DNA of 37,052 nt, taken from contig QHYN01000095.1 of NCBI GenBank assembly GCA_003224145.1, positions 1 through 37,052 of the forward strand. The letters run 5' to 3'. Shown here in pieces: positions 1 through 37,052 of this stretch. A program made the translations under genes and the position numbers. Positions within the stretch are counted from its first letter, which is position 1; every line of letters starts with the position of its first letter. Under the pieces are notes generated by a model. The model searched no databases, was not told where the DNA came from, and was given only the letters and a program-made list of their open reading frames with translations. The DNA is from Acidobacteriota bacterium (GTDB lineage: Bacteria > Acidobacteriota > Terriglobia > Acidiferrales > UBA7541).

Positions 1-46
1 CGTGCAGCACCCGCCCGGTCACAGTCTTCTTTTGCTGCTTGGCCAT
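1..46 (-). CDS. Start of a small Lys-rich protein (partial, runs off the left edge)
   Basis: The minus strand reads an ATG at 44-46 followed by MAKQQKKTVTGRVLH before the window ends. A GAGGAG-type ribosome binding site lies about 7 bases upstream of the ATG (complement of 52-57), which makes a real start likely. The basic N-terminus followed by a V-L/M-H pattern resembles small DUF6496-type proteins, but 15 residues are too few to be sure. It diverges from aguB, and the 170 bases between them would hold both promoters. Confidence 0.4.
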   Translation of the reverse strand, partial: MAKQQKKTVTGRVLH

Positions 47-216
47 CGCGGCTCCTCAAGGGAACAATTCGCTTTCTTGTTGCGAATGAAGGTCAATCTT
101 GCTGCTGAATCGTGATGATGCTTGAACGCTCGGAAGATTTTTAGTACAAACGCGACGCAAAGGAAAGAAAAATCGCGCATGCAAAGACGTTTCTTGCTCG
201 TGCTACACTAAAATTC

Positions 217-1110
217 ATGCCCGGCAAATTCACCATTGGCCTCGTGCAAATGAAATGCACGAGGAACCCGGAAGAAAATCTGGCGCGCGCCGTCGACAAA
301 ATCCGTGCCGCGGCTGCGCGGGGCGCTCAAATCATCTCCGTCCATGAGCTCTTCCGCAGTGAATATTTCTGCCGCACCGAAGACCCCGAGCTTTTCAATC
401 TCGCAGAGGCCGTCCCAGGACCCACTACGGAGAAATTGGCACAGGTTGCCAAGGAAAAGAAAGTTGCCCTGGTCATCTCCTTGTTCGAACGCCGCGCTCC
501 CGGCGTCTACCACAACGCGTGCGCGGTCCTGGACGCCAATGGAACTTTTCTCGGTAAATACCGCAAAATGCATATTCCCGACGATCCGCTCTATTACGAA
601 AAATTTTATTTCACTCCGGGTGACCTCGGCTTTCCCAATTTCGACACCAAGTACGCCCGCATCGGTGTACAGATCTGCTGGGACCAGTGGTATCCCGAAG
701 GCTCGCGCCTCACCGCGCTCGGAGGCGCGCAGGTCATCTTCTACCCGACCAGCATCGGCTGGCATCCGCACGAGAAGGCGGAGTTTGGCGCTGCGCAGCT
801 GGATGCCTGGCGCACGATTCAGCGTGGTCACGCCATCGCCAACGGCGTGTACGCTGCTGTCGTCAACCGCGTCGGTTTCGAAGGCAAGCCCGAAAATGGC
901 GACGCGGGCTTGGAATTCTGGGGAAATTCCTTTGTGGCCGATCCTTTTGGTCAAATTGTCGCCCAAGCTTCCCATGACAAAGAGGAAATCCTCGTCGTTG
1001 AATGCGACCCGGCAAAGAGCGAGGAAACGCGCAGGAACTGGCCCTTCCTGCGCGATCGCCGCATCGACGCCTATCAACCCATCCTCAACCGTTGGCTCGG
1101 CGAAAAATAG
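217..1110 (+). CDS. aguB: N-carbamoylputrescine amidase
   Basis: A 297-residue cytoplasmic carbon-nitrogen hydrolase of the nitrilase superfamily, expected to hydrolyse N-carbamoylputrescine to putrescine, CO2 and ammonia, the last step of the agmatine route to polyamines. The catalytic triad is visible: Glu44 in SVHELFRSEYF, Lys117 in GKYRKMHIPDD, and Cys154 in VQICWDQWYPEG. The DPLYYEKFYFTPGD and GWHPHEKAEFG segments are typical of AguB. Length is normal for the family. The ATG at 217 is preceded by TACACT about ten bases upstream and no strong ribosome binding site, so the leader may be very short. aguA, the preceding enzyme of the same pathway, follows 84 bases downstream on the same strand, which supports the substrate assignment. 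Confidence 0.93.
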   Translation: MPGKFTIGLVQMKCTRNPEENLARAVDKIRAAAARGAQIISVHELFRSEYFCRTEDPELFNLAEAVPGPTTEKLAQVAKEKKVALVISLFERRAPGVYHNACAVLDANGTFLGKYRKMHIPDDPLYYEKFYFTPGDLGFPNFDTKYARIGVQICWDQWYPEGSRLTALGGAQVIFYPTSIGWHPHEKAEFGAAQLDAWRTIQRGHAIANGVYAAVVNRVGFEGKPENGDAGLEFWGNSFVADPFGQIVAQASHDKEEILVVECDPAKSEETRRNWPFLRDRRIDAYQPILNRWLGEK

Positions 1111-1116
1111 CAAACT

Positions 1117-1190
1117 CTTGTTCTCTCTGCGTCCTCTGTGAGCCCTGCGTCCTCTGTGTGCCGTGCGTCCTGTGTGTTAAATTCTTCGCT
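1117..1190 (+). repeat. Degenerate CTCTGCGTCC/CTGTG intergenic repeat, copy 1
   Basis: The gap between aguB and aguA is filled by about four imperfect copies of a 10-15-base unit around GCGTCCTCTGTG, ending in GTGTTAAATTCTTCGC. A second array with the same units and a similar end (GCGTTAAGTCTTTG) lies near 27310-27350. Both are on the plus strand and precede a gene. Function is unknown. Confidence 0.7.
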
Positions 1191-1194
1191 TCCG

Positions 1195-2268
1195 ATGAAA
1201 CAATCGCTGCAATTCGAAACACCACGCGCCCTCGGCTTCCGCATGCCCGCCGAATGGGAACCCCATGAAGCGACCTGGCTCGGCTGGCCACACGAACTCA
1301 CCGATTGGCCCGGTAAATTTGCCCCCATCCCTTGGGCCTTCGCGGAGATCGTCCGCCATTTATCGAAGGTCGAGCGCGTCTATCTGCTCGTCGAAAACCG
1401 CGAAGCACAGTCACGCGTTCGCGCGATCTTGAAAAAATCCGGCGCGAATCTTGACGCCGTGGATTTCTTCCCCATCCCCACCGATCGCGGGTGGATGCGC
1501 GACTCCGGTCCGATCTGTGTTCGAAACGATTCCGGCGAGGTCGCTTTCAATCACTTTCAGTTCAACGGCTGGGCCAAGTATGCGAATCACAAAAAAGACG
1601 CCGCGGTCGTGACCAAAGTGAATCAAAAACTGAAATGCCGTTTCTGGCAGCCGCAGCACAAAGGCCGCCGTGTCGTGCTCGAAGGTGGAAGCATCGAGGT
1701 CAATGGACGAGGCACACTTCTCACCACGGAAGAATGCCTTCTGAGCAATGTCCAGGAAAGGAATCCCGGATTCACGAAAAACGATTACGCCCAACTCTTC
1801 CGCGAATGTCTCGGCATCACCAATGTCCTGTGGCTAAAAAATGGCATCGCCGGCGACGACACCCACGGCCATGTAGACGATCTCGCACGTTTCGTGAACC
1901 CTTCCACCATCGTCACCGTCCTGGAAAGTGATTCGAGCGATGCGAACTACGCCCCACTCCAGGAAAATTTTGCGCTCTTGAAATCCATGAAGGATCAGGA
2001 CGGCACCCCTTTGCGCATGGAAACTTTGCCCATGCCCGAACCTGTTCATTTCAACGGCCATCGCCTGCCCGCCAGTTACGCGAATTTCTATGTCGCCAAT
2101 GAACTCGTGCTTGTGCCAACCTTTAACGATTCGAACGACCGCGTGGCTCTGAACACGCTGGCTCGCTTGTTTCCGGACCGCGAAGTGGTGGGCATTGCTT
2201 GCCGCGACCTGGTGCTCGGCTTGGGAACGCTCCACTGCATGACCCAGCAGCAGCCGAGCACCCGATGA
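1195..2268 (+). CDS. aguA: Agmatine deiminase
   Basis: A cytoplasmic enzyme of the PAD_porph/agmatine deiminase family that converts agmatine to N-carbamoylputrescine and ammonia. The start chosen is the ATG at 1195 (MKQSLQFETPRALGFRMPAE), giving 357 residues. A GTG at 1138 would extend the frame through the low-complexity intergenic repeat and is rejected. Family motifs are present in order: WEPHEATWLGWP near residue 21, DRGWMRDSGPICVR near 97 (WxRDxGP), EGGSIEVNGRG, GDDTHGHVDDLARF, and the catalytic Cys348 in GLGTLHCMTQQQP, close to the family form GGGNIHCITQQ. It sits 84 bases after aguB with no visible terminator between, so the two probably form a putrescine operon. Confidence 0.93.
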   Translation: MKQSLQFETPRALGFRMPAEWEPHEATWLGWPHELTDWPGKFAPIPWAFAEIVRHLSKVERVYLLVENREAQSRVRAILKKSGANLDAVDFFPIPTDRGWMRDSGPICVRNDSGEVAFNHFQFNGWAKYANHKKDAAVVTKVNQKLKCRFWQPQHKGRRVVLEGGSIEVNGRGTLLTTEECLLSNVQERNPGFTKNDYAQLFRECLGITNVLWLKNGIAGDDTHGHVDDLARFVNPSTIVTVLESDSSDANYAPLQENFALLKSMKDQDGTPLRMETLPMPEPVHFNGHRLPASYANFYVANELVLVPTFNDSNDRVALNTLARLFPDREVVGIACRDLVLGLGTLHCMTQQQPSTR

Positions 2269-2412
2269 GGGCGCGATTCCTGAGCGAGCGCAGCGAGTCG
2301 AAAGCCCTCGCTGCCTATTGGCCTGCGCGAGCGCGCCGCTGAAACAAAGAAATCGTTCCCGCATAAATGTGAAAAAGGGTATTGTTGAAACTTTCGATCG
2401 TCCGGAGGCGAG

Positions 2413-2724
2413 ATGCTTGCTCTCTTTTCTTCTCTTTTAATGGATCCTCAGTTCTTTATCGTTCAATTCCGGCACGGAGTGATTGGCTGGCTGATGATCG
2501 GTCTTATCGCCGGCTGGCTCGCGGGAAAAATCGCGCGCGGCCGCGGCTTTGGCTGCATCACGGACATCATTCTTGGGATCGTTGGCTCGTTCATCGGCGG
2601 CTGGGTCTTCGTGAAGCTCGGAATCTTCGGTGGCGGCTTCTGGTATTCGCTCGCCGCGGCAACTTTGGGCGCCGTCATTCTCGTGTCGATCGCTCATCTC
2701 TTCGCTGGTGGCGGCCACCATTAG
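2413..2724 (+). CDS. GlsB/YeaQ/YmgE family membrane protein
   Basis: A 103-residue inner-membrane protein of the family formerly called transglycosylase-associated; the family is linked to stress responses but its biochemical role is unknown. Three hydrophobic Gly-rich segments can be read: GWLMIGLIAGWLAGKIA, IILGIVGSFIGGWVFVKLGI and SLAAATLGAVILVSIAHLF. The repeated Gly-rich helices and IARGRGFG loop are family hallmarks. ATG at 2413 follows GGAGG at 2404-2408. An alternative ATG at 2440 (MDPQFFIVQF) has no comparable ribosome binding site. It stands alone, convergent with the permease that ends at 2738. Confidence 0.85.
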   Translation: MLALFSSLLMDPQFFIVQFRHGVIGWLMIGLIAGWLAGKIARGRGFGCITDIILGIVGSFIGGWVFVKLGIFGGGFWYSLAAATLGAVILVSIAHLFAGGGHH

Positions 2725-2737
2725 CTGCTGTTACGCT

Positions 2738-5382
2738 TCACTCGTATCTCAGCGCCACCATCGGATCGACACGCATTGCTCGCCGGGCGGGAATGTAGCT
2801 CGCTAGCAGCGCAGCCGCAGCCAGTACGAATGCGGCGACGACTAGGGTCACTGGGTCAGTCGGACGAATGCCATAAAGGAGGCTCGAAACAAAGCGCATT
2901 AGACCAAAGGCCCCGGCCAGGCCGATAGCGACGCCCACTAGCACCAGTCCGAACCCTTGACCCACGACGAGCTTCAGCACATCGCCGGACCTTGCGCCGA
3001 GCGCCATGCGCACGCCAATCTCATGGGTGCGCTGCGCGACAGAATTCGCAATGACACCGTAAATTCCGACGGCCGCCATCAGCAGGGCGGTGCTTCCGAA
3101 GGCGCCCAGGATCAGCACAATGACGCGCTGAGGAGCCAGCGAATCGGATGCCAACTGACTCATACTCATCACAAAGCCCACAGCCTGATCTTTATCCACC
3201 GCCCAAATGGCACTCTCAGCCGCCTTGACAAGACTGAGCGGGTCTTCCGTCGTGCGGATCGCGAAACAAATAATCGGCGCGGCAACCTGAGAGAATGGCA
3301 AATAAATTTCTGAGGTCATTTCGGACGTAATTCCTAGCTGATGCACGTCGCCAACAACGCCCACTACTTCAACAACACCCTTCACGCCTTCAACATTCAT
3401 CCGTTTGCCGATGGGTTTGGCATTCGGCACAAGCCGTTGTGCCAGACTCTTGCTAATGATAGCCACGGGAGGCGCGCTCTGACTGTCGCGATCCTCAAAA
3501 AACCGGCCTTTGATTAACGGAATCCTTAGCGCGCGGAAGTAGTCCGGGGTCACCGAGCTCCATAGCGCGATAGGCCGCTGGTTCTCGGGCGTTGGTTGGT
3601 CTTCCAGCGAACCGCCCGGTCTCCATACCATCCACCCAGCGGAAGGAATGTCACCATGCCTGCCGCTTTCACGCCGGGAAGCGGCCGGATGCGATCCACC
3701 GCTTGCTCGATGAATGCAATTTGTTGAGCACCCGTTTTGTACTTGTAGCCTGGGAGCAGAACACGCATGGTCAAAACATGATCGGGGTTCAAGCCGAGGT
3801 CGCTTCCTACCAGGTGAACGAAACTTCTCAGGGTCAGACCGGCCGCCGCGAGCAGCATCAAGGACAGCGCCAATTCCACAACCACCAAGGCGCTGCGATA
3901 ACGTCTGCCTTGCGTGCCTCCCGCCAGGCCGCGGCCCGATTCCTTTAGCGACTCGCTTGTGTTCACGGAAGCGTGCAGGGCCGGCACCAATCCGAAGACC
4001 ACACCCGTGAACAAGGAGACGACCGTCGCAAAGCCCAGCACCCAACCGTCTATCGGAATCTTCTCGATGTGCGGGATGCTGACGTTAAAAATCGTGGGAG
4101 GAAACATGGTGACCATTGCTCGAGCGCACCAGGAAGCGAGCAGCAGGCCGAGTGCTCCGCCCGCGAGCCCCAGCAGCATACTTTCGGTGAGGAACTGGCG
4201 CACCAGCCGAAGTCGGCTGGCCCCAAGCGCGGCGCGCACGGCCACTTCTTTCTGCCGGCTGGCTGCTCGCGCCAACAGCAGGTTGGCGACGTTCGCGCAG
4301 GCTATCAGCAACACGAAGCTCACCGCGCACAGAAGCACGAGTAGTGCCGGACGGATGTCCCCACTGATCTTTTGGCGCAGGCCGGTAAGGCTGGTCGCGT
4401 CTTCATCTTTGTTCGTCTTCGGGTACTCCTGCGCTAAACGCCCGGCGATAGCATTCATCTCCGTTTGCGCCTGATGAATCGTTACACCTGGTTTCAGACG
4501 TGCCATCACCCGCAGATAGCGGTAACCGCGATCTTGAGCAGCTTCGGGTTTTACGGTGAACGGAGTCCAAAGCTCAGTAAGCGGCGGATACTGGAACTCC
4601 GGGGGCATGACCCCAACCACCGTGTAAGGCGATCCGTCAAGGACGATGCTCTTGCTTACCAAGTCTCGGTTCCCGCCGAAGTGGCTCTGCCAGAACGAAT
4701 AGCTCAGCACGGCCACATGGTTCTTTCCAGGCTGCTCTTCTTCGGGCAGAAACGTGCGTCCCAGGAGCGGTGCGACGCCGAGCACGTGAAAGTAGTCGGC
4801 AGAGAAAGAATAGGCGATGATGAGCACCGGCTCCGCCTCGCCCGTCAACGTATACTGTGTGTCGGTGGATGCCGCGATTCCCTCAAAAACATGGTTCTGA
4901 GACCGCCAATCGGCAAAGTCGAGCGGCGATACCAGGTCGGTGTCGTAGCCTCGCGCACGGTTGTAACCCCAGACCGTGACCAAGCGGTTGGCGTCTTTGT
5001 ATGGTAGAGGGCGCAACAGCACCGCGTTGACCATGCTGAAGATGGCGGTGTTCGCGCCTATGCCCAGCGCCAGTGTGAAGACGGCAATCGCAGTAAATCC
5101 GGGATTCTTCCGCAGCATGCGCAGGCCAAAGCGCAAGTCTTGAATGAGACTTTCGATGAAGTTCACGCCGCGTGCGTCGCGGCATTCCTCTTTTGTTTGC
5201 TCGATCCCGCCAAACTCCAGCCGTGCCCGCCGCAGCGCTTCGGCGCGAGACACCCCATGACGGACCATATCCTCGGCGCACGCTTCGATGTGAAAACGGA
5301 GTTCGGCATCCATTTCGCTTTCTATGCGCGAGCGCCGCAGAATTGCCCGCAGCCACGACCAAAACCGGCTCCACAGCGTCAT
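2738..5382 (-). pseudogene. ADOP-family MacB/FtsX-like permease, single frameshift
   Basis: An Acidobacteria-type duplicated orphan permease of about 881 residues. The start is the ATG at 5382 (MTLWSRFWSWLRAIL), preceded by GGAGGAAGT and overlapping the padR stop by four bases. The N-terminal prefix runs to about residue 90 (ELRFHIEACAEDMVRHG, ARLEFGGIEQTKEECRDARG). A MacB periplasmic core and first FtsX domain follow (ACANVANLLLARAASRQKE), then a second core and FtsX domain (LMAAVGIYGVIANSVAQRT ... PARRAMRVDPMVALRYE). Near 3610-3635 the frame changes: one frame carries MVTFLPLGGWYGD and the next carries GGSLEDQPTPENQ. The total of 2645 bases fits the loss of one base. It may be a real mutation or a sequencing error. 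No ATPase gene is adjacent, as usual for this family. Confidence 0.85.
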
Positions 5383-5720
5383 ACTTCCTCCGCCGTGGTG
5401 CGCAGGATTCCCGCAATGACATCCGCCATGTGGTTCCACTTTTCCGCTTCTTCTCGCAATCTGCGCTTCCCCGCTGCCGTGAGACGATAGTATTTCGCCT
5501 TGCGCTTGTTTTCCGACTCACCCCATTCGCTCGTGATCCAGCCCTGGTCTTCCAGGCGATACAGCGCCGGATACAACGAGCCTTGTTGAATCTCCAAGCG
5601 ATCCTTCGAAATCTGCTGGATGCGCAGGAGGATGCCGTAACCATGCAGCGCCCCGAGGGAAACGGCCTTGAGGATCAGCATGTCCAAAGTGCCTTGCAGA
5701 AGGTCGAGTTGCTTGTCCAC
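5379..5720 (-). CDS. PadR-family transcriptional regulator
   Basis: A 113-residue winged-helix DNA-binding protein. The PadR core is clear: LLQGTLDMLILKAVSLGALHGYGI, the recognition region IQQGSLYPALYRLEDQGWI, and the wing SENKRKAKYYRLTAAGKRRL, followed by a short C-terminal helix for dimerisation. Family members of this length usually repress their own promoter and a linked transport gene. The stop codon overlaps the permease ATG (ATGA), so translation is probably coupled. A GGGAG ribosome binding site lies about six bases before the ATG. The promoter with an embedded palindrome just upstream supports autoregulation. The inducing ligand cannot be told from sequence. Confidence 0.92.
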   Translation of the reverse strand: MDKQLDLLQGTLDMLILKAVSLGALHGYGILLRIQQISKDRLEIQQGSLYPALYRLEDQGWITSEWGESENKRKAKYYRLTAAGKRRLREEAEKWNHMADVIAGILRTTAEEV

Positions 5721-5732
5721 GGAAGCTCCCTC

Positions 5733-5777
5733 TCCTAGAGCATCTAGGAATATAGTGTTGTTCTCCTAGACTGTCAA
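5733..5777 (-). promoter_or_regulatory. padR promoter with palindromic operator
   Basis: Read on the minus strand: TTGACA (5772-5777), a 17-base spacer, then TATATT (5749-5754), a near-consensus sigma-70 promoter. A perfect inverted repeat TCCTAGAGCATCTAGGA (7-base arms, 3-base centre) covers 5733-5749 at the predicted transcription start. A further CTAGGAGAA half-site lies in the spacer (complement of 5762-5770). This arrangement suits a repressor, most simply the PadR protein encoded directly downstream. Confidence 0.8.
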
Positions 5778-5895
5778 GGAGAAGAAGAGGGGGCGTCGTC
5801 ACGCACTGCGCGCTTGCGGCACGCGTCGCCGTCACGGAGCAGCCGTCACCGCCGTGTGATACGATTCTCGCTTGCGTCCCGGAGCTGACGCTTTC

Positions 5896-7563
5896 TTGAG
5901 CAAGGTCAAGCAATCCATTACCGCTATTCCTCTCGGAGGGCTCGGCGAATTCGGTATGAACATGATGGTGTTGCGTCTCGGCGACGACATCATCGTCATC
6001 GACGCCGGCATGATGTTCCCGGAATCCGAGCTTCTCGGCGTCGACCTGGTGATCCCGGACATTTCCTATCTCAAGCAGAACCGCTCGCATGTCCGCGCGA
6101 TCGTGCTCACTCACGGCCATGAAGACCACATCGGCGCCCTGCCTTACATCCTTCGCGATTTGAATGTTCCAGTTTACGGAACCCGCTTCACGCTTGCGCT
6201 GGTGAAAAAACGCCTGGATGAGGCGGGACTGCTGGAATCCACGACGCTGCGCGAAGTGATGCCCGGCCGGCTTGTCGAGATCGGCCCCTACGAAATTGAA
6301 TTCATATCCGTAACGCACAGCACCGTGGACTGCGTGGCGCTCGCGATCCGGACGCCGCTCGGCGTAATCCTGCACACCGGCGACTTCAAAATCGATCAGA
6401 CTCCCGTGGACGGCGCACCGTTCGATTTGCACGCTTTCGCAAAATACGGAAAGGAAGGCGTGCTCGCGCTGTTCAGCGATTCAACAAACGTAGAGCGCCC
6501 CGGCTTCACGCCGTCCGAGCGCGCCATCGTGCCGCGCATCGAAGAGTTATGCCGTTCCGCGCCGCGGCGCGTGATTCTGTCCTGCTTTGCTTCTTCCATT
6601 CACCGCATTCAGCAAGTGATTGACATTGCCACGCGGGTCCATCGCAAAGTGGCGTTTGTCGGCCGCAGCATGGTCGACAACGTCGAAATTGCGCACTCGC
6701 TCGAGGTTCTTCGAATTCCCGACGGCATGGTGGTGCGCCCGCAGGATATTCGCGGCTTCGATCCGAAACGCATCATCATTCTGGCCAGCGGCAGCCAGGC
6801 CGAGCCGATGTCCTCGCTCTCGCGCATCGCCGTGGACAATCACCGCCACGTTTCCCTGGATGAAAACGACAGCGTGATTCTTTCCGCGCGCATCATTCCA
6901 GGCAACGAGAAATCCATTTTCCGCATGCTCGATCACATGTTCCGCCGCCGCGCGCTGGTGTATTACGAAAATTCCGCGGGCCTGATTCACGTTTCCGGTC
7001 ACGCCAGTCAGGAAGAACAAAAATTAATGTTACAACTGGTGAAGCCGAAATATTTTATTCCCGTACACGGGGAGTACCGGCACCTCTTCCGCCACGCCGC
7101 GCTCGCCCACCAGCTCGGCGCGGTTTCCGAAGAAATCCTGCTGCTGGAAGACGGGCAACGCGTGGAATTTACCGAGGACGGGGCACACCGGCGCGAGCCG
7201 GTGACGGCCGGCCGTGTGCTTGTGGATTCCGGCTCGCTCGAAGAAATCGAAGAGGTGGTGATTCGCGACCGGAAACATCTTTCGGAAGACGGCGTAGTGG
7301 TGCCCATCATCGCGATCGACAAGCACACCGGAAAACTCGAATCGCAGCCGGAAATCGTGACGCGCGGCCTGATGAGCGACAACGGCGCCGAGTTTCTGTC
7401 GGGCGCGCGCGCAGTGCTCATGAAGACAGTTTCCGAATCGAGCGCCGAAGAAAATTCCGACTGGGGCGTGATTAAGGAAAAAATTCGCGTGGACCTGAAA
7501 CGGTACATCAACAAGCAAACCTCCAAGCGGCCGCTGATTCTTCCCGTGATTCTCGAAGTGTAG
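5896..7563 (+). CDS. rnj: Ribonuclease J
   Basis: A metallo-beta-lactamase/beta-CASP ribonuclease of about 555 residues, combining 5'-3' exonuclease and endonuclease activity in RNA processing and decay. The beginning ITAIPLGGLGEFGMNMMVL and the metal-binding motif LTHGHEDHIGALPYI are diagnostic. The beta-CASP part carries FSDSTNVERPGFTPSE, the late motif is SGHASQEEQKLML, and KPKYFIPVHGEYRHL follows. A C-terminal domain ends in RPLILPVILEV. The start is uncertain: TTG at 5896 (SKVKQSITAIPL) has GGAG eleven bases upstream, while TTG at 5872 adds eight residues but has no ribosome binding site. It diverges from padR, and the exporter gene follows after 15 bases. Confidence 0.93.
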   Translation: MSKVKQSITAIPLGGLGEFGMNMMVLRLGDDIIVIDAGMMFPESELLGVDLVIPDISYLKQNRSHVRAIVLTHGHEDHIGALPYILRDLNVPVYGTRFTLALVKKRLDEAGLLESTTLREVMPGRLVEIGPYEIEFISVTHSTVDCVALAIRTPLGVILHTGDFKIDQTPVDGAPFDLHAFAKYGKEGVLALFSDSTNVERPGFTPSERAIVPRIEELCRSAPRRVILSCFASSIHRIQQVIDIATRVHRKVAFVGRSMVDNVEIAHSLEVLRIPDGMVVRPQDIRGFDPKRIIILASGSQAEPMSSLSRIAVDNHRHVSLDENDSVILSARIIPGNEKSIFRMLDHMFRRRALVYYENSAGLIHVSGHASQEEQKLMLQLVKPKYFIPVHGEYRHLFRHAALAHQLGAVSEEILLLEDGQRVEFTEDGAHRREPVTAGRVLVDSGSLEEIEEVVIRDRKHLSEDGVVVPIIAIDKHTGKLESQPEIVTRGLMSDNGAEFLSGARAVLMKTVSESSAEENSDWGVIKEKIRVDLKRYINKQTSKRPLILPVILEV

Positions 7564-7578
7564 GCGGCTGAGCTGTCG

Positions 7579-8874
7579 ATGGCTGAGAAGACCACCCCCG
7601 CTCCTCTCCCTTCTTCGTCCCCCAGCAGTGCAGCTTTTGTCTTTATCCTGGTCATGGTGGCGTTTGATTTTCTGGCCTTTGGGATAATCGCGCCGGTGCT
7701 GCCCGATCTCATCCGGCAATTCGAGGGTGGCGACTTCGGGCGCGCATCAGACATTGTCGGATACTTCGGATTTGCATGGAACGCGATGCAATTTATCTTT
7801 TCGCCGATTCTCGGTGCGTGGTCCGACCGATTCGGCCGCCGCCCCATCATTCTCATTTCCTGTTTCGGCCTGGGAATCGATTACATCTTCATGGCTCTTG
7901 CTCCGTCGCTCGGGTGGCTGTTCGTTGGCCGCATCATTTCCGGGATCACTGCCTCCAACGTCTCCACCGCATTCGCTTATATCACTGACGTCACTCCACC
8001 GGAAAAACGCGCCCGGCCCTTCGGTCTGGTCAGCGCCGCGTTTGGGCTGGGATTCGTCATTGGCCCTGCGGTCGGCGGCTATCTTGGGAACATCAATCTT
8101 CGTTTTCCTTTCTGGGCCGCTGCCATACTCAGCCTTACCAATACGCTTTACGGCTTTTTCATCCTTCCAGAGTCGCTGCCGCCGGAACGCCGCGCCAAAT
8201 CGGCCTGGCACATGGCCAATCCGATGGGTTCCTTGAACCTCTTTCGTTCCCATCCGCAGCTTGCGGGGCTCGCCGTGGTCACTACTCTCTACTATCTCGC
8301 GCATCAGTCCTTGCAAACGGTCTATGTGCTCTACACCGAGTACCGTTATGCCTGGAATCAGCGCGACGTGGGCCTCTCCCTTGCGGTTGTCGGTGTCAGT
8401 GCGGCAATTGTCTCCGGCGTGCTTGTCGGCCCGTTTGTGAAGCGCTTCGGCGAGCGCCACAGCCTTCTCTCCGGTCTGTTCTTTGGAACGCTCGGCTTCG
8501 TAAGTTTTGGTCTTGCCACGCGCGGCTGGATCATGCTCGCGGTCATTCCGTTCATCGCCCTGTGGGGGATCGCCGCTCCTGCCATGCAATCGCTGATGTC
8601 CCAGCGAGTTGATCCTACATCCCAGGGCAAGCTGCAAGGGGCGATCAATTCTTTGCGCGCGATCACGGGAATGGCCGGGCCAGTGCTCTTTGGCCGAGTT
8701 TTTGCGCTGGCGATTTCGCCACGCGCCAGAATTCATCTTCCCGGGACACCGTACTATCTCGCCGGGCTGCTGTTGCTCTCCAGCTTGCTGCTGGCGGTGT
8801 ACGTGACGCGGCCCGGCACAGAAACGGCAGAGGCGACGGGGCAGCCCGCCACTTCGCTCGGTCGTTCTGAGTGA
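7579..8874 (+). CDS. TCR/Tet-like MFS exporter
   Basis: A 431-residue inner-membrane major facilitator protein with about twelve hydrophobic segments. The order of motifs follows the TetA-type drug:proton antiporters: IIAPVLPDLIRQF in helix 1, motif A GAWSDRFGRRPIIL between helices 2 and 3, GRIISGITASNVSTAFAYI, motif C-like GLVSAAFGLGFVIGPAVGG, and VDPTSQGKLQGAINSLRAI in the second half. The family exports small molecules using the proton gradient; the substrate here is unknown and tetracycline should not be assumed. The ATG lies 15 bases after the RNase J stop and has only a weak ribosome binding site, so it may be read from the same transcript. The C-terminus is followed directly by the repeat island. 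Confidence 0.87.
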   Translation: MAEKTTPAPLPSSSPSSAAFVFILVMVAFDFLAFGIIAPVLPDLIRQFEGGDFGRASDIVGYFGFAWNAMQFIFSPILGAWSDRFGRRPIILISCFGLGIDYIFMALAPSLGWLFVGRIISGITASNVSTAFAYITDVTPPEKRARPFGLVSAAFGLGFVIGPAVGGYLGNINLRFPFWAAAILSLTNTLYGFFILPESLPPERRAKSAWHMANPMGSLNLFRSHPQLAGLAVVTTLYYLAHQSLQTVYVLYTEYRYAWNQRDVGLSLAVVGVSAAIVSGVLVGPFVKRFGERHSLLSGLFFGTLGFVSFGLATRGWIMLAVIPFIALWGIAAPAMQSLMSQRVDPTSQGKLQGAINSLRAITGMAGPVLFGRVFALAISPRARIHLPGTPYYLAGLLLLSSLLLAVYVTRPGTETAEATGQPATSLGRSE

Positions 8875-8910
8875 ACGAGAAGGAGGACGAGTTCCAGAAT
8901 GGGAAGAATG

Positions 8911-8961
8911 CCCCCCCCACCCCGGCAGTTTTCGTAAGAGTGGAAAACAAAGGACTTAGGA
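8911..8961. repeat. C-rich dispersed intergenic unit (diverged copy)
   Basis: A C-run, CCCCGGCA, TTTTCGTAAGAGTGG, AAAACAAAGGACTTAG. The same order recurs with changes at 9013-9060 and 10927-10975 inside the two long direct repeats. It looks like a tandemly duplicated, diverging unit. I have the impression that such units are common between acidobacterial genes. The 8875-9224 stretch otherwise has no credible gene. Confidence 0.55.
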
Positions 8962-8970
8962 CATACGGAA

Positions 8971-9224
8971 CTTGGAAGAGTATACGGAACTCTGGAGGAC
9001 GAAGAGAGGAGGGCACACCCCCGGCATTTTGTATGAATGTAAAAACAAAGGAGTTACAGAATTTGCAATTCGTAAGTGATTGAAAAGAAAAGAAGGGCAA
9101 AATGGGTGATGAGTGGGTGAGCAGGGGAGGGAGTGGTGGATGCACCGGTACTGGGGGAATGAAGAGGACAGGGCGGCCAGGGCGCATAAGCGAGGCGGCA
9201 AGGCAGCGTCGGCCTATCGTACAA
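8971..9224. repeat. Long direct repeat, left copy (254 bp)
   Basis: Runs from CTTGGAAGAGTATACGG to CCTATCGTACAA and matches 10885-11139 base for base except for one extra G in a G-run of the right copy (CCCCCGGC here, CCCCCGGGC there). Its last bases, TACAA, merge into the Tyr-Lys codons of the truncated transposase. No coding capacity is convincing on either strand. Confidence 0.95.
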
Positions 9225-9942
9225 GAACGGAATCAGTTCCTATGAAATTGCACGCGCTCTCGGAATCACTCAGAAATCCGCGTGGTTTATGATGCACCGC
9301 GTTCGTCTCGCCTTGCATGAGAAGCAGTTCGTAAGACTCGGCGGCAGTGGCAAGGAAGTTGAGGTTGACGAGACTTTCATCGGCGGTGCCGCTCGTTTCA
9401 TGCACGCTGACAAGCGCCGCGAGAAAATCATCGACCGTGGCGTAAAGGGAAAAGCCGCTGTGATGGGGATTCTGGAACGTGGCGGCAAGGTTTGCGCTAA
9501 CGTCATTCCCACTCGCCGGAAACACCATTTGCAAGCGCAGATTCGCGCCCATGTCAAAGCAGAGAGCGCGATCTACACCGATGCCCTCATGTCCTATCAT
9601 GGATTGAACAATCAAGACTTTATTCACCAAACGATTGACCATGCCGAACGGTACGTTGACGGGCAGGTTCACACGAACGGACTGGAAAATTTCTGGAGTC
9701 TGCTCAAGCGCGGATTGAAGGGAACATATGTCAACGTCGAGCCGTTCCACCTGTTCCGTTATTTGGATGAACAAGTGTTCCGGTACAACAACCGCGCCAA
9801 GAAAGACCACTTCATTGGCGACGGTGACCGTTTTCAAATGGCTATGCGTCATATCGCTGGTCGTCGTATCACCTATCAAGAACTGACTGGCAAAGGCACC
9901 GATTCGCTGCACCACGAAGAGGCAGGGACGAGGCCATCGTAA
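9225..9942 (+). pseudogene. IS1595/ISXO2-like transposase, N-terminus missing
   Basis: The catalytic half of a DDE transposase of the IS1595 group. Reading starts at the repeat junction with KNGISSYEIARALGITQKSAW, the helix-turn-helix region. It continues through VDETFIGG (first Asp), IYTDALMSYHGL (second Asp), and HTNGLENFWSLLKRGLKGTY (the His/Asn/Glu catalytic segment typical of ISXO2), ending at 9942. The N-terminal zinc-ribbon part, roughly 80-100 residues in intact relatives, is absent: upstream of 9225 the frame enters the 254-bp repeat and meets TAA at 9187. The ATG at 9289 is internal to the domain and not a natural start. The protein is therefore unlikely to transpose anything by itself. 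Confidence 0.88.
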
Positions 9943-10076
9943 AGCGGCCTAATCCTTGCCTTTTTGATGTTTCTGCAAATCAGATTTTGGCGCGCGAAAA
10001 AGAGCTTTCATTGTGTTCTCAAAAGCCTTTCTCGCTTCACGCCCTTTTCTATACACATGTTTCTTTGTGCGTTTTT

Positions 10077-10832
10077 TCAATTTAGAAATTCCTTGATGAA
10101 CTGTTCGAGGATGTCTGTATGGTCTTTTAAGAACTGCAATAATTTGTTGATTTCTGGACTCGCCTCACTCCAAATCATAGATAGACCAGTTGCAGAAAAG
10201 AATCTGGAGGCGTAGGACGGCTCCATATTCTCCCTAATGTAACGTAGGGATTTCATATTCCATTGTGCCACCGCACCGGAGCAGGAGAACTTCGCATCCT
10301 GGGGACTCAAGCAACTCATCATAAGATTCCTGCCCTCAGTTATTAGGTAACCAAGTTGGGTGCGAATAGCCGCTCGTCTTTTTGTCTCTTCGGCATCCTT
10401 TCCTACAGGCACGTAAACAGTTTTTGGCGGAGTAACCTTAGGAGGAGCTTTCTTGAGGTCGTTTATCTCGACTTCTAATCTCTGAATGTATTGATCTCTA
10501 GTTTCCAATCCTTGTTTGAGCGAGTTTTTTTCGTTCACTACACCTTGCCAACGTTTAACGACATTCTGATGGTCATCGTATATAGTTTTGACGATGCTTA
10601 CGCCCACCAAGACCGCATAGCCGATACATGCTGACACAAATCCGTCTTTGATGATTTGTCCATATTCCTTGCGAATCCACGCAATTAGCATGTGGGGCTG
10701 TTCTTTCTTCCACCTGCGGACGACGCCAATTGCGAATAGCAGGATGGTGAATGCGACGGCAGCCCAATTGCCAGAGAGGAGAGCTGGCGCGGTGATGAAG
10801 GCACGCCAGAAGAGATGCCAAGCGTGGAGCAT
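10077..10832 (-). CDS. Unrecognised membrane protein with coiled coil
   Basis: A 251-residue protein I do not recognise. Two hydrophobic segments are likely membrane helices: about residues 12-38 (through FTILLFAIGVV) and 63-84 (FVSACIGYAVLVGVSIV). A charged helix at about 86-128 (KRWQGVVNEKNSLKQGLE, YIQRLEVEINDLKK) looks like a coiled coil. It is followed by a Pro-rich linker (APPKVTPPKTVYVPVG) and a soluble C-terminal domain of about 100 residues with two Cys (CLSPQDAKFSC). It lies inside the direct repeats, convergent with the transposase remnant, and is more AT-rich than its neighbours, suggesting transfer. No strong ribosome binding site is seen. It could be element cargo or a stranded host gene. 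Confidence 0.6.
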   Translation of the reverse strand: MLHAWHLFWRAFITAPALLSGNWAAVAFTILLFAIGVVRRWKKEQPHMLIAWIRKEYGQIIKDGFVSACIGYAVLVGVSIVKTIYDDHQNVVKRWQGVVNEKNSLKQGLETRDQYIQRLEVEINDLKKAPPKVTPPKTVYVPVGKDAEETKRRAAIRTQLGYLITEGRNLMMSCLSPQDAKFSCSGAVAQWNMKSLRYIRENMEPSYASRFFSATGLSMIWSEASPEINKLLQFLKDHTDILEQFIKEFLN

Positions 10833-10884
10833 AAGACTCGAATTATGCCATTCAGACGCTTTGTGTGTCTAGTATGTTGTTGCT

Positions 10885-11139
10885 CTTGGAAGAGTATACG
10901 GAACTCTGGAGGACGAAGAGAGGAGGGCACACCCCCGGGCATTTTGTATGAATGTAAAAACAAAGGAGTTACAGAATTTGCAATTCGTAAGTGATTGAAA
11001 AGAAAAGAAGGGCAAAATGGGTGATGAGTGGGTGAGCAGGGGAGGGAGTGGTGGATGCACCGGTACTGGGGGAATGAAGAGGACAGGGCGGCCAGGGCGC
11101 ATAAGCGAGGCGGCAAGGCAGCGTCGGCCTATCGTACAA
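10885..11139. repeat. Long direct repeat, right copy (255 bp)
   Basis: Second copy of the repeat at 8971-9224, same orientation, one inserted G. It ends CGTACAA and then continues into unrelated sequence (CACCTACTATAAC), whereas the left copy continues into the transposase. The sequence left of this copy (TAGTATGTTGTTG) differs from that left of the first, so the boundaries are sharp on both sides. Confidence 0.95.
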
Positions 11140-11201
11140 CACCTACTATAACATATTCTGGCAGTTTGTCAAGGAATAACTAGTGAGTGCGTCAAAAGAG
11201 A

Positions 11202-11361
11202 GGCTAACCCGTTGTAAAATGAGGAGGTTGGGAACCTAGTGAGCTGGGGACGGGGGCCGTTCAAACGCGGGGAATCCGAAAGCTGAGGTAAGGGAGCGCC
11301 CCCGTGAAAGAAACAAGTGGTTCTCGGGGTAGGTAGGGTCCGATTCACGGAGGCGCTAGCC
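11202..11361 (+). ncRNA. Candidate structured RNA, about 160 nt
   Basis: Within the 367-base gene-free stretch 11140-11506, GGCTA (11202-11206) can pair with TAGCC (11357-11361). Inside, AGGTT/AACCT (11225-11237) forms a hairpin. ACGGGGGC (11250-11257) pairs perfectly with GCCCCCGT (11298-11305), enclosing three further short hairpins. Size, closing stem and a TTCACGGAG near the 3' side are loosely like 6S RNA, but I cannot identify it. Strand is a guess. The bases before and after hold no gene. Confidence 0.2.
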
Positions 11362-11506
11362 GTCCTTTAGTGCGAGCGATTCTGAAGGAATGCTGCGGCC
11401 GATTCAATCCGGCGTTTTCCCGTATCTTTGGTCAGGTATTCCCTCTAGAATCCCTCCGGCCTGCGGTAGTCGTATAATGAGAGAGGTTGAAAAAAGGAGA
11501 AGACTT

Positions 11507-11773
11507 GTGAGCGAGGAGAAAGTGCAAGACGCCGGACCAAAGGCTGACGCAAGGGGGAGCAAAGGAAAAGACGTGGCTGGACGCGCGAGAGAGGTGTGCT
11601 TGTGCGGGCACCGCGCCACCGTTCACGCGGCGTACCGGTATGCCTGCCAGGCCCCGGGCAACCGTAAAGGCTTCTGCCCGTGCATGCGGTTTGTGGCAAG
11701 AAATTCGCCGATCGGAAAACGCTTGCGGACAGCAGGGCAGACGAGCGAAAGCAGCAGCGGTAAGCCTGCCTGA
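11507..11773 (+). CDS. Small Cys/His protein, putative zinc-binding
   Basis: An 88-residue protein. The GTG at 11507 is chosen because GGAGA (11496-11500) lies seven bases upstream; an in-frame ATG at 11477 overlaps a TATAAT at 11473-11478 that is probably the promoter -10 box. The first 30 residues are charged and probably flexible. Then Cys31, Cys33, His35, His40, Cys47, Cys57 and Cys59 form CLCGHRATVH ... CQAP ... CPCMRF, a CxCGH-x4-H-x6-C-x9-CxC layout that could hold one or two metal ions. Short proteins with CxCGH...CxC motifs occur in several soil bacteria; their role is not known to me. It stands alone next to the repeat island. Confidence 0.6.
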   Translation: MSEEKVQDAGPKADARGSKGKDVAGRAREVCLCGHRATVHAAYRYACQAPGNRKGFCPCMRFVARNSPIGKRLRTAGQTSESSSGKPA

Positions 11774-12002
11774 ATGATGCGGCCGTTGCTAGGGTCGCGA
11801 GAAAACCTCCGCTATTACACCGCGTATGTGCACCGGTGATATAAAGCGCTTTTCGGCCAGCGATTACGCAAAAAGATTTGGCCTCATTTTATAACGTCCT
11901 TCCTTGCGCTCAGAATGACGGCGTGGGAGCTGCGCAGAGTGTCATCATCGAACTATGAGAAATAAGAAAAGATCTGCAGAACTTGCAGGGGCGTGATCCA
12001 TC

Positions 12003-13172
12003 ATGCTCCGATGCTTTTTTGCGGCGAATGCTATCTTGGCAGTAGCGCTGCTTCTCGTTGCGCCTGGCACACCGGCGCAGACTTCACCAGATGCCGGGGT
12101 GGCACAGCGGCGTGCGGTGCATTTGCGGAACGGGATCAATCTGAGCGAATGGTTCGCGCAGGTGTATGACCAGAAGGGATACACGAAAGAACATTTTGAA
12201 ACGTGGAATACCGCGCAGGACATCGCCTTGATCAAGGCGATGGGGTTTGACCACGTACGGCTGAGCGTGAATCCGCAGCCGATGTTCCGACGCAAGCAGG
12301 CGGACCAAATTCCGGCGGATTACCTGGGATATCTGGATGCGGCGGTGAAGATGGTTTTGGATCAGGGACTGGCGGTGATCATCGACATGCACCCCGATTC
12401 GGATTTCAAGGAAAAACTGGCCGCGGACAATGAATTTGTGGAGCAGTTTGCGGATTTTTGGCGGGCACTGGCGCGGCACTACGCGACGCTCGATGCGGAA
12501 AAAGTCTTTTTTGAAGTTTTGAATGAGCCGGAATTTCGCGACCGTTACCGCTGGGAGGGCGTGCAATCGAAGCTTGCCGCCGCCATTCGGGAAGGCGCCC
12601 CCGCGCAGACCATCATCGCTGCTGGCGCCAACTGGTCTGCGGACAATGAATTGCTGTTCATCGAGCCGCTCCGCGACCCGAACATAATCTACAACTTTCA
12701 TTTTTACGATCCGCATGTGTTCACGCATCAAGGCGCGACCTGGAGCACGAACTACGTGCACTACCTGAAAGACCTGCCGTATCCCTCGAATCCTGAGAAT
12801 GTGCAGCAGGCAGCCGCGTTGGTTCCCGATGCGGTCAATCGCCTTCAGGTGGAGCATTACGGAATGGACCGTTGGAATGCGGCACGGATTAACGAAGAGA
12901 TCGGCCAGATCGCCGCATGGGGGAAACGCTGGAAGGTGCCGCTGACCTGCAATGAGTTCGGGGTGTACCGGAAAACCGCGGCTCCGAACGACCGCGCGGC
13001 GTGGATTTCCGATGTGCGCACCACGCTCGAGAAGTACGGCATCGGGTGGACCATGTGGGATTACAGCGGCGGCTTTGCGGTGGTAACCAAGCAAAACGGC
13101 GTGCCCGTTCCGGACGAGATCACCGTAAAGGCACTGGGAATGACGATGCCGCCTACCAGACGCGCGAAATGA
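12003..13172 (+). CDS. Glycoside hydrolase family 5 (cellulase-like), secreted
   Basis: A 389-residue exported enzyme predicted to hydrolyse beta-1,4-linked glycans. Residues 1-25 form a signal peptide (AILAVALLLVAPGTPAQ, cleavage probably after AQ). The GH5 TIM barrel begins at NGINLSEWF. The general acid/base is Glu175 in FFEVLNEPEF, and the nucleophile is Glu318 in PLTCNEFGVY. Conserved barrel elements include IIDMHPD and YNFHFYDPHVFTHQGATW. Start is ATG at 12003 with a poor ribosome binding site (AGGGGCG eleven bases away). The exact substrate (cellulose, mannan, xyloglucan) cannot be told. The 229 bases upstream contain no gene. Confidence 0.9.
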   Translation: MLRCFFAANAILAVALLLVAPGTPAQTSPDAGVAQRRAVHLRNGINLSEWFAQVYDQKGYTKEHFETWNTAQDIALIKAMGFDHVRLSVNPQPMFRRKQADQIPADYLGYLDAAVKMVLDQGLAVIIDMHPDSDFKEKLAADNEFVEQFADFWRALARHYATLDAEKVFFEVLNEPEFRDRYRWEGVQSKLAAAIREGAPAQTIIAAGANWSADNELLFIEPLRDPNIIYNFHFYDPHVFTHQGATWSTNYVHYLKDLPYPSNPENVQQAAALVPDAVNRLQVEHYGMDRWNAARINEEIGQIAAWGKRWKVPLTCNEFGVYRKTAAPNDRAAWISDVRTTLEKYGIGWTMWDYSGGFAVVTKQNGVPVPDEITVKALGMTMPPTRRAK

Positions 13173-13256
13173 GAAGTACCGTTTTTGCAGAAGAACGCTA
13201 CCGTTAGAAGGCCGCGGACAGACCTACCAGCGGAGATTCTGGACTACAATCCGGGC

Positions 13257-13745
13257 ATGGCGCCCACGCTCCGGTCCTACGAGCCGCACGATTTTGCGGC
13301 ACTGCATCGGCTGGACCAGGCCTGTTTCCCGGAAGGAATTTCGTATTCCAAAACGACATTGCGATATTTCCTGACGCTGGCTTCGGCGGACTGCGTGGTC
13401 GCGGTTGAGGGGACGCGCGTGCTGGGGTTCGTGCTGTCTGAAGAAAACCCACCGTTGGCGCATATTATTACGCTGGACATCGCGGAGAAGCGGCGACGCC
13501 AGGGAGTGGGCACTGCCCTGTTACAACAACTCGAATCCAATCTTGCGGCGCGGGGAGTGCGGTCGGTGCTGCTGGAAACCGCAACGAACAATGAGGCAGC
13601 GGTTGCCTTCTGGCAGCGTCGCGGATATCGTATCGAGGCGACGCTGAAGCGCTACTATCTGGGCCGACTCGACGCCTACGAAATGCGCAAAATCCTGCCG
13701 GGCATCGCACGCAAAACTGGCATGCAATCAGGAGAATCGATTTGA
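13257..13745 (+). CDS. GNAT acetyltransferase, RimI-like
   Basis: A 162-residue N-acetyltransferase of the GNAT superfamily. ATG at 13257 (MAPTLRSYEPHDFAALHRLD) is preferred over an ATG at 13185 that would add a low-quality extension. The acetyl-CoA-binding motif A is visible as RRRQGVGTALLQQLE, preceded by HIITLDIAEK, and motif B as LLETATNNEAAVAFWQRRGYRIEATLKRYYL, which resembles RimI N-alpha-acetyltransferases of ribosomal proteins. The last codon overlaps the TTG start of uppP by four bases, so the two are co-translated. The target cannot be assigned from sequence. Confidence 0.82.
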   Translation: MAPTLRSYEPHDFAALHRLDQACFPEGISYSKTTLRYFLTLASADCVVAVEGTRVLGFVLSEENPPLAHIITLDIAEKRRRQGVGTALLQQLESNLAARGVRSVLLETATNNEAAVAFWQRRGYRIEATLKRYYLGRLDAYEMRKILPGIARKTGMQSGESI

Positions 13746-14635
13746 ACGACTACCTTTTGTCGGTGCTGTTGGGAATTGTCGAAGGGCTGACGGAGTTTTT
13801 GCCGGTGAGTTCGACGGCGCACTTGCGCATCAGCGAGGCGTTGTTCCACATCGATTTGGCGAACGGTTACTGGAAGATGTACACGATCGTGATTCAGTTG
13901 GGGGCAATTTTGTGCCTGCCGGTGTATTTTCGCGAGCGCATCGCGAAGTTTCTGGCGACATTTCCGAAGGGGAAGTGCGGGGACCGCACGGTCTTTACGC
14001 ATCCGTTGGGGCTGACGTGCATCGCGTTTGTGGTAACGGCGCTGCCGGCTTTTCTGCTGACTAAGGTCATCGGCAAGCACCTGGAGAGCCTGTTCATCAT
14101 GGGCAGCTCGCTGCTGATAGGTGGAGTGGTGATGTGGGTCATTGACACGCTGAACGCGAAGTCGGAACAGGCGGGGCCCGGGGCTGCCGGAAGCCGGATT
14201 CATACGTGGCATATGGAAGATATGAGCCTGGGACAGTCGGTGTGGATCGGAGCATGCCAGATTCTGTCGGCGGTTTTCCCGGGGACATCGCGCTCGATGT
14301 CGACGATAGCGGCGGGACAAATCGCCGGCATGTCGCGGGCATCGGCGCTGGAGTTTTCGTTTTTCCTGTCGATGCCAACAATGGTGGTGGCCACCGGTTA
14401 CGATTTGCTGAAATCGTTGCGAGGAAAGGGCGAGAATGCGATTGGGGTCACGCATATTGATCCGCACGGGTGGCTGGTGCTGGCAATCGGATTCGTAGTG
14501 TCGTTTATCGTGGCCTATGGGTCCGTCGCCTGGTTTCTAGCGTGGGTGAGAAAACATGGGTTCGCGCCGTTTGCGGTGTACCGCATCATCGTGGGCGCCG
14601 TGGTGCTGGCCTGGGCGATGGGCATTTTGCGCTGA
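13742..14635 (+). CDS. uppP: Undecaprenyl-diphosphate phosphatase
   Basis: A 297-residue inner-membrane phosphatase of the BacA/UppP family that recycles undecaprenyl diphosphate to the monophosphate carrier for peptidoglycan and other surface polymers. Motif 1 is at residues 13-27 (VEGLTEFLPVSSTAH, with Glu14 and Glu18). Motif 2 is PGTSRSMSTI with Arg near residue 183. Several hydrophobic helices span the protein. Start is TTG at 13742, overlapping the upstream stop (TTGA) with AGGAGA five bases before it. Family members are usually 265-290 residues; an extra loop with EQAGPGAAGSRIHTWHMEDM near residue 145 explains the added length. Loss of function would be expected to raise bacitracin sensitivity. 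Confidence 0.93.
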   Translation: MNDYLLSVLLGIVEGLTEFLPVSSTAHLRISEALFHIDLANGYWKMYTIVIQLGAILCLPVYFRERIAKFLATFPKGKCGDRTVFTHPLGLTCIAFVVTALPAFLLTKVIGKHLESLFIMGSSLLIGGVVMWVIDTLNAKSEQAGPGAAGSRIHTWHMEDMSLGQSVWIGACQILSAVFPGTSRSMSTIAAGQIAGMSRASALEFSFFLSMPTMVVATGYDLLKSLRGKGENAIGVTHIDPHGWLVLAIGFVVSFIVAYGSVAWFLAWVRKHGFAPFAVYRIIVGAVVLAWAMGILR

Positions 14636-14789
14636 TCATCTTTAGGAACAGGGGCGCATAAAGTTTTGGCGCCCGGGCGCGATTGTTTGTTATATTCGGT
14701 GCTGTTTGGGCGTTCCTCCAGGCGGGATTGCGATAGCGCCAGCACCCGCGGCAACACTCAGCCTTCCCCAAAAAGCTGAGGAGATCTTT

Positions 14790-17153
14790 GTGCGCTTTCT
14801 GACACCTACGGAAAATAAGCGGCTCAACGAGCTCGTGGGATTTTTGTGCATCTCGCTAGCGGTCTTGATCGCGCTGGCATTGATATCGTATTCGCCAAAA
14901 GATCCGTCGTGGAATGTGAGCACACCCGAAGGAGCGCCCACGCAAAATTGGATTGGACCGGCCGGCGCGTATGCCGCCGATTCGATGTTTCAGGGTCTTG
15001 GGTTTGCGGCATTTCTTCTGCCGATGGCCATCGCGGTCGTGGGCTGGCGGTGGTGCCGCAGCCGGGCAATCCATTCGCAAGTGACCGCGTTGATTGGCTA
15101 CGGCCTTTTGCTGCTTTCCCTCCCAGCACTTCTCTCTCTGCTGGGGTTCATTCCGGAAGTGCGGGGAACGATCCCCGCCGGCGGGTTCGTGGGCGCACAG
15201 CTTTCCGACGGACTGCGCGCGGGTTTCAATTGGGGCGCGTATGTGGTGGCGTTCGCGCTGTTTTTCACGGCGTTGTTCATGACCACGAGCTTTTCTTTTT
15301 CCGGCGCGCATGCCTGGGCCAATGGCCCACACGGTCCCATCGGGGCGGTCGAAAAACTCGGGATTCTTCAGAAAGCACAGGCACGCTGGCATGCATGGCG
15401 AGAGCAACGCGAACAGGAGCGCATGCGGCGGCGCGTGGAGGAGTTGCGACTCTCGGGAAGGAAGCCGGTCGCACCGCAGACCGTCGGCAAGGCGGCGGGG
15501 CTGGATAGCATCGACCTACTCAAGGGTGACGCCGAAACGGAAGAGCAGGATGAGAAAGAGACCAGGGGCGGTGGGGCCAAGGCGCCGATCTTTGTCTTTC
15601 ACCGGGATACCGAAAAGCCGACGACCAGGAAAGCGGGCGAACCGAGAATTGCCAGGAGCGGCCCGAATTACAAGCTTCCTTCACCGACACTGTTGCACGA
15701 GGGCGAGCGCGGCCAGAAGCTCGAGGAGGAGGAACTGAAGCAGCGCGCGAGGGCGATTGAAGCGAAGTGTTTGGAATTCGACGTACAGGGCCGCGTGACA
15801 CAGATCAACCCGGGGCCCGTCGTCACGACGTTCGAATTCAAGCCGGAAGCGGGCATCAAATACAGCCGGATTATTGCGCTGACGGAAGATTTGTGTTTGG
15901 CGCTGCAAGCCGAATCGATCCTGATTGAGCGCATTCCGGGAAAGTCAACGATTGGCATCGAAGTGCCGAACGACAGGCGGCAAACCATCGCGCTGAGGGA
16001 AATCATCGAAGCGCCGGAGTTTGTCAATTCACCGAGTAAGCTGACGCTGGCGATGGGGCGCGATTTGCACGGGCGCATTCGCGTGACGGAACTGGCGGCC
16101 ATGCCGCATTTGCTGATCGCGGGATCCACGGGTACGGGCAAGAGCGTGTTCATCAACTCGCTCTTGATGTCCATTCTTTATAAGGCGAGCCCTGATGAAT
16201 TGAAAATGGTTTTGGTCGATCCAAAGCGGCTGGAACTGTGTCTTTATGACAAAATTCCCCATCTGATCGCGCCGGTGGTGACCGATCCGAAAATCGCTTC
16301 GAACGTTTTGCGCAACGCGACCCGCGAAATGGAGAACCGCCTGAAACTGCTGGCGCAGCGCGGCGTGCGAAACATCGACCAATACAACCGGACGTTCAAG
16401 AAAGAACCATCGCTCTCACTCTTCGATAATCTCGAGGAACCCCAGCACAAGCCCCTTCCCTACTTGATCATCGTCATCGACGAATTGGCAGACTTGATGA
16501 TGGTGGACACCAACACCGTGGAGGAGTCCATCACGCGGCTGGCGCAGATGGCACGCGCCGTGGGCATCCATTTGATCTTGGCGACGCAACGGCCGTCGGT
16601 GGACGTAATCACCGGATTGATTAAGGCGAACTTCCCTGCCCGCATTTCCTTCCGCGTGGCCAGCAAAGTCGATTCGCGCACGATTCTGGATTCAAACGGT
16701 TCGGAATCACTGCTGGGCAAGGGCGACATGCTGTATCTGCCCGCAGGATCGGCACGGCTGCATCGCATTCACGGGCCGCTGGTGACAGAAGAGGAGATCA
16801 CTGCCGTTTGTGACTTTTGGCGCGAGCAGGCGCAGGCAAAATATCAGGAAGAGCTCCTGGAAGCGCCGAAGGAGGAAAATGGGAAGACCGAGGCGGCAGA
16901 TGACGCCGATGCCGAGAGCGGCGAGGATGTGAACGACGATTTGTATCAGGATGCCATTCGCGTGGTCTGCGACGCCGGCCGGGCTTCTACTTCAACCTTG
17001 CAGCGCCGCTTGCGGATTGGCTATGGGCGCGCTGCGCGCTTGATTGATTTGATGGAGAAAGACGGAATCGTGGGCCCGCCGGATGGCACGAAGCCGCGTG
17101 AAGTCCTCAAGAACCGCAACTGGATGAAAGAATTCGACGAATCGGAGCCGTGA
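14790..17153 (+). CDS. ftsK: DNA translocase FtsK/SpoIIIE
   Basis: A 787-residue septal DNA pump that segregates chromosome termini at division. GTG at 14790 is chosen because GAGGAG lies about seven bases upstream; an in-frame TTG at 14706 would add 28 Pro/Ala-rich residues. The N-terminus has about four membrane helices (FLCISLAVLIALALISYS, FAAFLLPMAIAVVGW, LLLLSLPALLSLLGF, VVAFALFFTALFMT). A charged linker of roughly residues 190-340 follows, then the motor with Walker A GSTGTGKS near 446 and Walker B YLIIVIDELADL near 560. A C-terminal winged-helix gamma domain (STLQRRLRIGYGRAARLIDL) reads KOPS-type sequences. The linker is short for the family. Confidence 0.95.
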   Translation: MRFLTPTENKRLNELVGFLCISLAVLIALALISYSPKDPSWNVSTPEGAPTQNWIGPAGAYAADSMFQGLGFAAFLLPMAIAVVGWRWCRSRAIHSQVTALIGYGLLLLSLPALLSLLGFIPEVRGTIPAGGFVGAQLSDGLRAGFNWGAYVVAFALFFTALFMTTSFSFSGAHAWANGPHGPIGAVEKLGILQKAQARWHAWREQREQERMRRRVEELRLSGRKPVAPQTVGKAAGLDSIDLLKGDAETEEQDEKETRGGGAKAPIFVFHRDTEKPTTRKAGEPRIARSGPNYKLPSPTLLHEGERGQKLEEEELKQRARAIEAKCLEFDVQGRVTQINPGPVVTTFEFKPEAGIKYSRIIALTEDLCLALQAESILIERIPGKSTIGIEVPNDRRQTIALREIIEAPEFVNSPSKLTLAMGRDLHGRIRVTELAAMPHLLIAGSTGTGKSVFINSLLMSILYKASPDELKMVLVDPKRLELCLYDKIPHLIAPVVTDPKIASNVLRNATREMENRLKLLAQRGVRNIDQYNRTFKKEPSLSLFDNLEEPQHKPLPYLIIVIDELADLMMVDTNTVEESITRLAQMARAVGIHLILATQRPSVDVITGLIKANFPARISFRVASKVDSRTILDSNGSESLLGKGDMLYLPAGSARLHRIHGPLVTEEEITAVCDFWREQAQAKYQEELLEAPKEENGKTEAADDADAESGEDVNDDLYQDAIRVVCDAGRASTSTLQRRLRIGYGRAARLIDLMEKDGIVGPPDGTKPREVLKNRNWMKEFDESEP

Positions 17154-17287
17154 GGAAATGTTTGCAGCCCTGCCTATATTTCCGCCTCCAAGGAAAGGCA
17201 ATGGGGTCTTGTCGGATGGGTCCGAATGTGTCCCGAACAAATCAAGTTTTGATATTCGACTTCCCCGAGCATAAAATGCCCCACATT

Positions 17288-17324
17288 CTCCGGCAGGTCT
17301 CTAACCATACGTTCACTGCCGGAG
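17288..17324. terminator. 9-bp inverted repeat after ftsK
   Basis: CTCCGGCAG (17288-17296) and CTGCCGGAG (17316-17324) are perfectly complementary with a 19-base loop, followed by TTATTT. It lies 135 bases after ftsK and 86 before the porin gene. It may be a weak terminator or an operator for the porin operon. Confidence 0.45.
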
Positions 17325-17409
17325 TTATTTCACACGTTCCTTTCCAAGGATTGCCGTCGGGATTTTTTGTTCGGAGTGAAGACCGACGTTCAGGGAGGGG
17401 GAGGAAAGT

Positions 17410-18735
17410 ATGCACCGACAACTGCTCGTCATCGCAGTGTTGTTCCTTGCCACCGGTTCTGCGTGGGGACAGAGCCCGCCACTTCCCGATCAAACAGAGC
17501 AGGTAAGAGTTCTACTCGAGCGGGTCGGGCAACTGGAGAAGCGCGTGGCTGAGCTGGAAGCCAAACAAGGGGTGTCTCCGACTCCTATCCTCACCGCCGC
17601 GGAGAGGACACCGGTACAAAAGTCCGAGTCACAGGGGACAACCGCGTCTCCCGGGACCGCACATGATCAAATGGCGCAGGAGCAGGCTGTGGCCCAGCAG
17701 GCCGAAGTTCACTACCCCTCACTGCAGGTTCGAGGTTTTGCTGACATCGACTTCTCCGCGACGGACCAGAAGGGGACGACGAGCGGCTTCAATCTAGGGC
17801 AGTTGGATTTGCACCTTGCCTCCCCGCTCTCCCGAAAGATCAGCTACTTCGGTGAGATGACCTTCAACGCTCACGCGAACGGGTACACCGTTGAGGTGGA
17901 ACGCTCCATCATCCGATATGACTATAACGACTACTTCAAGCTTTCGTTCGGCCGCTATCACAGTCCCATCGGTTATTGGAACACCGCCTTCCACCACGGG
18001 GCCTGGTTGCAGACGACGATCGATCGGCCGGAGATAGTGAGGGTGGGTGGCACCTTCATTCCTGTACACTTTGTCGGATTCCTTGCGGAGGGCAACATTC
18101 CTTCAGGCGGCGCAGGCCTTTCCTACAGCTTTGGTCTCGGCAATGGCCGGGGAGAAATCATCAGCCGACCCGGCGACGCAGGAGATATCAATAACAACCG
18201 CGCCTGGGTTGCCAACATCTTCGCCCGGCCCGCGAAACTCTACGGCTTGCAGTTGGGCGCGTCCGTGTATCGAGACAAAATCACCTGCCAGAATAATCCA
18301 ATAGTTCCGGCGGTTCCGGGCTGCCGCTTAACGAATGGAAACGACTACCGCGAATGGATCACAGCTGCTCATGTGGTTTGGACCAAAGGTGCTCCGGAAT
18401 TTCTGGCAGAATTCGCCAATGTCAATCATCATCAGGTACTCACGAACCTTGTATCCAACAGCCAGGGTTTGTATGTCCAGCTGGGTTACCGGCTTCCCTG
18501 GTCTGAAAAGACCTTGAAGCCGTATTACCGTTTCGAGTACCTACATACGCCACAGAGCGAGGCGGTCCTCCCCAACCTCGACTTGGTGGAGTCGATTGCC
18601 GGGCTCCGGTACGACATCTCCAGCTACGCCGCGTTCAAAGGCGAGTACCGGCACGCCAGCCGCGACATCCTGAAGACACCCACGTTCAATGGCATCGTAA
18701 ATGGTTTGTTCTTGCAGACGAGCTTTACGTTCTGA
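17410..18735 (+). CDS. Outer-membrane beta-barrel porin-like protein
   Basis: A 441-residue exported protein with a signal peptide (LLVIAVLFLATGSAWGQ, residues 5-21). A short coiled coil follows (VRVLLERVGQLEKRVAELEAKQ, about 32-55), of the kind that trims or anchors porin trimers, then a linker rich in Gln/Ala. From about residue 100 there are alternating amphipathic strands (LQVRGFADIDFSATD, ISYFGEMTFNAHANGYTVEVE, LKPYYRFEYLHTP). The final residue is Phe in LFLQTSFTF, the usual barrel-assembly signal. It resembles phosphate-selective-type porins in layout, but the solute is unknown. A strong GGGAGGGGGAGG ribosome binding site precedes the ATG. The PBP-like gene starts 12 bases after its stop. 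Confidence 0.75.
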   Translation: MHRQLLVIAVLFLATGSAWGQSPPLPDQTEQVRVLLERVGQLEKRVAELEAKQGVSPTPILTAAERTPVQKSESQGTTASPGTAHDQMAQEQAVAQQAEVHYPSLQVRGFADIDFSATDQKGTTSGFNLGQLDLHLASPLSRKISYFGEMTFNAHANGYTVEVERSIIRYDYNDYFKLSFGRYHSPIGYWNTAFHHGAWLQTTIDRPEIVRVGGTFIPVHFVGFLAEGNIPSGGAGLSYSFGLGNGRGEIISRPGDAGDINNNRAWVANIFARPAKLYGLQLGASVYRDKITCQNNPIVPAVPGCRLTNGNDYREWITAAHVVWTKGAPEFLAEFANVNHHQVLTNLVSNSQGLYVQLGYRLPWSEKTLKPYYRFEYLHTPQSEAVLPNLDLVESIAGLRYDISSYAAFKGEYRHASRDILKTPTFNGIVNGLFLQTSFTF

Positions 18736-18747
18736 GTGAGCTACGCG

Positions 18748-19245
18748 ATGAGTGCGACACACAAGCGGTTCGTAGCAATCCTCTGGACGATGTTCTGGCT
18801 GCCCACAATCTTACAGGTGCCCTTGGCGGCGCAGACAGCGCGAGGAGCCGACATTGCCGTGGTGGTTCACCCGGACACTCCCGTCGACGATCTGAGCCTT
18901 GCCGAAGTCCGCAGGGTGCTTCTCGGTGATCGCCAATACTGGAACTCGAAACTTCCGGTGGTCTTGCTGATCCGCGCTCCCGTGGCCCGCGAACGAGATG
19001 TTGTGCTGCGGGTCATCTACCAGATGACGGAAACGCAGTTCAAACAGTTTTGGATCGCGAAGATTTTTCGCGCGGAGGCAGCTTCTCAACCGAAAATCGT
19101 CTACTCAAATGATATGCAATATGAGCTGGTATCTGCTATTCCAGGTGCCATCGCCTTTGTCGATGCTCACAACGTGCGGCCCGGCCTAAAAGTGCTGCGG
19201 ATCGATGGGCACTTCCCGGGCGACCATGACTACCCGCTCCGATAG
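18748..19245 (+). CDS. Periplasmic PstS/PBP-like substrate-binding domain protein
   Basis: A 165-residue exported protein with a signal segment (FVAILWTMFWLPTILQVPLAAQ). It resembles the PBP-like (phosphate-binding, PstS type) fold but is only about half the length of a complete PstS: DIAVVVHPDTPVDDLSLAEVRRVLLGDRQYW is the typical opening, and GAIAFVDAHNVRPGLKVLRIDG the typical end. Short versions like this are common beside porin or kinase genes and usually have unknown ligands. A GTG at 18736 directly after the porin stop would add four residues. It follows the porin gene immediately, so the two are almost surely one operon and may act on the same solute. It is convergent with the kinase. 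Confidence 0.72.
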   Translation: MSATHKRFVAILWTMFWLPTILQVPLAAQTARGADIAVVVHPDTPVDDLSLAEVRRVLLGDRQYWNSKLPVVLLIRAPVARERDVVLRVIYQMTETQFKQFWIAKIFRAEAASQPKIVYSNDMQYELVSAIPGAIAFVDAHNVRPGLKVLRIDGHFPGDHDYPLR

Positions 19246-19302
19246 CCGAACGCGACGCTAGCGCGGTGGAACATCGGAAGTTCGACTTTTCCGAGGCAGA
19301 TT

Positions 19303-21720
19303 CTATTTTGCGAGCCCCAAGCGCTTGAGTAAAGCGTGGAATCGCGCATCCCCGCGCACACTGTTGAAGAGCGGATCCACTCCCAGGGACACAAGACCGC
19401 TGTCGTGTTCGTCGTAAGCCTTTTCGAGCCACGTCAGGGTTTGTTCTTTTTCACCCAAGCGCGCATGGATTACAGCAATTTCAAAGGAAGAAACGTAACT
19501 GTGCTTGGAAAGCTCGGTCATGCCATCCAGCCAACTGCGCAGGACACCGTTATACCCGGACTTGGAAAAATCCTCTTCGATGGAGGCTGCCAGTTCCGGA
19601 CTTCCCAAGAGGGAAACAAATTTCTCTCGTTCGGCGACCGCTTCCGTGTGCCTGCCCATCTGTGCAAAGACTGCCTCGAGCGTTCTGCGCGCGGGGGTGA
19701 AGTTTGGATCGAGTTCAAGGACCTTACGCAACTGCTCGACTGCTTGATCGTTTTGGCTCGCAAAATAGAGCTGCCTTCCTAAAATTGTATTAATGATCAG
19801 GGAGAACGGGTCTAGCTCCCTTGCTTTCTTGGTTTCGCGCATCCCGTCCTCAGACCTTCCCATGTTGGCAAGATAGTTTCCATACCACAGATGTGCCGTT
19901 GCTGAGTTGGAGTTAAGGTCAATGGCCCTCTTGAATTCTCTTTCTGCACTCACCCAGTCCCAGTTGTAATGCTCTTCTACGAGCCCCAAAGAGGTGTGTG
20001 CTTCCCCGAGCGTGTCATCAATTGCCAGAGCCTGCAACGCCGCGATTTTTGCCTCTGGCAGAGCCTCCGACGGGGGAAGATATCCAGCTTCTCCGAGCTG
20101 ATTATAAGTGTCTGCGAGACCCGCGTAGGCCAGGGCGTAGCGCGGATCTTTCTGCACCGATTGTTTGAAGTACTCGGCGGCTTTCTTGAAATCGGCCTCC
20201 GTCCACTTGTTCCAGTAGAAGAGGCCCTGGAGGTAGAGCTGATAGGCTTCTGCATTTTCGGTGGATCGCTTCGAAAGCCACTTTTTCTCTTCGCCCACAA
20301 GCCTCGGACGCAATCGCCCGTAGATGTCCGCAGCAATCTCCTCCTGCACGGAGACCAAGTTGGATAATTTCCTCTTGTATTGCTCGCCCCAGAGCTGCCG
20401 CTTGTCTTGCACATCCTCGAGATTGACGCTGATGAGCAGGTCATCCTCCGACTGGACGAGTCTGCCCGTAAGGATCGCCTGGACGCCCAGGTCCCGGCCA
20501 ACGCGTTCTGGGTCCGTGGCCTGATCCTTATAGCGAAAGACAGTATTCCGTGACATCACCGTCAGATTCGGCAACTGAGAAAGACTATTGATGAGACTCT
20601 CGGTGATCCCATCACTAAGATACTCCGTCTTGGAATCCTTGCTCACATTGGTGAAGGGCAATACGGCGATAGACTCGATGCGCGCCGCTCCCGTCCTTCC
20701 GAATATACGTTCACGGAGATTGCCGGCGGCCAGGCCGAACACGACCAACAATGCAATGAGAACTCCGCCCCACGCCAAATGCGGCCAATTTCGCCGGAGC
20801 GCATAGCGGGTTGTATAACCCGTCATAGGCAACGCACGGGCCGAATCGGTGTCTCGCTTCAATCGCTGTAGGTCCGCCCGCAGGTCAGAGGCAGTCTGGT
20901 ACCGCAATCCCCGATCTTTCTCAAGCGCCTTTGAGATAATCATTTCTAGTTGTGGAGGGATCGCAGGGTTTAGCCGCACTGGGGGAATCGGTGCGCGATT
21001 CAGTATGGCCTCAAAGATTATTCCAGAGGTGTTACCGGTGAACGCCTGCTGGCCTGTGGCCATTTCATAGAGCACAATCCCAAGGGAAAACAGATCCGTT
21101 CGTGCGTCGAGCTCTTCTCCTCGAACTTGTTCTGGGGACATATAGGTAATCGTGCCCAGCGCCACGCCAGGGCTCGTGAAATGATCGTCCTGGGTGGTTG
21201 TACTGATCGCTTCCGATTTCGGCGTCGGCGAAGTTGTGCCTCTGCGTTCCGGCAAAAGCTTGGCGAGGCCAAAATCCAGAAGTTTTACCTGACCGCGGTC
21301 CGTCACGAAAATATTCGCCGGCTTGATATCGCGGTGGATAATCGCTTTAGAGTGTGCCGCATCAAGAGCGTCCGCCATTTGGTAGCCATACTCCGGGACT
21401 CGCTCGATCTCCAAGGGCCTCCCGGAAATGCGGTGCTTAAGCGTCTGCCCCTCGAGGATCTCCATGACAATGAAGCTCTGGCCTTCATACTCGTCCACGT
21501 CATAAATTGTGCAGATATGCGGATGATTCAGGGAGCTGGCAGCCCGCGCTTCGCGCTGCAGGCGCTCGATCGCGTGGCGGTCCTTGGAAAGTTCTTCCGG
21601 GAGGAATTTCAAGGCGACTTGACGGCCAAGCTTAATATCCTCCGCTCGATACACCACTCCCATCCCGCCCCCACCCAACTTTTCCAGAATGCGGTAATGG
21701 CAAACAGTTCGCCCAATCAT
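19303..21720 (-). CDS. Receptor-type Ser/Thr protein kinase with TolB-like and TPR domains
   Basis: An 805-residue membrane kinase. Residues 1-285 form a PknB-type domain: Gly-rich loop LGGGGMG (15-21), Lys38 in VALKF, HRDIKPANIF (129-138), DFG at 149-151, and TYMSPEQVRG. One transmembrane helix is at about 315-334 (LAWGGVLIALLVVFGLAAG). Residues 350-470 resemble the FlgO/TolB_N-type domain common in such kinases (IAVLPFTNVSKDSKTEYLSDGI is its opening). The rest to 805 is a set of tetratricopeptide repeats (AEYFKQSVQKDPRYALAYAGLADTYNQLG and others). In this family the kinase faces the cytoplasm and the repeats the periplasm. A near-consensus promoter lies upstream. Substrate and signal are unknown; the layout is typical of Acidobacteriota. 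Confidence 0.93.
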   Translation of the reverse strand: MIGRTVCHYRILEKLGGGGMGVVYRAEDIKLGRQVALKFLPEELSKDRHAIERLQREARAASSLNHPHICTIYDVDEYEGQSFIVMEILEGQTLKHRISGRPLEIERVPEYGYQMADALDAAHSKAIIHRDIKPANIFVTDRGQVKLLDFGLAKLLPERRGTTSPTPKSEAISTTTQDDHFTSPGVALGTITYMSPEQVRGEELDARTDLFSLGIVLYEMATGQQAFTGNTSGIIFEAILNRAPIPPVRLNPAIPPQLEMIISKALEKDRGLRYQTASDLRADLQRLKRDTDSARALPMTGYTTRYALRRNWPHLAWGGVLIALLVVFGLAAGNLRERIFGRTGAARIESIAVLPFTNVSKDSKTEYLSDGITESLINSLSQLPNLTVMSRNTVFRYKDQATDPERVGRDLGVQAILTGRLVQSEDDLLISVNLEDVQDKRQLWGEQYKRKLSNLVSVQEEIAADIYGRLRPRLVGEEKKWLSKRSTENAEAYQLYLQGLFYWNKWTEADFKKAAEYFKQSVQKDPRYALAYAGLADTYNQLGEAGYLPPSEALPEAKIAALQALAIDDTLGEAHTSLGLVEEHYNWDWVSAEREFKRAIDLNSNSATAHLWYGNYLANMGRSEDGMRETKKARELDPFSLIINTILGRQLYFASQNDQAVEQLRKVLELDPNFTPARRTLEAVFAQMGRHTEAVAEREKFVSLLGSPELAASIEEDFSKSGYNGVLRSWLDGMTELSKHSYVSSFEIAVIHARLGEKEQTLTWLEKAYDEHDSGLVSLGVDPLFNSVRGDARFHALLKRLGLAK

Positions 21721-21746
21721 AGGAAAGAAATCGCCTTCGGCTGGTC

Positions 21747-21775
21747 ATATTAGGGTGTGGCCGCAAACAAGTCAA
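21747..21775 (-). promoter_or_regulatory. Promoter of the receptor kinase
   Basis: On the minus strand TTGACT (21770-21775), a 17-base spacer and TAATAT (21747-21752) lie 27 bases before the kinase ATG. It is back to back with the tRNA promoter. Confidence 0.6.
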
Positions 21776-21816
21776 CGTAAGGACGATAAGGCAAGCGCGC
21801 TGTGTGGCGCATAGAA

Positions 21817-21845
21817 TTGACACAATTCCGCGCCACCCCTACAAT
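21817..21845 (+). promoter_or_regulatory. Promoter of tRNA-Phe
   Basis: A perfect TTGACA (21817-21822), 17-base spacer and TACAAT (21840-21845), ending 15 bases before the mature tRNA. Confidence 0.8.
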
Positions 21846-21860
21846 TTCTAAATCGCTTGT

Positions 21861-21935
21861 GCCGGGGTAGCTCATTGGTAGAGCGCCGCCCTGAAAAGGC
21901 GGGCGTAGCCAGTTCGATTCTGGCCCCCGGCACCA
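21861..21935 (+). tRNA. tRNA-Phe (anticodon GAA)
   Basis: A 75-base tRNA with CCA encoded. Acceptor GCCGGGG pairs with CCCCGGC, the D stem is GCTC/GAGC, the anticodon stem CCGCC/GGCGG carries loop CTGAAAA (anticodon GAA), the variable loop has five bases, and the T stem GCCAG/CTGGC holds TTCGATT. All stems are fully paired. It has its own promoter and no obvious terminator. Confidence 0.97.
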
Positions 21936-22069
21936 TCCATGCTTGAGTCACTCAACTCGTTGTTCAGTTCCAGCCAACGGAGACTGCCGGGCCAGCGTTC
22001 AGCCTTTAATGCCGGCGCGTACCCTTCATGACCAGCGGCACCTGGGATTGCCCGCGGCGGGCTGGGGCA

Positions 22070-23128
22070 TCAACGGGATGCTTGCGCTAAGCCCTTGCCG
22101 CCCAGGATAGACAATTGACGGTCAATGATTTTCGTGAAATCCGCGTCGGACTGCGGCCCGCTCAAGAACTCGCCGTTGATGAAAAAGGTAGGTGTCGCGT
22201 TGACTCCGGCCTGGGAACCTGCCTCCACATCTCGCTGCACCACCGCCCTGTACTTGCCAGATTTCAGGCAGGACTCAAAGGAGTTCTGGTCCAGGCCCAG
22301 CCCAGCCGCAGTCTTAACCAAAGCAACCTCGTCGAGCTTCGACTGGTCGGCGAACATGGCGTCGTGCATTTCCCAGTATTTCCCTTGCGCGAGAGCACAG
22401 CGCGAGGCCTCCGCCGCGATCTCTGCGTGCTGATGGATCTGCGAGAGAGGAAAATCCTGGTAGGCCAGCTTTACCTTGCCCTTATATTTGGCGAGCACTT
22501 CCTTCAGCATGGGTTGCGCCCCGCTACAAAACGGGCACTGAAAATCGGCGAATTCAACGATTGTGACCAGTGCATCAGTGTTTCCCTTCACGCGAGCCGT
22601 GTCGTAGTCCACGTGGACCACGGGCGGCTGAAGGAGAATGGAAACCTCGACCTTGTCGCGTAGGGAGTCCGCATACTGTTCGCGGGCCTGCTGAATCTCA
22701 GCGTTCTTCAAAAGCTGCTTAACCTGCGATTTGATCTGCTCGAAGGGCAATGTAGTCTGGCTCTTAACTGCAAGGTAATAGCCTTTGGCTACGTCGTCGG
22801 AAGGGTCAGATATCTTGGAATCGACTTCCTGCTTGAGGAGGTCCTCGGTGCTAAGGCCCTTCTTTTTCGCTTCCACCTCGATGAGCTTCTTGCGAATAGA
22901 TTGATTGAGGGCGTCGCTTTTCAGTTTATATTCCTGCTTGCGCAGATCGAGCAAACTCGGCCCGGCCACAGACATTAGGTCCTGCTCGTAAATCGGCTGG
23001 CCGGCGACAACGGCAACGGGCCCATCAGTTCCTGCTTGAGGCTTTGCCTGCGCAGAGCATAGGGTGGCGAGGGACAAGTAACAAAGAAGCGTCAACAGAG
23101 AAGCCTTCACTGGTTTTTGTCTAAGCAT
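22070..23128 (-). CDS. Exported DsbA-like thiol oxidoreductase with SurA-like N-terminal region
   Basis: A 352-residue exported protein. ATG at 23128 (MLRQKPVKASLLTLLCYLSL) follows GGGAGA by five bases and opens a signal peptide ending near SAQA; a longer frame from 23188 is rejected. Residues 35-170 begin VAVVAGQPIYEQDL, the opening of SurA/PrsA-type chaperone regions, and are helical. Residues 180-345 form a thioredoxin_4/DsbA fold with the active site CPFC at 198-201 (VEFADFQCPFC) and the cis-Pro segment NATPTFFINGE. Such proteins oxidise or isomerise cysteines in the periplasm. It follows the Sel1 gene by 91 bases, and a Cys-rich exported protein lies just upstream, a likely client. Confidence 0.88.
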   Translation of the reverse strand: MLRQKPVKASLLTLLCYLSLATLCSAQAKPQAGTDGPVAVVAGQPIYEQDLMSVAGPSLLDLRKQEYKLKSDALNQSIRKKLIEVEAKKKGLSTEDLLKQEVDSKISDPSDDVAKGYYLAVKSQTTLPFEQIKSQVKQLLKNAEIQQAREQYADSLRDKVEVSILLQPPVVHVDYDTARVKGNTDALVTIVEFADFQCPFCSGAQPMLKEVLAKYKGKVKLAYQDFPLSQIHQHAEIAAEASRCALAQGKYWEMHDAMFADQSKLDEVALVKTAAGLGLDQNSFESCLKSGKYRAVVQRDVEAGSQAGVNATPTFFINGEFLSGPQSDADFTKIIDRQLSILGGKGLAQASR

Positions 23129-23219
23129 GGTTCTCCCGCAATGTTTTGTTTTCGCTTGGTCAAGTCTCAGCTTCGTGCCGCGGCCCACATAACCGCTTGT
23201 CTCCCTCGGTTTCCTTGCG

Positions 23220-23849
23220 CTAGTTCTTCTGTTCCTGTTGTGTACCTGTTTTGGCAGCAGGCGCCGCAGCTACTTTCGGTTTCCACGCTTCCGCTAGCGC
23301 CTTGCCCTTGGCGATCTGGTCCGGATTCATTTCTCTTTCCGCTGCAAGGAGTTCCTTCTGATAGAAGTCGAGATTCTGCTCTGCGGCTAACCGCAGCCAC
23401 TTCTCGCCCTGAACCGGATCGCGCGGAAGTTCTTTGGCGCCCTGCATGTAGGCCTTGCCAAGAAGGTACTGAGCATCCTGGTTTCCCTGCTCAGCGGAAA
23501 GCCGCAGCCACTTCACTCCTTCGCCGATGTCTTTCTGGGGCAGCAGGTACATCGCACCCAGGAAGAATTGAGCGTCGGCGTTGCCCTGCAAGGCGGAAGC
23601 CTTAAACCATTTGATTGCCTGCTCAGGATCCTTTAGAACTCCCTGGCCATTCATATACATCTTGCCAAGAAAGAGTTGCGCGCCCGCATTGCCTTGCTCC
23701 GCCAGCGGCGTAAACTCATTGAGCGCGGTAGAGTAGTCTTTTTGTTCATAAGCGCGCTTGGCAGATTCAAGATCCGCCGCGGCCGAGAGCAGCGAGCAAA
23801 GCAGGATCGTGAAAGCGCCAAGCAGGAAGCGCTGTAGCCAGAAGCGCAT
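23220..23849 (-). CDS. Exported Sel1-repeat protein
   Basis: A 209-residue exported protein. ATG at 23849 lies eight bases after GGAGG; the ATG at 23855 would be only two bases away and is less likely. A signal peptide (FLLGAFTILLCSLLSAAA) is followed by four or five Sel1-like repeats, for example YSTALNEFTPLAEQGNAGAQ and EQAIKWFKASALQGNADAQ, which form a helical scaffold for protein contacts. The end (AAAPAAKTGTQQEQKN) is low-complexity. Partner unknown. The DsbA-like gene follows on the same strand, so they are probably transcribed together. Confidence 0.85.
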   Translation of the reverse strand: MRFWLQRFLLGAFTILLCSLLSAAADLESAKRAYEQKDYSTALNEFTPLAEQGNAGAQLFLGKMYMNGQGVLKDPEQAIKWFKASALQGNADAQFFLGAMYLLPQKDIGEGVKWLRLSAEQGNQDAQYLLGKAYMQGAKELPRDPVQGEKWLRLAAEQNLDFYQKELLAAEREMNPDQIAKGKALAEAWKPKVAAAPAAKTGTQQEQKN

Positions 23850-23934
23850 CTTCATTTCCTCCGTTCTTCTGTCACTGTCTTAGAGGCGCGGAGTTAAGAA
23901 AGGAAGTGCGCCGCTAAGTCCCCGTAAACTGCAG

Positions 23935-24007
23935 CCAGGCCTTAGGCCACGTTTGGGCCTGAGGCCTGGTTGCTCCCCAGCGCGCCAGACCGGACGTGCT
24001 GGGGAGC
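23935..24007. terminator. Two strong tandem hairpins
   Basis: Hairpin 1: 23935-23948 pairs with 23956-23969 (14-base arms, one wobble position, 7-base loop; CCAGGCCTTAGGCC). Hairpin 2: GCTCCCCAGC (23972-23981) pairs perfectly with GCTGGGGAGC (23998-24007). They lie after the stop of the Cys-rich secreted gene and before sel1, both on the minus strand. No T-run follows, so they may terminate weakly or protect RNA ends. Confidence 0.6.
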
Positions 24008-24029
24008 CCTTTGCAGGTTGCGAGCGTGG

Positions 24030-24845
24030 TTAGAAACTGTTGACCGAATTTTGCGAGAAGATCTTATTCTGTTGCACCGTAAGATTCACCGGTCCTACAC
24101 AGGTCAACGACTCGAATGTCCCAGAGCCGATGACAGTGGAAGCCCAATTCAGCGTGATACCGTAATTACCGGACGAGAGGTTTGTCACGATCCAGTCGAA
24201 GCTATGGGCTGAAACCGTGCTCTCGGCAAAGCTGATGAAGCAGCCGTTGGTTGCCGACGTGCAGTTTGCGGAGAGTCCTGCGAACAGGTTCGTGCTGATC
24301 TGGACAAACCGAGCGTCATAAGTGACCCCGAAGTTCGGGATAACGTTTGGCTGGCTCCCACCGCCCTGCTTCCCAACAGTCACCGTAACGTCCACTCCAG
24401 CCAGCGCCGAACTGCTTGCGGTGCCGGTGGTCGTCACCTGCTTCGAGCTCACGTTGACGTCCGTCAGAAGGCCAATGACCATCGAAGGCCTGATGACAAA
24501 CACGTTGCCGTTGCCGCTCGACGTCTTGATTCCGGAATAGAAATTCCCCCCGCAATTCGTCTGAGGAGTCGGAAAGACGCACTGGCCCAGCGTAGTGTTA
24601 CAGGTGGCGCCGGAGTTGCTTCCGAGGATGGACGTGCAGTCGGCGTCGGTTGTGCACGCAAAGGTGACACCACCGAGACTATTGGCAGAGCATAGCGCCC
24701 CGCCGCCGATTGCACCGTTGTTTTTGTTCAGTACGCAATTCGTGGAATTACCGCTCGTACCGTATGTGAAGTTGCCGCTGCTCTGGGCGCTGGCCAGGGC
24801 AGGTGTTAATACCGCAACTGCTAAAATCAAAAGCAATTTTTTCAT
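24030..24845 (-). CDS. Cys-rich secreted protein of unknown function
   Basis: A 271-residue exported protein I do not recognise. ATG at 24845 opens MKKLLLILAVAVLTPALASAQ, a clear signal peptide; an upstream ATG at 24878 would hide it. The mature N-terminus, to about residue 100, holds eight cysteines in small loops (NCVLNKNNG, ALCSANSLGG, FACTTDADC, ATCNTTLGQCVF, TNCGG). The rest is a Ser/Thr/Gly-rich beta-type domain (GVDVTVTVGKQGGG, FVQISTNLFAGLSANC) with two further cysteine pairs. Disulfides are likely, and the DsbA-like gene is two genes downstream. The similar-looking secreted gene at 28845 may be a distant relative. Surface or extracellular role inferred only. Confidence 0.7.
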   Translation of the reverse strand: MKKLLLILAVAVLTPALASAQSSGNFTYGTSGNSTNCVLNKNNGAIGGGALCSANSLGGVTFACTTDADCTSILGSNSGATCNTTLGQCVFPTPQTNCGGNFYSGIKTSSGNGNVFVIRPSMVIGLLTDVNVSSKQVTTTGTASSSALAGVDVTVTVGKQGGGSQPNVIPNFGVTYDARFVQISTNLFAGLSANCTSATNGCFISFAESTVSAHSFDWIVTNLSSGNYGITLNWASTVIGSGTFESLTCVGPVNLTVQQNKIFSQNSVNSF

Positions 24846-24994
24846 TTGGGCCCCTCTCCTTGATACAACCTTCAGCACTTCGAGGACTGAGCAGGTGGGT
24901 GGCTAAGGATGGAACTCTGTACCGTTGGAAGCTAACGGCCAAGGGGACAGATTTGGAACAGTACATCTTCCTGACCCAGGTCTATCGATACTGC

Positions 24995-25144
24995 CTAGGC
25001 GGGCCAAGGCATTCCACTTTTCGCAAGAATCTGCGGATTGACAACCACGACGTAGGCCATGGTCATGAAGGTAGTCAGGCCCGCAAGGAGCTCGCGGCGG
25101 ACGGTGGTCTGATTCTCGTCAGGATGAAAGACGCGCTGAAGCAC
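24995..25144 (-). pseudogene. N-terminal fragment of an NCS2 (AzgA-type) purine permease
   Basis: A 49-codon minus-strand frame beginning with GTG at 25144 (GGGGAG eight bases upstream) and ending in TAG at 24995-24997. It reads [18 protein letters not shown], then [18 protein letters not shown], then AKSGMPWPA. This is the characteristic first segment of NCS2/AzgA adenine-guanine-hypoxanthine permeases ([28 protein letters not shown]); the remaining 400 or so residues are missing. It diverges from the adenosine deaminase gene, a sensible pathway neighbour. The start and ribosome binding site look intact, so a short peptide may still be made. Confidence 0.8.
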
Positions 25145-25257
25145 GCGGAATTCTCCCCGTCTCCTGCTATGCTGTGCTGCGCGAGCGGGAGTTTACATCA
25201 GAGGGAGCGCTTGCCAATTCGATTCTTCCCTTTGGCGGCTGGAGCTGGGGAGAAGAA

Positions 25258-26883
25258 ATGACGGAAGCTGCTGTGAATGATTCGAGAGAGAGTCTTGCAC
25301 ATCATCCCTGGCGCTACAAATTAAGTTGTGTCATTTCTCTTTTGCTGTGTGTGTCGCCTTGGGGATGGGCGCAAACGAAAGCACAACATTCCGCCATCGG
25401 TCAAACGGATGGAGAACGGCGCGGCACCCTGTCCCTCGAAGCGGCACGAACGAATCCGCTGCAATTGCGCAACTTGCTGAAGAAAATGCCGAAAGGCGCC
25501 GATCTGCACAATCATTTGTTTGGAGCCGTCAGCGCAGAGTCCTGGATTCGTGCGGCAGTCGAAGATCAGCTCTGCGTGAATCTCGACTCACTCTCTTTTG
25601 CAAAACCGCAAGCCACAACAGAGAACGCCTCGCCCGAGGTGCGTTGCGGAAGCGGACAAGTCCCCGCGGCAAGTGCTTATAAAGATCAGCATCTTTTCGA
25701 TGCGTTGGTGGATGCCTTCTCGATGCGCGGTTTCGTTCCCTCTCCGGGAGTAACGGGCCACGACCACTTTTTCGATGCATTTTCGAAGTTCATCGAGACG
25801 GATCCTCGGCATCTGGGGGAGTGGCTCGATGAAATTGCGACGCGCGCGGACACGCAGAATGAACAATACCTGGAATTGATGCACACGCCGGAATTCGGCC
25901 ACGCCGCAGCCCTTGGGCAAGAAATTGGCTGGCGTGGAGATTTCGGCCAGCTGCGCGACCTATTGCTCGCTCACGGATTGCGCGACGAGGTCGCCCTCGC
26001 GAAAACTTCGATGGACGAAGCGGAAGTCCTTCGGCGGCAGCGCGAGCACTGCGGGCAACCAGACGCGGCTTCCGCGTGCCGCGTGCAGATTCGCTACCTG
26101 TGCCAGGTTTTGCGCGGTTTTCCGAAGGAGCAGGTGTTCGCGCAGACGCTGCTGTGTTTTGAGACTGCTGCGGCAGATCCGCGATTTGTGGGGATCAACT
26201 TTGTCATGCCCGAAGACGGCTTCCTATCGATGTCCGATTATGGGCTGCACATGCACATCATCGCTTTCCTCCGCGCGTTTTATCCGAAGATTCATTTGAG
26301 CTTGCATGCGGGCGAGTTGGCCCCGGGACTCGTGCCGTACGAGGGATTGTGTTGCCACATTCGCCTTGCGGTCGAAGAGGCGAAGGCGGAACGCATCGGA
26401 CATGGAGTGGATGTGATGTACGAAGATCGTCCCCACGAGCTGTTGAAGGAGATGGCGCGGAATCACGTGATGGTAGAAATCAACCTCACCAGTAACGATG
26501 TGATTCTCGGCGTGAGCGCGAAAGATCATCCCTTTCCACTCTACCGCCAGTTTGGAGTTCCCGTGGCGCTCGCGACGGATGACGAGGGTGTCTCGCGAAT
26601 CGACTTGACGCACGAATACGTACGGGCCGTCCAGACCTACGGCCTCAATTATGCGGATCTCAAGCGCATGGTGCGGACCGGACTGGAGCACATCTTTCTG
26701 CCCGGCGGTAGCCTGTGGCGTGTTCCAGACGCTTTCACAGATGCCACCCTCGCTTGCTCGAAGGATTCTCTGGGGAGCGCGAAACCCTCCTCGTCGTGCG
26801 CCGGTTTTCTTAAGTCCAGCGAAAAAGCCATACAGCAGTGGGAACTCGAGCGGCGCTTCCGCGAATTCGAATCATCGTTATGA
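25258..26883 (+). CDS. Exported adenosine deaminase-like protein (ADA2/ADGF type)
   Basis: A 541-residue metal-dependent amidohydrolase expected to deaminate adenosine or a related purine nucleoside outside the cytoplasm. ATG at 25258 is seven bases after GGGGAG; an earlier ATG at 25174 is unlikely. A hydrophobic segment at residues 21-39 (LSCVISLLLCVSPWGWAQ) is a signal peptide with an unusually long N-region. Motifs in order: KGADLHNHLFGA (metal ligands His84 and His86), LSLHAGELAPG, ERIGHGVDV, NLTSNDVILG, and LATDDEGVSR (metal-binding Asp). Length exceeds cytoplasmic ADA (about 340) and matches the secreted group. Several extra cysteines fit export. A purine permease fragment diverges from it. 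Confidence 0.86.
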   Translation: MTEAAVNDSRESLAHHPWRYKLSCVISLLLCVSPWGWAQTKAQHSAIGQTDGERRGTLSLEAARTNPLQLRNLLKKMPKGADLHNHLFGAVSAESWIRAAVEDQLCVNLDSLSFAKPQATTENASPEVRCGSGQVPAASAYKDQHLFDALVDAFSMRGFVPSPGVTGHDHFFDAFSKFIETDPRHLGEWLDEIATRADTQNEQYLELMHTPEFGHAAALGQEIGWRGDFGQLRDLLLAHGLRDEVALAKTSMDEAEVLRRQREHCGQPDAASACRVQIRYLCQVLRGFPKEQVFAQTLLCFETAAADPRFVGINFVMPEDGFLSMSDYGLHMHIIAFLRAFYPKIHLSLHAGELAPGLVPYEGLCCHIRLAVEEAKAERIGHGVDVMYEDRPHELLKEMARNHVMVEINLTSNDVILGVSAKDHPFPLYRQFGVPVALATDDEGVSRIDLTHEYVRAVQTYGLNYADLKRMVRTGLEHIFLPGGSLWRVPDAFTDATLACSKDSLGSAKPSSSCAGFLKSSEKAIQQWELERRFREFESSL

Positions 26884-27136
26884 GTCTAGCGCTGGGATCG
26901 CGGCGGTGAACTCCATATTTTTGTGAGCCGCCATTCGAGAGAGAATCGCCTGGGCAATCTTGCTGCACCTTGCAGCTGTCTACTGCTTGGTTTACATTTT
27001 CCGATGAAAGCTCGCCGGAAATAACAGGGCTTCCTCAGCAGAAAGGCTCGGGCAAACATCAGCTTTTAGCAGGCTGTGTCGTAAATCCATTGCAAGTCTT
27101 TGGAAAGATTACCACTTGCGGTTAGCAAAGTTTGTC
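26884..27136. other. Gene-free stretch
   Basis: No credible gene or remnant on either strand. A small perfect hairpin GCTGCA-CCT-TGCAGC lies near 26960-26976. Otherwise nothing recognised. Confidence 0.5.
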
Positions 27137-27166
27137 TTGACAAGCGGGTAACCCCTCTGGTAGACT
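27137..27166 (+). promoter_or_regulatory. Strong promoter of a very short leader
   Basis: Perfect TTGACA (27137-27142), an 18-base spacer, and TAGACT (27161-27166) preceded by TG (extended -10 form). The spacer contains the inverted repeat GGGTAACCC (27146-27154), a possible operator. A strong terminator begins about 13 bases after the expected start. Confidence 0.65.
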
Positions 27167-27185
27167 CATTGCCGTAGAGACCTGC

Positions 27186-27213
27186 GCCCCGACTTGCTCG
27201 GGGCTTTTTCTTT
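27186..27213 (+). terminator. Rho-independent terminator
   Basis: GCCCCGA (27186-27192), loop CTTGC, TCGGGGC (27198-27204), then TTTTTCTTTT. Textbook form. It lies only about 20 bases downstream of the promoter -10 box. Confidence 0.88.
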
Positions 27214-27217
27214 TGTA

Positions 27218-27304
27218 GGGGCGCGCTTTAGCGCGTCCCCTTTGTCCGCGTCATTCTGTAACGCCGGCTTGCCCCCCGCGTGGGGGCATCCTGCCGGCAT
27301 TTTT
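27218..27304 (+). repeat. Two intergenic palindromes, the second terminator-like
   Basis: Hairpin 1: GGGGCGCGC-TTTA-GCGCGTCCCC (27218-27240). Hairpin 2: GCCGGC (27263-27268) pairs with GCCGGC (27293-27298) and encloses a CCCCC/GGGGG stem, followed by ATTTTT. Both look like REP-type intergenic sequences; only single copies occur here. Confidence 0.55.
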
Positions 27305-27306
27305 CA

Positions 27307-27350
27307 TTTCTCTGCGCCCTCTGTGCTCTCTGCGTCCTCTGCGTTAAGTC
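27307..27350 (+). repeat. CTCTGCGTCC/CTGTG intergenic repeat, copy 2
   Basis: Units TCTCTGCGCCCTCTGTG and CTCTCTGCGTCCTCTGCG followed by TTAAGTCTTTG. They match the array between aguB and aguA in unit, strand and closing TTAA. It precedes the HNH gene by about 115 bases. Confidence 0.65.
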
Positions 27351-27466
27351 TTTGTCTTTTCTTTTGCCTGCTAGCTGTCAGACTGTCGATCGAAGATTCC
27401 GACTTGGTCGGAACTGTCAGCTTCTCTTTCCCCAGGTCATCCTGAATCTCCCAACTGGATCAAAAC

Positions 27467-28297
27467 ATGAAAACCAAAAAACCGAATCTCGAACACTTCT
27501 GGAAACAATTGGAAGACGTACTCGTGCCGCGCCTGCGCCTCGGGCCTATCGACCGCGCCGCCTATTGTTACCTTCTGCGGCATAGTCGCCTGGAACGAAA
27601 GCTGCAGCTCCGGTTCTCCATGCCTTGGCTGGCACAGGGTATCTGCTTGGGACCCGACGCGGCGAGGCGCGCGGTGCGCCGGCTCGTCGACTATGAGGCG
27701 CTACGCCTGGTCGAACGCAGCACCGCCGGTCACGTCGTAGAAGTTCGCCTGCCTGAAGAGATTCTCGCGGACCATCCCCCGAAAGCCGTTCCCGCTGGCC
27801 ATCCCGAACACAGCACGCACCGCCACACCTGGCCAGCCCCCGGTGTCAACCTCGAAGAGGAGGACTTCCTGCGCACCAATGCCCTGCGCCACGCCATCCA
27901 TGCCCGCGAGGCCGGGCATTGTTTCTATTGTTTGCGCCTGCTCACCCCGCCCATGAAGTGTATCGACCACGTCGTCCCGCGCGCACAGTCCGGCAACAAT
28001 TCTTACCGCAACCTCGTCTCCTCCTGCCGGGAATGCAACGCCCAGAAAGGCCCATGCCGCGCCGAGGATTTTCTCCGCTCGCTCTTCCGCGAGCGCAAGT
28101 TGACCGAACGCGAACTCGCCGGCCGCCTCCGCGCCCTCGACGCCCTCGCCGCCGGCAAGCTCCCCCCTCCCCTGCCCTCCGGCATGGCGCCCGACAAGCG
28201 AGCGCCAGCTGCGCCGCAACGCCGCGCCAGGGCTGTGTCCTCGACACCCAGCAAAACGCCATCAACGTGTCATCCTGGGCGCAGGGAAGGAAAATGA
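27467..28297 (+). CDS. Winged-helix/HNH nuclease-like protein
   Basis: A 276-residue protein. Residues 1-105 look like a winged helix: a helix around FWKQLEDVLVPRLRLGPIDRAAYCYLLRHS, then CLGPDAARRAVRRLVDYEALRLVERS, ending in a strand HVVEVRLPEE. Residues 145-210 form a zinc-type HNH domain: CFYCLRLL, CIDHVVPRAQSGNNSYRNLVSSC with the HNH His, and CRECNAQKG. The tail is Pro/Arg-rich and loses clear family character after about residue 240. I believe close relatives are abundant in acidobacterial genomes. The leader carries a strong promoter, terminator and palindromes. The stop overlaps the ATG of a LigD fragment. Nuclease activity on DNA is inferred; the target is unknown. Confidence 0.8.
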   Translation: MKTKKPNLEHFWKQLEDVLVPRLRLGPIDRAAYCYLLRHSRLERKLQLRFSMPWLAQGICLGPDAARRAVRRLVDYEALRLVERSTAGHVVEVRLPEEILADHPPKAVPAGHPEHSTHRHTWPAPGVNLEEEDFLRTNALRHAIHAREAGHCFYCLRLLTPPMKCIDHVVPRAQSGNNSYRNLVSSCRECNAQKGPCRAEDFLRSLFRERKLTERELAGRLRALDALAAGKLPPPLPSGMAPDKRAPAAPQRRARAVSSTPSKTPSTCHPGRREGK

Positions 28298-28464
28298 CAA
28301 ACGCAGTTTGGTTGAAGCCAGAAGCGGTCGCGCAGATTGAGTTCCTGGAATGGACCGAGGGCGATAGATTACGACATTCGAAGTTTGTCGGCCTGCGCGA
28401 GGACAAGAAGCCTCGAAGCGTGGTCAAGGAGCAAGCCGAGGAGCCTCGAATAACTTCCGGTTAG
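28294..28464 (+). pseudogene. C-terminal fragment of LigD-type ATP-dependent DNA ligase
   Basis: A 56-residue frame, MTNAVWLKPEAVAQIEFLEW, then TEGDRLRHSKFVGLREDKKP, ending RSVVKEQAEEPRITSG. This is the last stretch of the OB-fold of LigD-type ligases (W-V-x-P-x-L-V-A-x-I-E-F-x-E-W-T ... L-R-H-x-x-F-x-G-L-R-x-D-K). The nucleotidyltransferase part, with its catalytic lysine, is missing. The ATG overlaps the HNH stop (ATGA) and follows AAGGAAA, so it could be translated, but it cannot ligate. GCCCG-TCACT-CGGGC directly after the stop could be a hairpin. Confidence 0.8.
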
Positions 28465-28844
28465 CCCGTCACTCGGGCACAATTCCAAAAGGCGGCGCTG
28501 ATCGGTTGCGAACAACGTTATTTCTCTTCGCCGGATTTGCACGCCTTCCAACGTGTAATTTGCCAAGATCCTTCGCCCTCCGGATTCTCGCGAAACCACG
28601 CAGGCACGAATTATCCCACCGGACTGGTTGCGCTTGCCGGGCCTATGCATCACCCCAGGGACAGGACCCGCACCCCCCCGTCCAAATCTGACCTCTAGGA
28701 CAGTAGATTCGCGCGTCCTGCCGCAATATGCTGCGTTAACCAAGCCCTCCTTGTCGAGTACGCTGCCCTGAAGCCGACGACCCTCAACAAGGAATCTCGC
28801 AAAGTCGGTGCGTTACTATGTTTTTCCAAGACCGGGAGGGAGAA
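28465..28844. other. Gene-free stretch
   Basis: No recognisable gene. A minus-strand frame (28369-28743) runs opposite the LigD fragment and has no family features. No clear promoter for the secreted gene at 28845 was found. Confidence 0.45.
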
Positions 28845-29600
28845 ATGAAGAAACTGTTTTTCGTTCTCGCGGCTGTGACAGTGGCCTCAATCACGGGACT
28901 CGCGCAGCCAACAACGACCGGGAACGGGGCACCTAGTGGTCCCCACTACGACCTAAACATTATCGGCGTGTCGAACGGCAAGAACCCACCCTTGACGGGT
29001 TCGGACCGCCACACGATTTTCGTTCCACTCGTTTCAGATCAAAAAACCCTCGACACGGACCTCGCCTCAGGCGCGGACATCTTCCTGACTCAAGGGCCTT
29101 TCACGGTCTGTGACGGAAACGCCTTCGATGCCGCCTATGACTGTTCCGGCAACAAGATCAACAATCAGGGGGCGGTATTCCAGCTTCCATGCGACACCAA
29201 TATCACGACAGCGCCGGGCACTACGCTGCTTCCCTGCCCCTCCACGGGCGCCGTGGCATCTTACACAGTTTGGGGGCGGGCTGTCGGAACGCCGGGTGGG
29301 TCTTCCACCATCACCACTTGCGCCACAGACACGTTAACAAACACATTAGTCTGTTCGGTGGATAGCAACGTAGCCGTGTTCATCCGAAAAAGCGGGAAGC
29401 CAGTGTTCTCGACCGTAACTAACCAGTTGACCTCGATTGTGACGCCCGCCGGCGCGTGCACAACGACGAAGATTACGGCGGGTACATGTACCGTTTCGCT
29501 TTTTGCTTCCGGATTCCAGGGTTTCTTCTGGGACTACGACAATAACAAGAATAGAATTCTCCAGCTTCGCTTCTATCTAAACTATAGCGGACAGATTTAA
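28845..29600 (+). CDS. Secreted protein of unknown function
   Basis: A 251-residue exported protein. ATG at 28845 is chosen (GGGAGGGAGAA just upstream) and opens the signal peptide MKKLFFVLAAVTVASITGLAQ. The mature part begins with Pro/Thr/Gly and GPHYDLNIIGVSNGKNP, and contains TGSDRHTIFVPLV. It has about nine cysteines spaced as likely disulfides (FTVCDGNAFDAAYDCSG, FQLPCDTN, LLPCPSTG, TTCATDTLTNTLVCSVD, GACTT, AGTCTV). It ends in a beta-rich segment (NRILQLRFYLNYSGQI). I do not recognise a family. It resembles the Cys-rich secreted gene at 24030 in size, signal and cysteine density. Confidence 0.68.
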   Translation: MKKLFFVLAAVTVASITGLAQPTTTGNGAPSGPHYDLNIIGVSNGKNPPLTGSDRHTIFVPLVSDQKTLDTDLASGADIFLTQGPFTVCDGNAFDAAYDCSGNKINNQGAVFQLPCDTNITTAPGTTLLPCPSTGAVASYTVWGRAVGTPGGSSTITTCATDTLTNTLVCSVDSNVAVFIRKSGKPVFSTVTNQLTSIVTPAGACTTTKITAGTCTVSLFASGFQGFFWDYDNNKNRILQLRFYLNYSGQI

Positions 29601-29701
29601 TTAAGATCGAGTTGCTCCCAGAAGTTGGCCAGAAGCCATACGTGGTGTTGGTGCAGCCAGCGGGAATCTGGCTAGGAAATCAGAGTCCGCATCCTGGGTT
29701 G

Positions 29702-29737
29702 TTCGGCGAGGCTGACAGTCATGCAGGCCTCGCCGAA
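29702..29737. terminator. 11-bp perfect inverted repeat
   Basis: TTCGGCGAGGC (29702-29712) and GCCTCGCCGAA (29727-29737) with a 14-base loop. It lies between the secreted gene and the lipoprotein gene. No T-run follows; terminator or RNA-stability element. Confidence 0.5.
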
Positions 29738-29757
29738 AACTCATCCGGAGACCGTTT

Positions 29758-30825
29758 GTGATCCCTCGTACCACGAGAGCATTTCATCTGCCCGCACGGT
29801 CTCTCCTGTGCTGTCTTGCAGCGCTGCATTTGTCCCTCACGGCCTGCCAACATACCCGGGGAACGGCGACGGAAGATGCAACTTCACGCGGCGTGGTTCT
29901 CGAAGGGCCAAAGGCAGTATTACCGGAGGTGCAATTCGACTTTGGCGTGTTGACCTCCGGAGCCGTCATAGGGCATGACTTCCTTGTCCGGAACGAAGGC
30001 CGAGCCCCGCTGTCGATTCAAAAGGTCAGCATGACGACGCCCCTGTTGGTTACACGAATGCCGCGTGAGGTCGCCCCGGGCTCGGAAGGTAAGATTCATT
30101 TCGAGCTGGAGACGACGAAGCTGGCAGGAAAATTCGACGGCCTCATAATCCTGTTCCTCAATGACGTGGCGCTGCGGCAGGCGATCCTAACTTTTACAGG
30201 GCATGTCATCCCACCAATTGAACTCTCTCCGATGCCGTCTTTCTTCGTCGCTGGACAAAGAGGCCACGGCGGCCGGGGGGCGATTGAAATCGTGAATCGT
30301 GAACCTGAGCCTCTACATATCGAAAAAGTTCAGCATCGGACAGACAGATTCACAACGCAACTCGAAACGCTGAAACAGGGACAACGGTACCGCTTGAATC
30401 TGACCTTGAGACCAGACGGCCCGCTCGGAAAAAACGCGGACACTATCCTCGTAAGCACCTCGAGTAAGAAAATGCCGTCTCTCAAAATCGACGCAAATAC
30501 GTATTTATACGAGAGAGTGCACACCTTCCCGGAACTTGTGGCCCTGGGAACATTGCGCGCTAACAATGTGGGCGAAGCGAGCCTAACTCTGATGATCTAC
30601 CAGGAGGGCGGCAATGACTTCCAGCTGAAGCTGAGCACCGATATTCCGGGCTTGAGTCTGAAATGGGAGCGAGGGCCGGCGGGAGACCGGTATCAGGCGA
30701 AGATCACCCTAAATGCGGAGAAGATGCTGCGAGGTGCAATCAAGGGCTCCATCTTCGTTGACACCAACGATCCACAATTCCCAAGGCTCATTGTTCCGAT
30801 TTACGGACAAATTGTTGAGCATTGA
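29758..30825 (+). CDS. DUF1573-type lipoprotein
   Basis: A 355-residue protein. GTG at 29758 opens a signal peptide (LLCCLAALHLSLTAC) with a lipobox ending at Cys30, so it is predicted to be lipid-anchored. Residues 50-140 fit the DUF1573 immunoglobulin-like domain: VQFDFGVLTSGAVIGHDFLV, then RNEGRAPLSIQKVSM and a Lys/Leu-rich strand pattern. Two further Ig-like units follow (SFFVAGQRGHGG, GTLRANNVGEASLTLMIY, GSIFVDTNDPQFPRLIVPIYG). Such domains are common in Acidobacteriota and Bacteroidota surface proteins; function is unknown. No clear ribosome binding site is visible before the GTG. It is convergent with ndh, whose stop lies at 30927. Confidence 0.75.
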   Translation: MIPRTTRAFHLPARSLLCCLAALHLSLTACQHTRGTATEDATSRGVVLEGPKAVLPEVQFDFGVLTSGAVIGHDFLVRNEGRAPLSIQKVSMTTPLLVTRMPREVAPGSEGKIHFELETTKLAGKFDGLIILFLNDVALRQAILTFTGHVIPPIELSPMPSFFVAGQRGHGGRGAIEIVNREPEPLHIEKVQHRTDRFTTQLETLKQGQRYRLNLTLRPDGPLGKNADTILVSTSSKKMPSLKIDANTYLYERVHTFPELVALGTLRANNVGEASLTLMIYQEGGNDFQLKLSTDIPGLSLKWERGPAGDRYQAKITLNAEKMLRGAIKGSIFVDTNDPQFPRLIVPIYGQIVEH

Positions 30826-30926
30826 CCATTGTCGAGTGGTCGGCAAACCGGAAGTTATCATCGGGTCGAGCGGCAAATGACGGGGTTTGCTGTCTTTTTT
30901 CCCTCGACTCATTTACGAGATGGATT

Positions 30927-32255
30927 CTAGCGCCCGTCGCCTGTGTTTCCCATCGTCTCCGGCTTCGTCACCGAGTCGGTGGCCGCAGTTCCTGTGATGA
31001 GCCGAGCGCCCCGGCTGAAGGTGAGATATTCGAACCCCCACTGAATGAAGACGAGCACGCGGCTTTGGAATTCCACAATGTACATCAAATGGATGAACAG
31101 CCAGATGAGCCATGCAGGCCATCCTGAAAGGTGGAGGCCAAAAATGTTGGCCACCGCTGCGGCGCGGCCGATGACCGCCATCTCGCCTTTATTGAAGTAA
31201 TGAAACGGAGCGACCTGCTGCTTCCCTTTCAGCCGCGCACGAATGGTTTTTGCCGCGTACACGCCGCCTTGAATCGCAACCTGCGCGACTCCCGGAAGAG
31301 GTTTCCCTTTTTCGTCCACCGCGTGCGCCAAATCGCCAATAATAAAAATGTCCGGGTAATTTGGAACTGTCAGGTCGGGCTGCACCTTGATGCGGCCGCT
31401 GCGGTCGGTCTCCGCTTTGGTGCGCTGGGCGAGTCTTTCGCCGAAGGACGTGCTCATAACCCCACCGGCCCAGAGCACAGTCTTCGCCGCCAGCAACTCC
31501 GAAGATTCTCCGCGCTTGAAGGTAACCCCTGCCGCGTTGATGTTCGTTACCATCACCCCCTTGACCACTTCCACGCCGAGCCGCGTCACGAGTTTCTCCG
31601 CCTTGGCGGACAAGTCCTCCGGAAACGCGCCCAGCACCCGTGGCGCTCCTTCCAGCAAAATGATTCGTGCCTCTTGCGGACGAATCTTGCGGAAATCGTG
31701 CCGCAACGTTTCGCGTGCGATTTCCGCGAGCGCGCCGGAAAGTTCCAGCCCGGTCGCTCCGGCCCCGACGATGACGAACGTCAGCCAAGCGCGCGCCTCC
31801 TCTGGCGTGACTGCCCGCTCGGCTCGTTCGAACGCATATAGGATTTTGTGCCGTATTGCTGTTGCTTCTTCGACCGATTTGAGACTGGGCGCCCATTCCC
31901 GCCACGAATCATTGCTGTAATAGGAGGTCTGCGAGCCTGTGGCCACAATTAACGAATCGTATTCGAATGCGTCTCCGTCACGGAGGATGACGCGCCTCGC
32001 ACCAGGGTCGACATCAACCGCTTCGCCGAGAAGCACGCGCACATTTTTCTGACGGCTCAATACGCCGCGTAACGGTGCAGCAATTTCTCCGGGAGAAAGC
32101 GAGCCGGTGGCCACCTGGTACAGCAGTGGTTGAAAGAGATGAAAATTCCGCCGATCAATCAGTGTGATTTCAACCTGCGGCTGCTTCAGCTTCTGCGCGG
32201 CTGCCAGTCCGCCGAAGCCTCCGCCAAGAATCACCACTCTATGTTTCTGTTCCAT
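30927..32255 (-). CDS. ndh: Type II NADH:quinone oxidoreductase
   Basis: A 442-residue membrane-bound FAD enzyme that passes electrons from NADH to quinone without pumping protons. ATG at 32255 (MEQKHRVVILGGGFGG) is chosen because the FAD-binding GGGFGG must be close to the N-terminus; the longer frame to 32339 would run through the regulatory repeat. Further motifs: LFQPLLYQVATGSL, the second Rossmann element FVIVGAGATGLELSG for NADH, and IFIIGDLAHA for FAD. The C-terminal part has amphipathic and hydrophobic stretches (WPAWLIWLFIHLMYIVEF) that attach it to the membrane. Its promoter lies within a 15-base inverted repeat, which suggests regulation, perhaps by redox or respiration. Confidence 0.93.
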   Translation of the reverse strand: MEQKHRVVILGGGFGGLAAAQKLKQPQVEITLIDRRNFHLFQPLLYQVATGSLSPGEIAAPLRGVLSRQKNVRVLLGEAVDVDPGARRVILRDGDAFEYDSLIVATGSQTSYYSNDSWREWAPSLKSVEEATAIRHKILYAFERAERAVTPEEARAWLTFVIVGAGATGLELSGALAEIARETLRHDFRKIRPQEARIILLEGAPRVLGAFPEDLSAKAEKLVTRLGVEVVKGVMVTNINAAGVTFKRGESSELLAAKTVLWAGGVMSTSFGERLAQRTKAETDRSGRIKVQPDLTVPNYPDIFIIGDLAHAVDEKGKPLPGVAQVAIQGGVYAAKTIRARLKGKQQVAPFHYFNKGEMAVIGRAAAVANIFGLHLSGWPAWLIWLFIHLMYIVEFQSRVLVFIQWGFEYLTFSRGARLITGTAATDSVTKPETMGNTGDGR

Positions 32256-32267
32256 TTTTGACGTTGG

Positions 32268-32320
32268 GTCAGTTTGAATTTTATGATTCGTGACACAATC
32301 GGGGCAAAATTCAAACTGAC
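32268..32320 (-). promoter_or_regulatory. 15-bp inverted repeat bracketing the ndh promoter
   Basis: GTCAGTTTGAATTTT (32268-32282) and AAAATTCAAACTGAC (32306-32320) are perfect complements separated by 23 bases. On the minus strand a plausible -10 TAAAAT overlaps the gene-proximal arm and a weak -35 TTGCCC overlaps the distal arm. A repressor binding both arms would cover the promoter. GTGACAC in the centre is a further partial palindrome. Confidence 0.6.
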
Positions 32321-32449
32321 TACTCGATGCCCCACGCAACCTCGTTCAAATAAATATCATCTCATTTATCGTGATTTTCTCACGTTTGAGGCGAAGAAGC
32401 CTCGCGCCACACTCCCTTTTCCGCGTTTCAGCAAATCCAGCTGACGACG

Positions 32450-32833
32450 ATGAAGAAAAAATCGCTTCTCACGACCATACATGAACCAGACAACAGGCCT
32501 CAACTCGAGAGGAATACGTTGCGCTTTCTGTGCTCCGTCCTGATCAAGGGTGGGACGCGCGGAGAAATCTGCAGATTGCTTGATCCGGAGGTCTTCCGCG
32601 ATCCCTTGCGCCGGGTGATCTTCGAAGAAATTCGCCAATTGGGCTCTATCGATTCCCGCCGCTTGCGGGAACTTCTTCCGGCCCGAGTGACCAATCGCGG
32701 ATTCTCGGATTTCAATCTGCGCGAATTCCTCGCGCCCTACAAAGTCGGAGAAAAAGAGATCGACCAGCTCTTTGAGAGCGCGCTCCAGCTTCTTGATCTA
32801 AGCTATCCCGACAAAGAAAAGCTGGCAGACTAG
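32450..32833 (+). CDS. DnaB N-terminal-domain-like orphan protein
   Basis: A 127-residue soluble, mostly helical protein. The stretch LERNTLRFLCSVLIKGG, LLDPEVFRDPLRRVIFEEI resembles the N-terminal domain of replicative helicase DnaB and the DnaG C-terminal domain (ALLLDPE ... FYDPxHRxIFEAI). This is a helical bundle that mediates helicase-primase contact. No helicase domain is present, so it is either a stand-alone version or a protein with the same fold. It is followed by the CPBP gene after seven bases, suggesting cotranscription. The start ATG at 32450 has no clear ribosome binding site. Function unknown. Confidence 0.5.
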   Translation: MKKKSLLTTIHEPDNRPQLERNTLRFLCSVLIKGGTRGEICRLLDPEVFRDPLRRVIFEEIRQLGSIDSRRLRELLPARVTNRGFSDFNLREFLAPYKVGEKEIDQLFESALQLLDLSYPDKEKLAD

Positions 32834-32840
32834 CCGGGCG

Positions 32841-33485
32841 ATGACTGCGAACTCTTCACGTCTCGTCCATCTCCTCGAGGCATTCGGCTTCACTGCCTAT
32901 GTCGCGTGGTATATCTGGCAGCTTCAGGCCGCTTTTTGGTATTCGTGGATTGTGTTTCCCCTTTGGCTGGCCATCAGTTTCGCGCTGCACCGAGACACAC
33001 CTCGATCGCTGGGGTGGCGTGCCGATAATTTATGGACCGCCACGAAGCGCTCTGCCGTTGTCTTCTTACCTTGCATTTTCGGAATCTGTGTTTTGGGACT
33101 CCTTCTCGGCGGCTCGCAGCGCTTGATTCATCCCCTTCTCGTTCCAAAGCGCTTCTTTGGCTACCTGGCTTTCTGCTTGATGCAGCAGGTCGGCTTGAAC
33201 TCTCTGGTCACGAACCGTCTCCTCGCTGCCATGGAGAGTCCCGTGCGCGCTTCGCTGATGGCCGGCACGCTGTTTGGCTTGCTCCACTGGCCGAATCCAG
33301 TCCTCGTGCCTCTCACCTGGGTTGGAGGAATTCTGATGTCCTGGCTCTTCGCGAAAGAGCGCAACATTCTTCCGCTTACCTTATGGCAAGGCGTTCTCGG
33401 CACCTTGGTGTGGTGGGCATTTCCGGTGGCATGGCATCACGCGATGCGTGTAGGGCCCGGTTTCTATCATTTCCACGCGCATTAA
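32841..33485 (+). CDS. CPBP-family membrane protein, catalytic Glu motif absent
   Basis: A 214-residue inner-membrane protein with six to eight hydrophobic helices, related to CPBP (CAAX protease and bacteriocin-processing, Abi) proteins. Motif 2 is recognisable as FGLLHWPNP (His149), and further His residues occur at 199-200. The defining motif EExxxR is replaced by QQVGLN at 115-120: both Glu and the Arg are gone. It is therefore probably not a standard protease. It might act as a scaffold, or the family assignment may be wrong. The start ATG lies seven bases after the upstream stop. Cellular role unknown. Confidence 0.62.
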   Translation: MTANSSRLVHLLEAFGFTAYVAWYIWQLQAAFWYSWIVFPLWLAISFALHRDTPRSLGWRADNLWTATKRSAVVFLPCIFGICVLGLLLGGSQRLIHPLLVPKRFFGYLAFCLMQQVGLNSLVTNRLLAAMESPVRASLMAGTLFGLLHWPNPVLVPLTWVGGILMSWLFAKERNILPLTLWQGVLGTLVWWAFPVAWHHAMRVGPGFYHFHAH

Positions 33486-33495
33486 GGGGAGAGAT

Positions 33496-34611
33496 TCACA
33501 GATTCAGGTGGCCATAGCTGCGGGCGGTTTGCGCCACTCCGTGCCCGGGTCCGCGCTTTCCTTTCGTGTCGTTCCTCCAGACACCGGGAATCGCGAATTT
33601 GCACTTCGGGCACGTCCCATCCTTGAGGTGATTCTCCAGGACATCGTGCCAGGAACGTTGTATGAGCAGCTCCTTGCACTCTGGGCAGTAAGTGTTCGCA
33701 CCTTTGCTGTAGATGTTTCCCTCGTAGACGTAATGTAAACCAACTTCCATCGCAATTTGCCGTGCGCGGTCCAGAGTGGCGGGTGGCGTTCGCGGCTTGT
33801 CCTGCAGCTTGAAGTCCGGGTGAAACGCCGTGAAATGCAGCGGCACGTCCGGCCCAAGATGCGTCAAGATCCATTCGGAAAGCTTTCGCGTTTCTGCGGG
33901 ATCGTCATTGAGTGTCGGAATCATGAGGTTCGTGATTTCGAACCACACCTTCGTCTCTTTCTTCAGCCATTCCAGGGTTTCCAGCACGGGTTGCAGGTGG
34001 GTCAGCGTAATTTTCCCGTAGAAGTTTTCGGTAAACGCCTTCAGGTCCACGTTTGCCGCATCGATGTGGTCGTAAATGTCATGAAACGCTTCCCGGGTGA
34101 TATAGCCATTGGTGACCATGACCGTTTTCAGGCCGTATCTCTTCGCGTCCCGGCAGATGTCGATCACATACTCGCCCCAGATCGTAGGCTCGTTGTAGGT
34201 GAATGCGAGCGACTCGCAACCGTATTTCATGGCCAGCTGTGGCACATCTTCGGGAGGAACGTGCTGGGAATGCACTTGATCCGAGCGCGATTTGGAAATG
34301 TCCCAATTCTGGCAGAAGAAACAGCCCATGTTGCAGCCCGCCGTGCCCATGCTAAAGACGCGCGTACCGGGCAGAAAATGGTTCAGGGGCTTTTTCTCGA
34401 TGGGATCAATCTGCAATGCCGCGGGCGAGCCATACCCCAGGCTATAGAGTTTTCCGTTTTGGTTGACGCGAATGAAGCAGAATCCGGATTGGCCTGGACC
34501 AATGTGACAGTGTCGCGGGCAGAGATAACAGTGCACTCGCCCATTGGGTTCCGGTTCCCACCACCGCGCTTCGTAGAGCTCTTGCGTCTTCTGGAGGATC
34601 TTCAGTTCCAT
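33496..34611 (-). CDS. amrS: AmmeMemoRadiSam-type radical SAM enzyme
   Basis: A 371-residue protein of the AmrS group, formerly annotated as pyruvate-formate-lyase activating enzyme-like. The radical SAM cluster is Cys93, Cys97, Cys100 in AGCNMGCFFCQNW (CxxxCxxC). An N-terminal Cys set (CYLCPRHC, residues 28-35, and Cys45 in GFCFIR) is typical of the subgroup. It also has AFTYNEPTIW, MVTNGYI, NVDLKAF and a late CPECKELL/CPKCKF zinc-ribbon-like pair. The family is normally accompanied by MEMO1- and AMMECR1-like genes; neither is seen here. Substrate unknown. It stands alone on the minus strand, with only 10 bases to the CPBP stop on the other strand. Confidence 0.9.
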   Translation of the reverse strand: MELKILQKTQELYEARWWEPEPNGRVHCYLCPRHCHIGPGQSGFCFIRVNQNGKLYSLGYGSPAALQIDPIEKKPLNHFLPGTRVFSMGTAGCNMGCFFCQNWDISKSRSDQVHSQHVPPEDVPQLAMKYGCESLAFTYNEPTIWGEYVIDICRDAKRYGLKTVMVTNGYITREAFHDIYDHIDAANVDLKAFTENFYGKITLTHLQPVLETLEWLKKETKVWFEITNLMIPTLNDDPAETRKLSEWILTHLGPDVPLHFTAFHPDFKLQDKPRTPPATLDRARQIAMEVGLHYVYEGNIYSKGANTYCPECKELLIQRSWHDVLENHLKDGTCPKCKFAIPGVWRNDTKGKRGPGHGVAQTARSYGHLNL

Positions 34612-34695
34612 GGACCCTCTCCTCAGAACTAATTATACGCCTGCAAGGAGTGTTGGGCACTTGCGAGGAATGGAAGGTTCGATCTCGGAGGGAAA

Positions 34696-34968
34696 TCAGG
34701 CGTGCCGCCGGCTTTGGTAGCGGCGCCGTTCAGCAGCCCAATCGACAAACCGCTCCATCTGTTCTCGGTATTTCCACGCAAGGTGTAAAAACTTGCTGGC
34801 GTTCAGGTCGGCTGCTTCTTTCCCAAGAAACGTCTCAAATCGCCAGCGCAGGTAAGGACTCTTCCACGGTCGCAATCGGTAGCCTCGGGCCGCGTTCCAG
34901 TAATACTGCACTGTCTTAAACATCTCTTGCGCAATGGGCGATTCGCCCAGCCCTCGCTGTTCAGACAT
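34696..34968 (-). CDS. Hypothetical protein, about 90 residues
   Basis: I do not recognise the family. From ATG at 34968 it reads MSEQRGLGESPIAQEMFKTV, then QYYWNAARGYRLRPWKSPYL and RWRFETFLGKEAADLNASKF, a Trp/Tyr/Arg-rich helical protein with no signal peptide. A longer frame (to 35079) would add a Cys-containing lead of poor quality. Neither start has a good ribosome binding site. The YWNAARGYRLRPWKSPYLRW segment is unusually rich in conserved-looking aromatic residues. Cytoplasmic; function unknown. Confidence 0.5.
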   Translation of the reverse strand: MSEQRGLGESPIAQEMFKTVQYYWNAARGYRLRPWKSPYLRWRFETFLGKEAADLNASKFLHLAWKYREQMERFVDWAAERRRYQSRRHA

Positions 34969-35144
34969 CAATTTTTGGGGAAGCGCGATAATCTCCTCGC
35001 AACTTGGGAACAAGAGCTTGCAGGGGGGAACGTCCCAACACGCGCCGCTTACCATATTCCGATTTTTCCTTTTTTGCAAGCAATCTCGTTGGCTTGCCGC
35101 GGTGCAGGCGACAAGCGGCTTCGATGACTCTATAATCTGCGCCT

Positions 35145-35370
35145 ATGAAAAACTCCTTTGCTCTTCGGTTTCCAGGAATCGCTTTAAGCCTCTTTCTCCT
35201 CGCACCGCAGATCGATGCCCACGAACCCGTGTACGCCCGCAAAGGAATGGTGGTCGCCCAGGAGCCCTTGGCAGAGACGTGGGAGTCGCGGTCTTGAAAT
35301 CAGGCGGGAATGCCATCGAGGCCGCCGTCGCCGTCGGCTTTGCTCTCGCCGTGTCGCCTTGGCCAGCCAA
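35145..35370 (+). pseudogene. 5' fragment of gamma-glutamyltranspeptidase, frameshifted
   Basis: From ATG at 35145 the frame encodes a signal peptide (FALRFPGIALSLFLLAPQIDA) and then PVYARKGMVVAQEPLA, the family opening (GMVxxxxxLA). It then breaks (stop at 35295). The continuing reading is in another frame: RDVGVAVLKSGGNAIEAAVA, VGFALAV, which matches the next conserved part of GGT (VGVxxLKxGGNAVDAAVAVGFALAV). It ends abruptly at about 35360. Everything with the catalytic Thr is missing. TATAAT at 35131-35136 is just upstream. Confidence 0.82.
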
Positions 35371-35598
35371 GGTAAGAAACACCTCAATCAGCAGACCATT
35401 ACCGGTCTGGAAGCGTGTCTCGACCCGCATTGCTTCGTCCGTATTCACCGCTCGTATATCGTGAATCTGGAAAGAGTCGCTCGCATCGAACCTTACGGCA
35501 AGGACAGCCGCCTGGCCATCCTCGCAGACGGCACGCGCCTGCCCGTCAGCCGCGCCGGCTATGCCCGCCTCCAATCCCTCCTCGACGAGCGAAAGTAA
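35371..35598 (+). pseudogene. C-terminal fragment of a LytTR DNA-binding domain
   Basis: Beginning GKKHLNQQTITGLEACLDP and continuing CFVRIHRSYIVNLERVARIE, then GKDSRLAILADGTRLPVSRA, with a stop at 35598. This is the last two thirds of a LytTR domain (F-V-R-I-H-R-S-x-I-V-N-L is diagnostic). The receiver domain and first strand are absent, and it is joined directly to the ggt fragment in a third frame. No start codon belongs to it. Confidence 0.83.
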
Positions 35599-35603
35599 CC
35601 TCT

Positions 35604-35632
35604 TTGAGTAAGCAGGCTGACAGCCTTATATT
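35604..35632 (+). promoter_or_regulatory. Promoter of the small protein/nucleotidyltransferase pair
   Basis: TTGAGT (35604-35609), 17-base spacer, TATATT (35627-35632). The expected start near 35639 leaves a 29-base leader before the ATG at 35668. Confidence 0.55.
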
Positions 35633-35667
35633 GGTCCGTGAACCCACTTGGACAATCGGATGCCGCG

Positions 35668-35853
35668 ATGAAAACCGAAGCGCAAAAGGTGCTGCAAGCC
35701 ATGTCGCCGGCGCAGAAATTGCGGGCCGCCGAACGGCTGTATCATTCCGCCCGTCAACTAAAGGCGGCTGCGCTGCGCGCGGAGCACCCCGATTGGACCG
35801 ACGAAGCCATCCGTCAGGCCGTTCGCCAGATTTTCATGTATGCCCGAAGCTAA
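35668..35853 (+). CDS. Small helical protein linked to nucleotidyltransferase
   Basis: A 61-residue soluble helical protein (MKTEAQKVLQAMSPAQKLRA, AERLYHSARQLKAAALRAEH, PDWTDEAIRQAVRQIF). ATG at 35668 fits the predicted transcript start better than GTG at 35638. It resembles small partner proteins that sit before AbiEii-like or DUF6036-type nucleotidyltransferases. Its reading frame overlaps the next gene by 14 bases, so the two are coupled, in the style of toxin-antitoxin pairs. No biochemical role known to me. Confidence 0.62.
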   Translation: MKTEAQKVLQAMSPAQKLRAAERLYHSARQLKAAALRAEHPDWTDEAIRQAVRQIFMYARS

Positions 35854-36406
35854 CCTCTTTCTCATGTTCACCCAGCGGTTGAACACGCTGGGCGTAGCCT
35901 ACATGGTCAGCGGGAGCGTGGCGGTCATCATTTATGGACAGCCGCGCCTGACCCATCATGTGGGTTTGATCGTGGTGCTGGATCGGGAGCACATTGCCCG
36001 GCTGCCCGAGGTATTCCCGCCAGAAAAGTTTTATTGCCCGCCGATGGAGGTGGTCGCCGTGGAAGTGGCCCGCGAACAACGCGGACACTTCAACATTATT
36101 CACCACGAGACAGGTTTCAAAGCGGACGTGTATCTGAGTGGGCGAGATCCGTTGCACGCGTGGGGACTGGCGCGGGCGCGGCAGTTGGAAGTCGAAGGCC
36201 AAGTGCTCGTCGTTGCCCCTCCCGAGTATGTCATCCTGCGCAAGCTCGAATACTACCGGGAAGGCGGCTCGGAGAAGCACTTGCGGGACATTCGCTCCAT
36301 GCTCAACACATCCCCCGAGGCCATCCAAAGCGCCGAACTTGAACAACAGATTGCCGCCCGGGGCCTGCAAGAAGCATGGCGGCAAGTTCAGGAGCGCGGG
36401 GATTGA
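35840..36406 (+). CDS. AbiEii/DUF6036-like nucleotidyltransferase with altered active site
   Basis: A 188-residue protein of the minimal nucleotidyltransferase fold. The opening VAYMVSGSVAVIIYGQPRLT carries the GS motif (Gly25-Ser26). The family then normally has T-H-D-I-D-L with two metal-binding Asp; here it reads THHVGLIVVL (38-47), so both Asp are replaced (His40, Gly42). Later parts look normal: GFKADVYLSGRDPL, VAPPEYVILRKLEYYREGGS and KHLRDIRSML. The change suggests loss of nucleotidyl transfer or a mutated toxin. It overlaps the upstream small gene and is separated from doc by 63 bases on the opposite strand. Confidence 0.75.
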   Translation: MPEANLFLMFTQRLNTLGVAYMVSGSVAVIIYGQPRLTHHVGLIVVLDREHIARLPEVFPPEKFYCPPMEVVAVEVAREQRGHFNIIHHETGFKADVYLSGRDPLHAWGLARARQLEVEGQVLVVAPPEYVILRKLEYYREGGSEKHLRDIRSMLNTSPEAIQSAELEQQIAARGLQEAWRQVQERGD

Positions 36407-36469
36407 CTTCTTTCATCAAGCTGCGAACGCTCGCCGCGGTGCCCTTATTCGCCCCGCCGCACCTGGGTG

Positions 36470-36847
36470 TTAGGTTTTCTTTTCCACGTGTGCGCGTAAC
36501 CAGGGAACCAGTTTGTCGAATCTAAACTCGTTGGCCTTGTAAAGATTGGCCACAAAAGCGTAGGTCTCTTCGGCGTCCGCCGTGAGGTACAGGCCGTTGA
36601 TGGCAAGAAACGTATACGTCGCGGCGAAAGCCGTCCGCTTGTTGCCATCGACAAAGGACTGATTCTGCGCCAGGCTCTCCCACAGCGCGGCAGCTTCCTC
36701 GATGAGATCGGCATAATAGCCGGTCTGCGGCCGATACAGCGCGGCTTCCAATAACCCTTGATCCCTCACGCCGGGGGAGCCGCCATACCGTTCAATCTGA
36801 TCCGCGTGCATGGCCAGCACTTCGGCCACGGTCAGGTAGTCGGTCAT
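36470..36847 (-). CDS. doc: Doc-type Fic toxin, motif His replaced
   Basis: A 125-residue Fic-fold protein of the Doc class, which in known members phosphorylates elongation factor EF-Tu and halts translation. Features: YLTVAEVLAMHADQIERYGG, VRDQGLLEAALYRPQTGYY, and the Fic motif at 62-71, NQSFVDGNKR, where the canonical form is HxFxDGNKR. The catalytic His is Gln63. Remaining parts (TAFAATYTFLAINGLYLT) are as in the family. It follows the antitoxin with a four-base overlap (ATGA). Because of the Gln, activity should not be assumed. Assignment as a TA module is based on order and overlap. Confidence 0.83.
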   Translation of the reverse strand: MTDYLTVAEVLAMHADQIERYGGSPGVRDQGLLEAALYRPQTGYYADLIEEAAALWESLAQNQSFVDGNKRTAFAATYTFLAINGLYLTADAEETYAFVANLYKANEFRFDKLVPWLRAHVEKKT

Positions 36848-37052
36848 CGAGCAAGCTTCTTGTATAACGAGCCATATTTTTCGTGGCTGGCGAGGTATGC
36901 GCCCATCACGTGGGAGCGCGGCTTGGCGTTCTTGTGTTTTTCGATCAGGTCGGCGAGCGCCTCGTCCACCAGGGCTTGAAGCTGGCGGCCTTCCTCGTCG
37001 GCCAGCGCACGCACGTCCCTCAAGATTTTGGAATTCACTTGGGTGGCGAATT
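36844..37052 (-). CDS. Antitoxin of the Doc module (partial, runs off the right edge)
   Basis: The minus-strand frame enters from beyond the window as FATQVNSKILRDVRALADEE, then GRQLQALVDEALADLIEKHK and AKPRSHVMGAYLASHEKYGS, ending at 36844. FATQV before the first Asn is in frame, so the GTG at 37038 is not the real start and the N-terminus lies outside. The first part is the strand-helix form of a ribbon-helix-helix-type DNA-binding region, and the C-terminus should neutralise the toxin. The stop overlaps the doc start. Autorepression of the operon is expected. Confidence 0.78.
   Translation of the reverse strand, partial: FATQVNSKILRDVRALADEEGRQLQALVDEALADLIEKHKNAKPRSHVMGAYLASHEKYGSLYKKLAR

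Follow-up and report, generated by a model that had tools for sequence, protein, structure and literature searches.

Known systems and the present locus

The IS1595 family comprises elements with ISXO2-like transposases, and the title of its description by Siguier et al. (2009) places it at the frontier between insertion sequences (IS) and transposons (PMC8101967, PMC5704250). A replicative, circle-forming route has been suggested for elements of this type (PMC5704250). For ISApl1 in the mcr-1 transposon, template switching at short matching sequences has been proposed as the way in which the IS is lost (PMC5821093), and ISs that target repetitive extragenic palindromes (REPs) are described in the IS3, IS110, IS4, IS256 and IS5 families (PMC1525189), IS1595 not being among these five.

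The locus described here lies in a stretch of 37,052 nucleotides from an Acidobacteriota genome (contig QHYN01000095.1, assembly GCA_003224145.1), which was analysed as a whole and is called the window. It shares with the IS1595 family the DDE_Tnp_IS1595 domain, the terminal inverted repeats that in its relatives start with GG, and an 8-bp target duplication, but differs in lacking the left terminal repeat and the zinc ribbon, in place of which it carries a 246-bp copy of flanking DNA. It is a fairly ordinary IS1595 transposon remnant, to which the frequent landing of its relatives in a dispersed repeat of the same kind adds some interest. The features are as follows.

8885..8970, + strand: left part of a dispersed repeat family, contiguous with the left copy and absent before the right copy (blastn)
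8971..9224, + strand: left duplicated copy, 254 bp, starting with the target duplication CTTGGAAG (8971-8978) and ending in unique sequence past the dispersed repeat
9225..9942, + strand: 5'-truncated IS1595-family transposase, DDE domain kept and zinc ribbon lost (PF12762 and alignment to intact relatives)
9949..10080, - strand: small ORF of 43 codons, whose TTG start overlaps the stop of the cargo gene; blastp matches to small ORFs inside the related elements L052, L168, L172, L188 and others
10077..10832, - strand: cargo gene, 251 aa, with a predicted membrane segment and a coiled coil (by eye); no family match above the cut-off
10863..10884, - strand: right terminal inverted repeat, matching L052 (both ends), L053 and L067 with few mismatches
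10885..11139, + strand: right duplicated copy, 255 bp, starting with the target duplication CTTGGAAG (10885-10892)

Repeat pair and dispersed repeat family

An earlier note on this DNA reported a pair of direct repeats that differ by one G over 254 bases, and the pair is real: the copies at 8971-9224 and 10885-11139 are distinguished only by one G in CCCCCGG(G), an identity that cannot be due to chance. The 1660 bases between them occur once in the 4.79-Mb assembly of 359 contigs (the note had called this interval unique), and the genome has no second copy of the island. Its reading of the pair as a recent duplication is also right, and so is the potential it saw for recombination between the repeats to excise a circle of 1.9 kb, which would restore an empty site.

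The repeat itself belongs to a dispersed intergenic family. The search for further copies that the note had proposed places the 255-bp query at 36 sites in this genome; apart from the pair at 8971 and 10885, to which near-identity is therefore confined, the copies are shorter and have an identity of 74-95%. Of 35 other genomes of the genus, 16 contain weaker and shorter matches. The alignment of the other genomic copies by blastn is unbroken from about position 8885 through 8971, thus the left copy resembles an unoccupied repeat, while the right copy is cut at 10885 and has before it none of the family sequence found upstream of the left copy. No other copy matches roughly the final 35 bases of the duplication, so the right border was not set by exchange between dispersed copies.

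These borders bear on whether a composite transposon, or gene conversion between dispersed copies, made the bracket. Membership of the bracketing repeat in a dispersed family speaks for such an origin, but the left border of the repeats is a transposon target duplication, the right border falls outside the dispersed repeat, where no further genomic copy matches, and all other copies are clearly diverged, which makes this origin highly improbable. The decayed composite mobile unit proposed in the note is rejected, since the bracketing repeats are intergenic target DNA without a transposase and not two IS copies.

The family, to which window 8885-9190 belongs, has a core common to the genus. A G-rich intergenic stretch at 11180-11420, between the right repeat and a gene for a GH5 protein, has no Rfam match; the only Rfam match in the whole window is a tRNA at 21861.

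Truncated transposase and transposon ends

The left repeat abuts IS1595 transposase codons at 9224/9225. The catalytic domain (Pfam PF12762, E 3.3e-38) is present in 9225-9942, and the N-terminal zinc ribbon, which is found in most IS1595 groups, is lost at the joint. That the repeat runs into the interior of the transposase, at the cost of the zinc ribbon, agrees with two intact relatives, L052 and L053, which retain it. These elements, from two genomes of the same genus, are 79% and 78% identical to the island at the DNA level; identity begins at 9222-9223 and extends beyond the transposase stop. Compared with them, about 332 bp are missing, which include the left terminal repeat and the zinc ribbon, and 246 bp of right-flank DNA occupy the place of the missing segment. 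A search for the missing left end and transposase N-terminus, the latter suggested by the note, found neither anywhere in the assembly. The island is a truncated remnant of an IS1595-family member and not a complete one, and as the left terminal repeat and zinc ribbon are absent this copy should not be autonomous. Among named genomes the best match to the transposase is in a Candidatus Acidiferrum genome (Acidobacteriota), and apparently the same element occurs in another genome of the genus, G033, which makes it probable that the window comes from that group or close to it.

Terminal inverted repeats of the relatives start with GGCAACAA or GGTAACAA. In a search allowing up to 3 mismatches, 10863-10884 was the sole match in the genome and the reversed control gave none, so that a right terminal repeat is present and the left one is absent both from this locus and from the rest of the assembly. 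At its outermost base the right repeat departs from the consensus (T for C). Directly adjoining it is the 8-bp target duplication CTTGGAAG at 10885-10892, found again at 8971-8978 and forming the first 8 bases of both copies; the right repeat therefore begins exactly at the 8-mer equivalent to the target duplication of the relatives, while the left CTTGGAAG no longer touches a transposon end. Related elements were surveyed at 60 distinct sites where both ends are present, and at 52 of these the 8-bp target duplication is perfect; its consensus is palindromic and close to CTAATTAG. This proportion is somewhat favoured by the procedure, which paired the ends partly by the match of the 8-bp duplication, though it required terminal repeats on both sides. 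With a length of about 1.7-4.3 kb, the surveyed elements exceed what a transposase alone would take up.

The origin of the island as a transposon, its right end, its target duplication and the loss of its left end are established by these features. The note was correct on the recent duplication and the truncated IS1595 transposase, but missed the right terminal repeat, the target duplication, the cargo and the dispersed family. A terminal repeat with a target duplication discriminates an excisable island from a transposon scar, and the puzzling repeat pair is explained by a known kind of transposon.

Origin of the flank duplication

Ten unoccupied genomic copies of the repeat read uninterrupted through ACGGAACTTGGAAGAGTATACGG (up to 2 mismatches), like the left copy, hence the locus combines a left part that resembles an empty site with a left-truncated transposon. 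The structure is probably the outcome of an insertion into a dispersed repeat, followed by loss of the left end in a near-precise, aborted excision with copying of the flank. A transposon of about 2 kb with one cargo gene would have inserted into a copy of the dispersed repeat and duplicated 8 bp, CTTGGAAG. Copying of the left flank would then have leapt over the transposon at the 8-bp duplication by a forward template switch, which alone would amount to precise excision, and proceeded 246 bp into the right flank. A backward switch into the transposase gene at a 3-bp CAA match would have led to the right end of the transposon and the right flank being copied again, which would give the order left flank, empty-site-like repeat, 3' part of the transposon, repeat and right flank.

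The order of events and the manner of copying are what we infer from this arrangement, template switching being the most likely mechanism. A tandem duplication followed by precise excision would give the same product, and the evidence does not separate the two. At the joint, CAA is shared between the repeat end TACAA and the transposase sequence, which is GCAAGAACGG or CCAAGAACGG in most examined relatives and GTAAGAACGG in L052; three shared bases at 9224/9225 are close to what chance gives (a few per cent). As in the loss of ISApl1 from the mcr-1 transposon (PMC5821093), an IS end would be lost through a replication template switch, but the reported outcome there is a deletion, whereas here a partial loss is accompanied by a flank duplication and a second, backward switch is needed. 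If the two-step copying is true, the locus represents a stage between transposons that are retained and those that are excised precisely, and can erase itself by recombination.

The same joint could come from a local chimera of assembly or library, in which the metagenome contained an empty allele as well as one with the intact transposon, and the repeat of the former was joined to the transposon interior of the latter by a chimeric read or gap closing. The assembly has 95% completeness and 4% contamination in its 359 contigs, several copies of the repeat are no more than 200 bp away from a contig end, the joint shares 3 bp only, and since the 246-bp copy is close in size to the lost 332 bp, mate-pair distances would look plausible. 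On the other hand, the joint contains no Ns, the two repeat copies differ by one base, neither the left end of the element nor its transposase N-terminus is found elsewhere in the assembly, and 3 bp are too short an overlap for de Bruijn assemblers; on balance a chimera is unlikely, though it deserves more weight than the other alternatives. At a larger scale, the flanking genes, an MFS gene to the left and the GH5 gene to the right, share a contig and an orientation in about ten genomes of this genus, which indicates that the flanks belong together and argues against a gross misjoin. The misjoin suggested in the note is therefore disfavoured at the gene scale, and what is left of it is a possible local artefact at 9224/9225. 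Nine MFS-GH5 loci were fetched, eight with both genes and one (L122) with the MFS side only. In one genome (G032) the distance from the MFS gene to the sequence matching position 11595 is about 0.33 kb, versus 2.8 kb in the window. An orthologous empty site was not found at the sequence level in the fetched loci of the genus because the intergenic region is poorly conserved.

Alternatively, the 3' part of the transposon and one repeat copy could have been closed into a circle at a site of microhomology, and homologous recombination inside the repeat, for which 254 bp are sufficient, could have returned this circle to the empty locus. The final structure would be identical, and for elements of the IS1595 type circular intermediates have been suggested (PMC5704250). 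However, this route takes a larger number of steps, a left transposon end would be absent from the circle, no replication gene was seen among the ORFs read or the Pfam matches, and the near-identity of the repeats requires an origin at the same locus. The integrated circular molecule of the note is thus formally possible, with the same product, but unnecessary, and we regard it as improbable.

Target preference for the dispersed repeat

IS1595-type elements including L052, L056, L057, L059, L061, L127, L134 and L137 lie repeatedly at TTCGTAAG-like sites in a C-rich/AAAACAAAGG dispersed repeat. Because a long profile built on this repeat lacked the sensitivity to score target sites, short flank tests were used, in which only the 16 bp adjoining the target duplication were scored against the dispersed-repeat motif. 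At up to 4 mismatches the motif flanks 12 of the 60 sites versus 0.04% of positions drawn at random from the same loci, and at 6 mismatches 16 of 60 versus 1%; the motif set was partly picked after the flanks had been viewed, so the enrichment is an estimate, though a large one.

Like REP-targeting ISs (PMC1525189), these elements prefer to land in an intergenic repeat that is dispersed over the genome. The target here differs in consisting of a C-rich part plus TTCGTAAG...AAAACAAAGG rather than an established palindrome, and only part of the sites, about 12-16 of 60, follow the preference. It may be, and we put this forward only tentatively, that IS1595 transposons of Acidobacteriota prefer a genus-wide dispersed repeat, and that aborted excision there leaves flank-duplicating scars which recombination between the two flank copies can return to a clean empty site. 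Such a repeat would be a target class that the survey (PMC1525189) does not give for this family, and the preference suggests that dispersed repeats are safe landing sites for this family, which is absent from the list of that survey.

Cargo gene and small ORF

The "orphan" gene of the earlier note is present, but its identity is that of cargo of the truncated IS1595-family transposon. No convincing relatives of it were found in Pfam, PADLOC, PHROGs, IMG/VR, plasmids or 89 genomes of the same family-level group, and L052 and L053 have different ORFs at the cargo position. The 43-codon ORF, antisense to and downstream of the transposase, is conserved across several related elements; this small basic ORF beside IS1595 transposases is possibly an accessory gene of such elements.
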